Source: Tsuneonella amylolytica
GTDB taxonomy: Bacteria > Pseudomonadota > Alphaproteobacteria > Sphingomonadales > Sphingomonadaceae
Assembly: GCF_003626915.1 (NCBI RefSeq)
Contig: NZ_CP032570.1
Span: 1,302,001-1,366,000, forward strand
Length of the DNA stretch: 64,000 nt
Reading direction: 5' to 3'
Of this stretch, positions 1 to 64,000 are shown piece by piece. How positions within the stretch are numbered: position 1 is the first letter of the stretch; each line of letters begins with the position of its first letter. A program made the position numbers and the translations under genes. A model generated the notes under the pieces. It made no database searches and was not told the DNA's origin. It was given only the letters and a program-made list of their open reading frames with translations.

Positions 1-678
1 CCAGACCGGCAGATGATCGGAAGCCTGGTTGGCAAGCGCGCTGTGGTGAACGCCGGTGCCGTGCACCGTCCACTCTGGCGAGACGACGATGCGATCCAGC
101 TGCGCCACCGGTTGCCGGCTGGGGAAACTGCGGCCCGGCGCGAGCGACTGCCAGCCGCCCGCGGCGAATTCGCGCATCGCGCCGGTGCCCACGCCCCACT
201 GGTTGAAGTCGCCGAGCAGAACCGACGGGCAGCCGTGTTCGCAATCATCGACGTGGCGCAGGATCGCGCGGACCTGGTCGCGGCGGCGAAGTCCGGACAG
301 GTCGAGATGCATCCCAAGTGCGCGGACCCGTTTCCCTTCGACCGAGAAATCGCCCCGCACCGCGCCGCGCGGCTCCAGCGTGGGGATCGTGACCGGATGC
401 GCCTCGATATGCTCGAATCCGCGCCGCACCAGCAGCGCATTGCCGTGCCACCCCATGCTCGACGGCCGGCGTGCCACCGCCATCGCGCGCCACGGGCTGT
501 CGTCGAGCATGGCGCGCTCGATCACGCTCGCGCGTGTGCCGAAGCGCCGGTCGCATTCCTGCAACGCGACGACATCGGCATCGAGCTCGTGGAGGACCGC
601 GAGGATGCGCATGGGGTCGCGCTTGCCGTCGGTGCCGACGGCCTTGTGGATGTTGTAGCTGGCGAAAGTAAGCTGCAC
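1..678 (-). CDS. Endonuclease/exonuclease/phosphatase (EEP) family protein, C-terminus cut by window edge
   Basis: This reads as 226 uninterrupted codons running off the left edge. It has the features of the DNase I-like EEP fold: an N-terminal F-A-S-Y-N-I-H segment, then V-V-A-L-Q-E (metal-binding Glu), later L-L-G-D-F-N (catalytic Asp/Asn) and, just before the edge, S-D-H-L-P (catalytic His). The family cleaves phosphodiester or phosphomonoester bonds in nucleic acids, inositol phosphates or lipids; the substrate cannot be told here. The start chosen is GTG at 678, since there is no in-frame ATG between it and the stop of the upstream gene about 20 bases away. The tight spacing suggests co-transcription with the FMN-binding protein upstream. 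Confidence 0.75.
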   Translation of the reverse strand, partial: MQLTFASYNIHKAVGTDGKRDPMRILAVLHELDADVVALQECDRRFGTRASVIERAMLDDSPWRAMAVARRPSSMGWHGNALLVRRGFEHIEAHPVTIPTLEPRGAVRGDFSVEGKRVRALGMHLDLSGLRRRDQVRAILRHVDDCEHGCPSVLLGDFNQWGVGTGAMREFAAGGWQSLAPGRSFPSRQPVAQLDRIVVSPEWTVHGTGVHHSALANQASDHLPVW

Positions 679-697
679 GTACGGGTCCGAACGCCCG

Positions 698-1279
698 TCA
701 GCGCTCTGCGGTCCCGGGAAGTTCGCCGGAGATGTACCGATCGGTCGCCCGCACGGGCAAGCCGTCGATGCTGGCTATTTGCGTGGCCGCCAGCGCCTCC
801 CACTGCGCAGGGTTCGCCTGCGCGTGCGCCTTGACCAGCGTTGCGCGGTCCTTTTCGTACTCCATCAGGGGCACCCCCCAGCCGCAGCTGGTCTGCACGC
901 TCTCGACCGCGATGTCGAAGATTTGGCGCGTACCGGGCAGCAAGGTGAAATGCGCGGCCAGCCCCTCCCAATCCGGATCCATCGGCAGGACCGGCCGCCC
1001 GCGTCCGTAAATCCGCAGGATCAGCGCCGGCTGTTCGAAATTGCAGACCATCAGCGTGATCCGGCCGTCCGCCAGCAGGTGGGCGTTGGTTTCGTTCCCC
1101 GATCCGGCGAGGTCGAGATAGGCGACACGCGTAGGCGACAGGACCTTCAGCGAATCGGTGAGGCCCTTGGGGCTGAGATTGATCCGCGCATCGGCCGCGG
1201 CGGTGGCGACGAAGAACACCGGCTGCGCCTCGATCATGGCGACGTGCCTGTCGTTCAGCGCTTCCGAAAATTCCGCCAT
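698..1279 (-). CDS. Pyridoxamine 5'-phosphate oxidase family (FMN split-barrel) protein
   Basis: This 193-residue protein resembles the pyridoxamine phosphate oxidase-like split-barrel family. Typical features are the early V-F-F-V-A-T segment, then R-I-N-L-S-P-K-G, V-A-Y-L-D-L and R-I-T-L-M-V-C-N, followed by I-Y-G-R-G-R. Members bind FMN, F420 or heme and act in cofactor salvage or stress responses. This subgroup, with an S-P-K-G motif and a C-terminal helical part, is usually annotated only at family level, so the substrate is unknown. The ATG start gives a full-length domain. It is probably transcribed together with the EEP phosphatase downstream. Confidence 0.8.
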   Translation of the reverse strand: MAEFSEALNDRHVAMIEAQPVFFVATAAADARINLSPKGLTDSLKVLSPTRVAYLDLAGSGNETNAHLLADGRITLMVCNFEQPALILRIYGRGRPVLPMDPDWEGLAAHFTLLPGTRQIFDIAVESVQTSCGWGVPLMEYEKDRATLVKAHAQANPAQWEALAATQIASIDGLPVRATDRYISGELPGTAER

Positions 1280-1361
1280 GGTCCCATCAGCCTATCTCGC
1301 TGCGCGTGCGGCAGCAACCGTGCGGATCGCGCCCTCGCGATCCGACCGGTCATGTTGGGGG

Positions 1362-1475
1362 ATGATCGACATGATGCGCAGCGGACTTCTTCTCGCGAGC
1401 GTCGCGTTGCTAGCCGGTGCGATCACCCGCCCGCGGACGATCTCGGAAGTGAAGGCCTGGCTGACCGCCGAGTAA
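1362..1475 (+). CDS. Possible 37-residue hydrophobic peptide
   Basis: A short open frame begins M-I-D-M-M-R-S-G, followed by a stretch rich in Leu/Ala/Val that could be one membrane segment or a signal sequence, and ends W-L-T-A-E. ATG codons at 1371 and 1374 are alternative starts. It sits in the 237-base gap between two minus-strand genes. I do not recognise it. The only support is the hydrophobic pattern and a purine-rich GGGGG a few bases upstream of the first ATG, so it may be spurious. Confidence 0.25.
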   Translation: MIDMMRSGLLLASVALLAGAITRPRTISEVKAWLTAE

Positions 1476-1516
1476 GCGCGGAGAGCACGGCAGGTGGTGG
1501 CGACGGGGGGAACGCC

Positions 1517-3100
1517 CTAGCGCATCAGCCCGCCGATGAGGTTGCGCACGAAGCGCCCCACGTAAGGTCCGGCCAGATCGGTCGCGATGGAGCCGGCGGC
1601 GCTGCTGGCGGCGGTCTTCATCGGGCTGGCGCGCGATTTCTTGCCGAGGATCGCGCCCGCCGCGATCGACGCGCCCGAACCCAGCGCGGCCCCGGTCGCG
1701 CGCTTCGCCGCCTTGCCCCAGATCGAGGTATGCTTGCGTTCGCGCTTGCCGACTTCCGCGCGGCTGGTCTCCTCGACCTCTTCGGCAGTGGCCGCCGCAT
1801 CGGCAGCCTTCTGCGCGATGACTTCCTCGGCGCTCTCGCGGTCGACCGCGGTGTCGTACTTGCCATCCCACGGGCTAACCGACTGGATGATCGCGCGCTC
1901 CTTGGCGTCGATCGGGCCGAGCCGGCTGCGCGGCGGCTTGATCTTCGTGCGCTGGACGACCGACGGCGCGCCGTCCTCCATCAGCGTGGACACGAGCGCC
2001 TCGCCCGTCTTCAGTTCGGTGATGGTCTGCTCGATGTCGAGACCGGGGTTCAGGCGGAAGGTCTCCGCCGCAGCCCGGATCGCCTTCTGATCGCGCGCGG
2101 TGAAGGCGCGCAGGGCATGCTGCACCCGGTTGCCGAGTTGCCCGGCGACCTTCTCGGGAATGTCGATCGGGTTCTGCGTGACGAAGTAGACGCCCACCCC
2201 CTTCGAACGGATCAGGCGGACGACCTGTTCGACCTTGTCCATCAGGGCATCGGGAGCCTCGTCGAACAGGAGATGCGCCTCGTCGAAGAAGAACACGAGC
2301 TTCGGCTTGTCGGGGTCGCCTACCTCGGGCAGCACCTCGAACAATTCGGCGAGCAGCCAGAGCAGGAACGTGGCGTAGAGCTTGGGACTGCGCATCAGCT
2401 TTTCGGCGGCGAGCACGTTGATCATTCCGCGCCCCTTCTCGTCGACCCGGATGAAATCGGCTATTTCCAACGCGGGTTCGCCGAAGAACATGTCCGCCCC
2501 TTGCGCCTCGAAACTGAGGAGCTGGCGTTGGATCACTCCGATCGTCTGGCGCGAGACGTTGCCGTACTTCGCGGTCAGTTCCTTCGCGTGTTCGGCGGTG
2601 TAGGCCAGCATCGCCTGCAGGTCGCCGAGATCGAGCAGCAACAGTCCCTGTTCGTCGGCGAAACGGAAGACGACGTTGAGGACGCCTTCCTGCGTCTCGT
2701 TCAGTTCCAGCAGGCGGGCCAGGAGCAGCGGCCCCATTTCCGAAATCGTCGTGCGAACGGGATGCCCCTGTTCGCCGAACAGGTCCCAGAACACCGTCGG
2801 ATTGTCGCTATAGCCGTAGTCGTCCATCCCGAGCTCGACCGCACGCTGTTCGAGCGCGGCGGCGTGCTTGAACGAGGGGGAGCCGGGCATCGCGATGCCG
2901 CTGAGGTCGCCCTTCACGTCGGCGAGGAACACCGGCACGCCCGCGGCGGAGAAGCTTTCCGCGAGCCCCTGCAACGTCACCGTCTTGCCGGTGCCGGTCG
3001 CCCCCGCGACGAGGCCGTGGCGATTGGCGCGGCCGAGTTCGAGGTACTGCTTCTCGCCGCTCTCGGCGAGGCCGATGAAAATCTGGCCCACGTGTCGCAT
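1517..3100 (-). CDS. HerA-like helicase / DUF853 family ATPase
   Basis: This 527-residue protein belongs to the DUF853 (helicase HerA-like C-terminal) family of FtsK/HerA-type P-loop ATPases. The Walker A motif G-A-T-G-T-G-K-T lies at residues 33-40 and a Walker B-like [10 protein letters not shown] lies mid-protein, followed by F-V-T-Q-N-P (sensor region). The C-terminus is Ala/Gly-rich with G-x-I-x-G-x-x-M-R at the end. The cellular role is not firmly established; related HerA proteins translocate along DNA. The start chosen is M-R-H-V-G-Q, which matches where the family fold begins; an upstream in-frame ATG at 3154 would add an unlikely Arg/Cys-rich leader. It is divergent from pabB. Confidence 0.85.
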
Positions 3101-3195
3101 ACTCCCGCTGCGTCGCTCCCCGCATCTAGTGGGCAGGGCGCCGCAGGCGGTCAAGCGCCCTCGACAGCGAAGCGCGAGGCGCTAAGGCGGTTCGC

Positions 3196-4986
3196 ATGGC
3201 CGGGCGCGCCCCTCTCGTACTGCTCGACGACGCGCGCGGCGGCGGCGCGGCGGACGCACACCTGTTCGAGAATCCCCGCCAGACCTTCGTTGCCCACCGC
3301 GCCGCCGACGTGGCAGCGGTGCTCGGCGCCGCCGATGCCGCCCGCCGCGAAGGCGGTACGCTGGCGGGCTTCCTCGCTTACGAGGCGGGCCTCGCTCTCG
3401 AACCCAGGCTGGCGGAACGCGCCGACGCGCGAACCGGCGCGGCGGGACCGCTCGTATGGCTGGGCCTGTTCGACGATCCGCGCACCATCGCGGCAGACGA
3501 GGTGGCCGGTTGGCTAGCCGAACGCGCGGGCGGCGCCGCCAGCCTCGGCCCGCTCGTGCCGCAAGTGTCTCCGGGAGCGTACGCCGAAGCATTCGCCGCG
3601 CTGCAGGATGCGATCCGGGCGGGCGACATCTACCAGGCGAACCTGACCTTCCCCCTTGCGGGCAGCTACCGGGGCGATCCGCTGGCGCTCTATGCGGCCC
3701 TGCGGAACGACGCGAAGAGCGGCTACGGCGGGGTGGTCTTCGACGGACAGCACTGGCTGCTCAGCCTGTCGCCCGAACTGTTCGTGAGCCTGAAGGGACC
3801 AGACGCCAAAGCGAAGCCGATGAAGGGCACTCGTCCTCGCGGCGGCGATGCGGCGCAGGATACCGCCCATGCCGAGGAACTCGCCGGGTCCGCCAAGGAC
3901 AAGGCCGAGAACCTGATGATCGTCGACCTCATGCGCAACGACCTGTCGCGCGTTGCCGAGCCGGGCAGCGTGCGGGTCGAGGCGCCGTTCGCGGTCGAGA
4001 CCTATCCCACGCTCCACACCATGACGACGACGGTCCGCGCCCGCCTTGCCGCTGGGAAAGGCGCGATGGACCTCGTTCGGGCGCTGTTCCCGTGCGGATC
4101 GATCACCGGCGCGCCCAAGATCCGCGCGATGCAGCTGATCGACGCGGTAGAGCGCGATGCGCGAGGGCCCTATTGCGGGGCGATCGGCCGGATCGAACCC
4201 AGCGGCGACGCGGCCTTCAACGTCGCCATCCGCACCTTGCGCTTGACCGAGATCGAGAACGCGCACGGGTCCGCCATGCTCGGCGTCGGCGGCGCGATCG
4301 TGGCCGACAGCGAACCCGCCGCCGAATGGCGCGAGGCCAACGTCAAGGCGGGGTTCGCCGGGCGCTCGGCCGCCGGGTTCGACCTGATCGAGGCGATGAA
4401 GTTCGATCCCGAGACAGGCATCGAGCTTCTCGAATTCCATCTCGAACGCATGAAGGCGAGTGCAGCGGCGCTCGGTTTCGCCTTCGACCGTCATGCCGCG
4501 CGCAACCGCATCCAGGCGCTGTGCTTCGATCTGGAGGATCCCGCCAAGGTTCGCCTGTTCCTTGCGCGCAGCGGGGTGACCGCGCTGGAAGCGCAACCTC
4601 TGGGCGAGATACCAGCGGCCATGACCGCCATCGCCCTGCCGATACCCGTCGATACCGGCGACCTGCGCCTTGCGCACAAGACGTCCGACCGCTGGTTCTA
4701 CGACGCAGGAAGCGACGCCGCGCGCGAAACAGGGGCCGATACCGCGCTGTTCGTTCGTGACGACGGGCGCGTCACCGAAGGCATGACTGCAAACCTCTTT
4801 GTCGAGAGGGACGGCGTTTTGCTTACCCCGCCGGCCTCCCTCGGTCTCCTGCCGGGCGTGCTGCGGCGCTCGCTGATCGACGGCGGCAAGGCCCGCGAGA
4901 CCGACCTGACGCTGGACGACCTCGAAGGGGGCTTCCTGCTCGGCAACGCCGTGCGCGGCCTCGTACCGGCAAGGCTGCTACCGTGA
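3196..4986 (+). CDS. pabB: Aminodeoxychorismate synthase component I fused to class IV aminotransferase (PabB-PabC)
   Basis: This 596-residue bifunctional enzyme serves 4-aminobenzoate synthesis for folate. The chorismate-binding PabB domain covers roughly residues 120-390. It shows P-M-K-G-T at 208-212 (K210 corresponds to the lysine that attacks chorismate in PabB), E-N-L-M-I-V-D-L-M-R-N-D at 238-249 and G-S-I-T-G-A-P-K at 301-308. The rest, from about 395, is a fold-type IV PLP domain like aminodeoxychorismate lyase, with H-K-T-S-D-R around K495 as the likely PLP lysine and T-E-G-M-T-A-N-L-F near the end. Fusions of this kind are common in alphaproteobacteria. An AAGGCGG ribosome site precedes the ATG. 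Its stop overlaps the next gene (GTGA). Confidence 0.92.
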   Translation: MAGRAPLVLLDDARGGGAADAHLFENPRQTFVAHRAADVAAVLGAADAARREGGTLAGFLAYEAGLALEPRLAERADARTGAAGPLVWLGLFDDPRTIAADEVAGWLAERAGGAASLGPLVPQVSPGAYAEAFAALQDAIRAGDIYQANLTFPLAGSYRGDPLALYAALRNDAKSGYGGVVFDGQHWLLSLSPELFVSLKGPDAKAKPMKGTRPRGGDAAQDTAHAEELAGSAKDKAENLMIVDLMRNDLSRVAEPGSVRVEAPFAVETYPTLHTMTTTVRARLAAGKGAMDLVRALFPCGSITGAPKIRAMQLIDAVERDARGPYCGAIGRIEPSGDAAFNVAIRTLRLTEIENAHGSAMLGVGGAIVADSEPAAEWREANVKAGFAGRSAAGFDLIEAMKFDPETGIELLEFHLERMKASAAALGFAFDRHAARNRIQALCFDLEDPAKVRLFLARSGVTALEAQPLGEIPAAMTAIALPIPVDTGDLRLAHKTSDRWFYDAGSDAARETGADTALFVRDDGRVTEGMTANLFVERDGVLLTPPASLGLLPGVLRRSLIDGGKARETDLTLDDLEGGFLLGNAVRGLVPARLLP

Positions 4987-5633
4987 TCCCGATCCTGTTC
5001 GAGGACGGCGAGGCGCTGGTCGTCGACAAGCCCGCGGGCCTGCCGATCGAGCGGCCGCGCGCGGGCGGGCGCTCGCTCGAGGATAATCTCGCCGAACTGC
5101 GACTGGGTTTTCAGCGCGATCCGGTCGCGGTTCACAGGCTCGACACCGACACCAGCGGCTGCCTGCTGCTTGCGCGCAATCCGAAAGCGCTCGTCCGGTT
5201 CAACCGCGCATTCGAGGAACGCGTCGTCGCCAAGCGCTACATCGGCCTGGTCGCCGGGGATGTCTCAGAAGACGAAGGAACGATCGAACTCTCGCTCAGC
5301 AAGATCAGCTCGGCGGAGAAGGGCTGGCGCATGATCCCGGCCAGGAAAGGCAAGCCGGCGGTCACCCACTGGCGCAAGCTGGCGGCGCACGGCGGCTTGA
5401 CCCTCGTCGAGTTCCGGCCCGAAACCGGACGCACCCACCAAATCCGCGTTCATGCCGCGAGCGCATTCGGGGCGGCGCTGGCCGGCGACCCCGTCTATGG
5501 CAGCAAGCGCACGGGCCCGCGCACCATGCTTCACGCGATCGGCCTGGAGGTTCCGCGCGAGGGTAAGCCGCCGATCGTTGCCCATGCTCCGCTGCCCGCC
5601 GATTTTGCGGCGATGGGCTTCGCGCATGAATGA
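4983..5633 (+). CDS. RluA-family RNA pseudouridine synthase
   Basis: This 216-residue pseudouridine synthase lacks an N-terminal S4 domain, so it is a compact RluA-type enzyme like RluA or TruC. The catalytic motif H-R-L-D-T-D-T-S-G places the nucleophilic Asp at residue 54. The segment G-R-T-H-Q-I-R-V-H later in the protein is the conserved RNA-binding/active-site strand. The target uridine in rRNA or tRNA cannot be assigned. It starts at GTG inside the end of pabB (4-base GTGA overlap), suggesting translational coupling, and in turn overlaps arfB by 8 bases. Confidence 0.9.
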   Translation: MIPILFEDGEALVVDKPAGLPIERPRAGGRSLEDNLAELRLGFQRDPVAVHRLDTDTSGCLLLARNPKALVRFNRAFEERVVAKRYIGLVAGDVSEDEGTIELSLSKISSAEKGWRMIPARKGKPAVTHWRKLAAHGGLTLVEFRPETGRTHQIRVHAASAFGAALAGDPVYGSKRTGPRTMLHAIGLEVPREGKPPIVAHAPLPADFAAMGFAHE

Positions 5634-6039
5634 AGCGGACGAAACGGTCGCCCGCGCCATGTCGATCGCCGGCGAAAGTTTCATCGCCGCTTCGGGCCCC
5701 GGCGGGCAGAACGTCAACAAGGTGGCGACCGCGGTCCAGCTGCGGCTCGACGTGTTCGCGCTGCGCCTGCAGCCCCAGGTCTTCGCACGGCTGAAGACCG
5801 CGGCCGGCAGCCGCATGACCGCGGGCGGCGAGATCGTGCTGACCGCACGCCGGTTCCGGACGCAAGAGGCCAACCGCGCCGATGCGCGCGAGCGGCTGGA
5901 GGCGCTGCTGCGCGGTGCGTTCGATGCCCCTGCGAAGCGCGCCAAGACCCGCCTCAACCGGATCGGCAAGGAAGCGCGCATCAAGGCCAAGAAAACCCGC
6001 GGCGCGGTAAAGGCCAATCGTGGCAAGGTGGAGTGGTGA
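5626..6039 (+). CDS. arfB: Alternative ribosome-rescue factor / peptidyl-tRNA hydrolase ArfB (YaeJ)
   Basis: This 137-residue release-factor-like protein has G-P-G-G-Q-N-V-N-K at residues 24-32. Its GGQ hydrolyses the ester bond of peptidyl-tRNA on ribosomes stalled without a stop codon. The C-terminal third is very basic (repeated K/R, ending K-A-N-R-G-K-V-E-W), as expected for the ArfB tail that enters the empty mRNA channel. The ATG lies inside the end of the pseudouridine synthase gene. Domain 1 of true release factors and the stop-codon-reading region are absent, which separates it from prfA/prfB. Confidence 0.9.
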   Translation: MNEADETVARAMSIAGESFIAASGPGGQNVNKVATAVQLRLDVFALRLQPQVFARLKTAAGSRMTAGGEIVLTARRFRTQEANRADARERLEALLRGAFDAPAKRAKTRLNRIGKEARIKAKKTRGAVKANRGKVEW

Positions 6040-6085
6040 GCAGGACCCGCGCGGCTTGACTTTCCACCCCGATTCGATCAATGGC

Positions 6086-6101
6086 CCGCCCCGACGGGCG
6101 G
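6086..6101 (+). other. Hairpin between arfB and rpmG
   Basis: A six-base-pair stem CCGCCC/GGGCGG encloses a CGAC loop in the 128-base gap. No T-run follows directly, so it is at best a weak terminator for arfB or a leader structure of rpmG. A T-stretch (ATGTTTTTCG) follows only about 20 bases later. Confidence 0.35.
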
Positions 6102-6167
6102 TGCGCGTGCGCCGCCCTTGATGTTTTTCGGGCCAGCTGTGGCCTTTCAACGAATCAGGAACTTGCC

Positions 6168-6335
6168 ATGGCGAAGCCCGCAACCGTCAAGATCCGGCTG
6201 GTCTCGACCGCCGACACCGGTTTCTTCTACGTGACGAAGAAGAACCCGCGCAACCACACCGAGAAGTTCACCTTCCGCAAGTACGACCCGGTTGCCAAGA
6301 AGCACGTCGAATTCAAGGAAGCCAAGATCAAGTGA
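6168..6335 (+). CDS. rpmG: 50S ribosomal protein L33
   Basis: This 55-residue basic protein of the large ribosomal subunit begins [15 protein letters not shown] and contains [10 protein letters not shown] and [10 protein letters not shown]. Length and sequence fit the alphaproteobacterial L33 without the zinc-binding Cys pairs. An in-frame upstream ATG at 6081 would add 29 unrelated residues, so the ATG preceded by CAGGA was chosen. Confidence 0.97.
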
Positions 6336-6403
6336 TCTTCCTGAACCGCCGGAACCGGACAGGTTCACAGGTGGTTCAACGCTCCGCACCCAGAACCCGG
6401 AGC

Positions 6404-7066
6404 ATGGCTAAGTTGAAAAATCTCCCCAAGATCACCCTGCGCGCCGCGATTGCCGGCGCGCTGGCCGTTGGCGCCCCTGCGGCGCTGTTGACCCTGCCTG
6501 CTGCCCCGGCGACCGCCGCGGCCGGCGATCTCGATGCAGCGGTCACCGCGCTGCGCGGCATCTCCACGATGAAGGCCGACTTCACGCAGACCGACCGGAA
6601 GGGCCAGACCCTGAGCGGCGTTCTGACGCTGAAGCGCCCCGGCAAGATCCGCTTCGAGTACGGCAAGGGCGCCAACATGCTCGTCGTCTCGAACGGCAAG
6701 TCGCTCTATCTCGTCGACTACGAGGTGAACCAGGTCCAGCGCTGGCCGATCGGCAACTCGCCGCTGGGCGCCCTGCTCGATCCCAGCCGCGACGTGAAGA
6801 AATACGGCAAGCTGATCCCGTCGGGCAGCGACAACGTCGTCAGTGTCGAGGTGCGCGATTCCAAGCACCCGGAATACGGCGTGATCACGATGATCTTCGT
6901 CAAGAACGCCAGTGCGCCGGGCGGCCTGCAGCTCACCAACTGGGTCGCGCTCGACGCGCAGAACGGGCGGACCACGGTTCGCCTGTCGAACCAGCGTTAC
7001 GGCGTGGCGGTCGCGGACAGCGCGTTCACCTTCAAGGACCCGCGCCGTTCGTCCGGTCGACGCTGA
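6404..7066 (+). CDS. lolA: Outer-membrane lipoprotein carrier protein LolA
   Basis: This protein of about 220 residues begins with a basic stretch and a hydrophobic signal peptide ending around A-P-A-T-A-A-A. The mature part has the LolA pattern: S-T-M-K-A-D-F-T-Q-T, G-V-L-T-L-K-R-P-G-K-I-R-F-E-Y and N-Q-V-Q-R-W-P. LolA is the periplasmic chaperone that ferries lipoproteins from the LolCDE complex to the outer membrane. The start is a choice: ATG at 6404 gives a clean signal peptide but has GGAG only one base upstream, while GTG at 6332 overlaps the rpmG stop and would add a polar leader. An intrinsic terminator lies about 200 bases downstream. Confidence 0.88.
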   Translation: MAKLKNLPKITLRAAIAGALAVGAPAALLTLPAAPATAAAGDLDAAVTALRGISTMKADFTQTDRKGQTLSGVLTLKRPGKIRFEYGKGANMLVVSNGKSLYLVDYEVNQVQRWPIGNSPLGALLDPSRDVKKYGKLIPSGSDNVVSVEVRDSKHPEYGVITMIFVKNASAPGGLQLTNWVALDAQNGRTTVRLSNQRYGVAVADSAFTFKDPRRSSGRR

Positions 7067-7254
7067 CGAACGGCTCGTCCGCCCGCCGTTCGCCGGTTGC
7101 GACGGGATGCTTTCAGGCGTTCATGCACCGGCAATCGAAGCGGGCGTAAACCATCTCTCGCAGGACGGTTCGAGGTGGGTTTCCCCCCTGTTGCCCTGAC
7201 CTCATAAGAGGCCGCCTGCACAAAGCGTGACGAACGCTCAAACGGAACCCTCGC
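7067..7254 (+). other. Unassigned stretch ahead of the lolA-xth terminator
   Basis: This 188-base stretch has no convincing reading frame. It contains small inverted repeats such as CCTC-ATAA-GAGG and GCGT-GACGA-ACGC and a C-run (TTTCCCCCC), and it leads directly into a strong intrinsic terminator. It could be a lolA 3' UTR or a small RNA. I could not match it to a known RNA family. Confidence 0.3.
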
Positions 7255-7261
7255 GCCAATG

Positions 7262-7282
7262 CCCCCGGCGCGGGGGTTTTTT
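7262..7282 (+). terminator. Rho-independent terminator
   Basis: CCCCC/GGGGG stem (plus a G-C closing pair) with a three-base loop, followed by six T residues. It should end transcription from lolA or from a small RNA upstream, and separates them from xth. Confidence 0.85.
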
Positions 7283-7327
7283 GTTTGCTCGGTTGCGGCA
7301 GCGGGCGCCGCTGCCTATCCGCAGGCC

Positions 7328-8113
7328 ATGATCTCCGTCGCCACCTGGAACATCAATTCGGTCCGCCTGCGTATCGCGCAGGTAGAACGGATGCTGGCCG
7401 AGCAGGCGCCCGACGTCCTGTGCCTGCAGGAGATCAAGTGCCAGGAGAGCCAGTTTCCGGCGCAGGCGCTGGCCGACATGGGATACGTCCACCAGGCCGT
7501 CCATGGGCAGAAGGGTTATCACGGCGTCGCCACCGTTAGCCGCCTGCCGTTCCGCGAACTCCATCGCCACGACTGGCAGGACAACGGCGAGGCGCGGCAC
7601 GTGGGGATCGAGCTCGATGGATCGGGGCTAGTCGTCGAGAACGTGTACATACCCGCAGGCGGCGATGTGCCCGACCGCGCCGTCAACGCCAAGTTCGGGC
7701 AGAAGCTCGACTTCCTCGAACGCATGACGCGCTGGGCTGACGCGCTCGACCGGCCGACCTTGCTGGTCGGCGACTTCAACGTCGCCCCGCTCGACTGCGA
7801 CGTCTACGATCACAAGGCCCTGCTGAAGGTCGTCAGCCATACGCCGATCGAGGTCGAGGCGCTCGGCCGCCTGACCGATGCGCACGGCTGGGTCGATCTG
7901 GGGCGGCAGTTCATCCCCGCGCCTGAGCGGAACTATTCGTGGTGGTCCTATCGCAGCTTCTGGCGGCAGAAGGACCAGGGCCGCCGCCTCGATCACATGT
8001 GGGCCAGCCCCGACCTCAAAGCCGCCGCCACCGCGCACCGGATCGTCGAAGAGACGCGGCGTTGGGAGCAGCCGAGCGACCACGTGCCGCTGGTGACGGA
8101 GTTCGACCTCTGA
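7328..8113 (+). CDS. xth: Exodeoxyribonuclease III (xth, AP endonuclease)
   Basis: This 261-residue EEP-fold DNA repair enzyme shows A-T-W-N-I-N-S-V-R-L-R at the start, C-L-Q-E-I-K-C (metal Glu), N-V-Y-I-P-A-G-G-D, L-V-G-D-F-N-V-A-P, W-W-S-Y-R (abasic-site recognition) and, at the end, P-S-D-H-V-P-L (catalytic His). ExoIII enzymes cut at abasic sites and remove 3' blocking groups and 3' ends. The ATG was chosen because M-I-S-V-A-T-W matches the family start. Its end overlaps ribA. Confidence 0.93.
   Translation: MISVATWNINSVRLRIAQVERMLAEQAPDVLCLQEIKCQESQFPAQALADMGYVHQAVHGQKGYHGVATVSRLPFRELHRHDWQDNGEARHVGIELDGSGLVVENVYIPAGGDVPDRAVNAKFGQKLDFLERMTRWADALDRPTLLVGDFNVAPLDCDVYDHKALLKVVSHTPIEVEALGRLTDAHGWVDLGRQFIPAPERNYSWWSYRSFWRQKDQGRRLDHMWASPDLKAAATAHRIVEETRRWEQPSDHVPLVTEFDL
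8098..8101 (+). promoter_or_regulatory. Ribosome binding site supporting a CTG start for ribA
   Basis: GGAG lies inside the last codons of xth, eight bases ahead of CTG at 8110. No ATG, GTG or TTG in the ribA frame lies near a comparable site. Confidence 0.5.
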
Positions 8114-9171
8114 CCCCCTCCCCCGCCCGCCGCGCCGCGCAGGCGGTCGACGCGCTGCGCCACGGCTGGCCGATCGCGCTGGACGGCGGACCGGTCTTGC
8201 TTCCCGCCGAAACCGCCTTCGCGGACGCGGCTCGGTCCCGCCACATGCTCATCGGCGCCGCCCGGGCGGAGACGCTGAAACTCGCCAACCAGCGTGCGGC
8301 GGCCGTGCCGGAAGCACCGGTGCTGATGCGGGCGGCCGAACCGTTCGACCTGGCCGCGGCGCGCGCGGTCGCCGACCCCGCGCTCGACCTCGCCAGTCCG
8401 CTGAAGGGGCCGTTCAAGGCCGAACCGGTCGACTGGCATGCCGGCGCGGTCGCCGCGCTGGAACTCGCCCGCATCGCCGGCATCCTTCCCGCTTTCCTCA
8501 TCGATCCGTCGAGTGCGGGCGAGGCAGTGCCGTTCACGCCTGCGGACCTTGCGGCGTTCGCCGATCCGGCGCGTCTCGGCATCGCGGCACGGGCGCGGCT
8601 GCCGGTATCGGCGAGCGAGGACTGCGAGATCGTCGCCTTCCGCGCGCCCGACGACCTGCGCGAACACGTCGCGCTGGTGTTCGGGCAGCCGGCGACCGAC
8701 CGCCCCCCTCTCGTGCGGCTTCATTCCGAATGCCTGACCGGCGACGTGCTCGGCAGTCTCAAGTGCGATTGCGGACCGCAACTCGACGCGGCGCTGTATG
8801 CTGTTGCCGAAGAGGCGCGCAGCGGCGGCTGGGGCGTCGTGCTCTACCTGCGGCAGGAAGGCCGGGGGATCGGCCTCGTCAACAAGCTGCGTGCCTACCG
8901 GCTACAGGATCTCGGGCTCGACACGATCGACGCCAACCGCCGGCTCGGGCTGCCCGACGAGGCCCGCGATTTTCCCGTCGCCGCGCGGATGCTCGAACTG
9001 CTCGGCGCGCGCAGAGTGCGGCTGATGACCAACAATCTCGAAAAAGTCGTCGCGCTGGAGGATGCCGGGGTCCGAGTGATCGAGCGCGTGCCGCACAGCC
9101 TCGAAGGCAACCCGCACAACACCCGCTACCTCGCGACCAAGCGCGACCGCGCGGGCCACCTCCTGCCCTAG
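8110..9171 (+). CDS. ribA: GTP cyclohydrolase II with N-terminal extension (riboflavin synthesis)
   Basis: The C-terminal half is GTP cyclohydrolase II, the first step of riboflavin synthesis: H-S-E-C-L-T-G-D-V and K-C-D-C-G carry the zinc Cys residues, R-Q-E-G-R-G-I-G-L binds GTP, and D-A-N-R-R-L-G and M-T-N-N follow. The first 150 residues are a separate domain, seen in sphingomonad proteins, without clear RibB (DHBP synthase) catalytic motifs. Homology-like sequence (A-R-R-A-A-Q-A-V-D-A-L-R) begins right after codon 8110, which is CTG overlapping the xth stop as CTGA. There is no standard in-frame start close by, so a CTG start is inferred. The 353-residue length follows from that choice. 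Its stop overlaps psd tail to tail by four bases. Confidence 0.85.
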   Translation: MTPSPARRAAQAVDALRHGWPIALDGGPVLLPAETAFADAARSRHMLIGAARAETLKLANQRAAAVPEAPVLMRAAEPFDLAAARAVADPALDLASPLKGPFKAEPVDWHAGAVAALELARIAGILPAFLIDPSSAGEAVPFTPADLAAFADPARLGIAARARLPVSASEDCEIVAFRAPDDLREHVALVFGQPATDRPPLVRLHSECLTGDVLGSLKCDCGPQLDAALYAVAEEARSGGWGVVLYLRQEGRGIGLVNKLRAYRLQDLGLDTIDANRRLGLPDEARDFPVAARMLELLGARRVRLMTNNLEKVVALEDAGVRVIERVPHSLEGNPHNTRYLATKRDRAGHLLP

Positions 9172-10007
9172 AGGCGCATGCCGATCGCCTGCCCCATGCG
9201 CACCGTGCTGCCGGGGCCGAGGTCGTCCAGCCACTCGATCCGGCCGGGCTCGAACAGCAACACGACCGTGGACCCGAGGTAGAAGCGGCCCATCTCGTCG
9301 CCCGCCGCGAAATCACGGCCTTCCGGGATTTCGGCTCCGACGACCTCGCGCCCGTGCGGCTGGACCCGGCCGCCCCAGACCGTGGCGATCCCGGCGACGA
9401 TCATCGCGCCCACCATCACGCTGGCGAAGCTGCCGAGATCGCCTTCGAACCGGCAGGCGAGACGTTCGTTGCGGGCGAACAGGCGGTCGACACCTTCGGC
9501 CGTGACGCCGTTCACCGAGAACAGGTCGCCCGGCACGTAGACCGTCCGTTTCAGCGTGCCGGCGGCGGGCATGTGGACGCGGTGGTAGTCCTTCGGCGAG
9601 AGGTAGATCGTCGCGAAGCGCCCGCCCTCGAACCGGGACGCATCCTCCGTATCCCCGCCCAAAAGCTCGGCGACCGTATAGTCGCGCGCCTTGGCCTGTA
9701 CGATCCGGCCGCCGGCGATCGGGCCGATCTGGCTTACCGCGCCATCGGCGGGGCTCAGCACGAAGCGCTGCGCATCGACCAGCGGGCGTGCGCCGGGCCT
9801 GAGCGCGCGGGTGAAGAAGTCGTTGAAGGTTTCGTAGGCGACCAGCGGGCGCTCGGCCTCGGCCATGTCCACATCGTAGGCCGCGGCGAACCGGCGGATC
9901 AGGGTATCGCGGACCAGCGGGTTGCGGCTGTCGGCGAACCGTCCCGCTAGTTTCGACAGAGCGTGCTGCGGAACGAGATGCTGGGCGCGGATGAAGAGCT
10001 TGCTCAT
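9168..10007 (-). CDS. psd: Phosphatidylserine decarboxylase proenzyme
   Basis: This 279-residue membrane-associated enzyme makes phosphatidylethanolamine from phosphatidylserine. Typical features are F-F-T-R-A-L-R-P-G, S-P-A-D-G-A-V-S (conserved Asp-Gly), Y-L-S-P-K-D-Y-H-R-V-H-M-P and the self-cleavage motif L-G-S-T, whose Ser246 becomes the pyruvoyl group. The length and L-G-S-T site match the longer class-I form known from E. coli rather than the short 210-230 residue form common in alphaproteobacteria. It converges on ribA with a CTAG overlap of stops. Confidence 0.92.
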   Translation of the reverse strand: MSKLFIRAQHLVPQHALSKLAGRFADSRNPLVRDTLIRRFAAAYDVDMAEAERPLVAYETFNDFFTRALRPGARPLVDAQRFVLSPADGAVSQIGPIAGGRIVQAKARDYTVAELLGGDTEDASRFEGGRFATIYLSPKDYHRVHMPAAGTLKRTVYVPGDLFSVNGVTAEGVDRLFARNERLACRFEGDLGSFASVMVGAMIVAGIATVWGGRVQPHGREVVGAEIPEGRDFAAGDEMGRFYLGSTVVLLFEPGRIEWLDDLGPGSTVRMGQAIGMRL

Positions 10008-10038
10008 GTGAGCGCGTTGGGCTGGGAACCGGCGAAGG

Positions 10039-10302
10039 TCAACGCAGCTGGCTGTCCTTGCTGCCGCGGCGGTTGATCATCGAATGGCGGACTGCGCCGT
10101 CGCGATCCGACTGGCACGCCACGCATGTGCGGACCCCCGGAAGTGCGGCGCGCCGGCGCTCCGGAACGGGTTCGCCGCAGTCGTCGCAATATTCCGCACT
10201 CTCGCCCTTCGGCGTGCGGGCGCGGGCAGCGGCGACCGCGTCGTTCACGGTGTCATCAATCTGATCCTGTACCGCGCCGTCGCGGGTCCATCCGCCTGCC
10301 AT
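10039..10302 (-). CDS. DksA/TraR-family C4 zinc-finger protein
   Basis: This 87-residue protein has a C4 zinc finger: C-D-D-C about mid-protein and C-V-A-C towards the end, with the DksA/TraR-type E-Y-C-D-D-C-G-E-P-V-P and R-R-R-A-A-L-P-G spacing. Short members like this, similar to YbiI, lack the long N-terminal coiled coil of DksA. They may bind the RNA polymerase secondary channel or be unrelated in function. A GAGGAG ribosome site lies seven bases before the ATG. Confidence 0.85.
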   Translation of the reverse strand: MAGGWTRDGAVQDQIDDTVNDAVAAARARTPKGESAEYCDDCGEPVPERRRAALPGVRTCVACQSDRDGAVRHSMINRRGSKDSQLR

Positions 10303-10353
10303 TGCACTGCTCCTCGAGCGGTCAACCGGCGGCGGAGCGCGCTGGTTCCGCGG

Positions 10354-11337
10354 CTAGCGCGTCTCGAACGGCGCGATGCCGGTTCCCAGCGTGTTCGGCC
10401 CGAGCGCCAGCTTCTCACCCGTCCAGTCGGCGACGAACGCGCTCGACCGGCGCACGCCCGGCGCGAAGCGCGCATCGTTGCCGGCGACGACCAGTCCGCC
10501 GGACGGATGCGTGATGGTCTCCGCGCCCACCGCGATGAAGGCGGAGTAGTTCTCCTTGTCGGCCCCTTGCACGAACCAGTTGTTGGTGATCTGACCGCGC
10601 GACCCGGCCGGCAGGTCGATCATGTAGTTGGTCGCGCGCCCGTTCGAATCGTCGAAGCTGTTGCTGGCGATCTCCGCTATGGCCGCGCGCGACTTCAGGT
10701 AATGCCCCCCGGTGCCGCGTTCGAACCGGCTGCGGGTCACGCGCAGGCGGCCGTAGTCGCCGATGTAGATCGAATGCGCGCAGCCGGCCGAATTCTCGCA
10801 CGTGCCGAGGCCTGAGAACGTGGTCTTGTCGATCACGATCGTGCCGTTTGGGTTGTCGCCGGTGAGAATGCCCTGCTGGCTGTCGAGGAACCATGTCTGT
10901 GCGATTGTGAGGTCGCCGCCTTCGAGCCGGATGCCAGCACCGTTGCCGTCGGGGACGGCCATGCCGCGAAAGACGACGCCCGCCACGCGCGCGCTGCGTC
11001 CTCCGAGCACGAGCGCGGCCTTGCCTTCGCAAGCCGTCCGGTCGAACGTGACCGTTCCGGGCTCGGCGGCGAGGTAGGTCACGTCGCCGCCGCGCTGGAC
11101 GGCGCATTGGCGGTAGGTGCCTGGCGCGATCGTAACGGTCCCTCGCCCTTCGCCGATCACGTCCACCGCCTGCTGCAACGTCGCGAAACTCCGCCCGCTC
11201 TCGGCAATCGCGAAGGGCGTCGCAGACGTCTGCGCCATCAGGGCCGCGGCCGGGATCGCCATGACCGCGATTGCGGCGAGCGCGACGACGAGACCGTAGG
11301 GCGGGCGGGCGGGCAGGTTGCGGGCGAGGCTATCCAT
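10354..11337 (-). CDS. Right-handed parallel beta-helix repeat protein
   Basis: This 327-residue protein has an N-terminal hydrophobic segment (about residues 14-34), so it is probably membrane-anchored or exported. The rest has the repeated short strands of a right-handed parallel beta-helix (for example G-T-V-T-I-A-P-G-T-Y, A-G-V-V-F-R-G-M-A, L-T-I-A-Q-T-W-F, I-A-S-N-S-F-D-D-S-N). Such folds occur in polysaccharide lyases, epimerases and surface proteins; no catalytic motif is evident. An upstream in-frame TTG at 11358 is possible, but the ATG with GGGAG upstream is preferred. It is the last gene of a likely five-gene minus-strand run starting at the SPFH gene. Confidence 0.7.
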   Translation of the reverse strand: MDSLARNLPARPPYGLVVALAAIAVMAIPAAALMAQTSATPFAIAESGRSFATLQQAVDVIGEGRGTVTIAPGTYRQCAVQRGGDVTYLAAEPGTVTFDRTACEGKAALVLGGRSARVAGVVFRGMAVPDGNGAGIRLEGGDLTIAQTWFLDSQQGILTGDNPNGTIVIDKTTFSGLGTCENSAGCAHSIYIGDYGRLRVTRSRFERGTGGHYLKSRAAIAEIASNSFDDSNGRATNYMIDLPAGSRGQITNNWFVQGADKENYSAFIAVGAETITHPSGGLVVAGNDARFAPGVRRSSAFVADWTGEKLALGPNTLGTGIAPFETR

Positions 11338-11372
11338 TGCTCCCGGGATAGGCGGCAATGGTTAACGGCCCA

Positions 11373-11690
11373 TCAACTCTCGCCGCGCTTGTTCGCCTTC
11401 TTCTCGGCCAGCAGCTTGCGCACATCGACCACTTCGCTGCGCACGTACATCCAGCGCGCCATCGATACGGCCCATATCGCCATCAAGATGACGAAAACGA
11501 CCGTCGCATAGAGCGGATCGACGCCGCCCCTGTCCCCGCCGTCCATCACCCAGTCGAATCCGATGGCGAGAGCGATCGCGGGCAGCGTCCATAGCGCGAT
11601 ATAGGCCCATCCCGCCCGGCCGCGCGGCATTATGTTGAAACTAAGCCCGTTCCGGGTCGTGACGAAGGGCTTGTCCTCCTCGCGCATCAC
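11373..11690 (-). CDS. Small membrane protein with two predicted transmembrane segments
   Basis: This 105-residue protein has hydrophobic helices around residues 28-45 and 60-80, a short polar loop G-G-D-R-G-G-V-D-P between them, and a charged C-terminus (K-K-A-N-K-R-G-E-S). I do not recognise the family. The start is GTG at 11690 or the next codon, ATG at 11687. GTG overlaps the stop of the hydrolase gene upstream (GTGA), indicating translational coupling in the SPFH-RHH-hydrolase run. Confidence 0.65.
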   Translation of the reverse strand: MMREEDKPFVTTRNGLSFNIMPRGRAGWAYIALWTLPAIALAIGFDWVMDGGDRGGVDPLYATVVFVILMAIWAVSMARWMYVRSEVVDVRKLLAEKKANKRGES

Positions 11691-12646
11691 GATGTCTCGT
11701 TCGCGCGCGGGGCGGTCACGAAACCGGCCACGGCGTCCACCAGCTCGCTCGAGACCGGGAGAGCGGGGTTCGCGTACGTGGCGAGGTTACTTTGGGCATC
11801 GTCGCCCTCGACGTCCTTGAGGACGTGGTTCATCGACGGAACGACGATGTAGTCGGCGGAGGGGCGCGCCGCATGGAGTGCGGCGCCGTTGGCGGGCGGC
11901 ACCTGGAAATCCTTTCCGCCCTGGACGATCAGAAGGGGTCCCGCCGTCGCCGCCGCGAGGGCGACGGGATCGTATGTCATGAGGTCGACGATGTAGCCTT
12001 GCACGGCAGGATTGAAGACGCTCGCCAGCGCGGGGTGGAAGCCCGCGACATCAACGCGCTCGCCCTTCTCCAGCATATCGATCGCATGCAGCGCATCGGG
12101 AAGGACCGGAGCGTTCGCCGGGTTGCCCTTGAACTGCGCCCGCAGGATTTCGGCCATCGTCATGCCCGGCCCGGCTAGCACGATGACGCCGCACAGGTCC
12201 GGCACCTTGCCCGCTGCGGCGAGCGCGACGAGCCCGCCCTCGCTGTGTCCGGCCAGCCAGACGCAATCGCGCCCGGTCGCCTGGCGAGTGCGCTGCACCC
12301 ATGCGCCAATGTCGGTCACGTAGTCCGCAATGGTCACCGCATTGGCATCGGCGATGGCCGCCTTGCTGCCGAACATTCCGCGCTTGTCGATACGCACCGA
12401 CCCGATGCCGCGCGCGCCCAGCGCTTCGGCGAGCAGGCGATAGGATGCCGCCTTGACCCCCATCGGGTTGTTGCCGTCGCGGTCGGTCGGGCCGGAACCG
12501 GGCACGATCAGCACGACCGGCTTGCCGTCCGCCGGGGTGACGAGCGTTCCGGCGAGCTGCCCTTCCGGGCCGGATGCGGTGATTTCTTCCGCGGCGACGG
12601 GGACGGCAAGGGCCGCGAGAGCGGCGGCGGCAATCAGGGTCTTCAT
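11687..12646 (-). CDS. Secreted alpha/beta hydrolase
   Basis: This 319-residue protein begins with a signal peptide ([13 protein letters not shown], likely cut around residue 19). The alpha/beta hydrolase core shows [21 protein letters not shown], the nucleophile elbow G-H-S-E-G-G, a late Asp in G-G-K-D-F-Q-V and the catalytic His in M-N-H-V-L-K. The layout matches the bacterial periplasmic hydrolases related to dienelactone hydrolase; the substrate is unknown. The ATG lies one base after the RHH gene stop and is preceded by AAGGAGG within that gene's end. Confidence 0.85.
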
Positions 12647-12647
12647 C

Positions 12648-12851
12648 TCAGGCCTCCTTGGGTGGCCGACCGCGCTTCGGCCGGCTGCTCGCCTTGGTCT
12701 CGATCCCGCGCGCGTCGAGCGCTTCGCGCAGGAGCATCTCGATCTGGGCGTTGGCGCTCCTCAGTTCGGCCGCGGCCAGCCGCTCGACCGCGGCGTGGAC
12801 CGCCGGGTCGAGCCGCAGGGCGAAGGCCTTCTTTTGCGGAGCGTCGCTCAT
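12648..12851 (-). CDS. Ribbon-helix-helix regulator with AT-hook-like tail
   Basis: This 67-residue protein carries an Arc/HicB-like ribbon-helix-helix core ([16 protein letters not shown] and [13 protein letters not shown]) followed by the basic K-R-G-R-P-P-K, an AT-hook-type motif. It is the second gene after the SPFH gene, six bases downstream, and one base before the hydrolase. DNA binding is known for the family; the inference here is that it controls its own operon, perhaps through the AT-rich dyad in front of the SPFH gene. Confidence 0.75.
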
Positions 12852-12857
12852 GCCCGC

Positions 12858-13772
12858 TTACTGGTACAGCGTCCCGGCGTTGACCACCGGCTGCGCCTCG
12901 CGCTCGCCGCACAGGACGACCATGAGGTTCGACACCATCGTCGCCTTGCGCTCGTCGTCCAGTTCCACGATGCCGTCCGCGGAAAGCTTGGTCAGCGCCA
13001 TCTCGACCATGCTCACGGCGCCCATGACCAGCTTCGCCCGCGCGGCGATCACCGCTTCGGCCTGCTGGCGCCGCAGCATCGCTCCGGCGATCTCGCTGGC
13101 ATAGGCGAGGTGGGTGAGGCCGGCTTCGTCGACCACGATGCCCGCCACCTTCAGCCGGTCGTTGAGTTCGGCCTGGAGTTCGCCGTTCACCACATCGGGG
13201 CTGCCGCGCAGCGTGGTCTCTTCTTCTTCCAGGTCGTCGTAGGGGTGCCGCGCGCCGACGGTGCGCAGACCCGCCTCGATCTGGATTTCGACGAACTGCT
13301 TGTAGTCGTCGACGTCGAACGCCGCCTGCGCGGTATCCTGCACCCGCCAGACCACGTTGCACGCGATGTCGATCGGGTTGCCCTTGAGGTCGTTGATCTT
13401 GACCCGGTCGGAATGGACGTTGTGCGCGCGGGCCGAGATTTTCTTGCGCATCATCCACGGCCAGACCCAGCGCAGCCCCTCGGTGCGGTCGGTGCCCCGG
13501 TACGCGCCGAACAGCGTGATCACCGCTGCCTGATTCGGCTGGATCATGTAGAAACCCGCCGCGATCAGCAGCGGCACGATGAACGCGGCCAGCAGCAGGC
13601 CGACAAACGCGAGCTTTTCGCCCTTGCTCGCGCCCGATGGCGGAAAGCCGCCCGACACGAACCAGAACGCCAGCGCCGCCGTAACGACCAGCGCCAGCAG
13701 CATGACATAGCCGTTGAACGTAGCCGCCGGCCGTTCGCGGCTGGTCACCATCCCCTTGAGTTCCACCGACAT
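12858..13772 (-). CDS. SPFH (stomatin/prohibitin/flotillin/HflK-C) domain membrane protein
   Basis: This 304-residue protein has two hydrophobic segments (about 22-41 and 56-74). An SPFH domain follows: [30 protein letters not shown] and a helical stretch [20 protein letters not shown] proteins form membrane scaffolds and often work with proteases or in stress responses. The end, [11 protein letters not shown], is typical of the SPFH subgroup found beside an RHH/Arc-like gene. A GGAGGA site precedes the ATG. Confidence 0.88.
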
Positions 13773-13788
13773 GACGAATCACTCCTCC

Positions 13789-13816
13789 GATATGTTTATG
13801 ATATCATATTTATATC
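13789..13816. promoter_or_regulatory. AT-rich dyad in the SPFH promoter gap (candidate operator)
   Basis: A perfect 12-base palindrome TATGATATCATA sits at 13797-13808 and is flanked symmetrically by GATAT (13789-13793) and ATATC (13812-13816), all on the same centre. It lies in the 58-base gap between recQ and the SPFH gene and includes a TATGAT match to a -10 box. In this GC-rich sequence the AT-rich symmetry stands out. A binding site for the RHH protein two genes down is an inference. Confidence 0.5.
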
Positions 13817-13832
13817 GACCGGCCCGCCGGTC
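13817..13832 (-). other. Hairpin overlapping the recQ stop
   Basis: GACCGG/CCGGTC, a six-base-pair perfect stem with a CCCG loop, includes part of the recQ stop codon. It is followed on the minus strand by AT-rich sequence rather than a pure T-run, so it may be a weak terminator. Confidence 0.4.
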
Positions 13833-15636
13833 AAGTCGAATCGGCGAAAGCCCGGATCACCTCCACGAACGCATCGCCGTACGCTTCGAGTTTCTTCGCC
13901 CCCACACCCTGCACTTCGCCGAGCGCCGACCGGGTCGCGGGACGCAGCGCAGCCATTTCGCGCAAGGTGGCATCGTGGAAGATCACGTAGGGCGGAAGGC
14001 CAGCCGCCTTCGCCAGGTCGCGGCGAAGCGCGCGCAGAGCTTCGAACAGCGGGTCGCCGACCGGATTCGCCTCGGCCCCGCCACGCCCGCGCCGGCGCGA
14101 ACGCTCCCGCGCGGGCGGCACGACGATCTCGACGCTCCGTTCGCCCTTCAGGATGGCCTTCGCATCGCCGCCCAGTTGCAAACCGCCGTGTTCGGTCGCC
14201 ACGAGCGCACCGCGCGCCTGCAACGCACGCGCCAGCGGCTGGAGCAGGCGCGCCTCCTCGCCCCCCACGATGCCGAAGACGCTCAGTGTGTCATGCCCGC
14301 GCTGGACAACCCGCTCGTCGGGCGATCCGGTGAGCACTTTCTGCAAATGCCCGAAACCGAAGCTCTGCCCGGTCCGATAGGCGGCACTGAGCAGCTTTTG
14401 CGCCAGTTCGGTCGCATCGGTCACGCCCGGCGCGTCGAGGCAGTTGTCGCAGTTGCCGCAGCTTTCAGGCGGATGCTCACCGAAATGGCGCAGCAACACC
14501 GCACGCCGGCAGCCGGCGGTTTCCACCAGCCCTGCCAGTGCATCGAGCCGTGCGCGTTCGGACGGACGGCGATCTTCCGGCACTTCGGCCAGCCGTTGCC
14601 GCGCGGTGGCAAAATCGCTCGCGCCCCACAGCATTACCGCCTGCGCCGGGTCGCCATCTCGCCCGGCGCGGCCGGTTTCCTGGTAGTAGGCCTCGATCGA
14701 TTTCGGCACGCCGGCATGCGCGACGAAACGCACGTCGGGTTTGTCGATACCCATGCCGAACGCGATCGTGGCGACGATCACCATGTCCTCGCTCTCGACG
14801 AAGGCAGCTTGGTTGCCGGCGCGCACGTCGGGGTCGAGCCCGGCGTGGTAGGGGCGCACCTGCCGCCCCGTGGCGGCGGCGATCTGTTCGGCCAGCCGCT
14901 CGACCTTGGCCCGCGTCGGGGCGTATACGATCCCCGGGCCCGGCATCTCGTCCATCAGCGCCGCGACCTGGCGGACGATGGTGTCGCGGTGGCGGATGGC
15001 ATAGCGGATGTTGGGCCGGTCGAAGCCGGCGACGATCAGCCCTTCTTCCGGGATGCCGAGCTGGGCGTGGATGTCGGCCCGCGTATGCGCGTCCGCCGTC
15101 GCCGTCAGCGCCAGCCGGGGGACATGCGGGAACGCGTCCATCAGCGGGCGCAGCTGGCGGTAGTCGGGCCGGAAATCGTGCCCCCATTCCGACACGCAGT
15201 GTGCCTCGTCGATGGCGAACAGCGCGAGCGGGGCCGACGACAGCAGGTCGCGGAAGGCCGGCTGGCTCGCGCGTTCGGGCGCGACGTAGAGGAGGTCGAG
15301 CGCCCCGGCGCGGAACGCGTCCATCGTCTCGCGCCAGTCGGCGTCGGCGCTCGTCAGCGTGGCGGCGGCGATCCCGTTCGCGCGTGCGCTACGCAGCTGG
15401 TCATGCATCAGCGCGATGAGCGGGCTGACCACCACGCACGTGCCCTCCAGCATCGTGGCGGGAAGCTGGTAGGTGAGCGACTTGCCCGCGCCGGTCGGCA
15501 TGACCGCGAGCGTCGAGCGGCCCGCCAGCACCCGCTCGATCACGCGGGGCTGCACCCCGCGAAAATCCTCGAACCCGAAGACCTGCCGGAGCCGCTCGCG
15601 CGCGGCATCGAGGGGCGGGGCGACCATTGCATCCAT
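13831..15636 (-). CDS. recQ: ATP-dependent DNA helicase RecQ
   Basis: This 601-residue superfamily 2 3'-5' helicase acts in recombination and replication-fork repair. Motifs in order are F-R-G-V-Q-P, Walker A P-T-G-A-G-K-S (residues 47-53), D-E-A-H at 143-146 followed by the RecQ loop C-V-S-E-W-G-H-D-F-R-P-D-Y, T-A-T-A-D, and Q-E-T-G-R-A-G-R-D-G. Four Cys residues of the zinc-binding RQC region lie in C-R-R-A and C-G-N-C-D-N-C. A C-terminal HRDC domain ends the protein. The ATG at 15636 gives M-D-A-M-V-A-P-P; the second ATG three codons on is also possible. Confidence 0.96.
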   Translation of the reverse strand: MDAMVAPPLDAARERLRQVFGFEDFRGVQPRVIERVLAGRSTLAVMPTGAGKSLTYQLPATMLEGTCVVVSPLIALMHDQLRSARANGIAAATLTSADADWRETMDAFRAGALDLLYVAPERASQPAFRDLLSSAPLALFAIDEAHCVSEWGHDFRPDYRQLRPLMDAFPHVPRLALTATADAHTRADIHAQLGIPEEGLIVAGFDRPNIRYAIRHRDTIVRQVAALMDEMPGPGIVYAPTRAKVERLAEQIAAATGRQVRPYHAGLDPDVRAGNQAAFVESEDMVIVATIAFGMGIDKPDVRFVAHAGVPKSIEAYYQETGRAGRDGDPAQAVMLWGASDFATARQRLAEVPEDRRPSERARLDALAGLVETAGCRRAVLLRHFGEHPPESCGNCDNCLDAPGVTDATELAQKLLSAAYRTGQSFGFGHLQKVLTGSPDERVVQRGHDTLSVFGIVGGEEARLLQPLARALQARGALVATEHGGLQLGGDAKAILKGERSVEIVVPPARERSRRRGRGGAEANPVGDPLFEALRALRRDLAKAAGLPPYVIFHDATLREMAALRPATRSALGEVQGVGAKKLEAYGDAFVEVIRAFADST

Positions 15637-15755
15637 GCGCCCCGCCTTGGCACACGCGCGGCCCCGGGGGAAATGCCCGCCTTGTGGACAGCAGAGATTG
15701 CGGCGCGATTGTGGCGCGGGTAATGGAGGTCCGCCCCCACATACGGAGTTTCATC

Positions 15756-16082
15756 ATGAAGAAGATCGCTTTCGCCGCCCTTCCCCTCGCGCTCGGCCTC
15801 GCCGCCTGCGGCAGCACCGACGACGCCTCGACCGCGGCCGAGGCCGACACCGTCGAAATGCCCGCCGACGAGGCGATGACCGGCGTGACCGAAGAACCCG
15901 CCGCGGACCCGGCCGCCAACGCCGCGGTCGATGCCGCCGCCGCCCCCGCCGAAGCCGCCGCCGCGACCGCCAGCGCGACCGCCGAGGAAGTCGGCGCGAA
16001 CGCCGCCGAAGTCGCCGCCCGCGCGCAGGCTGCCGCGGCCGCCGCCGACGCCGCGACCGAGACGGACGCGCCGCAGAACTGA
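15756..16082 (+). CDS. Ala/Glu-rich lipoprotein
   Basis: This 108-residue protein has a lipoprotein signal M-K-K-I-A-F-A-A-L-P-L-A-L-G with lipobox L-A-A-C at about residue 19. The rest is almost entirely Ala, Glu, Asp, Pro and Thr with alanine runs, so it is low-complexity and probably disordered or helical. I know no function for it. ACGGAG precedes the ATG by about eight bases. It seems monocistronic: a strong terminator follows. A similar design (M-K-K-L lipobox plus Asp/Ala/Glu repeats) is seen in the gene at 21098-21373. Confidence 0.75.
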   Translation: MKKIAFAALPLALGLAACGSTDDASTAAEADTVEMPADEAMTGVTEEPAADPAANAAVDAAAAPAEAAAATASATAEEVGANAAEVAARAQAAAAAADAATETDAPQN

Positions 16083-16117
16083 TCCGGCGCGCGCTCCGGC
16101 GCACGACCGACCGATGG

Positions 16118-16160
16118 AGCGGGCGGATCGCAGTGTGCGATTCGCCCGCTTTCTCTTTTT
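16118..16160 (+). terminator. Rho-independent terminator
   Basis: A long stem combines AGCGGGCG/CGCCCGCT with an inner ATCGCA/TGCGAT and a GTG loop, followed by TTCTCTTTTT. It lies 36 bases after the stop of the lipoprotein gene. Confidence 0.9.
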
Positions 16161-16172
16161 CGTAGAGGCGGT

Positions 16173-16424
16173 ATGGCTAGGGCCATGCGAACGACCGCCT
16201 CGCCCGCCTCCGCCGCCCTTCCCCTCGCCGCGCTGCTGGCCGCGTGCGGGCCCAATCCGTCCGATCCCGGCCCCGGAAACGTGACCGTGGGCGAGGCGCA
16301 GGCGCTCGACGATGCCGCCTCGATGCTGGACGAGCAGCGTCATGCCGGAGCGACCGCGCCCGCCGCCGATCCCGCCACGCCACCCGCCCCTGACAGGCCC
16401 GACACGAAGGACGCCCCGCAATGA
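16173..16424 (+). CDS. Small lipoprotein upstream of acyl-CoA dehydrogenase
   Basis: This 83-residue protein has a hydrophobic signal and lipobox (L-L-A-A-C) around residue 25, followed by a Pro/Ala/Asp-rich tail (P-A-A-D-P-A-T-P-P-A-P-D). No domain is recognised. ATG at 16173, preceded by GAGGCGG, is chosen; ATG at 16185 is an alternative. It overlaps the acyl-CoA dehydrogenase start by ATGA, so it heads that operon despite no obvious functional link. Confidence 0.65.
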   Translation: MARAMRTTASPASAALPLAALLAACGPNPSDPGPGNVTVGEAQALDDAASMLDEQRHAGATAPAADPATPPAPDRPDTKDAPQ

Positions 16425-17590
16425 CCGGTATGGACCCCGAACTGTTCGAGCAGTTCATCGACCAGCTCGAACGCTACGTGCGCGAGCGGCTGCTGCCCGC
16501 CGAACGCGAGGTGATCGAAAGCGACCGCATCCCCGAGGCGATCGTCGACGAGATGCGCGAAATGGGCCTGTTCGGGCTGACGGTGCCGGAAGAGTACGGC
16601 GGTGCCGGGCTCAGCACATCGCAATATGCGCGGGTCGTGAAGACGATGGCCTATGTCGCGCCGGCGTTCCGCAGCATCTTCTCGATTAACGTCGGCATGT
16701 TCAACAGCGCGATCAAGAACGGCGCGACCGAGGCGCAGAAGGCCGAATGGTGGCCCCGCATCGCCGCCGGCGAAATCGCCTGCTTCGGCCTGACCGAGCC
16801 CGGCAGCGGCAGCGACAGCGCCGCGATGGCGACCACCGCCCGGCCCGACCCGGACGGCAACGGCTGGATCCTCAACGGGACGAAGCGCTACATCACCAAT
16901 TCGCCGCAGGCCGCGGTCGGCCTCATCATGGCTCGCACCGAGAAGGACGCGATGCCCAAGAACGCGCACGTATCCGCCTTCATCGTGCCGATGGACACGC
17001 CGGGCGTATCGACCGGCAGCCCGGACAAGAAGATGGGCCAGTCCGGCGCGCAGATCGCCGACGTGATCCTGGAGGACGTGCACGTCCCCGGCGAGGCGCT
17101 GCTGGGCGGCGAGACGGGCAAGGGCTTCGTCTTTGCGATGAAGAGCCTCGACAACGGGCGTATCTCGGTGGGCGCGGCGGCAACCGGCTATGCCCGCCGC
17201 GCGCTCGACAGCGCCTTGCGCTACGCCACCGAGCGCAAGGCGTTCGGCGAGCCCATCGCGAACTTCCAGCTTATCCAGGCGATGCTGGCCGACAGCGAAA
17301 TCGAGATCTACGCCGCCGAGGCAATGATGGCCGACGTCACCGCACGCGCCGACCGGGGCGAAAACATCCTCCGTAAGGCCGCCGCGTTCAAGGTCTTCGC
17401 ATCCGAGATGTGCGGCCGCGTAGTCGACCGGGTGGTTCAGGTCTACGGCGGTGCGGGCTACCTCGCCGAATACGATGCCGAGCGGTTCTTCCGCGATGCG
17501 CGTATCTACCGCATCTACGAAGGAACGACCCAGATCCTCCAGCTGCAGATCGCCAAGCACATGCTGCGCGATTTCGCGGCGCAGGCGTAG
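16421..17590 (+). CDS. Acyl-CoA dehydrogenase
   Basis: This 389-residue FAD enzyme catalyses the alpha,beta-dehydrogenation of an acyl-CoA. Visible signatures are the N-terminal helical domain, C-F-G-L-T-E-P-G-S-G-S-D (FAD-binding signature 1), N-G-T-K-R-Y-I-T-N, R-K-A-F-G-E-P-I, Q-V-Y-G-G-A-G-Y and R-I-Y-E-G-T-T-Q-I, where the Glu is the usual catalytic base. Acyl chain specificity is not evident. Immediate overlap or abutment with the lipoprotein before it and the CoA-transferase after it indicates one operon for degradation of an organic acid. Confidence 0.93.
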   Translation: MTGMDPELFEQFIDQLERYVRERLLPAEREVIESDRIPEAIVDEMREMGLFGLTVPEEYGGAGLSTSQYARVVKTMAYVAPAFRSIFSINVGMFNSAIKNGATEAQKAEWWPRIAAGEIACFGLTEPGSGSDSAAMATTARPDPDGNGWILNGTKRYITNSPQAAVGLIMARTEKDAMPKNAHVSAFIVPMDTPGVSTGSPDKKMGQSGAQIADVILEDVHVPGEALLGGETGKGFVFAMKSLDNGRISVGAAATGYARRALDSALRYATERKAFGEPIANFQLIQAMLADSEIEIYAAEAMMADVTARADRGENILRKAAAFKVFASEMCGRVVDRVVQVYGGAGYLAEYDAERFFRDARIYRIYEGTTQILQLQIAKHMLRDFAAQA

Positions 17591-18835
17591 ATGTACGACC
17601 TTCTCTCCGACCTTTCGATCGTCGAGGTGTCGAGCTTCGTCGCCTCGCCCACGGTGGGACTCTACTGCGCGCAGATGGGAGCCGAAGTCATCCGGGTCGA
17701 CCAGATCGGCGGGGGGCTCGACTACGACCGCTACATGCAGACCGCCGAGGGGCGCAGCCTCGCGTGGGAGAACCTCAACCGCGCCAAGAAGTCGGTCGCG
17801 CTCGACCTGCGGTCGGCCGAAGGGCGCGAACTCGCCGTCGAACTGGCGCGTGCGACCGGACAACTCGTCACCAACCTGCCGGAAAAGAGCTTCCTGTCGC
17901 ACGCGGCGGTGAGCGAAGGGCGGCCGGACATGATCAGCCTTCGCGTGATGGGCTGGCACGACGGGCGACAGGCGATGGATTTCACCGTCAACGCCGCCAG
18001 CGGATACCCGCTGATGACCGGCCCGGAGGACTGGGATGTCGCCACGGCGCCGCCGGTCAACCAGGTGCTGCCCGCATGGGACTTCATCACCGGGGCGTAC
18101 TGCGCGTTCGCACTGATGGCGGCGGTGCACCTCCGGTCGCGCACCGGCGAAGGCGCGGAAGTGCGCGTACCGCTGGGCGACGTCGCCATCGGCACCGTCG
18201 CCAACTCGGGCGCGATGGCCGAAATGCTCTATCGCGGCGGCGACCGCCCGCGGCTGGGCAACGCGATCTGGGGCGCGCTGGGGCGCGACTTCACCAGCCG
18301 CGACGGCAAGCGCTTCATGGTCGCAGTGCTGACCCCAAAGCAGTGGACGGCGATGGTGGATGCGCTCGGCATCGCCCAACCCGTCGCCGCGCTGGAGACG
18401 AAGACCGGCGCCGAATTCGCAAAGTCCGACCATAACCGCTTCGTCCACCGCGACGCGCTGTTCGCGATCGTACAGGGTGCCGCGGGCCAGCGCGATTACG
18501 CCGACCTCGCCCAAGCCCTGACCCGGGCTGGGGCGACGTTCGAGCGGTATCGCACGATGCACGAGGCATCCACCGACCCCGAGCTCGTCGGCGACAACCC
18601 GCTGTTCGGCCCGAGCCCGGCGAACCCCAGCGGCTTCGCCTACCCCGCCGCCCGCAGCTTCGCCAACCTGCCCGCGCGCGAAGCCGCCGATCCGCGGCCC
18701 GCGCCCTATCTCGGCCAGCATAGCGAGGAAGTGCTCAGCCAGCGGCTCGGCCTCGGCTCGGGCCAGATCGGCGACCTGATTGACCGCGGGGTCGTCGACA
18801 CCAGCGACCAGACCGGATTGAGGAAGAGACCATGA
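17591..18835 (+). CDS. Family III CoA-transferase (CaiB/BaiF)
   Basis: This 414-residue protein follows the class III CoA-transferase pattern: I-V-E-V-S-S-F-V-A-S-P-T, Q-M-G-A-E-V-I-R-V-D-Q-I-G-G, the N-L-N-R-A-K-K-S-V-A-L-D-L-R signature, and G-A-Y-C-A-F-A-L-M-A-A. Members move CoA between carboxylic acids. It starts directly after the dehydrogenase stop and overlaps the thiolase (ATGA). The likely job is activation of the acid substrate that the dehydrogenase and thiolase then process; the substrate is unknown. Confidence 0.88.
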   Translation: MYDLLSDLSIVEVSSFVASPTVGLYCAQMGAEVIRVDQIGGGLDYDRYMQTAEGRSLAWENLNRAKKSVALDLRSAEGRELAVELARATGQLVTNLPEKSFLSHAAVSEGRPDMISLRVMGWHDGRQAMDFTVNAASGYPLMTGPEDWDVATAPPVNQVLPAWDFITGAYCAFALMAAVHLRSRTGEGAEVRVPLGDVAIGTVANSGAMAEMLYRGGDRPRLGNAIWGALGRDFTSRDGKRFMVAVLTPKQWTAMVDALGIAQPVAALETKTGAEFAKSDHNRFVHRDALFAIVQGAAGQRDYADLAQALTRAGATFERYRTMHEASTDPELVGDNPLFGPSPANPSGFAYPAARSFANLPAREAADPRPAPYLGQHSEEVLSQRLGLGSGQIGDLIDRGVVDTSDQTGLRKRP

Positions 18836-20049
18836 CTGCAAAACGCCGCGCCGCCATCGTCAGCCCCCTGCGCACCCCGGTTGGCAAGTTCCTCGGCACG
18901 CTCTCGCCGCTCGGTGCCGGCGAACTGGGCGCAATCATACTGAAGGCGCTGATGGAGCGCACTGGCATCGATCCCGCCCGGGTGGACGACGTCGTCTTCA
19001 GCCAGGGCTATGGCAATGCCGAAGCCCCTGCCATCGGGCACTGGAGCTGGCTGGCCGCCGGCCTTCCGCTCGAGGTGCCCGGATACCAGCTCGACCGCCG
19101 CTGCGGATCAGGGGTGCAGGCGGTGGTCAACGCGGCGATGATGATCGAGGCGGGACATGCAGACGTGGTCGTGGCGGGCGGCTGCGAAAGCATGTCGAAC
19201 GTCGAGCATTACACGACCGCGCTGCGCGGCGGGGTCAAGGCAGGTAACGTCGAGCTGTGGGACCGGCTCACCCGCGGCCGCCTGATGAGCCAGCCTGTCG
19301 AACGCTTCGGCGTCATCACCGGCATGATCGAGACCGCCGAAAACCTCGCCAAGGACTACGGCATCACCCGCGAAGAGGCGGACGAATTCGCGGTCAGGTC
19401 GCACCGGAACGCCGCCGCCGCGTGGGATGCAGGCAAGTTCGACGACCAGCTCGTCACGGTCGAGGTGCCGCAGAGGAAGGGCGATCCGCTGGTCTTCGCC
19501 AGGGACGAGGGCTTCCGCGCCGCTGCCAGCATGGAAAGCCTCGGCAAGCTGCGCGCCCTGGAGGGCGGCGTGGTGACCGCGGGCAACGCCAGCCAGCAGA
19601 ACGATGCGGCGGCCGCCTGCCTCGTGGTGGCGGAGGACAAGCTGGAGGAACTCGGGCTCGAACCGATGCTGTGGTTCACCGGCTACGCCGCGGCGGGCTG
19701 CGACCCGAGCCGCATGGGCATCGGCCCGGTCCCGGCGGTCGAGCGATTGTTCGCCCGCACCGGCATGGGCTGGGACGACATCGGCCTGGTCGAACTCAAC
19801 GAAGCCTTCGCGCCGCAGGTGCTCGCCGTCCTGAAGGGCTGGGGCTGGTCCGAGGACGATACCCGCCGCGACATCCTCAATGTCAACGGTTCGGGCATCT
19901 CGCTCGGTCATCCGATCGGCGCGACCGGCGGGCGCATCCTCGCCGACATGGCGCACGAGATGGCCCGGCGCGAGGTGCGCTACGGCCTCGAGACGATGTG
20001 CATCGGCGGCGGTCAGGGCATCGCCGCGATCTTCGAGCGCGCAGCCTGA
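18832..20049 (+). CDS. Acetyl-CoA acetyltransferase (thiolase)
   Basis: This 405-residue thiolase has the acyl-accepting Cys91 in R-R-C-G-S-G-V-Q-A-V, then N-E-A-F-A, the G-S-G-I-S-L-G-H-P-I-G-A-T-G motif with the active His, and C-I-G-G-G-Q-G with the second Cys. It cleaves or forms 3-ketoacyl-CoA. It completes the coupled dehydrogenase/CoA-transferase/thiolase set. A second thiolase with the same Cys91 position is encoded at 32974-34158, so this one may serve a dedicated pathway. Confidence 0.93.
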   Translation: MTAKRRAAIVSPLRTPVGKFLGTLSPLGAGELGAIILKALMERTGIDPARVDDVVFSQGYGNAEAPAIGHWSWLAAGLPLEVPGYQLDRRCGSGVQAVVNAAMMIEAGHADVVVAGGCESMSNVEHYTTALRGGVKAGNVELWDRLTRGRLMSQPVERFGVITGMIETAENLAKDYGITREEADEFAVRSHRNAAAAWDAGKFDDQLVTVEVPQRKGDPLVFARDEGFRAAASMESLGKLRALEGGVVTAGNASQQNDAAAACLVVAEDKLEELGLEPMLWFTGYAAAGCDPSRMGIGPVPAVERLFARTGMGWDDIGLVELNEAFAPQVLAVLKGWGWSEDDTRRDILNVNGSGISLGHPIGATGGRILADMAHEMARREVRYGLETMCIGGGQGIAAIFERAA

Positions 20050-20097
20050 CGGGGCGTTTGCGGCACGCGCGCCGCGGTGCTAGTTTCATCCGCAACG

Positions 20098-21036
20098 ATG
20101 GCTACGCTCGCAACCGCTGAACCCGACTTCACTGCGCTGCCGGACCTCCCGGCGGACGTGTTCACCGCGCCCCTGCAGAAACCGGCCCATGTCGGCGACG
20201 ACTGGCTCGAACCGAAGCAGACCGTCTACGACAGCGACGAAGACGCGATCTGGAACGACCTGTTCGCGCGCCAGATGGAAGTTCTGCCCGGCCGCGCCGC
20301 AAGCGCGTTCATGGCCGGCCTGCAGAAGCTCAACCTCAACCGGGGCGGCGTGCCCGAGTTCGCCAAGCTCAGCGAAGACCTGTCGGCGCTGACCGGGTGG
20401 TCGGTGGTGCCGGTGCCGATGCTGATCCCCGATCACGTGTTCTTCTGGCACCTGGCCAACCGGCGTTTCCCGGCCGGCAACTTCATCCGCACGCGGGAAA
20501 CGTTCGACTACATCCAGGAACCCGACGTCTTTCACGACGTGTTCGGCCATGTGCCGATGCTGACCGACCCGGTCTATGCCGACTACATGCAGGAATACGG
20601 CCGCGCCGGGTGGAAGGCGATGCGCTACAACCGGCTGAAGGCGCTGGGCGCGCTCTACTGGTACACGGTCGAATTCGGGCTGATCGAGGAAGCCGGCAGC
20701 ATCAAGGCCTACGGCGCGGGTATCCTGTCCGGCCCGACCGAGGTGGTTTACGCAACCGAGGCGGCAAGCCCCAACCGGATCATGCTCAACGTCGACCGGG
20801 TGATGCGCACCGACTACGTCATCGACGACCTGCAGCCGACGTATTTCGTGATCGAGAGTTTCGAGGATCTCTACCGCCAGACGGTGGAGCGCGATTTCGA
20901 CCGGCTCTACCGCTCGCTTTCGCCGGGCTTCACCTACGCCAACAGCGCGGTGATCGATCTCGACAACGTGGTCAGCCGGGGAACGCAGGAATACCTGCTG
21001 CGCGGCGGCCGCGGCAGCGGGGCGACGGCGGCCTAA
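20098..21036 (+). CDS. phhA: Phenylalanine 4-monooxygenase (phenylalanine hydroxylase)
   Basis: This 312-residue non-heme iron enzyme converts phenylalanine to tyrosine using a pterin cofactor and oxygen. The iron ligands are seen: H146 and H151 in F-H-D-V-F-G-H and E192 in Y-T-V-E-F-G. R-R-F-P-A-G-N-F-I-R and S-G-P-T-E-V-V also fit. It lacks the N-terminal regulatory ACT domain, as is usual for bacterial forms. ATG at 20098 is taken; an in-frame ATG seven codons upstream is less likely. It lies 48 bases after the thiolase and may be part of the same transcript. Confidence 0.95.
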   Translation: MATLATAEPDFTALPDLPADVFTAPLQKPAHVGDDWLEPKQTVYDSDEDAIWNDLFARQMEVLPGRAASAFMAGLQKLNLNRGGVPEFAKLSEDLSALTGWSVVPVPMLIPDHVFFWHLANRRFPAGNFIRTRETFDYIQEPDVFHDVFGHVPMLTDPVYADYMQEYGRAGWKAMRYNRLKALGALYWYTVEFGLIEEAGSIKAYGAGILSGPTEVVYATEAASPNRIMLNVDRVMRTDYVIDDLQPTYFVIESFEDLYRQTVERDFDRLYRSLSPGFTYANSAVIDLDNVVSRGTQEYLLRGGRGSGATAA

Positions 21037-21042
21037 ACCACG

Positions 21043-21075
21043 AAAAAGCCGGCCCGGGATCGCTCCCGAGCCGGC
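21043..21075 (-). terminator. Rho-independent terminator between phhA and the lipoprotein gene
   Basis: GCCGGC/GCCGGC plus an inner CGGGA/TCCCG pairing around one mismatch, loop TCGC, followed on the minus strand by TTTTT. It ends the minus-strand lipoprotein transcript and may also stop phhA readthrough. Confidence 0.85.
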
Positions 21076-21097
21076 CAATTCGGTTAGAGCGTGAAGC

Positions 21098-21373
21098 TCA
21101 GTTCGTGGTCGCGGTCGCGGCCGGAGCTGCGCCGTTGTCCATCGCTTCGCCGGTCTCTTCCATGGCGTCGGCCTTGTCTTCGGCCTGGTCGGTCATGGCG
21201 TCGGCCTGGGCGTCGGAGATCTGGCCAGCGTCTTCCATGGCTTCCGCCTGGTCGTTCACGGCTTCGGCGTTCTGCTCGCCGGCGTCTTCCATGGCGTTCT
21301 CCTGCGGGCCGTCGCAAGCGGCGACGGTCAGACCGAGGGCGAGAGCCGACGAAAGGGCAATAAGCTTCTTCAT
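21098..21373 (-). CDS. Asp/Ala/Glu-repeat lipoprotein
   Basis: This 91-residue protein has a lipoprotein signal M-K-K-L-I-A-L-S-S-A-L-A-L-G with lipobox V-A-A-C near residue 20. The remainder repeats E-A-M-E-D-A-G / A-D-A-M-T-D-Q-A-E-D-type acidic heptad-like units, suggesting an extended or helical acidic tail. No known function. The ATG with upstream AGTTTCCCCTTTTAGG-type sequence is the only start that yields the signal. An intrinsic terminator follows. Confidence 0.75.
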   Translation of the reverse strand: MKKLIALSSALALGLTVAACDGPQENAMEDAGEQNAEAVNDQAEAMEDAGQISDAQADAMTDQAEDKADAMEETGEAMDNGAAPAATATTN

Positions 21374-21449
21374 TTCAGTTTCCCCTTTTAGGATGGGACG
21401 CGGTGCATACCACCTTGCGACCCCGATTAAAGCAAAATTGTGGCAGTGC

Positions 21450-21704
21450 TCAGCGCGCCATCCGCATGCGGGCGGCATTGAAACCGCCGAGGACGGCGAC
21501 CGATACGGCGATCGCGGCCAGAAGGGCGGTGGCGGTGAGGCCCAAGGCGAGCGGAGCGGCGCTGAACAATGCGCCAGCGACGAGCGCGGCAATGACGCCT
21601 ACGCCCATGTTGAGCGCAATATCGCGGCCCTCGTCGTTGCAAGTCAGGATCGATGCCGACCAGCCGAGGATCGCACCGACCGCCATGAGAACGACAAAGC
21701 CCAA
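21450..21704 (-). CDS. Small three-helix membrane protein (GlsB/YeaQ-like)
   Basis: This 84-residue protein is highly hydrophobic with about three membrane helices and a Gly-rich pattern (A-V-G-A-I-L-G-W-S-A-S, N-M-G-V-G-V-I-A-A-L-V-A-G-A) resembling the GlsB/YeaQ/YmgE stress-response membrane protein family, though the loop carries C-N-D-E-G-R-D-I. The frame starts at TTG (21704); ATG at 21686 would shorten it by six residues. The family assignment is by resemblance only. Confidence 0.6.
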   Translation of the reverse strand: MGFVVLMAVGAILGWSASILTCNDEGRDIALNMGVGVIAALVAGALFSAAPLALGLTATALLAAIAVSVAVLGGFNAARMRMAR

Positions 21705-21789
21705 CTGTTACCACCTATTGCTACGGTACCGAGACGGGAAAGCCGCGAGCTATCCTATGGTTCCTCCGAATGCGACGAGCCGAGGGGGG

Positions 21790-22629
21790 TTACCGTAACG
21801 ACAGCCAGGCCAGCGCGACGATGCCGAGGACGATCCGGTACCATGCGAAGGGGGCAAAACCCCGCCGGCTGACGTAGGCCACGAACGCCCGGATCACGAA
21901 CAGCGCGACGACGAAGCTGACGACGAAGCCGATCGCGATCTCGTCCCAGCCAACTGATCCCGCAGTGGCGAGCTGGTCGCCCCTGGTCGCGAGTTCGAGC
22001 GTGGTGGCACCGACCATCGTCGGGACGGCGAGAAAGAAGCTGAATTCCGCCGCAGTCTTGCGGTGAACCCCCATTGCGAGCGCGCCCATGATCGTCGCGC
22101 CCGAGCGACTGACCCCCGGAACCATCGCGAGGCATTGTGCGAGGCCGACCCCGATGACCATCCTGAGCGGCAGGTCGGCGACGCCGTCGTCGCCTTCGCG
22201 CGGCCCTTCCCTCAGTTCGACTTCCGCGGGTTGGTACCGCCGCTCGATCAGCAGGATCGCAATGCCGCCCGCGATCAGCGCCCAGCAGACGATCGCCGGG
22301 CTGCCCAGCATCACGTCGATGTAGTCCTTGAGCAGCAGGCCGAGGACCGCGCTGGGCAGGAAGGCGACGAGAATGTTGCGCGCGAACATCAGCCCCTGCC
22401 GCTCGAGGCGCAACACGCCCATGCCCGCCGACCAGAAATTGCCCCAGTACTGGTAAACCACGGCGAGGATCGCGCCCAGCTGGATCACGACGTTGAACAT
22501 CGCCCACTGCGATGCGTCGTAGCCGAACAGTTCGGTGGCAAGGATCAGGTGCCCGGTCGAGGAGACGGGGACGAATTCGGTCAGACCCTCGACGATGCCG
22601 AGGAGGATGGCGGTAAGTGTAAGGCCCAT
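21790..22629 (-). CDS. uppP: Undecaprenyl-diphosphatase UppP (BacA)
   Basis: This 279-residue integral membrane enzyme regenerates undecaprenyl phosphate for peptidoglycan and polysaccharide synthesis. The signature E-G-L-T-E-F-V-P-V-S-S-T-G-H is at the N-terminus and P-G-V-S-R-S-G-A-T in the second half; both line the active site. About eight hydrophobic helices are visible. It lies just after the hairpin that ends the M13 peptidase gene, so it may have its own promoter around that hairpin or rely on readthrough. Confidence 0.95.
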   Translation of the reverse strand: MGLTLTAILLGIVEGLTEFVPVSSTGHLILATELFGYDASQWAMFNVVIQLGAILAVVYQYWGNFWSAGMGVLRLERQGLMFARNILVAFLPSAVLGLLLKDYIDVMLGSPAIVCWALIAGGIAILLIERRYQPAEVELREGPREGDDGVADLPLRMVIGVGLAQCLAMVPGVSRSGATIMGALAMGVHRKTAAEFSFFLAVPTMVGATTLELATRGDQLATAGSVGWDEIAIGFVVSFVVALFVIRAFVAYVSRRGFAPFAWYRIVLGIVALAWLSLR

Positions 22630-22650
22630 GCGCCGCGCTCATGAAGAAAG

Positions 22651-22680
22651 GGCGGGGCAAGTCAAGTGACCTGCCCCGCC
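22651..22680 (-). terminator. Probable terminator of the M13 peptidase gene
   Basis: A nine-base-pair stem GGCGGGGCA/TGCCCCGCC with an inner GTCA/TGAC pairing, followed on the minus strand by CTTTCTT. It is 33 bases after the peptidase stop and 22 bases ahead of uppP. Confidence 0.65.
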
Positions 22681-22713
22681 TCGACCTCTCGGAAGCGACT
22701 TACGAGCAACCGA

Positions 22714-24870
22714 TTACCAGATTTTCACGCGCTGTTCGGGCGGAAGGTAGAGCGCATCGTCGGGCGTCACGTTGAACGCCTTGTACCACGCGTCCATCTG
22801 GCGGACCGCGCCGTTGGTCCGGTATTCTTCCGGGCTGTGCGGATCGGTGCGCAGGCGCTGGCGGGCGCTGTCCTCGCGCTGCTGGCTGCGCCAGACCTGT
22901 GCCCAGGCGAGGAAGAAGCGCTGGTCGCCGGTCAGCCCGTCGATCACCTTGTCCTCCTTGCCGTTCAGCGACAGCTTGTAGGCACGGTAGGCGAGGCTCA
23001 GTCCGCCGACGTCGCCGATGTTCTCGCCCAGCGTCAGCCGGCCGTTCACGCAGGTCTTGCCGTCGTCGAGCGGGCAGAACTCGCCGTACTGCTTGACCAG
23101 CGCATCGCCGAGCTTGTCGAACGCGGCGCGATCGGCGTCGGTCCACCAGTTGCGCAGCATGCCGGTGCCGTCGGACTTCGAACCCTGGTCGTCGAAGCCG
23201 TGGCCCATCTCGTGGCCGATCACCGCGCCGATCCCGCCGTAATTCACGGCCGGGTCCGCCGACTGGCCGAAGAACGGCTGCTGCAGGATGCCGGCGGGGA
23301 ACACGATCTCGTTCTTGGTCGAGTTGTAGTACGCATTCACCGTCTGCGGCAGCATGCCCCACTCGGTGCGGTCGATCGGACCGCCGAGCTTCGACAGCAT
23401 GTCGTTGTAGGCCCACTGCCCGGCTGCCATGCGGTTGGCGAGCGGGTTGCCCGACACGATCGTCAGACCCGGGTAGGTCTCCAGTTCGTCGCGGTAGCCG
23501 ATCTTTGGATCGAACGCGTCGAGCTTGGCGATCGCTTCCTTCTTGGTCGCGGGGCTCATCCAGTCGTTCTCTTGGATGCTGATCGCCATGGCCTTGCGCA
23601 GGTTCTTGACGAGGTCGACCATCGCGGCCTTGTTCTCGGCCGGGAAGTACCGCTGGACGTAGGACGCGCCGACGAGTTCGCCGAGCAGGCCTTCGGTTTC
23701 GGACGTCGCACGCTTCCACCGTTCCCGCTGCTGGGGCGTGCCCGACAGGGTCGTGCCGTAGAACGCGAAGTTCTTCGCATCGAGGTCGCTGCCGAGGATC
23801 GCCGCGTTCGAGTTGAGGAAGTTTTTCACCATCCAGGCCTGCAGCGTTTCGACCGGCGTCGACTCGATCAGGGCGAGCATCGCAGGCGTGCCGCCGCCGA
23901 TCTTGGCGAGCGTCGCTTCGTCGAGGCCGAGTTCCTTCGCCCGCTCGGCGCTCGGTGGCAGATCGGACACGATGTAGCGATCGGTGTCGGCGAGCTTCGA
24001 CGAGGCAAGCAGCGCGGCCATCGGGAACGACGGCGACAGCGCCGCGAGTTCCTCGGGCGTCAGGCGGTTGTAGGTGAGGTCGCGGTTGCGGCGCGTGGCG
24101 CGGTCCCACTGGACCTTGCGCGCGATCTGGTCTTCGAAGTCGTAGACTTTCTGCGCCATGCCCGCGGCATCGGCATAGCCGCCCTGGCCGAGGAGATAGG
24201 CGACATAGTCGCGGTACTTGGACTGGATGCCCTTACCCTTCTCGGTTTCGTCGAGGTAGTAGTCGCGATCCGGCAGGCCGAGCCCGCCCGAGCCCACATA
24301 GACCGAGTAGCGCGTCGGCTCCTTGGCATCGACGCTCACGAACCCGCCCACGGGCGAGGGGTAGCCGGTCTCGCCCCACAGGGTCGCGAGTTCGGCCAGC
24401 GTGCCCGCGCCCTTGATCTTGGCAAGATACGGCTGCGCGGGGGCGAGGCCCGCCGCGTCGATGGCGGCGGTGTCGTTGTACGACTTGTAGGCATCGACGA
24501 TGCGCTTCTCGTCGGCGGTCAGCGTGGCCGGGTTCTTGGCGACGAGATCGTCGATCAGCTTCTTGACGTCGCTCGTCGACTTCTCGCCGAGGTAGTTGAA
24601 CGAGCCATAGCGGCTGAACTGCGGCGGCAGCGGGTTGGCCGCCAGCCACTTGTCGTTGGCATAGGCGAAGAAGTCGTCGCCCGGATCGACGGTCTTGTCG
24701 AGCGCGGCGGGGTCGAAGCCCCAGGTGCCGAACGTCATCTGCGGCGCGTGCATATCGGCCTTCGCGGCCGGAGCCGCGTTGGCGGCGGGCGTCTGCTGCG
24801 CCATGGCGGGCGCGGCGAAGGCGAGCGCGGCAGCGCTGGCGCCAAGGGCGGCGATAGTCTTGAATGTCAT
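22714..24870 (-). CDS. M13 family zinc metallopeptidase (neprilysin-like)
   Basis: This 718-residue enzyme begins with a signal peptide ending A-P-A-M-A-Q-Q. Its catalytic domain has H-E-M-G-H at residues 553-557 (zinc ligands and catalytic Glu) and E-N-I-G-D with the third ligand at about E616. N-A-Y-Y-N-S (substrate-binding) lies upstream and the protein ends near V-K-I-W, the usual C-terminal Trp of the family. It is a periplasmic oligopeptidase. The ATG preceded by AGAGGACATCCT was preferred over an upstream frame extension, since it opens directly on the signal peptide. Confidence 0.94.
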   Translation of the reverse strand: MTFKTIAALGASAAALAFAAPAMAQQTPAANAAPAAKADMHAPQMTFGTWGFDPAALDKTVDPGDDFFAYANDKWLAANPLPPQFSRYGSFNYLGEKSTSDVKKLIDDLVAKNPATLTADEKRIVDAYKSYNDTAAIDAAGLAPAQPYLAKIKGAGTLAELATLWGETGYPSPVGGFVSVDAKEPTRYSVYVGSGGLGLPDRDYYLDETEKGKGIQSKYRDYVAYLLGQGGYADAAGMAQKVYDFEDQIARKVQWDRATRRNRDLTYNRLTPEELAALSPSFPMAALLASSKLADTDRYIVSDLPPSAERAKELGLDEATLAKIGGGTPAMLALIESTPVETLQAWMVKNFLNSNAAILGSDLDAKNFAFYGTTLSGTPQQRERWKRATSETEGLLGELVGASYVQRYFPAENKAAMVDLVKNLRKAMAISIQENDWMSPATKKEAIAKLDAFDPKIGYRDELETYPGLTIVSGNPLANRMAAGQWAYNDMLSKLGGPIDRTEWGMLPQTVNAYYNSTKNEIVFPAGILQQPFFGQSADPAVNYGGIGAVIGHEMGHGFDDQGSKSDGTGMLRNWWTDADRAAFDKLGDALVKQYGEFCPLDDGKTCVNGRLTLGENIGDVGGLSLAYRAYKLSLNGKEDKVIDGLTGDQRFFLAWAQVWRSQQREDSARQRLRTDPHSPEEYRTNGAVRQMDAWYKAFNVTPDDALYLPPEQRVKIW

Positions 24871-25045
24871 AGGATGTCCTCTGTCCCCCGGAACCGCGAA
24901 CGGGCCCCGATCCTGCGGCGCATCCGACACGCACACGCGCGCGGGGTCAACGCCGCCTGTCGATTGCGGTGGACCCTTCATAGAACACGGCGCCTGAGGC
25001 GGGGATGAACGCGCCCGGCCAGTGCCTGACGCAGGTTCCGAGCGG

Positions 25046-26878
<1,833 letters not shown>

Positions 26879-26947
26879 CGCGGCGGGACATAAGGCGCGG
26901 CGCGGGCGAAATCCACCGGGCCCCTGCCGCCCGGCACCGTTTTCGAG

Positions 26948-26964
26948 ATTGTGCGTTGCACAAT
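26948..26964. promoter_or_regulatory. Inverted repeat ahead of phaZ (candidate PhaR operator)
   Basis: ATTGTGC-GTT-GCACAAT is a perfect seven-base inverted repeat with a three-base spacer in the divergent ABC exporter/phaZ gap, 68 bases before the phaZ start. Its core TGC-N3-GCA matches the TGC-rich pattern described for PhaR-type repressors of PHA genes. The assignment is an inference. Confidence 0.45.
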
Positions 26965-27032
26965 GGACCCCATATGGGCACTTTACACTGCACGAACGCC
27001 CGCGAGAGGCGGCAGACAGCAGGGGAAACAGA

Positions 27033-28277
27033 TTGCTTTACCACGCCCACGAAATGCAGCGCGCCTGGCTCGGCGGAGTCAGCGCCTGGGCCTCGATCGC
27101 TTCCGAGATGCTGTCCAATCCGATGAACCCGGTGGGCTACATGGGTATGGGCCCGATGGCCGCGAGCGCGCTCGACGTGTTCGCCCACGCCACCCAGACG
27201 CGCGGCAAGCCCGCGTTCGACATCGAGGCGGTGACGGTCGGCGGCAAAAGCCGCGCCGTGACCGAGAGCATCGTGCTTCACAAGCCGTTCGGCGATCTCC
27301 TCCGCTTCACCCGCGACGGTCTGCCGGCCGATGCGCCGCGCGTGCTGATCGTCGCGCCGATGAGCGGCCACTACGCCACGCTGCTGCGCGGCACGGTGGA
27401 GCGGATGGTCGCGAATGCCGATGTCTACATTACCGACTGGGCCGACGCGAAGGTCGTGCCGTCGAAGGCGGGCCGTTTCGATCTCGACGACTACATCGAC
27501 TACCTCGTCGAGTTTCTCGATCACATCGGACCCGGGTCGCACATGATCGCGGTCTGTCAGCCGTCGGTCCCCGCGCTGGCGGCGACGGCCATCATGAACG
27601 CCGGCAAGCACCCCGCCCGCCCCGCGACGCTGACGATGATGGGCGGCCCGATCGACACCCGCCGTTCGCCCACCACGGTCAACGACCTCGCGATGGAGCG
27701 CCCGATCGCCTGGTTCCGCCAGAACGTGATCGCCACCGTGCCGATGCAGTACGCCGGACACGGCCGCCGGGTCTATCCGGGGTTCCTGCAACTAGCCGGG
27801 TTCATGAGCATGAATCTCGGCAACCACATGATGAGTCATTACGAGATGTTCAAACATCTCAACGCCGGGGACCACGAGAGCGCCGACGCAACGAAGGCGT
27901 TCTACGACGAGTATCGCTCGGTCTGCGACATGACGGCCGAATTCTACCTCCAGACAGTGGAGGAGGTGTTTCAGAAGCACTCGCTGCCCAACGGCACCTT
28001 CGTCCACCGCGGCGAGCCGGTCGATCTCGGCGATATCCTCGATACCGCGATCCTGGCAGTGGAGGGAGAGCGCGACGACATCTCGGGCATCGGCCAGACG
28101 AAGGCCGCGCTCGATCTCGCGACCGGGCTGTCCGACGGCAGGAAGCAGTACTATCTCGCCGAAGGGGCGGGCCATTACGGCATCTTCAACGGCAGCCGCT
28201 GGCGCGACAAGATCGCGCCCGTGGTGGAGGATTTCATCGCGCGCCATTCGGCCCGCGCGCTGAAGGCGGTCGCCTGA
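27033..28277 (+). CDS. phaZ: Intracellular polyhydroxyalkanoate depolymerase
   Basis: This 414-residue enzyme degrades stored PHA granules. It starts M-L-Y-H-A-H-E-M-Q-R-A-W, the conserved start of the family, and has the lipase-box-like C-Q-P-S-V-P with the catalytic Cys at about residue 175. I-T-D-W-A-D-A and G-A-G-H-Y-G-I-F (active-site His) also fit. The start is TTG, six bases after AGGGGA; an ATG further upstream would add over 100 unrelated residues. A PhaR-like inverted repeat lies in the promoter gap. phaB is 30 kb away. Confidence 0.93.
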   Translation: MLYHAHEMQRAWLGGVSAWASIASEMLSNPMNPVGYMGMGPMAASALDVFAHATQTRGKPAFDIEAVTVGGKSRAVTESIVLHKPFGDLLRFTRDGLPADAPRVLIVAPMSGHYATLLRGTVERMVANADVYITDWADAKVVPSKAGRFDLDDYIDYLVEFLDHIGPGSHMIAVCQPSVPALAATAIMNAGKHPARPATLTMMGGPIDTRRSPTTVNDLAMERPIAWFRQNVIATVPMQYAGHGRRVYPGFLQLAGFMSMNLGNHMMSHYEMFKHLNAGDHESADATKAFYDEYRSVCDMTAEFYLQTVEEVFQKHSLPNGTFVHRGEPVDLGDILDTAILAVEGERDDISGIGQTKAALDLATGLSDGRKQYYLAEGAGHYGIFNGSRWRDKIAPVVEDFIARHSARALKAVA

Positions 28278-28281
28278 TAGG

Positions 28282-28899
28282 TCAGGTCGCCGGCGGCGGG
28301 GCCTCCCCGCCCGCCTTGCGCCGTACGAAGACCCGGCGGATGACCCGCCGCGCCATTACGATCAGCAAGACGGTAAGTGCGAGCAGCACCGCCGCGATCC
28401 CGCCCGCAACCACGGGATGGGCGTAGGCGAGCCAGAGCAATCCGGCGGCGGCAACATCCTCCGCGGTCGACACCGCTACGTTGCTGAACGGTTCGGGGCC
28501 GGCATTGACCACCGCGCGCGATCCCGCCTTGCCCGCGTGCGCGGCAAACGCCGCTCCGCCGCCGAGCAGGAACGCGATCACCTGGAACGCAGGGTCCGCC
28601 GGATCGACCACCGCCAGCGCCAGCAGCGCCCCGCCGACGGGGCGAACCACGGTGTGCACCGCGTCCCATGCCGAATCGAGCCACATTACCTTGTCGGCGA
28701 AGAACTCGGCCAGCGCGGCGACAGCGGCCACTCCCATCACCCACGGATTCGCTAGCACGTCGAGCGATGCGAGATGGTCGGGAAGCGGCAGCACGTCCAC
28801 CCGCATCGCGAGGCCCGTGGCGAAAGTCGCCAGATAGAGCCGCCAGCCGGCCAGCAGGCTGACGCTGGCGGCAAGGCCCAGAACCTCGACGATGCCCAT
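28282..28899 (-). CDS. DUF4126 domain membrane protein
   Basis: This 205-residue protein has several hydrophobic segments and the DUF4126 pattern: S-L-L-A-G-W-R-L-Y-L-A-T-F, E-F-F-A-D-K-V-M-W-L-D-S-A-W-D and R-P-V-G-G-A-L-L-A. The function is unknown. It ends only five bases from the phaZ stop, in a convergent arrangement. Confidence 0.85.
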   Translation of the reverse strand: MGIVEVLGLAASVSLLAGWRLYLATFATGLAMRVDVLPLPDHLASLDVLANPWVMGVAAVAALAEFFADKVMWLDSAWDAVHTVVRPVGGALLALAVVDPADPAFQVIAFLLGGGAAFAAHAGKAGSRAVVNAGPEPFSNVAVSTAEDVAAAGLLWLAYAHPVVAGGIAAVLLALTVLLIVMARRVIRRVFVRRKAGGEAPPPAT

Positions 28900-28974
28900 G
28901 CCGCTATCCTTTCTCCACGCGGAACGCCACGCGCGCCCGAACGCTACGATAGGGCAGACCTACCGGAGCCCACG

Positions 28975-30342
28975 ATGATCGTCACCACCAATCCCGCCAC
29001 CGGCGAAACGCTCGGCCGCTATCCCGTGCTGACCGCCGACGAGATCGACGGCCGCCTCGCCCGCGCCCACGAAACCTTCGGCACGTGGCGCCTGTCGCCG
29101 CTGGAGGAGCGCGCCGCCCTGCTCGAAAGCTGTGCCGAAGCGTTCGAGCGCGACATCGAGGCGCTGGCGGAGATCGCGACGCGGGAAATGGGCAAGACCG
29201 TCGCTTCGGCGCGGTCCGAGGTGCAGAAGTGCGCCGACCTGTTCCGCCATCTGGCACAGGACGGCCCCGCCATGCTGGCGGCCGAAACGTTCGACCTCGG
29301 CGGCGGGCGCACGGCCGAAGGGCGCTGGCTGCCGCTCGGCCCGGTGCTGGCGGTCATGCCCTGGAACTTCCCCTACTGGCAGGTCGCCCGCTTCCTGGCC
29401 CCCGCGATCCTCGCCGGCAATACCGCCCTGCTGAAGCACGCGAGCATCGTCCAGGGTACCGCGGCGAAGCTCGAGGAGACGCTGATATCGGCCGGCGCGC
29501 CTGCCGGACTGTTCCAGAACCTGTGCATCGGTTCGGACGCGGTGGAGGCGATCATCGACGATCCGCGCGTGGTTGCCGTCACCCTCACCGGAAGCGAAGG
29601 CGCGGGCCGCGCGGTGGCCGGAGCGGCGGGGCGCAACCTCAAGAAGGTCGTGCTCGAACTCGGCGGGTCGGACCCGTTCATCGTGATGCCGAGCGCCGAT
29701 CTGGGCGAAGCGGTGAAGCAGGCGGTCACCGCGCGCATCCAGAACACCGGGCAGTCGTGCATCTGCGGCAAGCGCATGATCGCCCATGCCGACATCTACG
29801 AGGAGTTCCTGGAGCGGTTCTCCGCCGCGATGCGGGCCGTGAAGGCCGGCGACCCGTTCGACGAGGAGACCGACATGGGCCCGCTGTCGAGTACAGACCA
29901 GCTCGAAACCGTGCTGGGCCAGTTGGCGAAGGCGCAGGAAGAAGGCGCGAACCTGCTGTTCGGCGGCGAGGCGACCGACGGGCCGGGAGCCTTCATCAGC
30001 GCCGGCATCCTCACCGACGTGCCGCTGGACAGCGACACCGCGAGGCAAGAAATCTTCGGCCCCGTGGCCCAAGTCTACCGCGCGGCCGACATCGACGAGG
30101 CGATTCGCATCGCCAACGCGATCCCCTACGGCCTCGGCTCGTCGGTCTGGACCAACGACGCCGACGAGGAGGAACGCTTCATTCGCGACATCGAGGCCGG
30201 GATGACGGCGATCAACCAGTTCCTCGCCAGCGACCCGCGCGCGCCCTTCGGCGGCATCAAGCGGTCGGGCCACGGGCGGGAACTGTCGCAGCACGGCCTG
30301 CACGAGTTCATGAACCTGAAGACCGTGCTGCGCCCCGCCTGA
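28975..30342 (+). CDS. Succinate-semialdehyde-type aldehyde dehydrogenase
   Basis: This 455-residue NAD(P)-dependent aldehyde dehydrogenase resembles the GabD1/Sad succinate-semialdehyde dehydrogenases that start directly with I-x-x-x-N-P-A-T-G. Active residues are N131 (P-W-N-F-P), E228 (L-E-L-G-G) and C262 (N-T-G-Q-S-C). The C-terminus has P-F-G-G-I-K-R-S-G-x-G-R-E-L. ACCGGAG precedes the ATG. The exact aldehyde is not certain; succinate semialdehyde is the likeliest. Confidence 0.88.
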   Translation: MIVTTNPATGETLGRYPVLTADEIDGRLARAHETFGTWRLSPLEERAALLESCAEAFERDIEALAEIATREMGKTVASARSEVQKCADLFRHLAQDGPAMLAAETFDLGGGRTAEGRWLPLGPVLAVMPWNFPYWQVARFLAPAILAGNTALLKHASIVQGTAAKLEETLISAGAPAGLFQNLCIGSDAVEAIIDDPRVVAVTLTGSEGAGRAVAGAAGRNLKKVVLELGGSDPFIVMPSADLGEAVKQAVTARIQNTGQSCICGKRMIAHADIYEEFLERFSAAMRAVKAGDPFDEETDMGPLSSTDQLETVLGQLAKAQEEGANLLFGGEATDGPGAFISAGILTDVPLDSDTARQEIFGPVAQVYRAADIDEAIRIANAIPYGLGSSVWTNDADEEERFIRDIEAGMTAINQFLASDPRAPFGGIKRSGHGRELSQHGLHEFMNLKTVLRPA

Positions 30343-30375
30343 CCGATACCGCGTGACCGGCCCCGACCGGCGCGC

Positions 30376-31452
30376 TCAGGACGGCTCGTGCATCGGGCAG
30401 CCCGAACGCTGGGCCCTGAACTCCAGCGAATGGCGGTAGGTGTGGCGCCGCGCCCGGTTGGTGTTGCCCAGCGGGACGTGCGCGGCGAGCCCGGTCCACG
30501 AACTGAAATGCAGCGTGTCGTTGACCGTGCGCACCGTCTCCTCGTCCCAGCTGTCCTGCGCCGGAATCTTGAGCGTAGCGACCTTTTCGAACGGCGAGAC
30601 ATCCTGCGGCCATTCGACCGACGAATCCTCGACCGGCTGCTTGCGCGGGTCGCGCAGGAGCTGGACGCAGAAATCCCACTCGGCATCGTTCCGCATCATC
30701 TGTTCGCGCACGTGGTGGCGCAGCCCGTCGCGGTCGTCGCCGATCTCGACCGTCGCGCCGTCCAGTGCCTTCATCCATGCGGCCGAGGGGCGGAGCATGA
30801 ACTTCGCCACGTAGTCGCCGTAGCGGAACGGGGTCGTGGAGAAATACTCGAGCGACAGCGGCTCGCTGTGCGGCACCCCGCCCAGCGCGGCGAGCGACGG
30901 CGCGGGATCCAGTCCCAGCGCCTGGCGCGCATCGTTCGTCAACTTGAAGGTATCGGCGGCGATCTTCTTCAGCCATTCGGCCTTGTCGGTCGTGCGCGAG
31001 GTGAGGTCGAGGTTCTTGGCGAAGGCTTGCGCGTTCGGCGCTGGGAACGCCGGGGCGTTGAGGAAGATGAAATCCTGCGTGCTGCCGTCGGCGCCAGGCA
31101 TCCGCTCGCCTTCCACGCCGCAGACCTTCAGCGCGAAGCCGCGCGGCAAGTGGATGTTGTCGTGCAGGATGTCGCCGGCATTGGTCGACATGCGGATGTA
31201 GGCTTCGTGCGCGCCGGCCCTGGCGAACAGCCCTTGCGCCAGTTCGGGGGGCAGACCGTCCATGACGGTGAACGTCCCCTTGGCGACGCCGTGCGATTTT
31301 GCGTGCACGCCGCGGATGGCGCGGCCCGAGTTCTCGTAAGTCGTCTCGAGGATGCGATCGAAATCCTTCTCCAGCGCGACGATCGTCTCGGCTTCCGCAT
31401 CCGTGTCGATGGTTTCCAGGTCGTCGGAATAGGGCACGGGGTCCGCGGGCAT
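30376..31452 (-). CDS. Catalase-like heme protein
   Basis: This 358-residue protein has the fold pattern of small catalase-family proteins (SrpA-like): G-T-F-T-V-M-D-G-L, I-R-M-S-T-N-A-G-D, R-G-F-A-L-K-V-C-G, Q-D-F-I-F-L-N-A-P-A-F and H-L-P near the putative heme site. It is shorter than true catalases (about 480-700), and the usual catalytic His-Asn pair is not obvious, so it may be a peroxidase, an allene-oxide-synthase-like enzyme or a non-catalytic heme protein. GAGAGGAAA precedes the ATG. It is the last gene of the MaoC-thiolase-CMD-SDR run. Confidence 0.8.
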   Translation of the reverse strand: MPADPVPYSDDLETIDTDAEAETIVALEKDFDRILETTYENSGRAIRGVHAKSHGVAKGTFTVMDGLPPELAQGLFARAGAHEAYIRMSTNAGDILHDNIHLPRGFALKVCGVEGERMPGADGSTQDFIFLNAPAFPAPNAQAFAKNLDLTSRTTDKAEWLKKIAADTFKLTNDARQALGLDPAPSLAALGGVPHSEPLSLEYFSTTPFRYGDYVAKFMLRPSAAWMKALDGATVEIGDDRDGLRHHVREQMMRNDAEWDFCVQLLRDPRKQPVEDSSVEWPQDVSPFEKVATLKIPAQDSWDEETVRTVNDTLHFSSWTGLAAHVPLGNTNRARRHTYRHSLEFRAQRSGCPMHEPS

Positions 31453-31545
31453 CGGGTTTCCTCTCGCTCGTTCAGGTTTTCCCGACAGAAAGGCGCAGCC
31501 GGTCCCGTGGTTCCGGCGAAGTGCGCCATCGGCGGCGCGCGCCTT

Positions 31546-32340
31546 CTAGCCCACCCTCGCCCCTTGCCCGCCGTCGACGGGCAGCAACGCGCCGGTGACG
31601 AAGCGCGCTTCGTCGGAGGCGAGGAACAGGGCCGCGTTGGCGACGTCCCACGCGCTGCCCATCCCGCCCTTCAGCGGAACCATGGCACTGCGCGCCTCGC
31701 GCTGGGCGGCAAGATCGCGGCCGTCGCGCGCCGCGGTGCCGCCCACGCCCATCGGCGTGTCGATCAGACCGGGGAGGATCGCGTTGCAGCGCACGCCGCG
31801 CTTCGCCGATCCCAGCGCGGTCGCGATCGCGAACCGGTTGAGTGCGGCCTTGGACACCTCGTAGGCGACCATGTTCGCGCCCGCGGTCGAGGCGAGCGAG
31901 GAGACGAGCACGATCGAACCCCCGCCGGCCTCGCGCATCGGGGCGAGAACCGCCTTCACCAGCCGCCGGGCGCCGGTGAAATTCACCGCGAACACGGTTT
32001 CGAAGGCATCGTCGTCATGCGCGTGAGCCGGGCCGTCGCCGGAATGGCCGATGCCGACGTTATCGACGCACACATCGATCCGCCCCCAGCGCTCCAGCGC
32101 CGCGGCGACGATGGCATCGGCATCGGTGACAATGTCGGCGGCGAGGGCATGGGCGGTGCCGCCCGCTTCGCTGATCGCGGACACGGTCTCTTCGGCGCGC
32201 GCGAGATCGCGATCGACGCAGAGCACGTCCGCACCCTCGCGCGCGAACGTCATGGCGATGGCCCTGCCGTTGCCGATCGTCTCGCCGGGCTGCTGACCCG
32301 CCCCGACCACAATAGCCGTCTTGCCGCCCAGCCTGTTCAC
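31546..32340 (-). CDS. Short-chain dehydrogenase/reductase (SDR)
   Basis: This 264-residue classical SDR has a G-A-G-Q-Q-P-G-E-T-I-G-N-G cofactor loop that departs from the usual T-G-x-x-x-G-I-G, plus N-V-G-I-G, S-S-L-A-S-T and the Y-E-V-S-K catalytic Tyr/Lys. It ends in G-x-L-L-P-V-D-G-G. It uses NAD(P) to oxidise or reduce an alcohol or ketone. The start is GTG. It lies 24 bases after the carboxymuconolactone-decarboxylase-like gene and is probably in the same transcript. Confidence 0.88.
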   Translation of the reverse strand: MNRLGGKTAIVVGAGQQPGETIGNGRAIAMTFAREGADVLCVDRDLARAEETVSAISEAGGTAHALAADIVTDADAIVAAALERWGRIDVCVDNVGIGHSGDGPAHAHDDDAFETVFAVNFTGARRLVKAVLAPMREAGGGSIVLVSSLASTAGANMVAYEVSKAALNRFAIATALGSAKRGVRCNAILPGLIDTPMGVGGTAARDGRDLAAQREARSAMVPLKGGMGSAWDVANAALFLASDEARFVTGALLPVDGGQGARVG

Positions 32341-32364
32341 CGAATCCGGCTCACCGGCGCCCGC

Positions 32365-32934
32365 TCATCGCCGGTCGAGGTCCGGATCGAGCCGGTCGCC
32401 GTCTTCCAGCTGCACGCCGAAGCTGTTCAGCATCATCGAGACTTGGGTGTACTGCCCCACGGTGAATACGACGTCCATGCGCCCCTTGTCGCCGAGCGGT
32501 TCGAGCGCTGCCCATGTCGCGTCCGACACGAAATGGTCGCCGACCAGTTCGTCGCAGGCGCGCACGATGGCGCGGTCGATGTCGTCCCAGCATTCGGCGC
32601 CGGCGCCCTCCTTCGTCGCGGCGACCTCGGCCTCGGTCATCCCGGCGGCGAGGCCGATCCGCTCATGCTGGCCGAACTCGTAACCCGAACCGCACAGGTA
32701 CCCGGTGCGCAGGATGGCGATCTCGCGGCGCCGCGGGTCGAGGCTGTTCCGGCGGCTGAGGACGTACCCGCCCCATTCCAGAAATCGCCGCAACGCCTCG
32801 GGCGCGCGGGCGAAGGTCAGGAAGATGTTGAGCGGCGCCGCCCCCTCGCGCGTTACCGACGCGACCGCCCCGGCCTGCTCTTCGGAGAGCGAGGCCGGGT
32901 CGAGCGGCCCTATGCGGGGTGCGCGCAGGCGCAT
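32365..32934 (-). CDS. Carboxymuconolactone decarboxylase family protein
   Basis: This 189-residue protein belongs to the AhpD/CMD all-helical family: R-R-R-E-I-A-I-L-R-T-G-Y, then C-G-S-G-Y-E-F-G-Q-H. Only one Cys of the C-x-x-C peroxidase pair remains (C-G-S-G), so AhpD-type disulfide chemistry is unlikely. The D-D-I-D-R-A-I and G-Q-Y-T-Q-V-S-M-M-L-N-S-F segments fit the family. The role is unknown; neighbours suggest acyl-CoA or aromatic-acid breakdown. Confidence 0.85.
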   Translation of the reverse strand: MRLRAPRIGPLDPASLSEEQAGAVASVTREGAAPLNIFLTFARAPEALRRFLEWGGYVLSRRNSLDPRRREIAILRTGYLCGSGYEFGQHERIGLAAGMTEAEVAATKEGAGAECWDDIDRAIVRACDELVGDHFVSDATWAALEPLGDKGRMDVVFTVGQYTQVSMMLNSFGVQLEDGDRLDPDLDRR

Positions 32935-32973
32935 GTTACCCCGGCCTCACGTAGGGCAGCGGCAGGCCGACCA

Positions 32974-34158
32974 TCAGAGTATCTCGAACAGCCCTGCCGC
33001 GCCCTGGCCGCCGCCGATGCACATCGTGACGACGGCGTATTGCACGCCGCGGCGCTTGCCCTCGATCAGCGCGTGCCCGACACAGCGCGCACCGGTCATG
33101 CCGAAGGGGTGGCCGATCGAAATCGATCCGCCGTTGACGTTGAGCCGGTCGTCGGGAATGCCGAGCTTGTCGCGGCAGTAGAGCACCTGCACCGCGAACG
33201 CCTCGTTCAGTTCCCACAGGCCGATGTCGTCCATCTTGAGGTCGAAGCGCTCGAGCAGCTTGGGGATCGCGAAGACCGGTCCGATGCCCATCTCGTCGGG
33301 TTCCGTTCCCGCGACCGCCATGCCGACGTAGCGGCCCATCGGGGTGAGGCCCTTCTTCGCCGCGACGCCCGCTTCCATCACCACACACGCCGACGAACCG
33401 TCGCTGAGCTGGCTCGCATTGCCGGCGGTAATCACGCCGCCTTCGCCGACCACCGGCTTCAGGTTCGACAGGCCTTCCAGCGTGGTGTCGGGACGGTTGC
33501 AGTCGTCCTTGGTCGCGGTGACTTCCTTGTAGGAGACTTCCTTGGTCTCCTTGTCCATTACCGCCATCGTGGCGGTGCACGGGACGATCTCGTCATCGAA
33601 CTTGCCCGCAGCCTGGCCGGCGGCGGTGCGCTGCTGCGACTGGAGCGAGTATTCGTCCTGCGCCTCGCGGCTGATGCCGTAGCGCTTGGCGACGACTTCG
33701 GCGGTGCCGATCATCGGCATGTAGATGTGCGGGTGCATTTCCAGGAGCTCGCGGTCGGGCTCGACGAACATCTTGCCGCTGCCCACGACCTTGGAAATCG
33801 ATTCGAGACCGCCCGCGACGCAGATGTCCATCCGGTCGATGACGACCTGCTTGGCGGCGGTGGCGATCGCCATCAGGCCGCTCGAACACTGGCGGTCGAT
33901 CGTCATGCCGGGTACGCTGACCGGCAGACCGGCGCGAAGGCCCGCGAGCCGCGCCACGTTGCCGCCGGTCGAACCCTGCTGCACCGCACAGCCCATCAGG
34001 ACGTCGTCGACTTCGGCGCCGTCGATCCCGGCCCGCTCGACCGCGGCCTTGATCGACCAAGCGCCCAGCGTCGCGCCGGTGGTGTTATTGAATGCACCGC
34101 GCGCCGCCTTTGTCAGCGGGGTACGGGCGGTGGAAACGATGACGGCGTCGCGTGCCAT
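32974..34158 (-). CDS. Acetyl-CoA C-acyltransferase (thiolase)
   Basis: This 394-residue thiolase has C91 in [31 protein letters not shown] and C-I-G-G-G-Q-G-A-A near the end. It cleaves or forms 3-ketoacyl-CoA in beta-oxidation-like pathways. AAAGGAC precedes the ATG. It is separated from the MaoC gene upstream by a palindromic repeat pair, and followed by the CMD and SDR genes on the same strand. Confidence 0.94.
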
Positions 34159-34174
34159 GGAAGTGTCCTTTTTT

Positions 34175-34255
34175 CGTCATCCCAGCGGAAGCTGGGATCG
34201 TTTCAATCTTGGTCGGAACATGGGGCCGGCGATCCCAGCGTTCGCTGGGATGACG
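34175..34255. repeat. Inverted pair of REP-like palindromes (REPIN-like)
   Basis: Two copies of a CGTCATCCCAGC...GCTGGGATCG element face each other. The first is at 34175-34200 and the second, reversed, at 34230-34255; they match at about 24 of 26 positions. Each is itself a hairpin (CCCAGC/GCTGGG). They are separated by 29 unrelated bases and lie between the MaoC and thiolase genes. Such dispersed palindrome pairs are a known type of non-autonomous repeat. Confidence 0.8.
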
Positions 34256-34270
34256 GCTAACCGCAAAAGG

Positions 34271-34720
34271 TCAGACGAAGACCTGCATGATCCATTCGGT
34301 GATGAGCGCGGGCTTGTCCTCGCCCTCGATCTCGATGGTGATTTCGTTGGTCTGCTGCCACTGGCCGGGGCGCTTCTCGATCATCTCGATCAGCTTCCAG
34401 TGGCCGCGGATGCGCTTGCCGCTGCGGACGGGGCTGATGAACCGCGTCTTGTTGCCGCCGTAGTTCACGCCCATTTTCACGCCGTCGACCCGAGGCAGGT
34501 CGGAGTTGGCGCTGAGGTAGGGGATCATCGACAGGGTGAGAAAGCCGTGGGCGATGGTCCCGCCGAACGGGGTCATCTTCGCCTTTTCCTCGTCGAGGTG
34601 GATGAACTGGTGATCGCCCGTCGCTTCGGCGAACTGGTTGATCCGTTCCTGGCTCATCTCGACCCATTCGCTGGTGCCGATGGTCTCGCCGACTTTTGCG
34701 GCCACGTCCTGCGGGCTCAT
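34271..34720 (-). CDS. MaoC-like (R)-enoyl-CoA hydratase
   Basis: This 149-residue hot-dog-fold hydratase has the MaoC motif: F-A-E-A-T-G-D-H-Q-F-I-H, then G-T-I-A-H-G-F-L-T-L-S-M, giving the catalytic Asp and His. It hydrates a trans-enoyl-CoA to an (R)-3-hydroxyacyl-CoA. AAGGAG precedes the ATG. It heads the minus-strand run with thiolase, CMD-like, SDR and catalase-like genes. Confidence 0.9.
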   Translation of the reverse strand: MSPQDVAAKVGETIGTSEWVEMSQERINQFAEATGDHQFIHLDEEKAKMTPFGGTIAHGFLTLSMIPYLSANSDLPRVDGVKMGVNYGGNKTRFISPVRSGKRIRGHWKLIEMIEKRPGQWQQTNEITIEIEGEDKPALITEWIMQVFV

Positions 34721-34776
34721 GCGCCTCTCCTTTTGAAAACCCGGTATGCCGGGCTCTCATAGGCGCACACATCGTC

Positions 34777-36171
34777 TCAAGGCAACGCGGGTTTGCCTGC
34801 CGCTACGGCATCGGGCGCCGGGCCGGGCCACGCCCGGCGTGCGCCGCGTCCCCGCCGATTCGCCGCCGTGTCCATCCGGCGGCACCAGCTCCACAGCGCG
34901 CACTGCACGCCGATCAGCGTCAGCACGAAGGGCTGGTAGGCGATCCCCTGGAACAGAGAGCCGACGAGGTAGACGACCTGTCCGAACTGGAGCGCGGTCG
35001 CGAGGGGGGCCTGCCATCGCTCGCCATCGCCGGTGCGGTTCTTCCACCGGCGGCGGATGCGCTCCATCTGCCACAGGCCCAGGAGGTGGATCCACAGCCA
35101 CAGCATCAGGCCCGGCCAGCCCTGTTCGCCCAGCATCTCGAACACGGCGGAATGAAAGGCGCGGGATTCGTCGGTATGCTCTTCGTAGCGGACCGACATG
35201 CTGTTGCCGCTGCCCGTGCGGACCGGCGTCATGTATGTGAACTTGTTGCCGCGGTAGGCGTCGAACCCGCCGCCCAATGGATGGCTGTTGGCGTAGTCGA
35301 TGGTCCATTCCCACACCGCCATGCGGGTGGACGCCGACTTGTCCTCGTCGGTCGATTCGAGCGTCGACATCCGCGCCATCCAGCTTTGCGGCAGGAAAGG
35401 AAGCGCGACGAGGCCCAGCGCCGCCGCGCTGCCGATGTAGAGGAACCGCCGCTTCGCATCGCGCAGCATCAACGCGCCGAGCACCGCGATGCACAGGAGT
35501 CCCGTGCGCGCCTCGGTCCCGATCGGGATCAGCAGGCAGGCAAAGACGAGCGCATAACCGAACCACTTCACCCGCCAGTCGGGGGGGAACACCGTGCCGT
35601 GCTTCGTCAGCCACAGGATCATCGGGATGATCGCAATCGCCACCGTCGCAATGGTAGAGCTTTCGTACATGCCGGTGTTGTTTTGCACGAACAGGTAGAG
35701 CCGCCCGTATCCGCCCCCGCCGGTCGCGGTCTTGATCCCGCCATCGATGATGATCGCGCCGGCGGTCAGCACCATCGTCAGCACCACCGCCTCGAAGCGG
35801 AGCCGGGTGGTCAGCGTCAGCGGCAGGAAGATCGCGAAGACCAGCGCCTTCCACACCCAGGCCCACTTGGCCGCCGCCTCCACCGGGAAGTCGGCATGGG
35901 TGGTCGTCCACGCGCAGAGCAGCAACAGCGCCACCATCAGCCACTGGCGGAAGGCGAACTTCGCGCCGTGCTTGGGATCGGCGAGCAGCCAGCCGCCGAA
36001 GGCCGCGCAGAACGCGATCAGCGAGACCGGCATCGCGCTCACGAACCGCCAGCCGATGTCCTGCGGCGCAAGCGTGTCGATGTAGATGTAAAGCAGCACC
36101 CACAGGAAGGGCCGGAAGAGGCCGAGCACGAGCATCCCGAGGATGAACAGCAGGAGCGCGAGGTCGATCAT
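34777..36171 (-). CDS. Putative O-glycosylation ligase, exosortase A system-associated
   Basis: This 464-residue membrane protein has about ten to twelve hydrophobic helices and a large periplasmic loop after the middle (Wzy/O-ligase type). It matches the exosortase A-associated O-ligase family (TIGR03097-like): starts M-I-D-L-A-L-L-L-F and has F-V-Q-N-N-T-G-M-Y-E, E-A-R-T-G-L-L-C and P-L-G-G-G-F-D-A-Y. It is thought to polymerise or transfer glycans to exported proteins in XrtA systems. Its ATG overlaps the stop of the short peptide gene upstream (ATGA). Confidence 0.85.
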   Translation of the reverse strand: MIDLALLLFILGMLVLGLFRPFLWVLLYIYIDTLAPQDIGWRFVSAMPVSLIAFCAAFGGWLLADPKHGAKFAFRQWLMVALLLLCAWTTTHADFPVEAAAKWAWVWKALVFAIFLPLTLTTRLRFEAVVLTMVLTAGAIIIDGGIKTATGGGGYGRLYLFVQNNTGMYESSTIATVAIAIIPMILWLTKHGTVFPPDWRVKWFGYALVFACLLIPIGTEARTGLLCIAVLGALMLRDAKRRFLYIGSAAALGLVALPFLPQSWMARMSTLESTDEDKSASTRMAVWEWTIDYANSHPLGGGFDAYRGNKFTYMTPVRTGSGNSMSVRYEEHTDESRAFHSAVFEMLGEQGWPGLMLWLWIHLLGLWQMERIRRRWKNRTGDGERWQAPLATALQFGQVVYLVGSLFQGIAYQPFVLTLIGVQCALWSWCRRMDTAANRRGRGARRAWPGPAPDAVAAGKPALP

Positions 36172-36293
36172 GCCTCCGATTCCTCGGACGCCGCCCGGTC
36201 GGGATCGCGGTCGAGATCGTCGCGCCCGAGCAGCCGCAGCGCCATCAGCAGCAACAGGCCGTGCGACAGCGCGAGGGCGAAGAGGTCGATCAT
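36168..36293 (-). CDS. 41-residue membrane peptide overlapping the O-ligase gene
   Basis: A short frame M-I-D-L-F-A-L-A-L-S-H-G followed by a run of Leu (one membrane helix) and an acidic, Arg-rich tail. It has the same M-I-D-L start as the O-ligase and overlaps it by ATGA. I do not recognise the family. Support is the overlap, the hydrophobic helix and its place in the exosortase-type locus. Confidence 0.5.
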   Translation of the reverse strand: MIDLFALALSHGLLLLMALRLLGRDDLDRDPDRAASEESEA

Positions 36294-36359
36294 CCGCCGC
36301 CGGCCCTAGCGCGGCGCGGTTGACGGCCCGTTAAGCCTGTCGTGCGAGAACGCACCGCC

Positions 36360-37589
36360 ATGACCCGTGTGCTCCACGTCCTCGACCATTCGCTGCCGCT
36401 CCACAGCGGCTACACCTTTCGCACCCGCGCGATCATGGCGGCGCAGGTCGCGGCGGGGCTCGACGTGCGCGGGATGACCGGGCAGCGCCACACTGCCGAC
36501 GGACCGCCCAACGAAGCGGTCGAAGGGCTGCTGTTTCACCGCACGCCGGGGACCGCGAGCGGCCCGCCGGGGGTGCGCGAATGGCGCGAGGTCGGCGCGT
36601 TGGCGGATGCGATCGTCAAGCTCGCGCACGACTGGCGACCCGATGTGCTCCACGCCCACTCGCCCGCGTTGTGTGGCCGCGCCGCGATCCGCGCCGGCGC
36701 CGCGCTGGGCATCCCGGTGGTCTACGAGATCCGCGCCTTCTGGGAAGACGCGGCCGTGGGCAACGGCACGGGACGCGCCGGATCGGTCAAGTATCGCCTG
36801 ACCCGCGCGCTGGAGGATGCGGTCGTGCGCGATGCCGATGCCGTCTTCACCATCTGCAACGGACTGCGCGACGACCTCGCCGAACGCGGGCATCCGGCGG
36901 GCAAGATCGGCCTGTCGCCCAACGGGGTGGACCTCACGCTGTTCGGCGCCCCGCCCGCGCGTGACGCGGCGCTGGGCGCACGGCTCGGTCTCGGTAGCGG
37001 GCCGGTGGTCGGCTTCATCGGCAGCTTCTACGATTACGAGGGGCTCGACGTCCTGATCGACGCGATGCCGCGGCTGATCGCCCGCCAACCGGGCGCGCGG
37101 CTGCTGCTGGTCGGCGGGGGACCGATGGACGCGGCCCTGCGCACCCAGGCCGAGGCCTCGCCCGCGCGGGAGGCAATAGTCTTCACCGGCCGCGTGCCGC
37201 ACCGCGAGGTCGAGCGGTACTATTCGCTCGTCGACGTGCTCGCCTATCCGCGCAAGGCCAGCCGGCTGACCGACCTCGTCACTCCGCTCAAACCGCTCGA
37301 GGCGATGGCGCAGGGCCGGCTCGTGGCCGCCAGCGACGTCGGCGGCCACCGCGAATTGATTGCCGACGGCACCACCGGCACACTGTTCGCGCCCGACGAT
37401 CCGGCCGCCTGCGCCGACGCGCTCGCCGACCTGTTCGACGACCGCTCCGGCCGGGCCGCTATGCGCGACCGCGCCCGTGCCCACGTCGCCGAACATCACG
37501 ACTGGGCCCGCAACGCGCGTCGTTATCAGGACGTTTACCAACACCTGTTAGCCCGGCGGAATAACGGGGAGCTGTCCGCCGCCGCCTGA
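36360..37589 (+). CDS. PEP-CTERM/exosortase A-associated glycosyltransferase (GT4)
   Basis: This 409-residue glycosyltransferase of the GT4/GT-B type matches the exosortase A-associated family (TIGR04063-like). It has V-L-D-H-S-L-P-L-H-S-G-Y-T-F near the N-terminus, G-F-I-G-S-F-Y-D-Y-E-G-L-D and the nucleotide-sugar-binding P-L-K-P-L-E-A-M-A-Q-G. It acts on the inner membrane face in exopolysaccharide or protein-glycan assembly. The ATG at 36360 is chosen; a GTG at 36342 is possible. It is divergent from the O-ligase cluster. Confidence 0.88.
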   Translation: MTRVLHVLDHSLPLHSGYTFRTRAIMAAQVAAGLDVRGMTGQRHTADGPPNEAVEGLLFHRTPGTASGPPGVREWREVGALADAIVKLAHDWRPDVLHAHSPALCGRAAIRAGAALGIPVVYEIRAFWEDAAVGNGTGRAGSVKYRLTRALEDAVVRDADAVFTICNGLRDDLAERGHPAGKIGLSPNGVDLTLFGAPPARDAALGARLGLGSGPVVGFIGSFYDYEGLDVLIDAMPRLIARQPGARLLLVGGGPMDAALRTQAEASPAREAIVFTGRVPHREVERYYSLVDVLAYPRKASRLTDLVTPLKPLEAMAQGRLVAASDVGGHRELIADGTTGTLFAPDDPAACADALADLFDDRSGRAAMRDRARAHVAEHHDWARNARRYQDVYQHLLARRNNGELSAAA

Positions 37590-37631
37590 GGGCCAAACGG
37601 ACTCTACGCTCCCGCCGCAACGGGGTACGAA

Positions 37632-39314
37632 GTGAGCGACAAACCCAGCGACAAGACCGGTGACGGGGTCGCCGAGAGGGCAACGGCCCGGGCCGCCGCG
37701 AAAGCACCGGTGAGCGCGCATCCCGCGTTCCCGGCCATCGTCGGGCTGTGGTTCGCCGCGCTGTTCGGGATGGGCAGCCTCGTGCTGCCGGTCGCGATCT
37801 ACGAGCAGACCGCCTCGGCCACCGGCATCGCCTCCGTATGGACCGCCGCGCAGGCGCCGCTGGGCGTGACCGCGCGCATCCTCATCTCGCTGGTCGCGGC
37901 CGCCGCGGGCGTGCTCGCCGGCCTCGCCGTTGCACGCAAGGTCGCCGCCGCATCGCCGGCGCGCCCGATGGCCCGCCGCGCCGCCGCGCTCAGCCCTTTG
38001 GTCTCCGCCGATACGCGCCCCGCCAAGCGACCGATTTCCGCGCACGAGGAACTGGGCGAAGGCGGTCTCGACGCCGCCGAGAAGCCGAAGAAACGCCGCG
38101 CCCTGTCGGTCACCGACGACAGCGCGCGCAGCGAATTCCTCGACTACGCCCCCGTACCGGGCAACTTCGACTATGCCGCGCCCGAGGCCTCGACCGAGCT
38201 TGACCTGGCTCACTTCGCGCAGGAAGCGCCGGACGACGACGAGCAGCCTGCCTTGGAGGAGGAAGTCGCCTTCGAACCCGCGGCGCCCGAACATTCCGAG
38301 CCCGAACCCTTCGAGGACCTAGCCATGACAGCGCCCGCACCGACCGCTTCTGCACCCTTCGCGCGGCCGTTCGACATGCCGCTTGAAACCCCCGAAGCGT
38401 TTGGGCCCGTTGCGGCCGAGGAAACGGTTACATATCAACCGGAACCCGAAGTCGACGCGCGGCCGGTCACCGAGCGTCCGCTCGGCGACCTTGCGATCGC
38501 GCAACTCGTCGAACGGTTCGCCCTCGCGCTCGAAGGCCACCGCGCCGTCGCCGCGGCCCCGGTCGCCGAGGTCCACGCCATGCCCGCTGCGTCCGCGCCG
38601 CAGGACGCCGAAACACCGACGCCGGTCGCCCAGCCGGCAGCCCCGTTCGACGATCCGTTTGCGGCCCCTGCCGCCGCGGCGATGCCCGCTGCCCTGCGCC
38701 CGATGGATTTCGGCGCCTTCGGCGAGGACGAGGACGAGGACGACGAAGGCGCCCTGCCCGATCTCGACCTCACGTCGGTCCTGTCGCGCAGCGTCCGCGC
38801 GTTCGCACCGCCCTCCGCGCCCGCGCCATCCACGCTTGGGCCCGCCGCTCCTACTGCAGCCCCCGCATTCGTTGCACCGCCGGCGGTCGATTTCGGCTTC
38901 GCCCGCCCCGGCCCGGCCGCTTTCGCCGATCCGCTCTCGGCAAGCGCGAATTCGGCCAGCGAGGACGATGCCGAGGACGAAGGCTACAGCTCGCTCCTCG
39001 CCATGAAGAGCCCGTTCGGCCTCCCGCGCGAAGCCGTGCGGGTCGAGGACGAAGACGCCGACTCCGATTCGATTGAGCCGGTCGTGATCTTCCCGCATCA
39101 GGCCGATCGCCGCCCCGCGCCCGCTACCGACGGCCCGGCCCAGGGCAGCGCGTTTGCCGCCGCATCGCGCCCGTTCGATGCGCCCGCTGCGCGGTTGGAG
39201 GCGCTCGACCGGACCGGCACTGCCGCGCCGGCGCCGCGTGCCACTTCGGGCGAGACCGAACGCGCCCTGCGTGAAGCGCTCGAAAAGCTGCAACGGATGA
39301 GCGGCGCGGCCTGA
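37632..39314 (+). CDS. Large disordered membrane protein, function unknown
   Basis: This 560-residue protein starts at GTG. Two hydrophobic segments (about 33-55 and 78-102) place it in the inner membrane. The remaining 450 residues are mostly Pro, Ala, Glu and Asp with runs such as E-D-E-D-E-D-D-E, and look unstructured except for a short C-terminal helix (E-R-A-L-R-E-A-L-E-K-L-Q). The third-position-GC bias and continuous frame support it as real. I do not recognise a family. It sits between the glycosyltransferase and gltB. Confidence 0.65.
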   Translation: MSDKPSDKTGDGVAERATARAAAKAPVSAHPAFPAIVGLWFAALFGMGSLVLPVAIYEQTASATGIASVWTAAQAPLGVTARILISLVAAAAGVLAGLAVARKVAAASPARPMARRAAALSPLVSADTRPAKRPISAHEELGEGGLDAAEKPKKRRALSVTDDSARSEFLDYAPVPGNFDYAAPEASTELDLAHFAQEAPDDDEQPALEEEVAFEPAAPEHSEPEPFEDLAMTAPAPTASAPFARPFDMPLETPEAFGPVAAEETVTYQPEPEVDARPVTERPLGDLAIAQLVERFALALEGHRAVAAAPVAEVHAMPAASAPQDAETPTPVAQPAAPFDDPFAAPAAAAMPAALRPMDFGAFGEDEDEDDEGALPDLDLTSVLSRSVRAFAPPSAPAPSTLGPAAPTAAPAFVAPPAVDFGFARPGPAAFADPLSASANSASEDDAEDEGYSSLLAMKSPFGLPREAVRVEDEDADSDSIEPVVIFPHQADRRPAPATDGPAQGSAFAAASRPFDAPAARLEALDRTGTAAPAPRATSGETERALREALEKLQRMSGAA

Positions 39315-39339
39315 TCCGGCCGGCCGCACGCCCTTCCCT

Positions 39340-39355
39340 TTTCGCACCTGCGAAA
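39340..39355 (+). other. Hairpin downstream of the disordered membrane protein
   Basis: TTTCGCA-CC-TGCGAAA, a seven-base near-perfect inverted repeat, about 25 bases after the stop. No T-run follows; it may be a weak terminator or processing site. Confidence 0.4.
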
Positions 39356-39422
39356 GCCGTGCTTTAGCCGGCTCAACCCGCGCGCGGCTTGCACCGCTCC
39401 GCGCGTTTCGCCATTGCCGCTG

Positions 39423-39466
39423 AATGCGATACGATTGCTGCGCGAAGCGGCATAGCGAATCGCATT
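39423..39466. promoter_or_regulatory. Inverted repeat upstream of gltB
   Basis: AATGCGAT at 39423-39430 and ATCGCATT at 39459-39466 are perfect inverted copies, with a second partial pairing (CG/CG) inside, spanning 44 bases that end about 40 bases ahead of the gltB start. This is either an operator for a dimeric regulator or a leader hairpin. Confidence 0.4.
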
Positions 39467-39507
39467 TTATTGCCGAGCGCCGGTCGCCGCGCCGGTATCG
39501 ACACGGG

Positions 39508-44163
<4,656 letters not shown>

Positions 44164-44186
44164 TGACAGACCAGCAAAACAAAAAG

Positions 44187-44285
44187 CCCCTCCCCTTCAG
44201 GGGAGGGGTCGGGGTGGGGCTTGTCACTCCGCGGCGCATTGGCGGCACAGCCCCCACCCCCGGCCCCTCCCCTGAAGGGGAGGGG
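44187..44285. repeat. Inverted pair of C/G-run palindromes between gltB and gltD (REPIN-like)
   Basis: CCCCTCCCC-TTCA-GGGGAGGGG (44187-44208) is followed by its inverted partner CCCCTCCCC-TGAA-GGGGAGGGG (44264-44285). Further matching flanks include GGTCGGGGTGGGGC against CCCCCACCCCCGG. The pair lies wholly in the gltB-gltD gap; its last arm runs into the gltD ribosome site. Confidence 0.85.
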
Positions 44286-44287
44286 AG
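44282..44287 (+). promoter_or_regulatory. gltD ribosome binding site contributed by the palindrome
   Basis: GGGGAG, partly the last arm of the second palindrome, sits three bases before the ATG; GGAGGGG overlapping it lies at a more usual distance. The repeat therefore supplies the Shine-Dalgarno sequence. Confidence 0.6.
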
Positions 44288-44290
44288 ATA

Positions 44291-45727
<1,437 letters not shown>

Positions 45728-45781
45728 GCGCTTGCCGAATCGGATCGTATCGCTTCTCTTCACCGGGAGAGGAGATTGCCC

Positions 45782-46561
45782 GTGAGCTACAAACCCTTCG
45801 ACCTCAGCGGCAAGGTCGCGCTCGTTACCGGGGGCAATTCGGGGATCGGCCTCGGCATGGCGGAAGGGCTCGCGGCGGCGGGTGCGGACGTGGCGATTTG
45901 GGGGCGCAACGAAGCCAAGAACGCCGCTGCGCTCGAAGCCTTGAAGAAGCACGGCACGCGGGTCGAGGCCCTGGCGGTCGACGTGTCGGACGAGACGGCG
46001 GTGATCGATGCGACCGCCGAGGTCCTTTCCCGCCTTGGCCGGATCGACACCTGCATCGCCAACGCAGGCGTCGGCGGCGGCGCGCCGCTGGCCGAGCAGA
46101 CGACCGAAGCGTGGCGCAAGGTCACCACGGTCAACCTCGACGCGGTGTTCTGGACCTGGCGCGAGGCGACGAAGCACATGATCGCGCGGGCCGAGACCGG
46201 CGATGCGGGCGGCTCGCTCCTCGTCACCTCCAGCGTCTCGGCCATCCACGGCGCGCCGCGCAACCAGGCCTACGCCGCGACGAAGGCCGCGGTCCTCGCC
46301 ATGGCGCGCGGGACCGCGGTCGAGCTTGCCCGCTACGGCATCCGCGCGAATGCCGTGCTGCCGGGCTGGATCGCCACCGAAATGACCGAGCGCCTGCAAT
46401 CGTGGGACGCCTTCACCGACAAGGCGATCGGGCGCGTGCCCATGCGCCGCTGGGGCGAAGGCGAAGATTTCGCCGGCATCGCGGTCTACTTCGCGTCGGA
46501 CGCCAGCCGCTTCCACACCGGCGATTCGGTGGTGATCGACGGCGGGTATTCGATCTACTAG
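45782..46561 (+). CDS. Short-chain dehydrogenase/reductase (SDR)
   Basis: This 259-residue classical SDR has the cofactor motif T-G-G-N-S-G-I-G-L-G, N-A-G-V-G-G-G, the catalytic Ser in V-T-S-S-V-S-A and Y-A-A-T-K, and ends G-D-S-V-V-I-D-G-G-Y. The start chosen is GTG (M-S-Y-K-P-F-D-L-S-G), with GGAGAGGAG upstream; TTG at 45776 is an in-frame alternative two codons earlier. Its stop overlaps the convergent small lipoprotein gene by four bases. The substrate is unknown. Confidence 0.9.
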   Translation: MSYKPFDLSGKVALVTGGNSGIGLGMAEGLAAAGADVAIWGRNEAKNAAALEALKKHGTRVEALAVDVSDETAVIDATAEVLSRLGRIDTCIANAGVGGGAPLAEQTTEAWRKVTTVNLDAVFWTWREATKHMIARAETGDAGGSLLVTSSVSAIHGAPRNQAYAATKAAVLAMARGTAVELARYGIRANAVLPGWIATEMTERLQSWDAFTDKAIGRVPMRRWGEGEDFAGIAVYFASDASRFHTGDSVVIDGGYSIY

Positions 46562-46734
46562 CCCGCGGGAGCTGGCGCAGGCTCGTCTTCCCCGAGCGAG
46601 CCGAACCCCGGCGCGGTATCACGCATCACCGTGTCGGCGGCGATCTGCTCCATGTCGTAGCGGACCGAGCGCGGCGCCTGCGCCCCGCAGGCGGTGCAGG
46701 CGGCTATCATTACGAGAAGAGCCGGAATGCGCAT
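46558..46734 (-). CDS. Small lipoprotein (58 residues)
   Basis: A short frame begins with M-R-I-P-A-L-L-V-M-I and a Cys at A-A-C / T-A-C-G, consistent with a lipoprotein signal and lipobox. A tail follows with R-Y-D-M-E-Q-I-A-A-D-T-V-M and a Pro/Ala-rich end. Its stop overlaps the SDR stop tail to tail. No known function; support is the signal and the frame. Confidence 0.55.
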   Translation of the reverse strand: MRIPALLVMIAACTACGAQAPRSVRYDMEQIAADTVMRDTAPGFGSLGEDEPAPAPAG

Positions 46735-46782
46735 CCGGTCGCCCTACGCGAACGCTGATGAGCGAAGCGTGTCGCGCGATGG

Positions 46783-47496
46783 TTAAGGGAGCGGCAGGGA
46801 CGCGGGCGCTTCGTCCAGCCGCCAGTCGATCTCGCCCCGCCCGTGTTCGCGCAGGAAAGCGTTGGCCCGGCTGAACGGGCGGGAGCCGAAAAACCCGCGA
46901 TGCGCCGACAGCGGGCTGGGGTGCGGGCTGCGGATCACGAGGTGGCGCGTGCCCTCGCCGAGATCGGCGATGCGGGCGGCCTTGGCCTGCGCCTGGCTTC
47001 CCCACAGGATGAAGACCGAAGGCTCGGCACGCGCGGCGACGGCGGCGACGGCTGCGTCGGTCACCGCCTCCCACCCCAGTCCGGCATGGCTCCCCGCGCG
47101 CCCCGCCTCGACCGTCAGGCTGGTGTTGAGCAGCAGGACGCCCTGCTCCGCCCAGTGCGTCAGGTCGCCGCCTCCCGTCGGCGGCAGCCCGAGATCGGCG
47201 GTCAGCTCCTTGGCGATATTGCGCAGGCTCGGCGGCGGGCGCATTCCCGGCGGGACCGAGAACGCGAGACCCATCGCCTGCTCCGGTCCGTGATAGGGGT
47301 CCTGGCCCAGAATCACGACCCGCACCCGGTCGAGCGGCGTGAGCTCGAACGCGCGCAGCCGGTCGCCATACGGCGGATAGATCGCGGTGCCCGCCGCCTC
47401 GTCGGCCGCCAGCCTCCGGACGAGCGCCTGCGCCCCGGGCGCGGCCAGCGCCGGGCCGATCGCCGCGCGCCAGCTTGGGGCAAGTGCTTCGTCCAT
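46783..47496 (-). CDS. ung: Uracil-DNA glycosylase
   Basis: This 237-residue family 1 UDG removes uracil from DNA. The water-activating loop G-Q-D-P-Y-H has D66, followed by L-L-L-N-T-S-L-T-V, and the minor-groove loop H-P-S-P-L-S-A-H-R-G carries the catalytic His. The length and motif order fit the family. The last gene before it on this strand is the small lipoprotein, about 50 bases away on the downstream side. Confidence 0.96.
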   Translation of the reverse strand: MDEALAPSWRAAIGPALAAPGAQALVRRLAADEAAGTAIYPPYGDRLRAFELTPLDRVRVVILGQDPYHGPEQAMGLAFSVPPGMRPPPSLRNIAKELTADLGLPPTGGGDLTHWAEQGVLLLNTSLTVEAGRAGSHAGLGWEAVTDAAVAAVAARAEPSVFILWGSQAQAKAARIADLGEGTRHLVIRSPHPSPLSAHRGFFGSRPFSRANAFLREHGRGEIDWRLDEAPASLPLP

Positions 47497-47582
47497 CGCG
47501 GCGCAAGGAATTAGGCGGCGGGCGCGGGAGCCGCCAGCGCCCCTTTCCCTCTATCCCCGATGCGCCTAAGGGCGAGGCCTCT

Positions 47583-48203
47583 ATGACAGTTCATTTCCAC
47601 GAAGAAGACCTGCCCGACGGCCTCCTGTTCGCCGACGGCCCGATCGCGGTCGACACCGAGACGCTCGGCCTCATCACCCACCGCGACCGGCTGTGCGTGG
47701 TCCAGCTTTCCGACGGGCACGGCGACGAGCACCTCGTGCGCTTCGGCCCGGGATCGAGCTACGACGCGCCGAACCTCAAGGCGCTGCTGGGCGATCCGAA
47801 CCGGCTCAAGCTCTACCACTATGCGCGCTTCGATATCGCCGCGATCCTGTTCTACCTCGGCGTCGAAGCCTCGCCGGTGTTCTGCACCAAGATCGCGAGC
47901 AAGCTGACCCGCACTTACACCGACCGGCACGGGCTCAAGAACCTCGTGTCCGAACTGCTCGCCGCCGACATTTCCAAGCAGCAGCAGCTTTCCGACTGGG
48001 GCGCGCCCGAACTGACCGAGGCGCAGCGCGAATACGCCGCCAGCGACGTGCGCTATCTCCACCGCCTGCGCGAAGTGCTCGTCGCTCGGCTGGAGCGCGA
48101 GCATCGCACCGCGATGGCACAGGCGTGCTTCGATTTCCTGCCCACCCGCGCGCGGCTCGATCTCGCCGGATGGGCGGACAAGGATATATTCAGCCACGAT
48201 TAG
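47583..48203 (+). CDS. rnd: Ribonuclease D-like 3'-5' exonuclease
   Basis: This 206-residue DEDDy exonuclease has V-D-T-E-T at residues 23-27 (D24/E26), H-Y-A-R-F-D and Y-A-A-S-D-V-R-Y-L with the final Asp. It lacks the HRDC domains of full-length RNase D, so it is the short form common in alphaproteobacteria, probably acting on tRNA or other RNA 3' ends. GGGCGAGG precedes the ATG. It is transcribed ahead of lptC. Confidence 0.9.
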   Translation: MTVHFHEEDLPDGLLFADGPIAVDTETLGLITHRDRLCVVQLSDGHGDEHLVRFGPGSSYDAPNLKALLGDPNRLKLYHYARFDIAAILFYLGVEASPVFCTKIASKLTRTYTDRHGLKNLVSELLAADISKQQQLSDWGAPELTEAQREYAASDVRYLHRLREVLVARLEREHRTAMAQACFDFLPTRARLDLAGWADKDIFSHD

Positions 48204-48228
48204 GCTGCTGGTGCGTTAGGTTGCCGAG

Positions 48229-48894
48229 ATGACCATGTCCCCCCGCATCGAAACGCAGGAAGCGAAGGCGCTGCGCAGTTCGCGCCAGCGCTTCGCCGCG
48301 CCCGGCGGCAGCCACGATCGCATCGTCTCGCTGCTGGCCAAGGTGCTGCCGATGGGCGTCGGCGTGATCGCCGCGCTGATGATCGTCACGCCCCTGAGCC
48401 CGCGCGGCGAGGTGAGCTTTCTGCTCGACCGCAACAAGGTGGCGGTGATCGCCGAGCGGCTGCGGGTCGACAACGCGATGTACCGCGGTTCCGACACCGA
48501 CGGCCGGCCGTTCTCGCTGACCGCCGGAGAGGCTGTCCAGCAGTCGAGCGCCGAAGGCATCGTGCGGATGCAGGACCTCGTGGCGCGCATCCTGCTGCGC
48601 GGGGGGCCGGCCGCGGTCACCGCCAAGGCGGGGCAGTACGATATCGAGGACGAACAGATCGCCGCACCCGGCGGGGTCCTCGTGACCGCCGCCGACGGCT
48701 ACCGCATGATGACCCGCGGCGTCTCGGTCGACCTGCCGAACAAGCGGCTGGTGGGATCGGACGGGGTCAGCGGCTCGGTCCCCGCCGGCACGTTCAGCGC
48801 CAACCGGCTCGAGGCCGATCTCGACGCGCGCACCGTCACCCTTGCCGGCAACGCCCGGCTGCGCATGGAACCCGGCAAGCTGAGGATGCCCTGA
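48229..48894 (+). CDS. lptC: LPS export periplasmic membrane protein LptC
   Basis: This 221-residue protein has one N-terminal membrane helix (about 37-56) and a periplasmic beta-jellyroll with repeated short strands (F-S-L-T-A-G-E-A-V, M-Q-D-L-V-A-R-I, Y-D-I-E-D-E-Q-I-A). LptC links the LptBFG transporter to LptA in lipopolysaccharide export. It overlaps lptA (TGATG), supporting the call. Confidence 0.88.
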   Translation: MTMSPRIETQEAKALRSSRQRFAAPGGSHDRIVSLLAKVLPMGVGVIAALMIVTPLSPRGEVSFLLDRNKVAVIAERLRVDNAMYRGSDTDGRPFSLTAGEAVQQSSAEGIVRMQDLVARILLRGGPAAVTAKAGQYDIEDEQIAAPGGVLVTAADGYRMMTRGVSVDLPNKRLVGSDGVSGSVPAGTFSANRLEADLDARTVTLAGNARLRMEPGKLRMP

Positions 48895-49448
48895 TGAACC
48901 GTCACGTTTCCACCGCCATGAAGTCGGCCGTGCTGGGCTTCGCGGGCACCGCCGCCGCACTGGCGGGCATGGGCGCCTACGCCCAGGCGATCGCCGGGCA
49001 CAACTCGAACGCGCCGGTCAACTACGCCGCCGACCGGATCGAGCTGCAGGACCGGCAGAACCGCGTGATCCTGTCGGGCGGGGTCGACATCACCCAGGCC
49101 GGCCTCCGGCTGCAGGCCGCGCGCACGCAGGTGAACTACACCGATGCTGGCAGCCTCAAGATCCAGCGCATCACCGCTACCGGAGGGGTCACCGTCAGCC
49201 GCGGCAACGAGCGCGCGGCGGGCGAGGTGGCGGTCTACGACTTCAACCGGCGGGTCATCACGATGGCCGGCAACGTCCGCCTCAACCGCGGCGGCGATAC
49301 ATTGAACGGCGGGCGGCTGGTGATCGACCTCAAGAGCGGGGTGTCGAGCGTCGACGGCCGTGCCAACGGGTCGTCGTCGGTCACCGGCAACGTCCAGTCG
49401 AGCGGCAGCGGGCGGGTCAGCGGCTCGTTCAGCGTGCCGGAGAACTGA
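48894..49448 (+). CDS. lptA: LPS export periplasmic bridge protein LptA (OstA-like)
   Basis: This 184-residue protein has an N-terminal export signal (about 1-31) and an OstA-type beta-jellyroll with A-A-D-R-I-E-L-Q-D-R-Q-N and V-R-L-N-R-G-G-D-T-L-N-G. It forms the periplasmic bridge that carries LPS to LptDE. It starts one base into the lptC stop. lptB is not in the window. Confidence 0.9.
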   Translation: MNRHVSTAMKSAVLGFAGTAAALAGMGAYAQAIAGHNSNAPVNYAADRIELQDRQNRVILSGGVDITQAGLRLQAARTQVNYTDAGSLKIQRITATGGVTVSRGNERAAGEVAVYDFNRRVITMAGNVRLNRGGDTLNGGRLVIDLKSGVSSVDGRANGSSSVTGNVQSSGSGRVSGSFSVPEN

Positions 49449-49459
49449 AGGCCGGGCGG

Positions 49460-50848
49460 CTAGAACGCGCGGGGGTGGACGATCACCCCCAGCGTGCGCA
49501 CGATGATCCACAGGTCGCCCCTCAGTGACCAGTTGCGGATGTATTCCAGATCGGCGCCCAGCCGATCGGTGAGATCGATCTCGCGATCGGTTGCCCCGCG
49601 ATAGCCACGAATCTGCGCGAGGCCCGTCACGCCGGGCTTCAACGCGTGACGGTTCCAGTAGGCCCGGTCGACGTCCCAGAACAGCTTGTCGCCCGCCTGG
49701 CTGCCGAGCGCGTGCGGACGCGGGCCGACGAGGCTCATGTCGCCCTTGATGACGTTGAGCAGCTGCGGGAGTTCGTCGATACTGGTCCGGCGGATGAAGC
49801 GGCCCACCCGGGTCACTCGGTCGTCGCCGGGCGAGGCGGAGCGGTTGCCGGCCGCATCGGTCCGATGGACCCGCATAGAGCGGAACTTGAGCACGTCGAA
49901 GAACCGGTTCCCCCGGCCGAGCCGTCGCTGGCGGAACAGCACCGGCCCGCGGTCCTCCAGCCTGATCGCAAGCGCGACCAGCAGGAGGAGAGGCGACAGG
50001 ATCACCAGCCCAAGGACCGACAGCACCGTATCGAACCCGCGCTTCAGCACCCGCTGGCGCATCCCGAGCGGGCCGTTCGAGACGACCAGCGAGCGCCAGC
50101 CGTCCTCCACCACCAGTCCGATCGGCTGCAGATCGCCCAGCCGGTCGGTCACCAGCTCTCCCTTCACCCCGGCGCCGCGAAGGGCCGCCGCCCATGGCAG
50201 TCGGTCGTCGAGCGGACAGCTGACGATGACCCGGTCCATGTTGGCCATGAACCGGCCCAGCCGGTCGAGGGCGTGCGGATCGCCGGTATCGGGCGCGATG
50301 CCGTGCTCCAGGGCATTCAAGCGGATCGCGCTCGCGAGCGAAATGTCGGGCCCGCCCGCGTCGATCAGCAGGACATTCGTCGTCCCGCTGCGCCACTGTC
50401 GCGCGATCGAGGCCGCCAGCACGGCGCGGCTGGCGACGATCAGCGCAGCGGCACCGCCGATGCCGATCGTGAACACGACGCGCGAAAAGGTCGCGGTGAC
50501 TTTCGCGTAGAAAGTGATGAAAATCAGCAGCGCCGCGGCCAGCGCCAGGGCCACGATCGCCCGCCCGGCGGCATAGCGCCAGCTTTGCAGCGCGTGGATC
50601 GAATAGGCCCGCTGCTGCAGGGCGAGCGTGAGGTAGAGCGGCAGCAGCAACTGCGCCTCGAGCAGCGATGTCTGGTCCGGTTCGAAATCGAGATAAATCC
50701 GGCCCGCCACGAAGAACGCGCCGACGATCAGCGCGATATCGACGACGACCATGAGAAGGTACAGCCGCAGCCGGCGGCGCTCGCGCGACGGCACGAGGGC
50801 CACGGCCGCCGTGCGCATATCGGCATCGTGAGGCGGCAGCTGGCCCAT
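49460..50848 (-). CDS. Polyprenyl glycosylphosphotransferase (undecaprenyl-phosphate sugar transferase)
   Basis: This 462-residue protein has four N-terminal helices and a central variable part, then the bacterial sugar transferase domain (about 265-462): [36 protein letters not shown] and K-P-G-V-T-G-L-A-Q. It loads the first sugar of an exopolysaccharide repeat onto undecaprenyl phosphate. It may work with the XrtA-type glycan genes at 34.8-37.6 kb. It is convergent with lptA. Confidence 0.88.
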
Positions 50849-50923
50849 CGGTGGAAAGCGACCCTTTTCCGGTTCCCGGCCTGCTGCACTGCGGGAGCCG
50901 GATTTTCAAGGCCTGTGAACGAT

Positions 50924-51982
50924 TTAAGCTCGCCTTTGCGAGGTCTGTCCGCGCGCCGCCCGGGCAATCGCTGTCAGGGCATTGGCGAGGATCGTCTCGC
51001 CGGCGGCATTGTTGGCCAGCAGCGCGCGGTGCAGCTCGATGAGGCGCGCCACCAGCCGCTCCAGCCGCGCGCCGCGCCACCGTTCGAGCTGGTCGCCCAG
51101 ATCGTTCGCATCCTTGAAGAACACCCGCCGCGCACGCGTTTCGGCCTGCACGAACGCCTTGGGCTTTTCGCCCCGCCCCATGCGCGCGTCGAGCTGGGCG
51201 AGCTGGGCCGCGCGCCGCTCGAACGCCAGCAGCAGCCCAACCGGGTTGAGCGACACCTCGCGCATCCGGTGGAGTTCGCCCGGCAGCTCCGCCGTCCGAC
51301 CGGAAAGCACCGCGTTGACCAGCGGCATGAACCCGTCGTCCTCGGTCCGCGCCCCGATCGTGTCGAGCGCTTCGGCGGTGGCGGTGACCGGGGCCGAGGG
51401 GCCGGCGTCGAGGTAGAGCGCGAGCTTCGTGACTTCCGACTGCGCCAGCCGCACGTCGAGGCCGGCGGCCCGGGCGATGCGTTCGGCGAGATCGCCCGAC
51501 AGGGCGACCCCGGCCTGGTCGCCCATCGTGCGCACCGCGTCGCGCAGCTGGCCGAGGTCGGGCGGGTAGAACATCGCCACCAGCGCATCGCTGCGCTTTT
51601 CCAGCAGCTTGGCGGTGCGCGACTTGTCGGTGGCGGAGGTCGCGACGACGAGGACCGGGCATGGCGCCCCGTCGCCGTTGTCGATGGCGGCGAGATGGTT
51701 GGCGAGCGCATCGTGCGCCTCGTCGCCGCTGGCGCGCACGACGATGTGGCGCGCCCCCGCGAACAGCGAGTTCGAGCGCGCCTCGTCGGCCAGCAGCACG
51801 GGATCGCGGCGCAGGTCGCCGCCGGTCAGGTCCACCCGCTCGCCGGGGTCTTGCAGCATCGCCGCAATGCGCTGGGCAGCGGCAGCGGCCCCCGCCTCGT
51901 CCGGCCCGCAGAAGAAGAAGACCTTCGCATCGCGCGCCGCGCGCGGCGCGGCGGCGGCGAAATCCTTCTGCGTCGCCTTCAT
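50924..51982 (-). CDS. holA: DNA polymerase III subunit delta
   Basis: This 352-residue clamp-loader subunit begins M-K-A-T-Q-K-D-F. It has F-F-F-C-G-P-D-E-A-G, L-V-V-A-T-S-A-T-D-K-S-R-T-A-K-L-L-E-K and the helical C-terminal domain (G-L-L-L-A-F-E-R-R-A-A-Q-L). It opens the beta clamp with the gamma/tau complex. It follows lptE by 11 bases in the conserved leuS-lptE-holA order. Confidence 0.92.
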   Translation of the reverse strand: MKATQKDFAAAAPRAARDAKVFFFCGPDEAGAAAAAQRIAAMLQDPGERVDLTGGDLRRDPVLLADEARSNSLFAGARHIVVRASGDEAHDALANHLAAIDNGDGAPCPVLVVATSATDKSRTAKLLEKRSDALVAMFYPPDLGQLRDAVRTMGDQAGVALSGDLAERIARAAGLDVRLAQSEVTKLALYLDAGPSAPVTATAEALDTIGARTEDDGFMPLVNAVLSGRTAELPGELHRMREVSLNPVGLLLAFERRAAQLAQLDARMGRGEKPKAFVQAETRARRVFFKDANDLGDQLERWRGARLERLVARLIELHRALLANNAAGETILANALTAIARAARGQTSQRRA

Positions 51983-51993
51983 CGCGCGGCCGC

Positions 51994-52494
51994 CTAGCGC
52001 GGCTGGCGGAGGGCCACCGCGAGACGGGTCGTGATCTGCGAGGCGATTTCCTTCGCGAGATTTTCCAGCGCGGTCTGTTCGGCGGCGATCGTCGCGTACT
52101 CGCTCGACACGACGTCGATGCCCGCGTCGGACCCGGCGGTCGCATCGAGCACGATCGCCCCGCTGGCGAGATCGACGAGCTGGTAGCGCGCGCGCAGGGT
52201 GCGTCGCTCGCGGCCGATCGTGTCGTCGCTCAGCACGCCGAGGCTTTCGAGCCGGTCGTCGAGCCGCACGTCGAGGCGGTACTTCGTCGCCGCCGCCCCG
52301 CCCGCGCCCAGCCGGTCGACCAGCGCATTGCGGACCAGCCAGCCGGCCTGCCCCTCGATCGCGGGCACTTCGATCCCGGCGAGACCGCGCGCGACCGCGC
52401 CGTTGCCGCCCCCTGCGTACATTGGCGACAGGCCGCACCCGCCGAGCGCCAGCGATGCCGCCATGGCGGCGCCGATCATCCCGAGCGTTCTCAT
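51994..52494 (-). CDS. lptE: LPS-assembly lipoprotein LptE
   Basis: This 166-residue lipoprotein has signal M-R-T-L-G-M-I-G and lipobox L-G-G-C near residue 20, then the LptE pattern G-L-S-P-M-Y-A, L-D-D-R-L-E-S and a helical C-terminal part ([13 protein letters not shown]). It plugs LptD in the outer membrane. Its ATG overlaps the leuS stop (ATGA), the usual arrangement in alphaproteobacteria. Confidence 0.9.
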
Positions 52495-55004
52495 GCGACG
52501 ATGTTCACCAACCGGTCGGGCACCACGATCACCTTGCGTATCTCCGCGCCATCGAGCGAACGCTGGACCTTCTCGGACGCCAGCGCAAGCGCCTGCAGTT
52601 CGTCCTGCGGCAGTCCCTTGGCGACGGTCAGCGTGTCGCGCAGTTTGCCCTTCACCTGCACCGCGATCGTTACCTGCGTGTCGACCAGCAGCGCCGGGTC
52701 GTGCGCCGGCCATGCGGCCTCGGCCACCAGCCCGCTGCCGCCCGTTTCGGCGTGGAGCGCTTCGGCAAGGTGCGGCATCATCGGCGAAACGAGGTGCGGC
52801 AGGACCGCCACCGCCGCTGCGCGTTCGGGGCCGGGCGCGGCCTTCTCGATGCCGCTCGCCAGTTCGTAGATCTTGGCCACCGCCTTGTTGAAGGCGAGCG
52901 CTTCGATATCGGCGGCCACCCCGGCGATCGTGCGGTGCGTCAACCGGGCGAGGTCCGTCCCTGCGCCGCTCCCGTTCGCGGGCGCGGTGGCGATCCGCCA
53001 CAGGCGCTGGACGAACCGCGCGCAGCCCTCGATCCCGGCTTCGGACCACGGCAGGTCGCGTTCGGGCGGGCTGTCGGAGAGCATGAACCAGCGCACCGCG
53101 TCGGCGCCGAAACGATCGATGTAGGGTGCCGGGTCGACGACGTTCTTCTTCGACTTCGACATCTTGACGACCTTGCCGATCGTCACCGGTGCGCCGTCGG
53201 CCGCCAGGGTCGCGCCCGTTCCGGTCCGCTCCACCTCGTCGGGGCCGAACCATACCTCGCGCCCGTCCTGAGTGCGGGAGTAGGTTTCGTGGGTGACCAT
53301 CCCTTGCGTGAACAACGCTTCGAACGGTTCGGCGAAGTCGATCATGCCGATGTGCTTCAGCGCCCGCGTCCAGAACCGGGCGTAGAGGAGGTGCAGGATC
53401 GCGTGTTCGATCCCGCCGATGTACTGCTGCACCGGCAGCCATTTGGCCGCCTCGTCGCGGTCGAACGGCTTGTCGGCGGGCTGACTGGCGAAGCGCAGGA
53501 AGTACCACGAGCTGTCGACGAAAGTGTCGAGCGTGTCGGTCTCGCGCACCGCCGGGCCGTGGCATGCCGGGCACTCGACGTGCTTCCACGTCGGATGCCG
53601 TTCGAGCGGGTTGCCGGGCGTCCTGAAGTCGACGTCCTCGGGCAACACCACCGGCAGTTGATCCTCCGGCACCGGCACGATGCCGCAGCTCTCGCAGTGG
53701 ATGAAGGGGATGGGCGTTCCCCAGTACCGCTGGCGCGACACGCCCCAGTCGCGCAGGCGATAGACCGTCCTGCCCTCGCCGCGGCCCTGGCCTTCGATGG
53801 CGCGGATGACGGCGGCCTTGCCCTCGTCCACGCTCATCCCGTCGTACTCGCCCGAATTGACGAGCACCCCGTCGCCCGCCTCCGCCTCGGTCATCGGCGC
53901 GTCGGCGTGCGATGCGTCGGCGGCGACGACGCGGCGGATCGGCAGGCCGTACTTGCTGGCGAATTCGAAGTCGCGTTGGTCGTGCCCCGGCACCGCCATG
54001 ATCGCGCCGGTGCCGTAGTCCATCAGCACGAAGTTCGCGATCCATACCGGCAGCGGATCGCCGGTGAACGGGTGCGCGGCGGTGAGGCCGGTGTCGAAGC
54101 CGAGCTTCTCGGCCGTCTCGAGCTCGGCGGCGGTCGTGCCGCCCTGCTTCACCGTCTTCACGAACGCGGCGGCGGCGGGGTCGCGCGCGGCCAGCCCTTG
54201 CGCCACCGGATGATCGGCGGCCACCGCCAGGAAGGTCGCGCCGAAGATCGTGTCGGGGCGGGTTGTGTAGACCTCCAGCCGCTCGCCGTCCGACAGGTCG
54301 AAGGCGAACTGCAGGCCCCGACTCCGGCCGATCCAGTTCTCCTGCATCAGCCGCACCTTGTCGGGCCACTTGTCGAGGCTCTCCAGCCCCTCGAGCAGCT
54401 CTTCGGCGAAGTCGGTGATCTTGAGGAACCACTGCGACAGCTTGCGCCGCTCGACCTGCGCGCCGGAACGCCAGCCCCGGCCGTCGATCACCTGTTCGTT
54501 GGCGAGCACGGTCATGTCGACCGGGTCCCAGTTGACCTCGCTCTCCTTACGATAGACAAGGCCAGCCTCGTAGAGCTTCAGGAAGAGCGCCTGTTCCTGC
54601 CCGTAGTATTCGGGGTCGCAGGTGGCGAATTCGCGGGACCAGTCGAGTGCGAAGCCCAGCCGCTTCAGCTGTGCCTTCATGTTGGCGATGTTGTCGCGGG
54701 TCCAGCCGCCGGGGTGCACGCCCTTTTCCATCGCGGCGTTTTCGGCCGGCATGCCGAACGCGTCCCACCCCATCGGGTGCAGGACCTCGTGCCCGGTCAT
54801 CTTGCGATAGCGCGCAAGGACGTCGCCCAGCGTGTAGTTGCGCACGTGCCCCATGTGGATGCGCCCGCTGGGATAGGGGAACATCTCGAGCACGAAGCTC
54901 TTGGGCTTGTTGCTGTCGCTGTCGGCGCGGAAAGTCCCTGCCTCGTCCCAGGCGCGCTGCCAGCGCCCGTCAGCGGTATCGGGTTCGAAACGTGTCTCGC
55001 TCAT
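52491..55004 (-). CDS. leuS: Leucyl-tRNA synthetase
   Basis: This 837-residue class I aminoacyl-tRNA synthetase has [11 protein letters not shown] (HIGH-type motif at 50-53). The editing (CP1) domain contains [10 protein letters not shown], and K-M-S-K-S lies at 614-618. The C-terminal anticodon-binding part is complete. The ATG M-S-E-T-R-F was chosen; the frame upstream is a structured leader of about 136 bases after DUF3576. Its stop overlaps lptE. Confidence 0.97.
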
Positions 55005-55022
55005 TGGTGCCCTGTTAGAAGA

Positions 55023-55142
55023 GATTTGCTTCCAGGCGAGCCGAAAATCGTGGTCGTCGAGAACCGGCGCGCAGCGACCTTGCAGGTCGTGAGCACCGGA
55101 AGCGCAGACGGCTGCGGTTTGCAGGCCGTCTGGGAGCAAATC
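55023..55142 (-). promoter_or_regulatory. Structured leader between DUF3576 and leuS
   Basis: A long-range inverted repeat (GATTTGCT at 55023-55030, AGCAAATC at 55135-55142, the latter including part of the DUF3576 stop) encloses a strong hairpin CAGACGGC/GCCGTCTG at 55105-55132 and a smaller GACC-TTGCA-GGTC palindrome. Together they fold most of the interval ahead of leuS. It could control leuS expression or mRNA decay; this is inferred from structure only. Confidence 0.45.
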
Positions 55143-55578
55143 AGCCGGTAGACGCCTCGCGCCTCAGGGCGCGCGCTTTGGTCAGGATGATGTCTTCCAG
55201 CCGCTGCACGGTGGCGGCCTGGACCGGGGCGTCGACCCACGATCCGCCCTGCGCAACCTGGCGGCTGGCGGCCACGCGCACGGCATCGGCGCGCAAGTCC
55301 TGGTCGAGGATCGAGACGGTGACCTTCACCCGCTCGCCCGGGTTGCGCGGGTTGGCGTACCAGTCGGTCACGATCACGCCGCCGTTGCTGTCGGCCTGCA
55401 GCAGCGGGGCGAAGCTCACGGTCTCCAGCGCGGCGCGCCAGAGGTAGGAATTGACCCCGATCGTCGTCACCTGGCTGGCGGCGAGGTCGGCGCGCGGCCG
55501 GTCGTTCTTCGCACAGGCGGCGAGCGCCAGCGGCAGGAGGGCTGCGGCGGCGATGGTGCGGATGGATCGGAAGGTCAT
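55141..55578 (-). CDS. DUF3576 lipoprotein
   Basis: This 145-residue lipoprotein has signal A-A-A-L-L-P-L-A with lipobox L-A-A-C. The DUF3576 core shows [23 protein letters not shown] and [13 protein letters not shown]. It commonly sits directly before leuS in alphaproteobacteria. The ATG at 55578 opens on the signal; an upstream frame start at 55647 adds a non-signal leader. Function unknown. Confidence 0.88.
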
Positions 55579-55890
55579 GGGAAGCGGAGCGTCCTTGCAA
55601 GGCTCGGTGTGGCAAACGCCTCTAGTGCCCTCGCGCGGCGCGGGCAAGGCTGCGGCGAAATGGGCCCGAGCCCCGTGAACCGCCGCTTAATCGCCCGGAC
55701 ATTGACCTCCGCGTGTGGACGCCGCGCAACACTTTCCCGCCGAATGCGAGAAGTCATTCGCAAAACAGTGCAAAACCGGCTGTCACGATCCTATCATCGA
55801 ACCATGTCATCGCCGTGGGGGCGAGTCGGTTTCAGGCGAAACCGTTCCGCTCATTGGGCGTTCAGGCAACCGGGGGTTTGGAAAAGCGAA
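55579..55890. other. Divergent promoter region with small hairpins
   Basis: This 312-base gap lies between divergent genes. Visible structure: CGAATG-N8-CATTCG near 55740, and CGGTTTC-AGGC-GAAACCG at 55827-55844, about 45 bases before the next start. No convincing coding frame was found. It must hold promoters for DUF3576-leuS and for the secreted protein. Confidence 0.6.
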
Positions 55891-56685
55891 ATGGCGAAGC
55901 GTAGCGACATTGCCGGCACGAAGCGGAAGGGGGCGGTCGCCGTCCCTGCCCTGCTTGCCGCCGCGTCCGCGCTGCTCGTGGGAATTCCCACCGCCGGCCT
56001 CGCCGTCGTCGCGACCGATGTCGATGCGCCGCAGGCGCGCGTGCCGATGCAGTTCACCCCGGCCGGGGTGGACCCCGCCGCCGCCCGCCGCGTCGCCGCG
56101 AAGATCGCCGCGCGGGGACAGGAAATGCGCTTCACCCCCGCCGGCGGAATAGGCGCGCAGCGCCAGACCGTGACCGTGGCGATCCGCGTCGACGAGCCGA
56201 CCGCGCGGGCGATCTCGGTCCGCACCGCTGCCGCTTCGGCCCGGGCGATCACCGCGTCGGACGCGGGCAAGGGCCCGTCGATCGCGTCGATCGCGCCGGC
56301 CCGCTACAACCTCGGCATCGCACGCGGCTATCGCAGCTTCGCCAAGCCGGTCGAAACGGCCGCCGCGCCCGCCGGGCTCGGCATCAACAGCGCCGCCCTG
56401 CCCGACCTCGCCAGTTTCCGCCCGAGCGAAGGCGTGAAGGAGAAGCCGAGCCGCCTGCAGGGCGCGATCGCCTTCGAGAGCGAGAGCCGCACCGGCCGCA
56501 GCCCGCAGACGCTGGAGGGTGCCGGCGGACAGGCGGTCGACCTCAGCACCGGTTACCGCGTGACCCGCAACCTCAACGTCACGGCGGGCGTGCGCCTGAC
56601 GCAGGACCGCGACCGTCTCGCGCCGCTCACCGACGGCCAGCGCGACGACCAGGCCGTCTACGTGGGCACCAAGATCCGCTTCTGA
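55891..56685 (+). CDS. Secreted protein with F-T-P-A-G repeats, function unknown
   Basis: This 264-residue protein has a basic N-terminus and a hydrophobic signal (A-L-L-A-A-A-S-A-L-L-V-G). Two near copies of an (R)-F-T-P-A-G unit follow, around A-A-A-R-R-V-A-A-K-I-A-A. The C-terminus R-V-T-R-N-L-N-V-T-A-G-V-R-L and Y-V-G-T-K-I-R-F ends in Phe, like an outer-membrane beta-strand. It may be an outer-membrane or periplasmic protein; no family is recognised. An intrinsic terminator follows. Confidence 0.6.
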   Translation: MAKRSDIAGTKRKGAVAVPALLAAASALLVGIPTAGLAVVATDVDAPQARVPMQFTPAGVDPAAARRVAAKIAARGQEMRFTPAGGIGAQRQTVTVAIRVDEPTARAISVRTAAASARAITASDAGKGPSIASIAPARYNLGIARGYRSFAKPVETAAAPAGLGINSAALPDLASFRPSEGVKEKPSRLQGAIAFESESRTGRSPQTLEGAGGQAVDLSTGYRVTRNLNVTAGVRLTQDRDRLAPLTDGQRDDQAVYVGTKIRF

Positions 56686-56723
56686 CGCTACGGCACCGCC
56701 GCATTGTGAATTGGTATGAACAG

Positions 56724-56745
56724 CCCCGCCACGCGCGGGGTTTTT
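56724..56745 (+). terminator. Rho-independent terminator
   Basis: CCCCGC/GCGGGG stem with loop CACGC, followed by TTTTT, 39 bases after the secreted protein and ahead of phaB. Confidence 0.88.
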
Positions 56746-56811
56746 CTTTGCGCGTGCGCCGCCTTGGCTTAGTCAGGAATGTGGAGAGACCCTGAAACGC
56801 AAGGAATACCC

Positions 56812-57537
56812 ATGACCAACCGTGTTGCCATCGTCACCGGCGGAACCCGCGGCATCGGCGAGGCGATCAGCCTCGCACTGAAGGCGCAGGGCCGCACCGT
56901 CGTCGCCAACTACGCCGGCAACGACGACAAGGCGAAGGCCTTCGCCGACCGGCACGGCATCGCGGCCTACAAGTGGGACGTGGGCGACCACCAGGCCTGC
57001 CTCGACGGGTGCGCGCAGGTCGAAAGCCAGGTCGGCCCGGTCGACATCGTGGTGAACAACGCCGGCATCACCCGCGACGGTACGCTCGCGCGGATGAGCT
57101 TCGACGACTGGAACGACGTCATGCGGGTGAACCTCGGCGGCTGCTTCAACATGGCCAAGGCCTGCTTTCCCGGCATGGCCAGCCGCGGCTGGGGCCGGAT
57201 CGTGAACATCGGCAGCATCAACGGGCAGGCCGGCCAGTACGGCCAAGTGAACTACGCCGCCGCCAAGAGCGGCATCCACGGCTTCACCAAGGCGCTGGCC
57301 CAGGAAGGCGCGAAGAAGGGCGTCACCGTCAACGCCATCGCACCTGGCTACATCGACACCGACATGGTCGCCGCGGTGCCCGAACCGGTGCTGGAAAAGA
57401 TCGTCGCCAAGATCCCCGTCGGCCGCCTCGGCCAAGCGGACGAGATCGCCCGCGGCGTGGCCTTCCTGTGCAGCGACGACGGCGGCTTCGTGACCGGCAG
57501 CACGATGAGCATCAACGGCGGCCAGCATATGTACTGA
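56812..57537 (+). CDS. phaB: Acetoacetyl-CoA reductase PhaB
   Basis: This 241-residue SDR reduces acetoacetyl-CoA to (R)-3-hydroxybutyryl-CoA for PHA synthesis. The motif T-G-G-T-R-G-I-G, N-N-A-G-I-T-R-D, the catalytic S-I-N-G-Q-A-G-Q-Y-G-Q-V-N-Y-A-A-A-K and the PhaB-like end F-V-T-G-S-T-M-S-I-N-G-G-Q-H-M-Y support it. AAGGAA precedes the ATG. It stands alone here, away from phaZ at 27 kb; no phaC is seen in the window. Confidence 0.9.
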   Translation: MTNRVAIVTGGTRGIGEAISLALKAQGRTVVANYAGNDDKAKAFADRHGIAAYKWDVGDHQACLDGCAQVESQVGPVDIVVNNAGITRDGTLARMSFDDWNDVMRVNLGGCFNMAKACFPGMASRGWGRIVNIGSINGQAGQYGQVNYAAAKSGIHGFTKALAQEGAKKGVTVNAIAPGYIDTDMVAAVPEPVLEKIVAKIPVGRLGQADEIARGVAFLCSDDGGFVTGSTMSINGGQHMY

Positions 57538-57751
57538 CGGGCGGAGGCGCGGCGACGACCGCGCCGATGCCGCACGCGAAGCGGCGGCACCGCCAGGAAC
57601 GGCCGGCGGGTTGGCGGCCATCGGCCGACCATCCCGTTCGACGTCACAGCGGCGGCTTCGCCGTCGCCCCGAGCCAGCACCATGCCTCGCCAACAACGGC
57701 CGCCCGAAGTTTGAGTATTAAACCGGCATCCCGCCGTGCTAGTTGGGCCGC

Positions 57752-58546
57752 GTGCAGCACAGACTTGAGGCCCTGTCCGATCGCGAAATGGAAGTCCTCC
57801 GTCTGCTCGCTACCGGGCACGATGCCAAATCGGCGGCGGATGTCCTGCAAGTCTCCGTCAATACGATAAACGAACGGCTGAGAGACGCCCGGCGAAAGCT
57901 GGGGACGACGAGCAGCCGAGAGGCGGCGCGCATCGTGGCGCATGCCGAAGTAGGCCCCCAAGAAACTTGGGACAAGAAAGCGGGGCTCGACAGCTTCGCG
58001 ATCGGTGCGACCAGTATGACCGACCCCGCCGTGGGCAGAAGGAAGCGCCTTTCGCTTCTGGCTTTCTTGGGAATTGGCATCATGATCGCAATCGTACTCA
58101 TCGGAACGCTTCTGGCAGTACCCGTCGACAGCCCCGTCGGTTCGGGTGCTCCTTCCCCCGCGTCCATCGCCGCATCCCCCTCACCGGCGCCCCGTGCGCC
58201 TTCGGCGATGCTCGGACCCCGGTATCTCGTGGACGTCGACGGCACGCTGCAAGGGCGGTCGGTCGCATCCTCGCAAATGCCGATGCAAGCGGGCAGCATG
58301 GCCTCGCTCTCGGATGCCGGCGCCTACGACCTGCATTTCAACGTATCGCCCGATCCGGAGACCGTCGGCAACCTGCTGGTATCGGTCAATGTCGTGCTTC
58401 CCGGCAGCGATGCCACGTTGCGCTATTCACGCACGCTTTCGGTCGCACCCGGACAACCTGCGAACTTCACCCTGGACGCGATCGGCGACAGCCCTTCACC
58501 CGGTTCTGTGACTATTACCGCCTATACGGCCAATCCCCGGTCGTAA
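57752..58546 (+). CDS. LuxR-type HTH protein with one transmembrane helix and an extracytoplasmic domain
   Basis: This 264-residue protein starts at GTG (TTG at 57743 is possible). Residues 1-65 are a LuxR/GerE-type HTH (L-S-D-R-E-M-E-V-L-R-L-L-A-T-G, then V-N-T-I-N-E-R-L-R-D-A-R-R-K-L-G). A linker and a strong membrane helix (about 101-125) follow, then a Pro/Ser/Ala-rich stretch and a beta-rich outer part. It may be a membrane-tethered one-component regulator. It is related in its HTH and linker to the DUF4019 protein at 59325-60122 but has a different sensor. Confidence 0.75.
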   Translation: MQHRLEALSDREMEVLRLLATGHDAKSAADVLQVSVNTINERLRDARRKLGTTSSREAARIVAHAEVGPQETWDKKAGLDSFAIGATSMTDPAVGRRKRLSLLAFLGIGIMIAIVLIGTLLAVPVDSPVGSGAPSPASIAASPSPAPRAPSAMLGPRYLVDVDGTLQGRSVASSQMPMQAGSMASLSDAGAYDLHFNVSPDPETVGNLLVSVNVVLPGSDATLRYSRTLSVAPGQPANFTLDAIGDSPSPGSVTITAYTANPRS

Positions 58547-58586
58547 GCGTGCTCGGGCGGCGATCGGCGCCCGGTCAAGCGGCCGC

Positions 58587-59261
58587 TCACTTCCACGCGA
58601 ACAGCAGCCGCCCCTCGCCGAGCCGCTCCAGCACTTCGCGGATCGCATCCTGCGTCACCGCGAAGCAGCCCTGGCTGCGGCCGATGAGGCCCTGCGCCGA
58701 GGCCATCGTCTCGCTGACGTAGTCCGCGCCGTGCATCACGATTGCGCGGGCTTCGGCCATGTCGTTCGTGGGATCGAGGCCGACCAGCCGGCGCGAGGCG
58801 CCGTGCTTGCCGGTGTATTGCGCCGCGGTGACATAGGCTCCTTGCGAGGACGCTTCGGAATCGGGGACGTTGGAAAAGCTCTGCAACCAGCCGCTGCGCG
58901 AAGGGTCCGAACCCTTGCCATGCGAGACGAGGTAGCTCTCGACCGCGCCGCCTTCCAGATCGACGAGATGCATGCGCGCCTCGCGCGAGGGGGCGGCAAA
59001 ATCGACCACGGCGATCCGGTCACGGTGCGGGATGCGCGCGCCGTGCCGATCCAGCGCGGCCATCGCGCGCGGATAGAGGCGCGGTTTGGCAAGATCGGGC
59101 ACGGGCGGCGGAGCGGCGGGCGCAGGCGCGGCGGTCCGTACCGGTACCGACGCCGGCTTGCCGCCGAACAGCAGCGGCAGGGCAATACCCGCCGCCGCCA
59201 CGCCGGCACCGGTTAGGAATCGCCGCCGGGCGGCATGATGTTCGGGGCCCACCTCGTCCAT
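58587..59261 (-). CDS. Murein L,D-transpeptidase catalytic domain family protein (YkuD_2-like)
   Basis: This 224-residue protein has a Tat-like N-terminus (A-R-R-R-F-L-T-G-A-G) and a hydrophobic segment. The catalytic-like motif is S-Q-G-C-F-A-V (C199), preceded by I-V-M-H-G-A-D-Y (His). This resembles the YkuD_2 / murein L,D-transpeptidase catalytic domain family found in proteobacteria; true 3-3 crosslinking activity is not shown. It lies between two HTH-membrane proteins, converging on the first. Confidence 0.85.
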   Translation of the reverse strand: MDEVGPEHHAARRRFLTGAGVAAAGIALPLLFGGKPASVPVRTAAPAPAAPPPVPDLAKPRLYPRAMAALDRHGARIPHRDRIAVVDFAAPSREARMHLVDLEGGAVESYLVSHGKGSDPSRSGWLQSFSNVPDSEASSQGAYVTAAQYTGKHGASRRLVGLDPTNDMAEARAIVMHGADYVSETMASAQGLIGRSQGCFAVTQDAIREVLERLGEGRLLFAWK

Positions 59262-59324
59262 GGCCGTTTGATAGCGGAAATCGCCTGACCGTGAGCGAAG
59301 CGCCTCGTTGCCGCAGCGACAGGT

Positions 59325-60122
59325 TTATTCGACGTAGGCGCCGACAACCTTCCAGCCGCCGCCTTCGCGCACGAGCGCGATAGTCTCGATCTTGTCGCCG
59401 CCCAGCGCGTATTTCGTCTGGAACACGACGATCTCGTTGCCGTCGGGCGGGGTGGGCACGCTTTCGACCCCGACCAGTTCGCGCGACATAACATCGCCCA
59501 GCCGGGCGCGCAGGGCGCTGGCGGCGTCCTGCCAGCCGGCGAGCGTGTTGGCCTTTCGGAAACTCGCAGCGGTGGCGGCGTAGCTGCCGGCGTAGTCGCC
59601 CGCCTCGGCAAGCTCCAGCCAGCGGCGGGCGGCCGCCGCCAGCGCGGCATCCTGTGCGGCGGCTTCGGCGGATACGGAAGGGGCGCGAACGGCGGGTGCC
59701 TGAGCGGAGGGTACTTGGGCGGCGGGGGCCGCGAGAGCGATGGCAAGGGCGATGGCGAGGGACAAGGCAATGGCTCCTGTGGCGACGAACCAGGTCCGCC
59801 GCATGCGCCGCCTGTCACCCTGACCGGCGTGCTGCGCCGTACCGACATCGGTCACGGTCCTTGCCGCCGCATCCCCCAAAGGCTCGTCCCCGAAAGATTG
59901 GGGGTCGCCAGGCGCCTCCGGCTCCTCGTGCGCCAGCAGCATGCGCGCCGCCTCGCGGCTGCTCGATACGCCGAGGATTCGCCGCGCGTCGCGCAGGCGT
60001 TCGTTGACGGTGTGGACCGATCGGCCGAGTGCGCGGGCGCACGACTTGGCATCGTGCCCGCGCCCGATCAGGCGCAGCGCCTCGCGCTGCTTCTCGCTGA
60101 GCTGGGCGACGGCATCGGGCAT
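59325..60122 (-). CDS. LuxR-type HTH, transmembrane, DUF4019 protein
   Basis: This 265-residue protein has an N-terminal HTH (L-S-E-K-Q-R-E-A-L-R-L-I-G-R-G, then V-N-E-R-L-R-D-A-R-R-I-L-G), one membrane helix (about 110-132), an Ala/Pro linker and a DUF4019 domain (about 165-265: W-L-E-L-A-E-A-G-D-Y ... W-K-V-V-G-A-Y). The HTH is near-identical in pattern to the protein at 57752-58546. A membrane-anchored transcription regulator is inferred. Confidence 0.82.
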   Translation of the reverse strand: MPDAVAQLSEKQREALRLIGRGHDAKSCARALGRSVHTVNERLRDARRILGVSSSREAARMLLAHEEPEAPGDPQSFGDEPLGDAAARTVTDVGTAQHAGQGDRRRMRRTWFVATGAIALSLAIALAIALAAPAAQVPSAQAPAVRAPSVSAEAAAQDAALAAAARRWLELAEAGDYAGSYAATAASFRKANTLAGWQDAASALRARLGDVMSRELVGVESVPTPPDGNEIVVFQTKYALGGDKIETIALVREGGGWKVVGAYVE

Positions 60123-60159
60123 CGGGTGGAAGGCTACGGGCCGGGGCGGGCCGCCGCCA

Positions 60160-60176
60160 CCCCCAAAAATTGGGGG
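60160..60176. promoter_or_regulatory. CCCCCAAAAATTGGGGG dyad in a divergent promoter
   Basis: A perfect seven-base inverted repeat (CCCCCAA/TTGGGGG, spacer AAA) centred between the DUF4019 HTH gene and the RHH gene, about 38 bases from each start. It is the right size and place for an operator controlling both. Confidence 0.5.
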
Positions 60177-60213
60177 CGCGTCGCAGGCCCGCCGGGTGCT
60201 AGAGGCGGGGCCG

Positions 60214-60471
60214 ATGCCCGCGCCTTACCATCCCCCCGTCAAGCGATCGGTCGCGATCGCCGGCCACAAGACCAGCATCAGCTTGGAGCCGATGTTCTGG
60301 GACATGCTGCGCGCCGCCGCCGCGCGGGAAGGGACGGCGGTGAGCGCGCTGGTCGCCCGCATCGACGAGGAGCGGATCGCCAGCGTGTCCCCGTGCGGGC
60401 TCGCCGGTGCGATCCGCATATGGCTCGTCCATGCAGAAACGGGCGGCTCCGTAGAACCGCCCGCTTCATGA
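60214..60471 (+). CDS. Ribbon-helix-helix (RHH_4-like) protein
   Basis: This 85-residue protein has the pattern K-R-S-V-A-I-A-G-H-K-T-S-I-S-L-E-P-M-F-W-D-M-L-R followed by helix A-V-S-A-L-V-A-R-I-D, as in the RHH_4 family (DNA-binding or AT-hook-like, role uncertain). A GAGGCGGGG ribosome site precedes the ATG. It is divergent from the HTH-DUF4019 gene. Confidence 0.82.
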   Translation: MPAPYHPPVKRSVAIAGHKTSISLEPMFWDMLRAAAAREGTAVSALVARIDEERIASVSPCGLAGAIRIWLVHAETGGSVEPPAS

Positions 60472-60535
60472 TCCGCTTGAGATCGTTTCAGTCCCTGTGG
60501 CTTCCTATTCGGATCGCCGGGGAAACGATAGCGGA
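60472..60535. other. Large inverted repeat between convergent genes
   Basis: TCCGCT-(TGAG)-ATCGTTTC at 60472-60489 pairs with GAAACGAT-AGCGGA at 60522-60535. This gives a 14-base-pair stem with a four-base bulge and a 32-base loop. It fills the gap between the RHH gene and the small membrane protein gene and could be a two-way terminator. Confidence 0.6.
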
Positions 60536-60691
60536 TTAGGCCGTGACGATGGCCGGATTCTTTTCGTCGATGTTGTGGATGTCGCCGGTCTTGCCGGTGG
60601 TGCCGGCATAGCGGGCACCGGGCTCGGTCTGGCCCTGATAGTACTTGTAACCGGCGTAACCGAGCGCGCCGAGGACGATGAGCTTGAGCAT
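60536..60691 (-). CDS. 51-residue single-helix membrane protein (paralogue A)
   Basis: Starts M-L-K-L-I-V-L-G-A-L-G-Y-A-G-Y-K-Y-Y-Q-G (one membrane helix with Gly/Tyr spacing), then a polar tail ending A-I-V-T-A. AAAAGGAGA precedes the ATG. It matches the first 20 residues of the protein at 60782-61021. Function unknown. Confidence 0.72.
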   Translation of the reverse strand: MLKLIVLGALGYAGYKYYQGQTEPGARYAGTTGKTGDIHNIDEKNPAIVTA

Positions 60692-60781
60692 TCGTAATCT
60701 CCTTTTGCCCGACCAATGCATGCGACACGGAATCGATCCAGAGCCGCGCGCCGCATTCGACAGATCGATGCTCGGCTGCGA

Positions 60782-61021
60782 TCAGTAGGTCGCGGGCGGA
60801 TCGCTGGCCGGGAAGCTTTCGTCGCTGGCCTCGTCGGTCTCGGTCCATTCGCGCTGGGGGGTATCCCGCATTGCCTCGGGGCCGGCATCGCGCACCTGGT
60901 GGCGATTGCCTTCGCTGGTTTGCCCGGGGGCGAACGCGGCATGACCCTGGTGGCCTTGGGCATGACTGAAATAGCGGTACCCGACGTAGCCGAGCGTACC
61001 GAGTGCGAGAAGTTTCAACAT
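60782..61021 (-). CDS. 79-residue single-helix membrane protein (paralogue B)
   Basis: Starts M-L-K-L-L-A-L-G-T-L-G-Y-V-G-Y-R-Y-F, almost the same membrane helix as the 51-residue neighbour. A His/Gln-rich and then acidic, Pro/Ser-rich tail follows (D-E-A-S-D-E-S-F-P-A-S-D-P-P). The tandem pair lies downstream of murA. Function unknown. Confidence 0.75.
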   Translation of the reverse strand: MLKLLALGTLGYVGYRYFSHAQGHQGHAAFAPGQTSEGNRHQVRDAGPEAMRDTPQREWTETDEASDESFPASDPPATY

Positions 61022-61085
61022 GGGCGGGGACCTTTCGTATGTCCCCCTGCAACGCGCGACCGGGCAGATGGTTCGCGCCTGGCGC

Positions 61086-62369
61086 CTATTCGTCGCCGAC
61101 CCGCTCCACAGCCGCGCCGACCAGCGCCAGCTTCTCTTCCAGCCGCTCGTACCCGCGGTCGAGGTGGTAGAGGCGGCGCACTTCGGTCCGCCCCTCGGCG
61201 CGCAGCCCCGCGATGACGAGGCTCATCGAGGCGCGCAGGTCGGTCGCCATCACTTCCGCGCCGGTCAGCCCCGACACACCGTGGACGATCGCGGTGCGGC
61301 CGCTGGTCTCGATATGCGCGCCCATGCGGGCAAGCTCGGGCACGTGCATGTAGCGGTTCTCGAAGATCGTCTCGGTCAGCACGCTGGTCCCCTCCGCCAC
61401 GGTCAGCAGCGCCATCAGCTGGGCCTGCATGTCTGTGGCGAGCGCCGGGTAGGGCGCGGTCGACAGGTTGACCGCCTTGAGCTTGCCGTCCGCCGCCACG
61501 CGCACGCCGCCCTTCTCCGCCTCGCACGACACGCCGATGTTGCGCAGGGCGTGGAGCGTGGCGGCCATCTCTTCCGCCTTCGCGCCCTCGAGCAGCACCT
61601 CGCCCCCGGTGATCGCGGCGGCGCAGGCATAGCTGCCCGCCTCGATCCGGTCGGCCATCACGCGGTAGGTCGCCCCGTGGAGGCGCCTCACCCCGTGGAT
61701 CGTGAGGTCGCTGGTGCCGATCCCCTCGATCTCCGCCCCCATCGCGACGAGAAGGTTGCACAGGTCCACGATCTCGGGCTCGCGCGCCGCGTTGCCGAGG
61801 CGGCTGGTGCCGGTGCACAGCACCGCGGCCATCAGCGCGTTCTCGGTCGCGCCGACGCTGACCACGGGAAAGTCGTAGTCCCCGCCCGGCAGCCCGCCAT
61901 CGGGCGCGACCGCCTTCACGTATCCTTGCGCGAGCTCGATGTCCGCGCCCAGCGCCTCCAGCACCTTCAGATGAAGGTCGATCGGGCGGTTGCCGATCGC
62001 GCAGCCGCCGGGCAGCGAGACGGTCGCCTCGCCCATGCGCGCCAGCATCGGGCCGAGCACGAGGATCGAGGCGCGCATCTTGCGCACCAGCTCGTACGGG
62101 GCGACGGTGTTGGTCACTCGCGGCGTTTCCAGCGTCATCACCCGCCCGAAATCCTCCGGCCGGTTGCCCTGGATCGCGGTGGTGACGCCGAACTGGTTCA
62201 TCAGGTGCTGGAACCCGTCGATATCGGCCAGCCGCGGCAGGTTGCGCAGCGTCAGCGGCTCCTCGGTCAGCAGCGCGCACGGGATGAGCGTGAGCGCGGC
62301 GTTCTTCGCGCCGGAAATGGGAATGGTGCCCGACAGGCGCTTGCCGCCCTCGACGATGATCTTGTCCAT
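61086..62369 (-). CDS. murA: UDP-N-acetylglucosamine 1-carboxyvinyltransferase
   Basis: This 427-residue enzyme is the first committed step of peptidoglycan synthesis, adding enolpyruvyl from PEP. K22 lies in G-A-K-N-A-A-L, and the catalytic Cys123 in L-P-G-G-C-A-I-G (fosfomycin target). The ending [11 protein letters not shown] fits the family. The [12 protein letters not shown] was preferred over an extended upstream start. Confidence 0.97.
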
Positions 62370-62471
62370 GGGCTGCGGCTCTAGCGCGAAACGCGAACGC
62401 GACAAGGGCGGCGCGCAGAGTTGATCCATGTTGGATTGCGAAGCTCGATTGCTTTGCTATCCCCCCGCCCC

Positions 62472-63362
62472 ATGAGCAGCCGCAAGCCCATCCGAAAAGC
62501 CGTGTTCCCCGTCGCCGGGCTCGGCACCCGCTTCCTCCCCGCGACCAAGGCGATCCCCAAGGAACTGCTGCCGATCGTCGACCGCCCGTTGATCCAGTAC
62601 GCGGTGGACGAGGCGCGCGAGGCGGGGATCGAGCAGATGATCTTCGTCACCGGCCGCGGCAAGACCGCGATCGTCGAACATTTCGACATCGCCTACGAAC
62701 TGGAAGCGACGATGGCCGAGCGGGCCAAGGACATGGCCGCGCTCGATCCCACCCGCTTCACCCCGGGCGAGATCATCACCGTGCGCCAGCAGGTGCCGCT
62801 GGGCCTCGGCCACGCCATCTGGTGCGCCCGCGCGATCGTGGGCGACGAACCCTTCGCCATCCTCCTGCCCGACGAGCTGATGGTTGCTGCAAAGGGCGGC
62901 GGAACCGGCTGCATGAAGCAGATGGTGGAGGCCTACGAGGACGTCGGCGGCAACCTCATCTCGGTGCTCGATGTCCCGCGCGAGGAGGTGTCGAGCTACG
63001 GCGTGATCGACCCGGGCGCGGAGGTGTCGACCACTCTCACCGAAGTCGCCGGCCTGGTGGAAAAACCCGCCCCCGGCAACGAGCCGAGCACCAAGATCGT
63101 CTCGGGCCGCTACATCCTCCAGCCCGAGGTGATGCGCACGCTGGAGAACCAGGGCAAGGGCGCCGGCGGCGAGATCCAGCTGACCGACGCGATGGCCCGG
63201 ATGATCGGCACCCAGCCCTTCCACGCTGTTACCTTCGCCGGCCGCCGCTTCGACTGCGGCAGCAAGGTCGGCTTCGTGGAGGCGACCCTCGCGCTGGCTT
63301 TGGAGCGCGAGGACATGGGGGCCGAGGTGCGGGCGATGGCGGAGCGGTTGTTGGCGAGCTGA
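62472..63362 (+). CDS. galU: UTP-glucose-1-phosphate uridylyltransferase
   Basis: This 296-residue nucleotidyltransferase makes UDP-glucose for exopolysaccharide and LPS. It has A-V-F-P-V-A-G-L-G-T-R-F-L-P-A-T-K-A-I-P-K-E, the nucleotide-binding loop, V-E-K-P and G-x-R-F-D-C-G-S-K near the end. The ATG M-S-S-R-K-P-I is taken; a longer in-frame start at 62421 is possible. It is divergent from murA. Confidence 0.95.
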   Translation: MSSRKPIRKAVFPVAGLGTRFLPATKAIPKELLPIVDRPLIQYAVDEAREAGIEQMIFVTGRGKTAIVEHFDIAYELEATMAERAKDMAALDPTRFTPGEIITVRQQVPLGLGHAIWCARAIVGDEPFAILLPDELMVAAKGGGTGCMKQMVEAYEDVGGNLISVLDVPREEVSSYGVIDPGAEVSTTLTEVAGLVEKPAPGNEPSTKIVSGRYILQPEVMRTLENQGKGAGGEIQLTDAMARMIGTQPFHAVTFAGRRFDCGSKVGFVEATLALALEREDMGAEVRAMAERLLAS

Positions 63363-63368
63363 CCCATT

Positions 63369-63389
63369 TCTCTCCCCTCGCGGGAGAGA
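63369..63389 (+). terminator. Possible galU terminator
   Basis: TCTCTCCC/GGGAGAGA, eight-base-pair stem with loop CTCGC, a few bases after the galU stop. No long T-run follows, so it may be a weak terminator or part of a dispersed repeat. Confidence 0.45.
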
Positions 63390-63413
63390 TACGCAGACTT
63401 GGCAGCTTGCTGC

Positions 63414-64000
63414 CTAGTCGGAGTTGAGAGGGGCTTCGTCGAGGTCCAGCGGCAACTCGATCTCCCGCATGATGCGGTCCGTCTTGACGAGGATCTTCAC
63501 GATCTTCTGATAGTGCCCGATATCCTCGTAGGACAGGACACGCCCGCGCCGGTCCTTGAGCCATTTCTGCGCGGGCTGGTAGCCGCCGATGTGGAACCCC
63601 CAAGCGACCTGCGGCACTCCGGCGAAGAACTGATCCCGGTTGATCTGGACCCGTCCGCCCTCGAACTTGGGGAAGCCGCCGGCGACCGTATCGTCGCCCT
63701 CACCTTCGAAGGGGTAGGGCGTCTCGCCGATTGCGGCGGGTTCCATCAGGTGGAGCCGCCGCAGCGCCTCGCCTTTTTCACTGACGTGGCGGAACACCTC
63801 TGGCGAAGGGGGGTAGGGCACGCGCGGGAAATTGATCTTGAGGAATTCGGCGAAGGTCCGTCGATAGTCGGGCGAGTGCAGCACGCCGTAGATGTAGTCG
63901 AACACCTTGACCTCGCTGGGTCGCGCTTCGCCGGTAGGGGCGCGGAAATCGTCGTCCGGCCCCGCTTGGTCGGCGGGGTCGATTTCGGCGGCTTTGCAAA
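63414..64000 (-). CDS. Type ISP restriction-modification enzyme, C-terminal part cut by window edge
   Basis: About 195 residues of a longer protein running off the right edge. The segment V-F-D-Y-I-Y-G-V-L-H-S-P-x-Y-R, then F-L-K-I-N-F-P-R-V-P-Y-P, L-R-R-L-H-L and G-G-Y-Q-P-A-Q-K-W-L-K-D-R, matches the conserved C-terminus of type ISP (LlaBIII-like) restriction-modification enzymes. The frame stays open to the edge, so the helicase and methyltransferase parts should lie beyond it. It is the only defence-type gene seen. Confidence 0.78.
   Translation of the reverse strand, partial: CKAAEIDPADQAGPDDDFRAPTGEARPSEVKVFDYIYGVLHSPDYRRTFAEFLKINFPRVPYPPSPEVFRHVSEKGEALRRLHLMEPAAIGETPYPFEGEGDDTVAGGFPKFEGGRVQINRDQFFAGVPQVAWGFHIGGYQPAQKWLKDRRGRVLSYEDIGHYQKIVKILVKTDRIMREIELPLDLDEAPLNSD

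Follow-up and report, generated by a model that had tools for sequence, protein, structure and literature searches.

Candidate membrane-tethered LuxR-type regulators of Sphingomonadaceae with exchangeable outer domains and a conserved dyad ahead of the DUF4019-type genes

LuxR/NarL class II activators have a LuxR-type HTH and act from a ~20-bp dyad, the lux box, near -43. ToxR/CadC-type TTRs combine an N-terminal cytoplasmic DNA-binding domain, one TM and a C-terminal outer domain in one polypeptide (PMC5936718, PMC10269533), and the DNA-binding domain of the ToxR family is a winged HTH (PMC5936718). How membrane-fixed transcription factors of this kind find their targets is poorly understood (PMC10269533). 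Membrane-bound regulators with a LuxR-type HTH have been described in Eggerthella lenta, where DadR, CadR and HcdR have 10-12 TMs, the polytopic membrane domain being N-terminal and the HTH C-terminal (PMC9734109). Here we describe two proteins, P1 and P3, encoded in a 64,000-nt stretch of the Tsuneonella amylolytica chromosome (the window; Table 1), which resemble each of these systems in part. P1 and P3 have the TTR arrangement, with a single TM between the two domains by hydropathy (and as an AF2 helix in P3) and a topology predicted from it. In place of a winged HTH, however, they carry a LuxR/GerE HTH: Pfam returned GerE or Sigma70_r4-type HTH matches and no Trans_reg_C at E <= 1, and the modelled P3 structure is LuxR-type. 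Compared to the Eggerthella regulators, the HTH is N-terminal, there is only one TM, and the outer domain is C-terminal. Unlike class II activators, P1 and P3 had no autoinducer-binding or receiver domain in Pfam searches (NCBIfam matches to such regulators covered the HTH only), they are predicted to be tethered, and the main predicted site of P3 is its own, presumably leaderless, gene. A search of open-access full-text articles returned no published function for DUF4019, the outer domain of P3, and no description of the present HTH-TM family. The main text of a TTR census (PMC10269533) contains none of the terms LuxR, GerE, DUF4019 and Sphingomon.

Table 1. Features of the P1-P3 locus, in window coordinates
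Feature	Position	Strand	Basis and remarks
phaB-like SDR gene	56779-57537	+	left border of slot
-10-like TAGTTG before P1	57740-57745	+	T 12 nt ahead of GTG start; leaderless geometry
P1	57752-58546	+	ORF, 264 aa from GTG at 57752
P1 LuxR/GerE HTH	57770-57934	+	Pfam GerE 5.8e-11, residues 7-61, above cut-off
P1 TM helix	58064-58120	+	hydropathy
P1 outer domain	58142-58543	+	predicted beta-rich at low confidence; no known family
YkuD_2 L,D-transpeptidase-family protein	58587-59261	-	ORF, 224 aa; probable bystander in slot
P3	59325-60122	-	ORF, 265 aa
P3 DUF4019, NTF2-like outer domain	59340-59633	-	Pfam and structure model
P3 TM helix	59733-59789	-	hydropathy; AF2 helix 103-134
P3 LuxR-type HTH	59940-60104	-	Pfam and structure model
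-10-like TAGCCT before P3	60131-60136	-	conserved spacing from dyad; predicted start 2 nt before ATG
Dyad upstream of P3	60157-60175	-	perfect core CCCCCAA-TTT-TTGGGGG
RHH_4 (PF13467) DNA-binding protein gene	60214-60471	+	transcribed away from P3; neighbour that recurs in a single chromosomal slot
murA-type (EPSP_synthase family) gene	61086-62429	-	right border of slot

The host genome consists of one 2.79-Mb contig, and an HTH profile search at E <= 1e-8 found family HTHs in P1 and P3 alone. The first-pass annotation had read both proteins as a LuxR-type HTH, a linker, one membrane helix and an outer domain. Pfam and hydropathy bear out this layout, and the ORFs and Pfam place the YkuD_2 gene on the minus strand between them, as described. 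The two HTHs align closely and both contain the blocks GHDAKS and ERLRDARR; each protein has one strongly hydrophobic helix (best 19-residue windows 105-123 in P1 and 112-130 in P3). The reported similarity of the P-Q linkers extends to a common PQ dipeptide, while the rest of the linkers differs. That the outer domains differ was upheld by a local alignment score of 26, compared to a mean of 27.5 and a maximum of 53 for 300 shuffles. The ORF list gives P1 an alternative start, a TTG at 57743 upstream of the GTG. The middle protein matched YkuD_2 (PF13645) at 5.9e-46 and contains SQGCF, which we take to be the catalytic Cys motif of YkuD_2 L,D-transpeptidases; by profile and motif it is a member of this family with predicted activity.

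Pfam assigned DUF4019 (PF13211) to residues 164-261 of P3 at 4.4e-21 (75.7 bits against a gathering score of 26.5). The HTH matched Sigma70_r4_2 at 2.7e-6 (27.4 bits, cut-off 25.7), and GerE at 1.1e-4 with 22.2 bits, just below the cut-off of 23.5. An AlphaFold2 model built from 35 sequences had a mean pLDDT of 85.6, with most blocks of the HTH and DUF4019 at 97-98. The modelled HTH resembled the DNA-binding domains of LasR and VraR (Z 11.9; VIA), which places P3, on the model, in the LuxR/GerE HTH superfamily. The structure search that had been proposed for DUF4019 pointed to an NTF2-like fold. Matches included the DUF3887 protein 4hyz (Z 13.5, rmsd 2.3, 106 aligned), the CaMKII hub (Z 11.8) and the N-terminal extension of PBP5/PBP2a (Z about 11); Foldseek gave a best E of 2.4e-3, with none <= 0.001. 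DUF4019 is thus predicted to fold NTF2-like, and the outer domain of P3 would lie on the periplasmic side.

The layout is no chance arrangement: full-length homologues of P3 were found in 11 of 59 other genomes, and 387 of 400 pattern-matching stretches from GTDB species genomes encode a relative. We worked with named loci that are the best 80 of these 387 and are therefore biased toward close relatives of P3; 61 of the 80 have full 10-kb flanks on both sides, some of the others being shorter. The LuxR-type HTH is intact, with the recognition-helix motif SVHT[IV]N[ED]RLR retained in 79 of the 80 relatives. The HTH profile found 99 of 149 genomes of the family at E <= 1e-8, tail-anchored and other forms counted. 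Outer domains in this set included EF-hands (above the Pfam cut-off in L051, L220, L225 and L228, below it in L224 and L230, by eye in L020 and L233), the Ig-like Big_5 (scoring over the cut-off in L214 and under it in L047 and L227, by eye in L046) and DUF2807 (L216). No Pfam outer domain was found in L223, L226 and L237, nor in L081, L218, L219 and (from sequence alone) L222, the last four being mutually alike. The P3 family of Sphingomonadaceae, in the GTDB sense, appears to keep the HTH and TM and to swap outer domains. The profile also matched a tail-anchored group (L232, L234-L236, L238-L241, L048, L049) with a single TM helix at the extreme C-terminus and no outer domain. In a tree of the HTHs, based on few columns, the DUF4019 proteins do not form one clade.

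Upstream of the regulator genes we found an imperfect dyad, YAC(R/C)AA-NNN-TTNGGGGTRG(C). A 24-column PWM, trained on the same 81 upstreams that it scored (the 80 loci and the window), exceeded 8 in 76 of them compared to 0 of 810 shuffles. Four of the five low-scoring upstreams (L131, L143, L157, L160) have one extra G by eye; L169 does not. By eye, the dyad of these four adjoins an inverted repeat rich in GC, CCGCGGC...GCCGCGG, perhaps the terminator of the preceding gene. Among 93 HTH proteins, the PWM exceeded 8 in 33 of 44 DUF4019 rows versus 5 of 49 others, and two of those five (L009, L210) belong to the DUF4019 type, judged from Pfam or the HTH; removal of the window and seven rows shared with the training loci left 25 of 36 DUF4019 rows. 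Eleven of the 44 lacked the element at this threshold. By eye, about five of these look operonic (L202, L105, L209, L207, L215), lying <=14 nt from an apparent upstream stop, and L006 and L205 have diverged versions, which leaves four unexplained. L214 and L046, which have an Ig-like outer domain and the same or nearly the same recognition helix, also lack the dyad. Tests for inverted repeats in single upstreams gave mostly non-significant results (L237, at 1/100 shuffles, and L227, at 8/100, were the only low ones among 29 rows), so the case for the dyad rests on its conservation.

To place the element in whole genomes, we used the AT-core pattern MCNAAWWWTTNGGGGTRG, picked after the alignment was seen. 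It matched in 23 of 149 family genomes, which partly overlap the 80 loci, once in each, and the backward control gave 0; this strict pattern misses many regulators. Of the 23 matches, 21 sit 50-84 bp ahead of the HTH of a family HTH-TM regulator, the exceptions being in G020 C29, where the locus (L249) ends about 56 bp past the element, and at G154 C1:2699315. The search for DUF4019-type HTHs found none in G154, whose match, a strict dyad around 1500 of L275, is possibly a relic or a trans target. A broad pattern with any centre was not enriched in 60 related genomes (24 matches, of which 6 precede a regulator, versus 24 in the control), so the specificity of the dyad depends on its AT-rich centre. 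The dyad ahead of P3, at 60157-60174 on the minus strand, is the sole match in the host genome to either pattern. No second site indicating a wider regulon was found there, and dyad sites being scarce elsewhere, no downstream regulon emerged. At two mismatches the window held 7 matches, some of them both strands of one palindrome, compared to a shuffle mean of 1.55; a one-mismatch site inside P3 (59890-59907) was taken as chance. The element travels with the gene, being present in 31 of 31 loci of the phaB slot and in 43 of the 48 loci that lack both phaB and RHH_4 as neighbours.

When the 76 upstreams were aligned on the dyad, C-N-T-A-G emerged as the single other conserved block; its TA falls at positions 40-41 in 67 of 76. 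Taking this T as -12 puts the centre of the dyad near -44 and +1 at position 52; the lux box of class II LuxR activators sits near -42 to -43. An in-frame ATG lay 52-56 nt past the motif start (position 0) in 67 of 76 upstreams, compared to a mean of 6.8 and a maximum of 14 of 76 in shuffles, and an SD-like 4-mer preceded it in 2 of 67. Because an in-frame ATG stands where transcription should start and SD-like 4-mers are rare, leaderless mRNA is predicted. The YkuD_2 gene also has a TA 12 nt ahead of its ATG, so the leaderless geometry, unlike the dyad, is not peculiar to the regulator family.

We consider it reasonably probable that P3 is a tethered one-component regulator which, while fixed in the membrane, binds the dyad in its own promoter, and whose transcript is leaderless. 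Its cytoplasmic LuxR/GerE HTH would be joined through one TM helix to a periplasmic NTF2-like DUF4019, which would serve sensing or dimerisation; we infer that the outer domain perceives a signal. The HTH would bind the ~19-bp imperfect dyad, centred about 44 bp before the putative transcription start, the position of a LuxR-type class II activator, with the transcript beginning at or beside the ATG. This predicts a lux-box-like autoregulation in which P3 acts mainly on its own promoter, as a self-contained sensing unit found at varied chromosomal sites. Since the dyad occupies the place of a -35, activation is the more likely mode, although repression is also possible. If this is correct, the main site lies within about 100 bp of the regulator's own coding sequence, giving a minimal system in which the search for the target could be tested together with membrane insertion and expression from leaderless mRNA. 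In this family one HTH-TM chassis would moreover come with several naturally exchanged sensors (NTF2-like, EF-hand, Ig-like, DUF2807), and an operator can now be predicted for DUF4019 regulators.

P1 is harder to place. Its outer domain had no Pfam match at E <= 0.01 and no convincing relative across 296 genomes of the order; eight weak matches (E 0.0016-0.0065) were judged chance upon reading. A single-sequence AF2 model for this domain had a mean pLDDT of 51.5, and the structure search proposed for it gave PDB matches that carry no weight (best E 0.31). P1 is compositionally atypical, with a GC of 63.3% and a GC3 of 0.71 compared to a GC3 of 0.83-0.94 in seven neighbouring genes, and its branch in the HTH tree is long, with a placement that the few columns do not settle. 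We read P1 as a diverged paralogue, probably of recent arrival, with an orphan outer domain. The composition, the outer domain without relatives and the long branch would also fit a gene without a role, either decaying or recently acquired. We regard this reading as possible but doubtful, since the frame and the TM helix are intact, the family residues of the HTH are kept, and a TA stands 12 nt ahead of the start as in the rest of the family. No DUF4019-type dyad was found upstream of P1 (PWM -20.0). The recognition helices of P1 (SVNTINERLR) and P3 (SVHTVNERLR) are almost alike, and P1 may therefore read the same site as P3.

The EF-hand proteins suggest that helix and operator may change together. 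All nine rows listed for this clade, which includes L226 and L237 without an EF-hand match, share the recognition helix S-x-x-AVEKRLK. Their upstreams carry a different element, GGTACCA..., and in this small sample 7 of 10 have an in-frame start 53-55 nt further along and 6 of 10 have TA at 40-42; it is missing in L226 and L233, and in L230, which has two copies, the second was taken. A genome search with this element was only partly specific, with matches in five genomes, three before EF-hand regulators and two not (G022, G000 C1:2561608), and one control match, in G027. One reading of these data is a portable cassette, in which dyad, -10 and leaderless ATG are rigidly spaced ahead of an HTH-TM with an exchangeable sensor, clades have changed helix and operator together with the spacing kept, and P1 and P3 converge on the single dyad of the genome. 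We put this forward tentatively, as somewhat unlikely to hold in full. The same clade bears on whether another transcription factor, rather than the regulator, reads the dyad and controls the regulator gene. Such a factor could account for regulators that lack the element. It is, however, an unlikely explanation: AT-core sites number roughly one per genome and accompany the regulator gene when its location changes, it would be less economical to maintain a separate factor for one target in so many genera, and the EF-hand clade pairs a different element with a different recognition helix. Still less probable is that the element represents the -35 portion of an alternative sigma factor promoter. 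The fixed spacing to the -10-like TA and the position of GGGGTRGC within the -35 region would suit a sigma factor, but the dyad symmetry reaches upstream of the -35 to a conserved YAC(R)AA, and a sigma factor would be expected to serve a larger number of such promoters than the roughly one seen per genome. Binding of the dyad by the regulator itself remains our preferred reading.

The first-pass annotation had also tied the two regulators to the YkuD_2 gene as an envelope-stress sensor, and had made this link dependent on a conserved neighbourhood in related genomes. No such neighbourhood was found. The proposed survey of co-occurrence gave no YkuD_2 nearby in any of the 80 named loci (again the best 80 of 387), and coordinates and ±8-kb loci gave none in the 11 other regulator-bearing genomes among the 59 relatives. 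Envelope-stress sensing is thus unsupported by the neighbourhood, and the NTF2-like outer fold, whose modelled matches include the PBP2a/PBP5 extensions among unrelated NTF2-like proteins, is the only feature compatible with it. Of the earlier interpretation, therefore, the membrane-tethered one-component regulators with an intact LuxR-type HTH stand, and the functional tie to YkuD_2 falls. G009, G010 and G005, in none of which P3 was matched, encode the nearest relatives of the YkuD_2 protein (62-66% identity), and in G010 (L075) YkuD_2 occupies the same slot with no matched regulator, suggesting that the gene is a probable unrelated bystander. That P1 and P3 control the murein enzyme between them is most improbable: the genes are adjacent in this strain, P3 is followed on its own strand, after 63 bp, by YkuD_2, which makes co-transcription possible, and the PBP-like match of the outer fold, one of many, would suit such a module, but the pair is not kept elsewhere, no dyad precedes YkuD_2 at up to two mismatches, and the gene has a -10-like TATCAA of its own, with the T 12 nt ahead of its ATG. 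A second YkuD_2 paralogue is encoded in the host genome at G000:C1:891701-892324.

The slot itself recurs. Its gene order is leuS, a presumably DUF3576-like gene, an unnamed gene and phaB on the left, and murA and galU on the right. Among the 80 loci, phaB stands tail-to-tail with the regulator in 31 and a divergent RHH_4 gene, whose identity was checked by Pfam in the window and one relative, is found in 25; both are present in 24 and neither in 48. Outside the phaB/RHH_4/murA slot, no neighbour was common to more than 6 of the 80 loci among four genes on each side (ORFs >= 90 aa). A protein of unknown family, encoded at 55609-56685 between the DUF3576-like gene and phaB, was matched in 23 of the 80 loci as well as in the window. 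The RHH_4 gene shares its intergenic region with the dyad, and the two divergent genes may be co-regulated.
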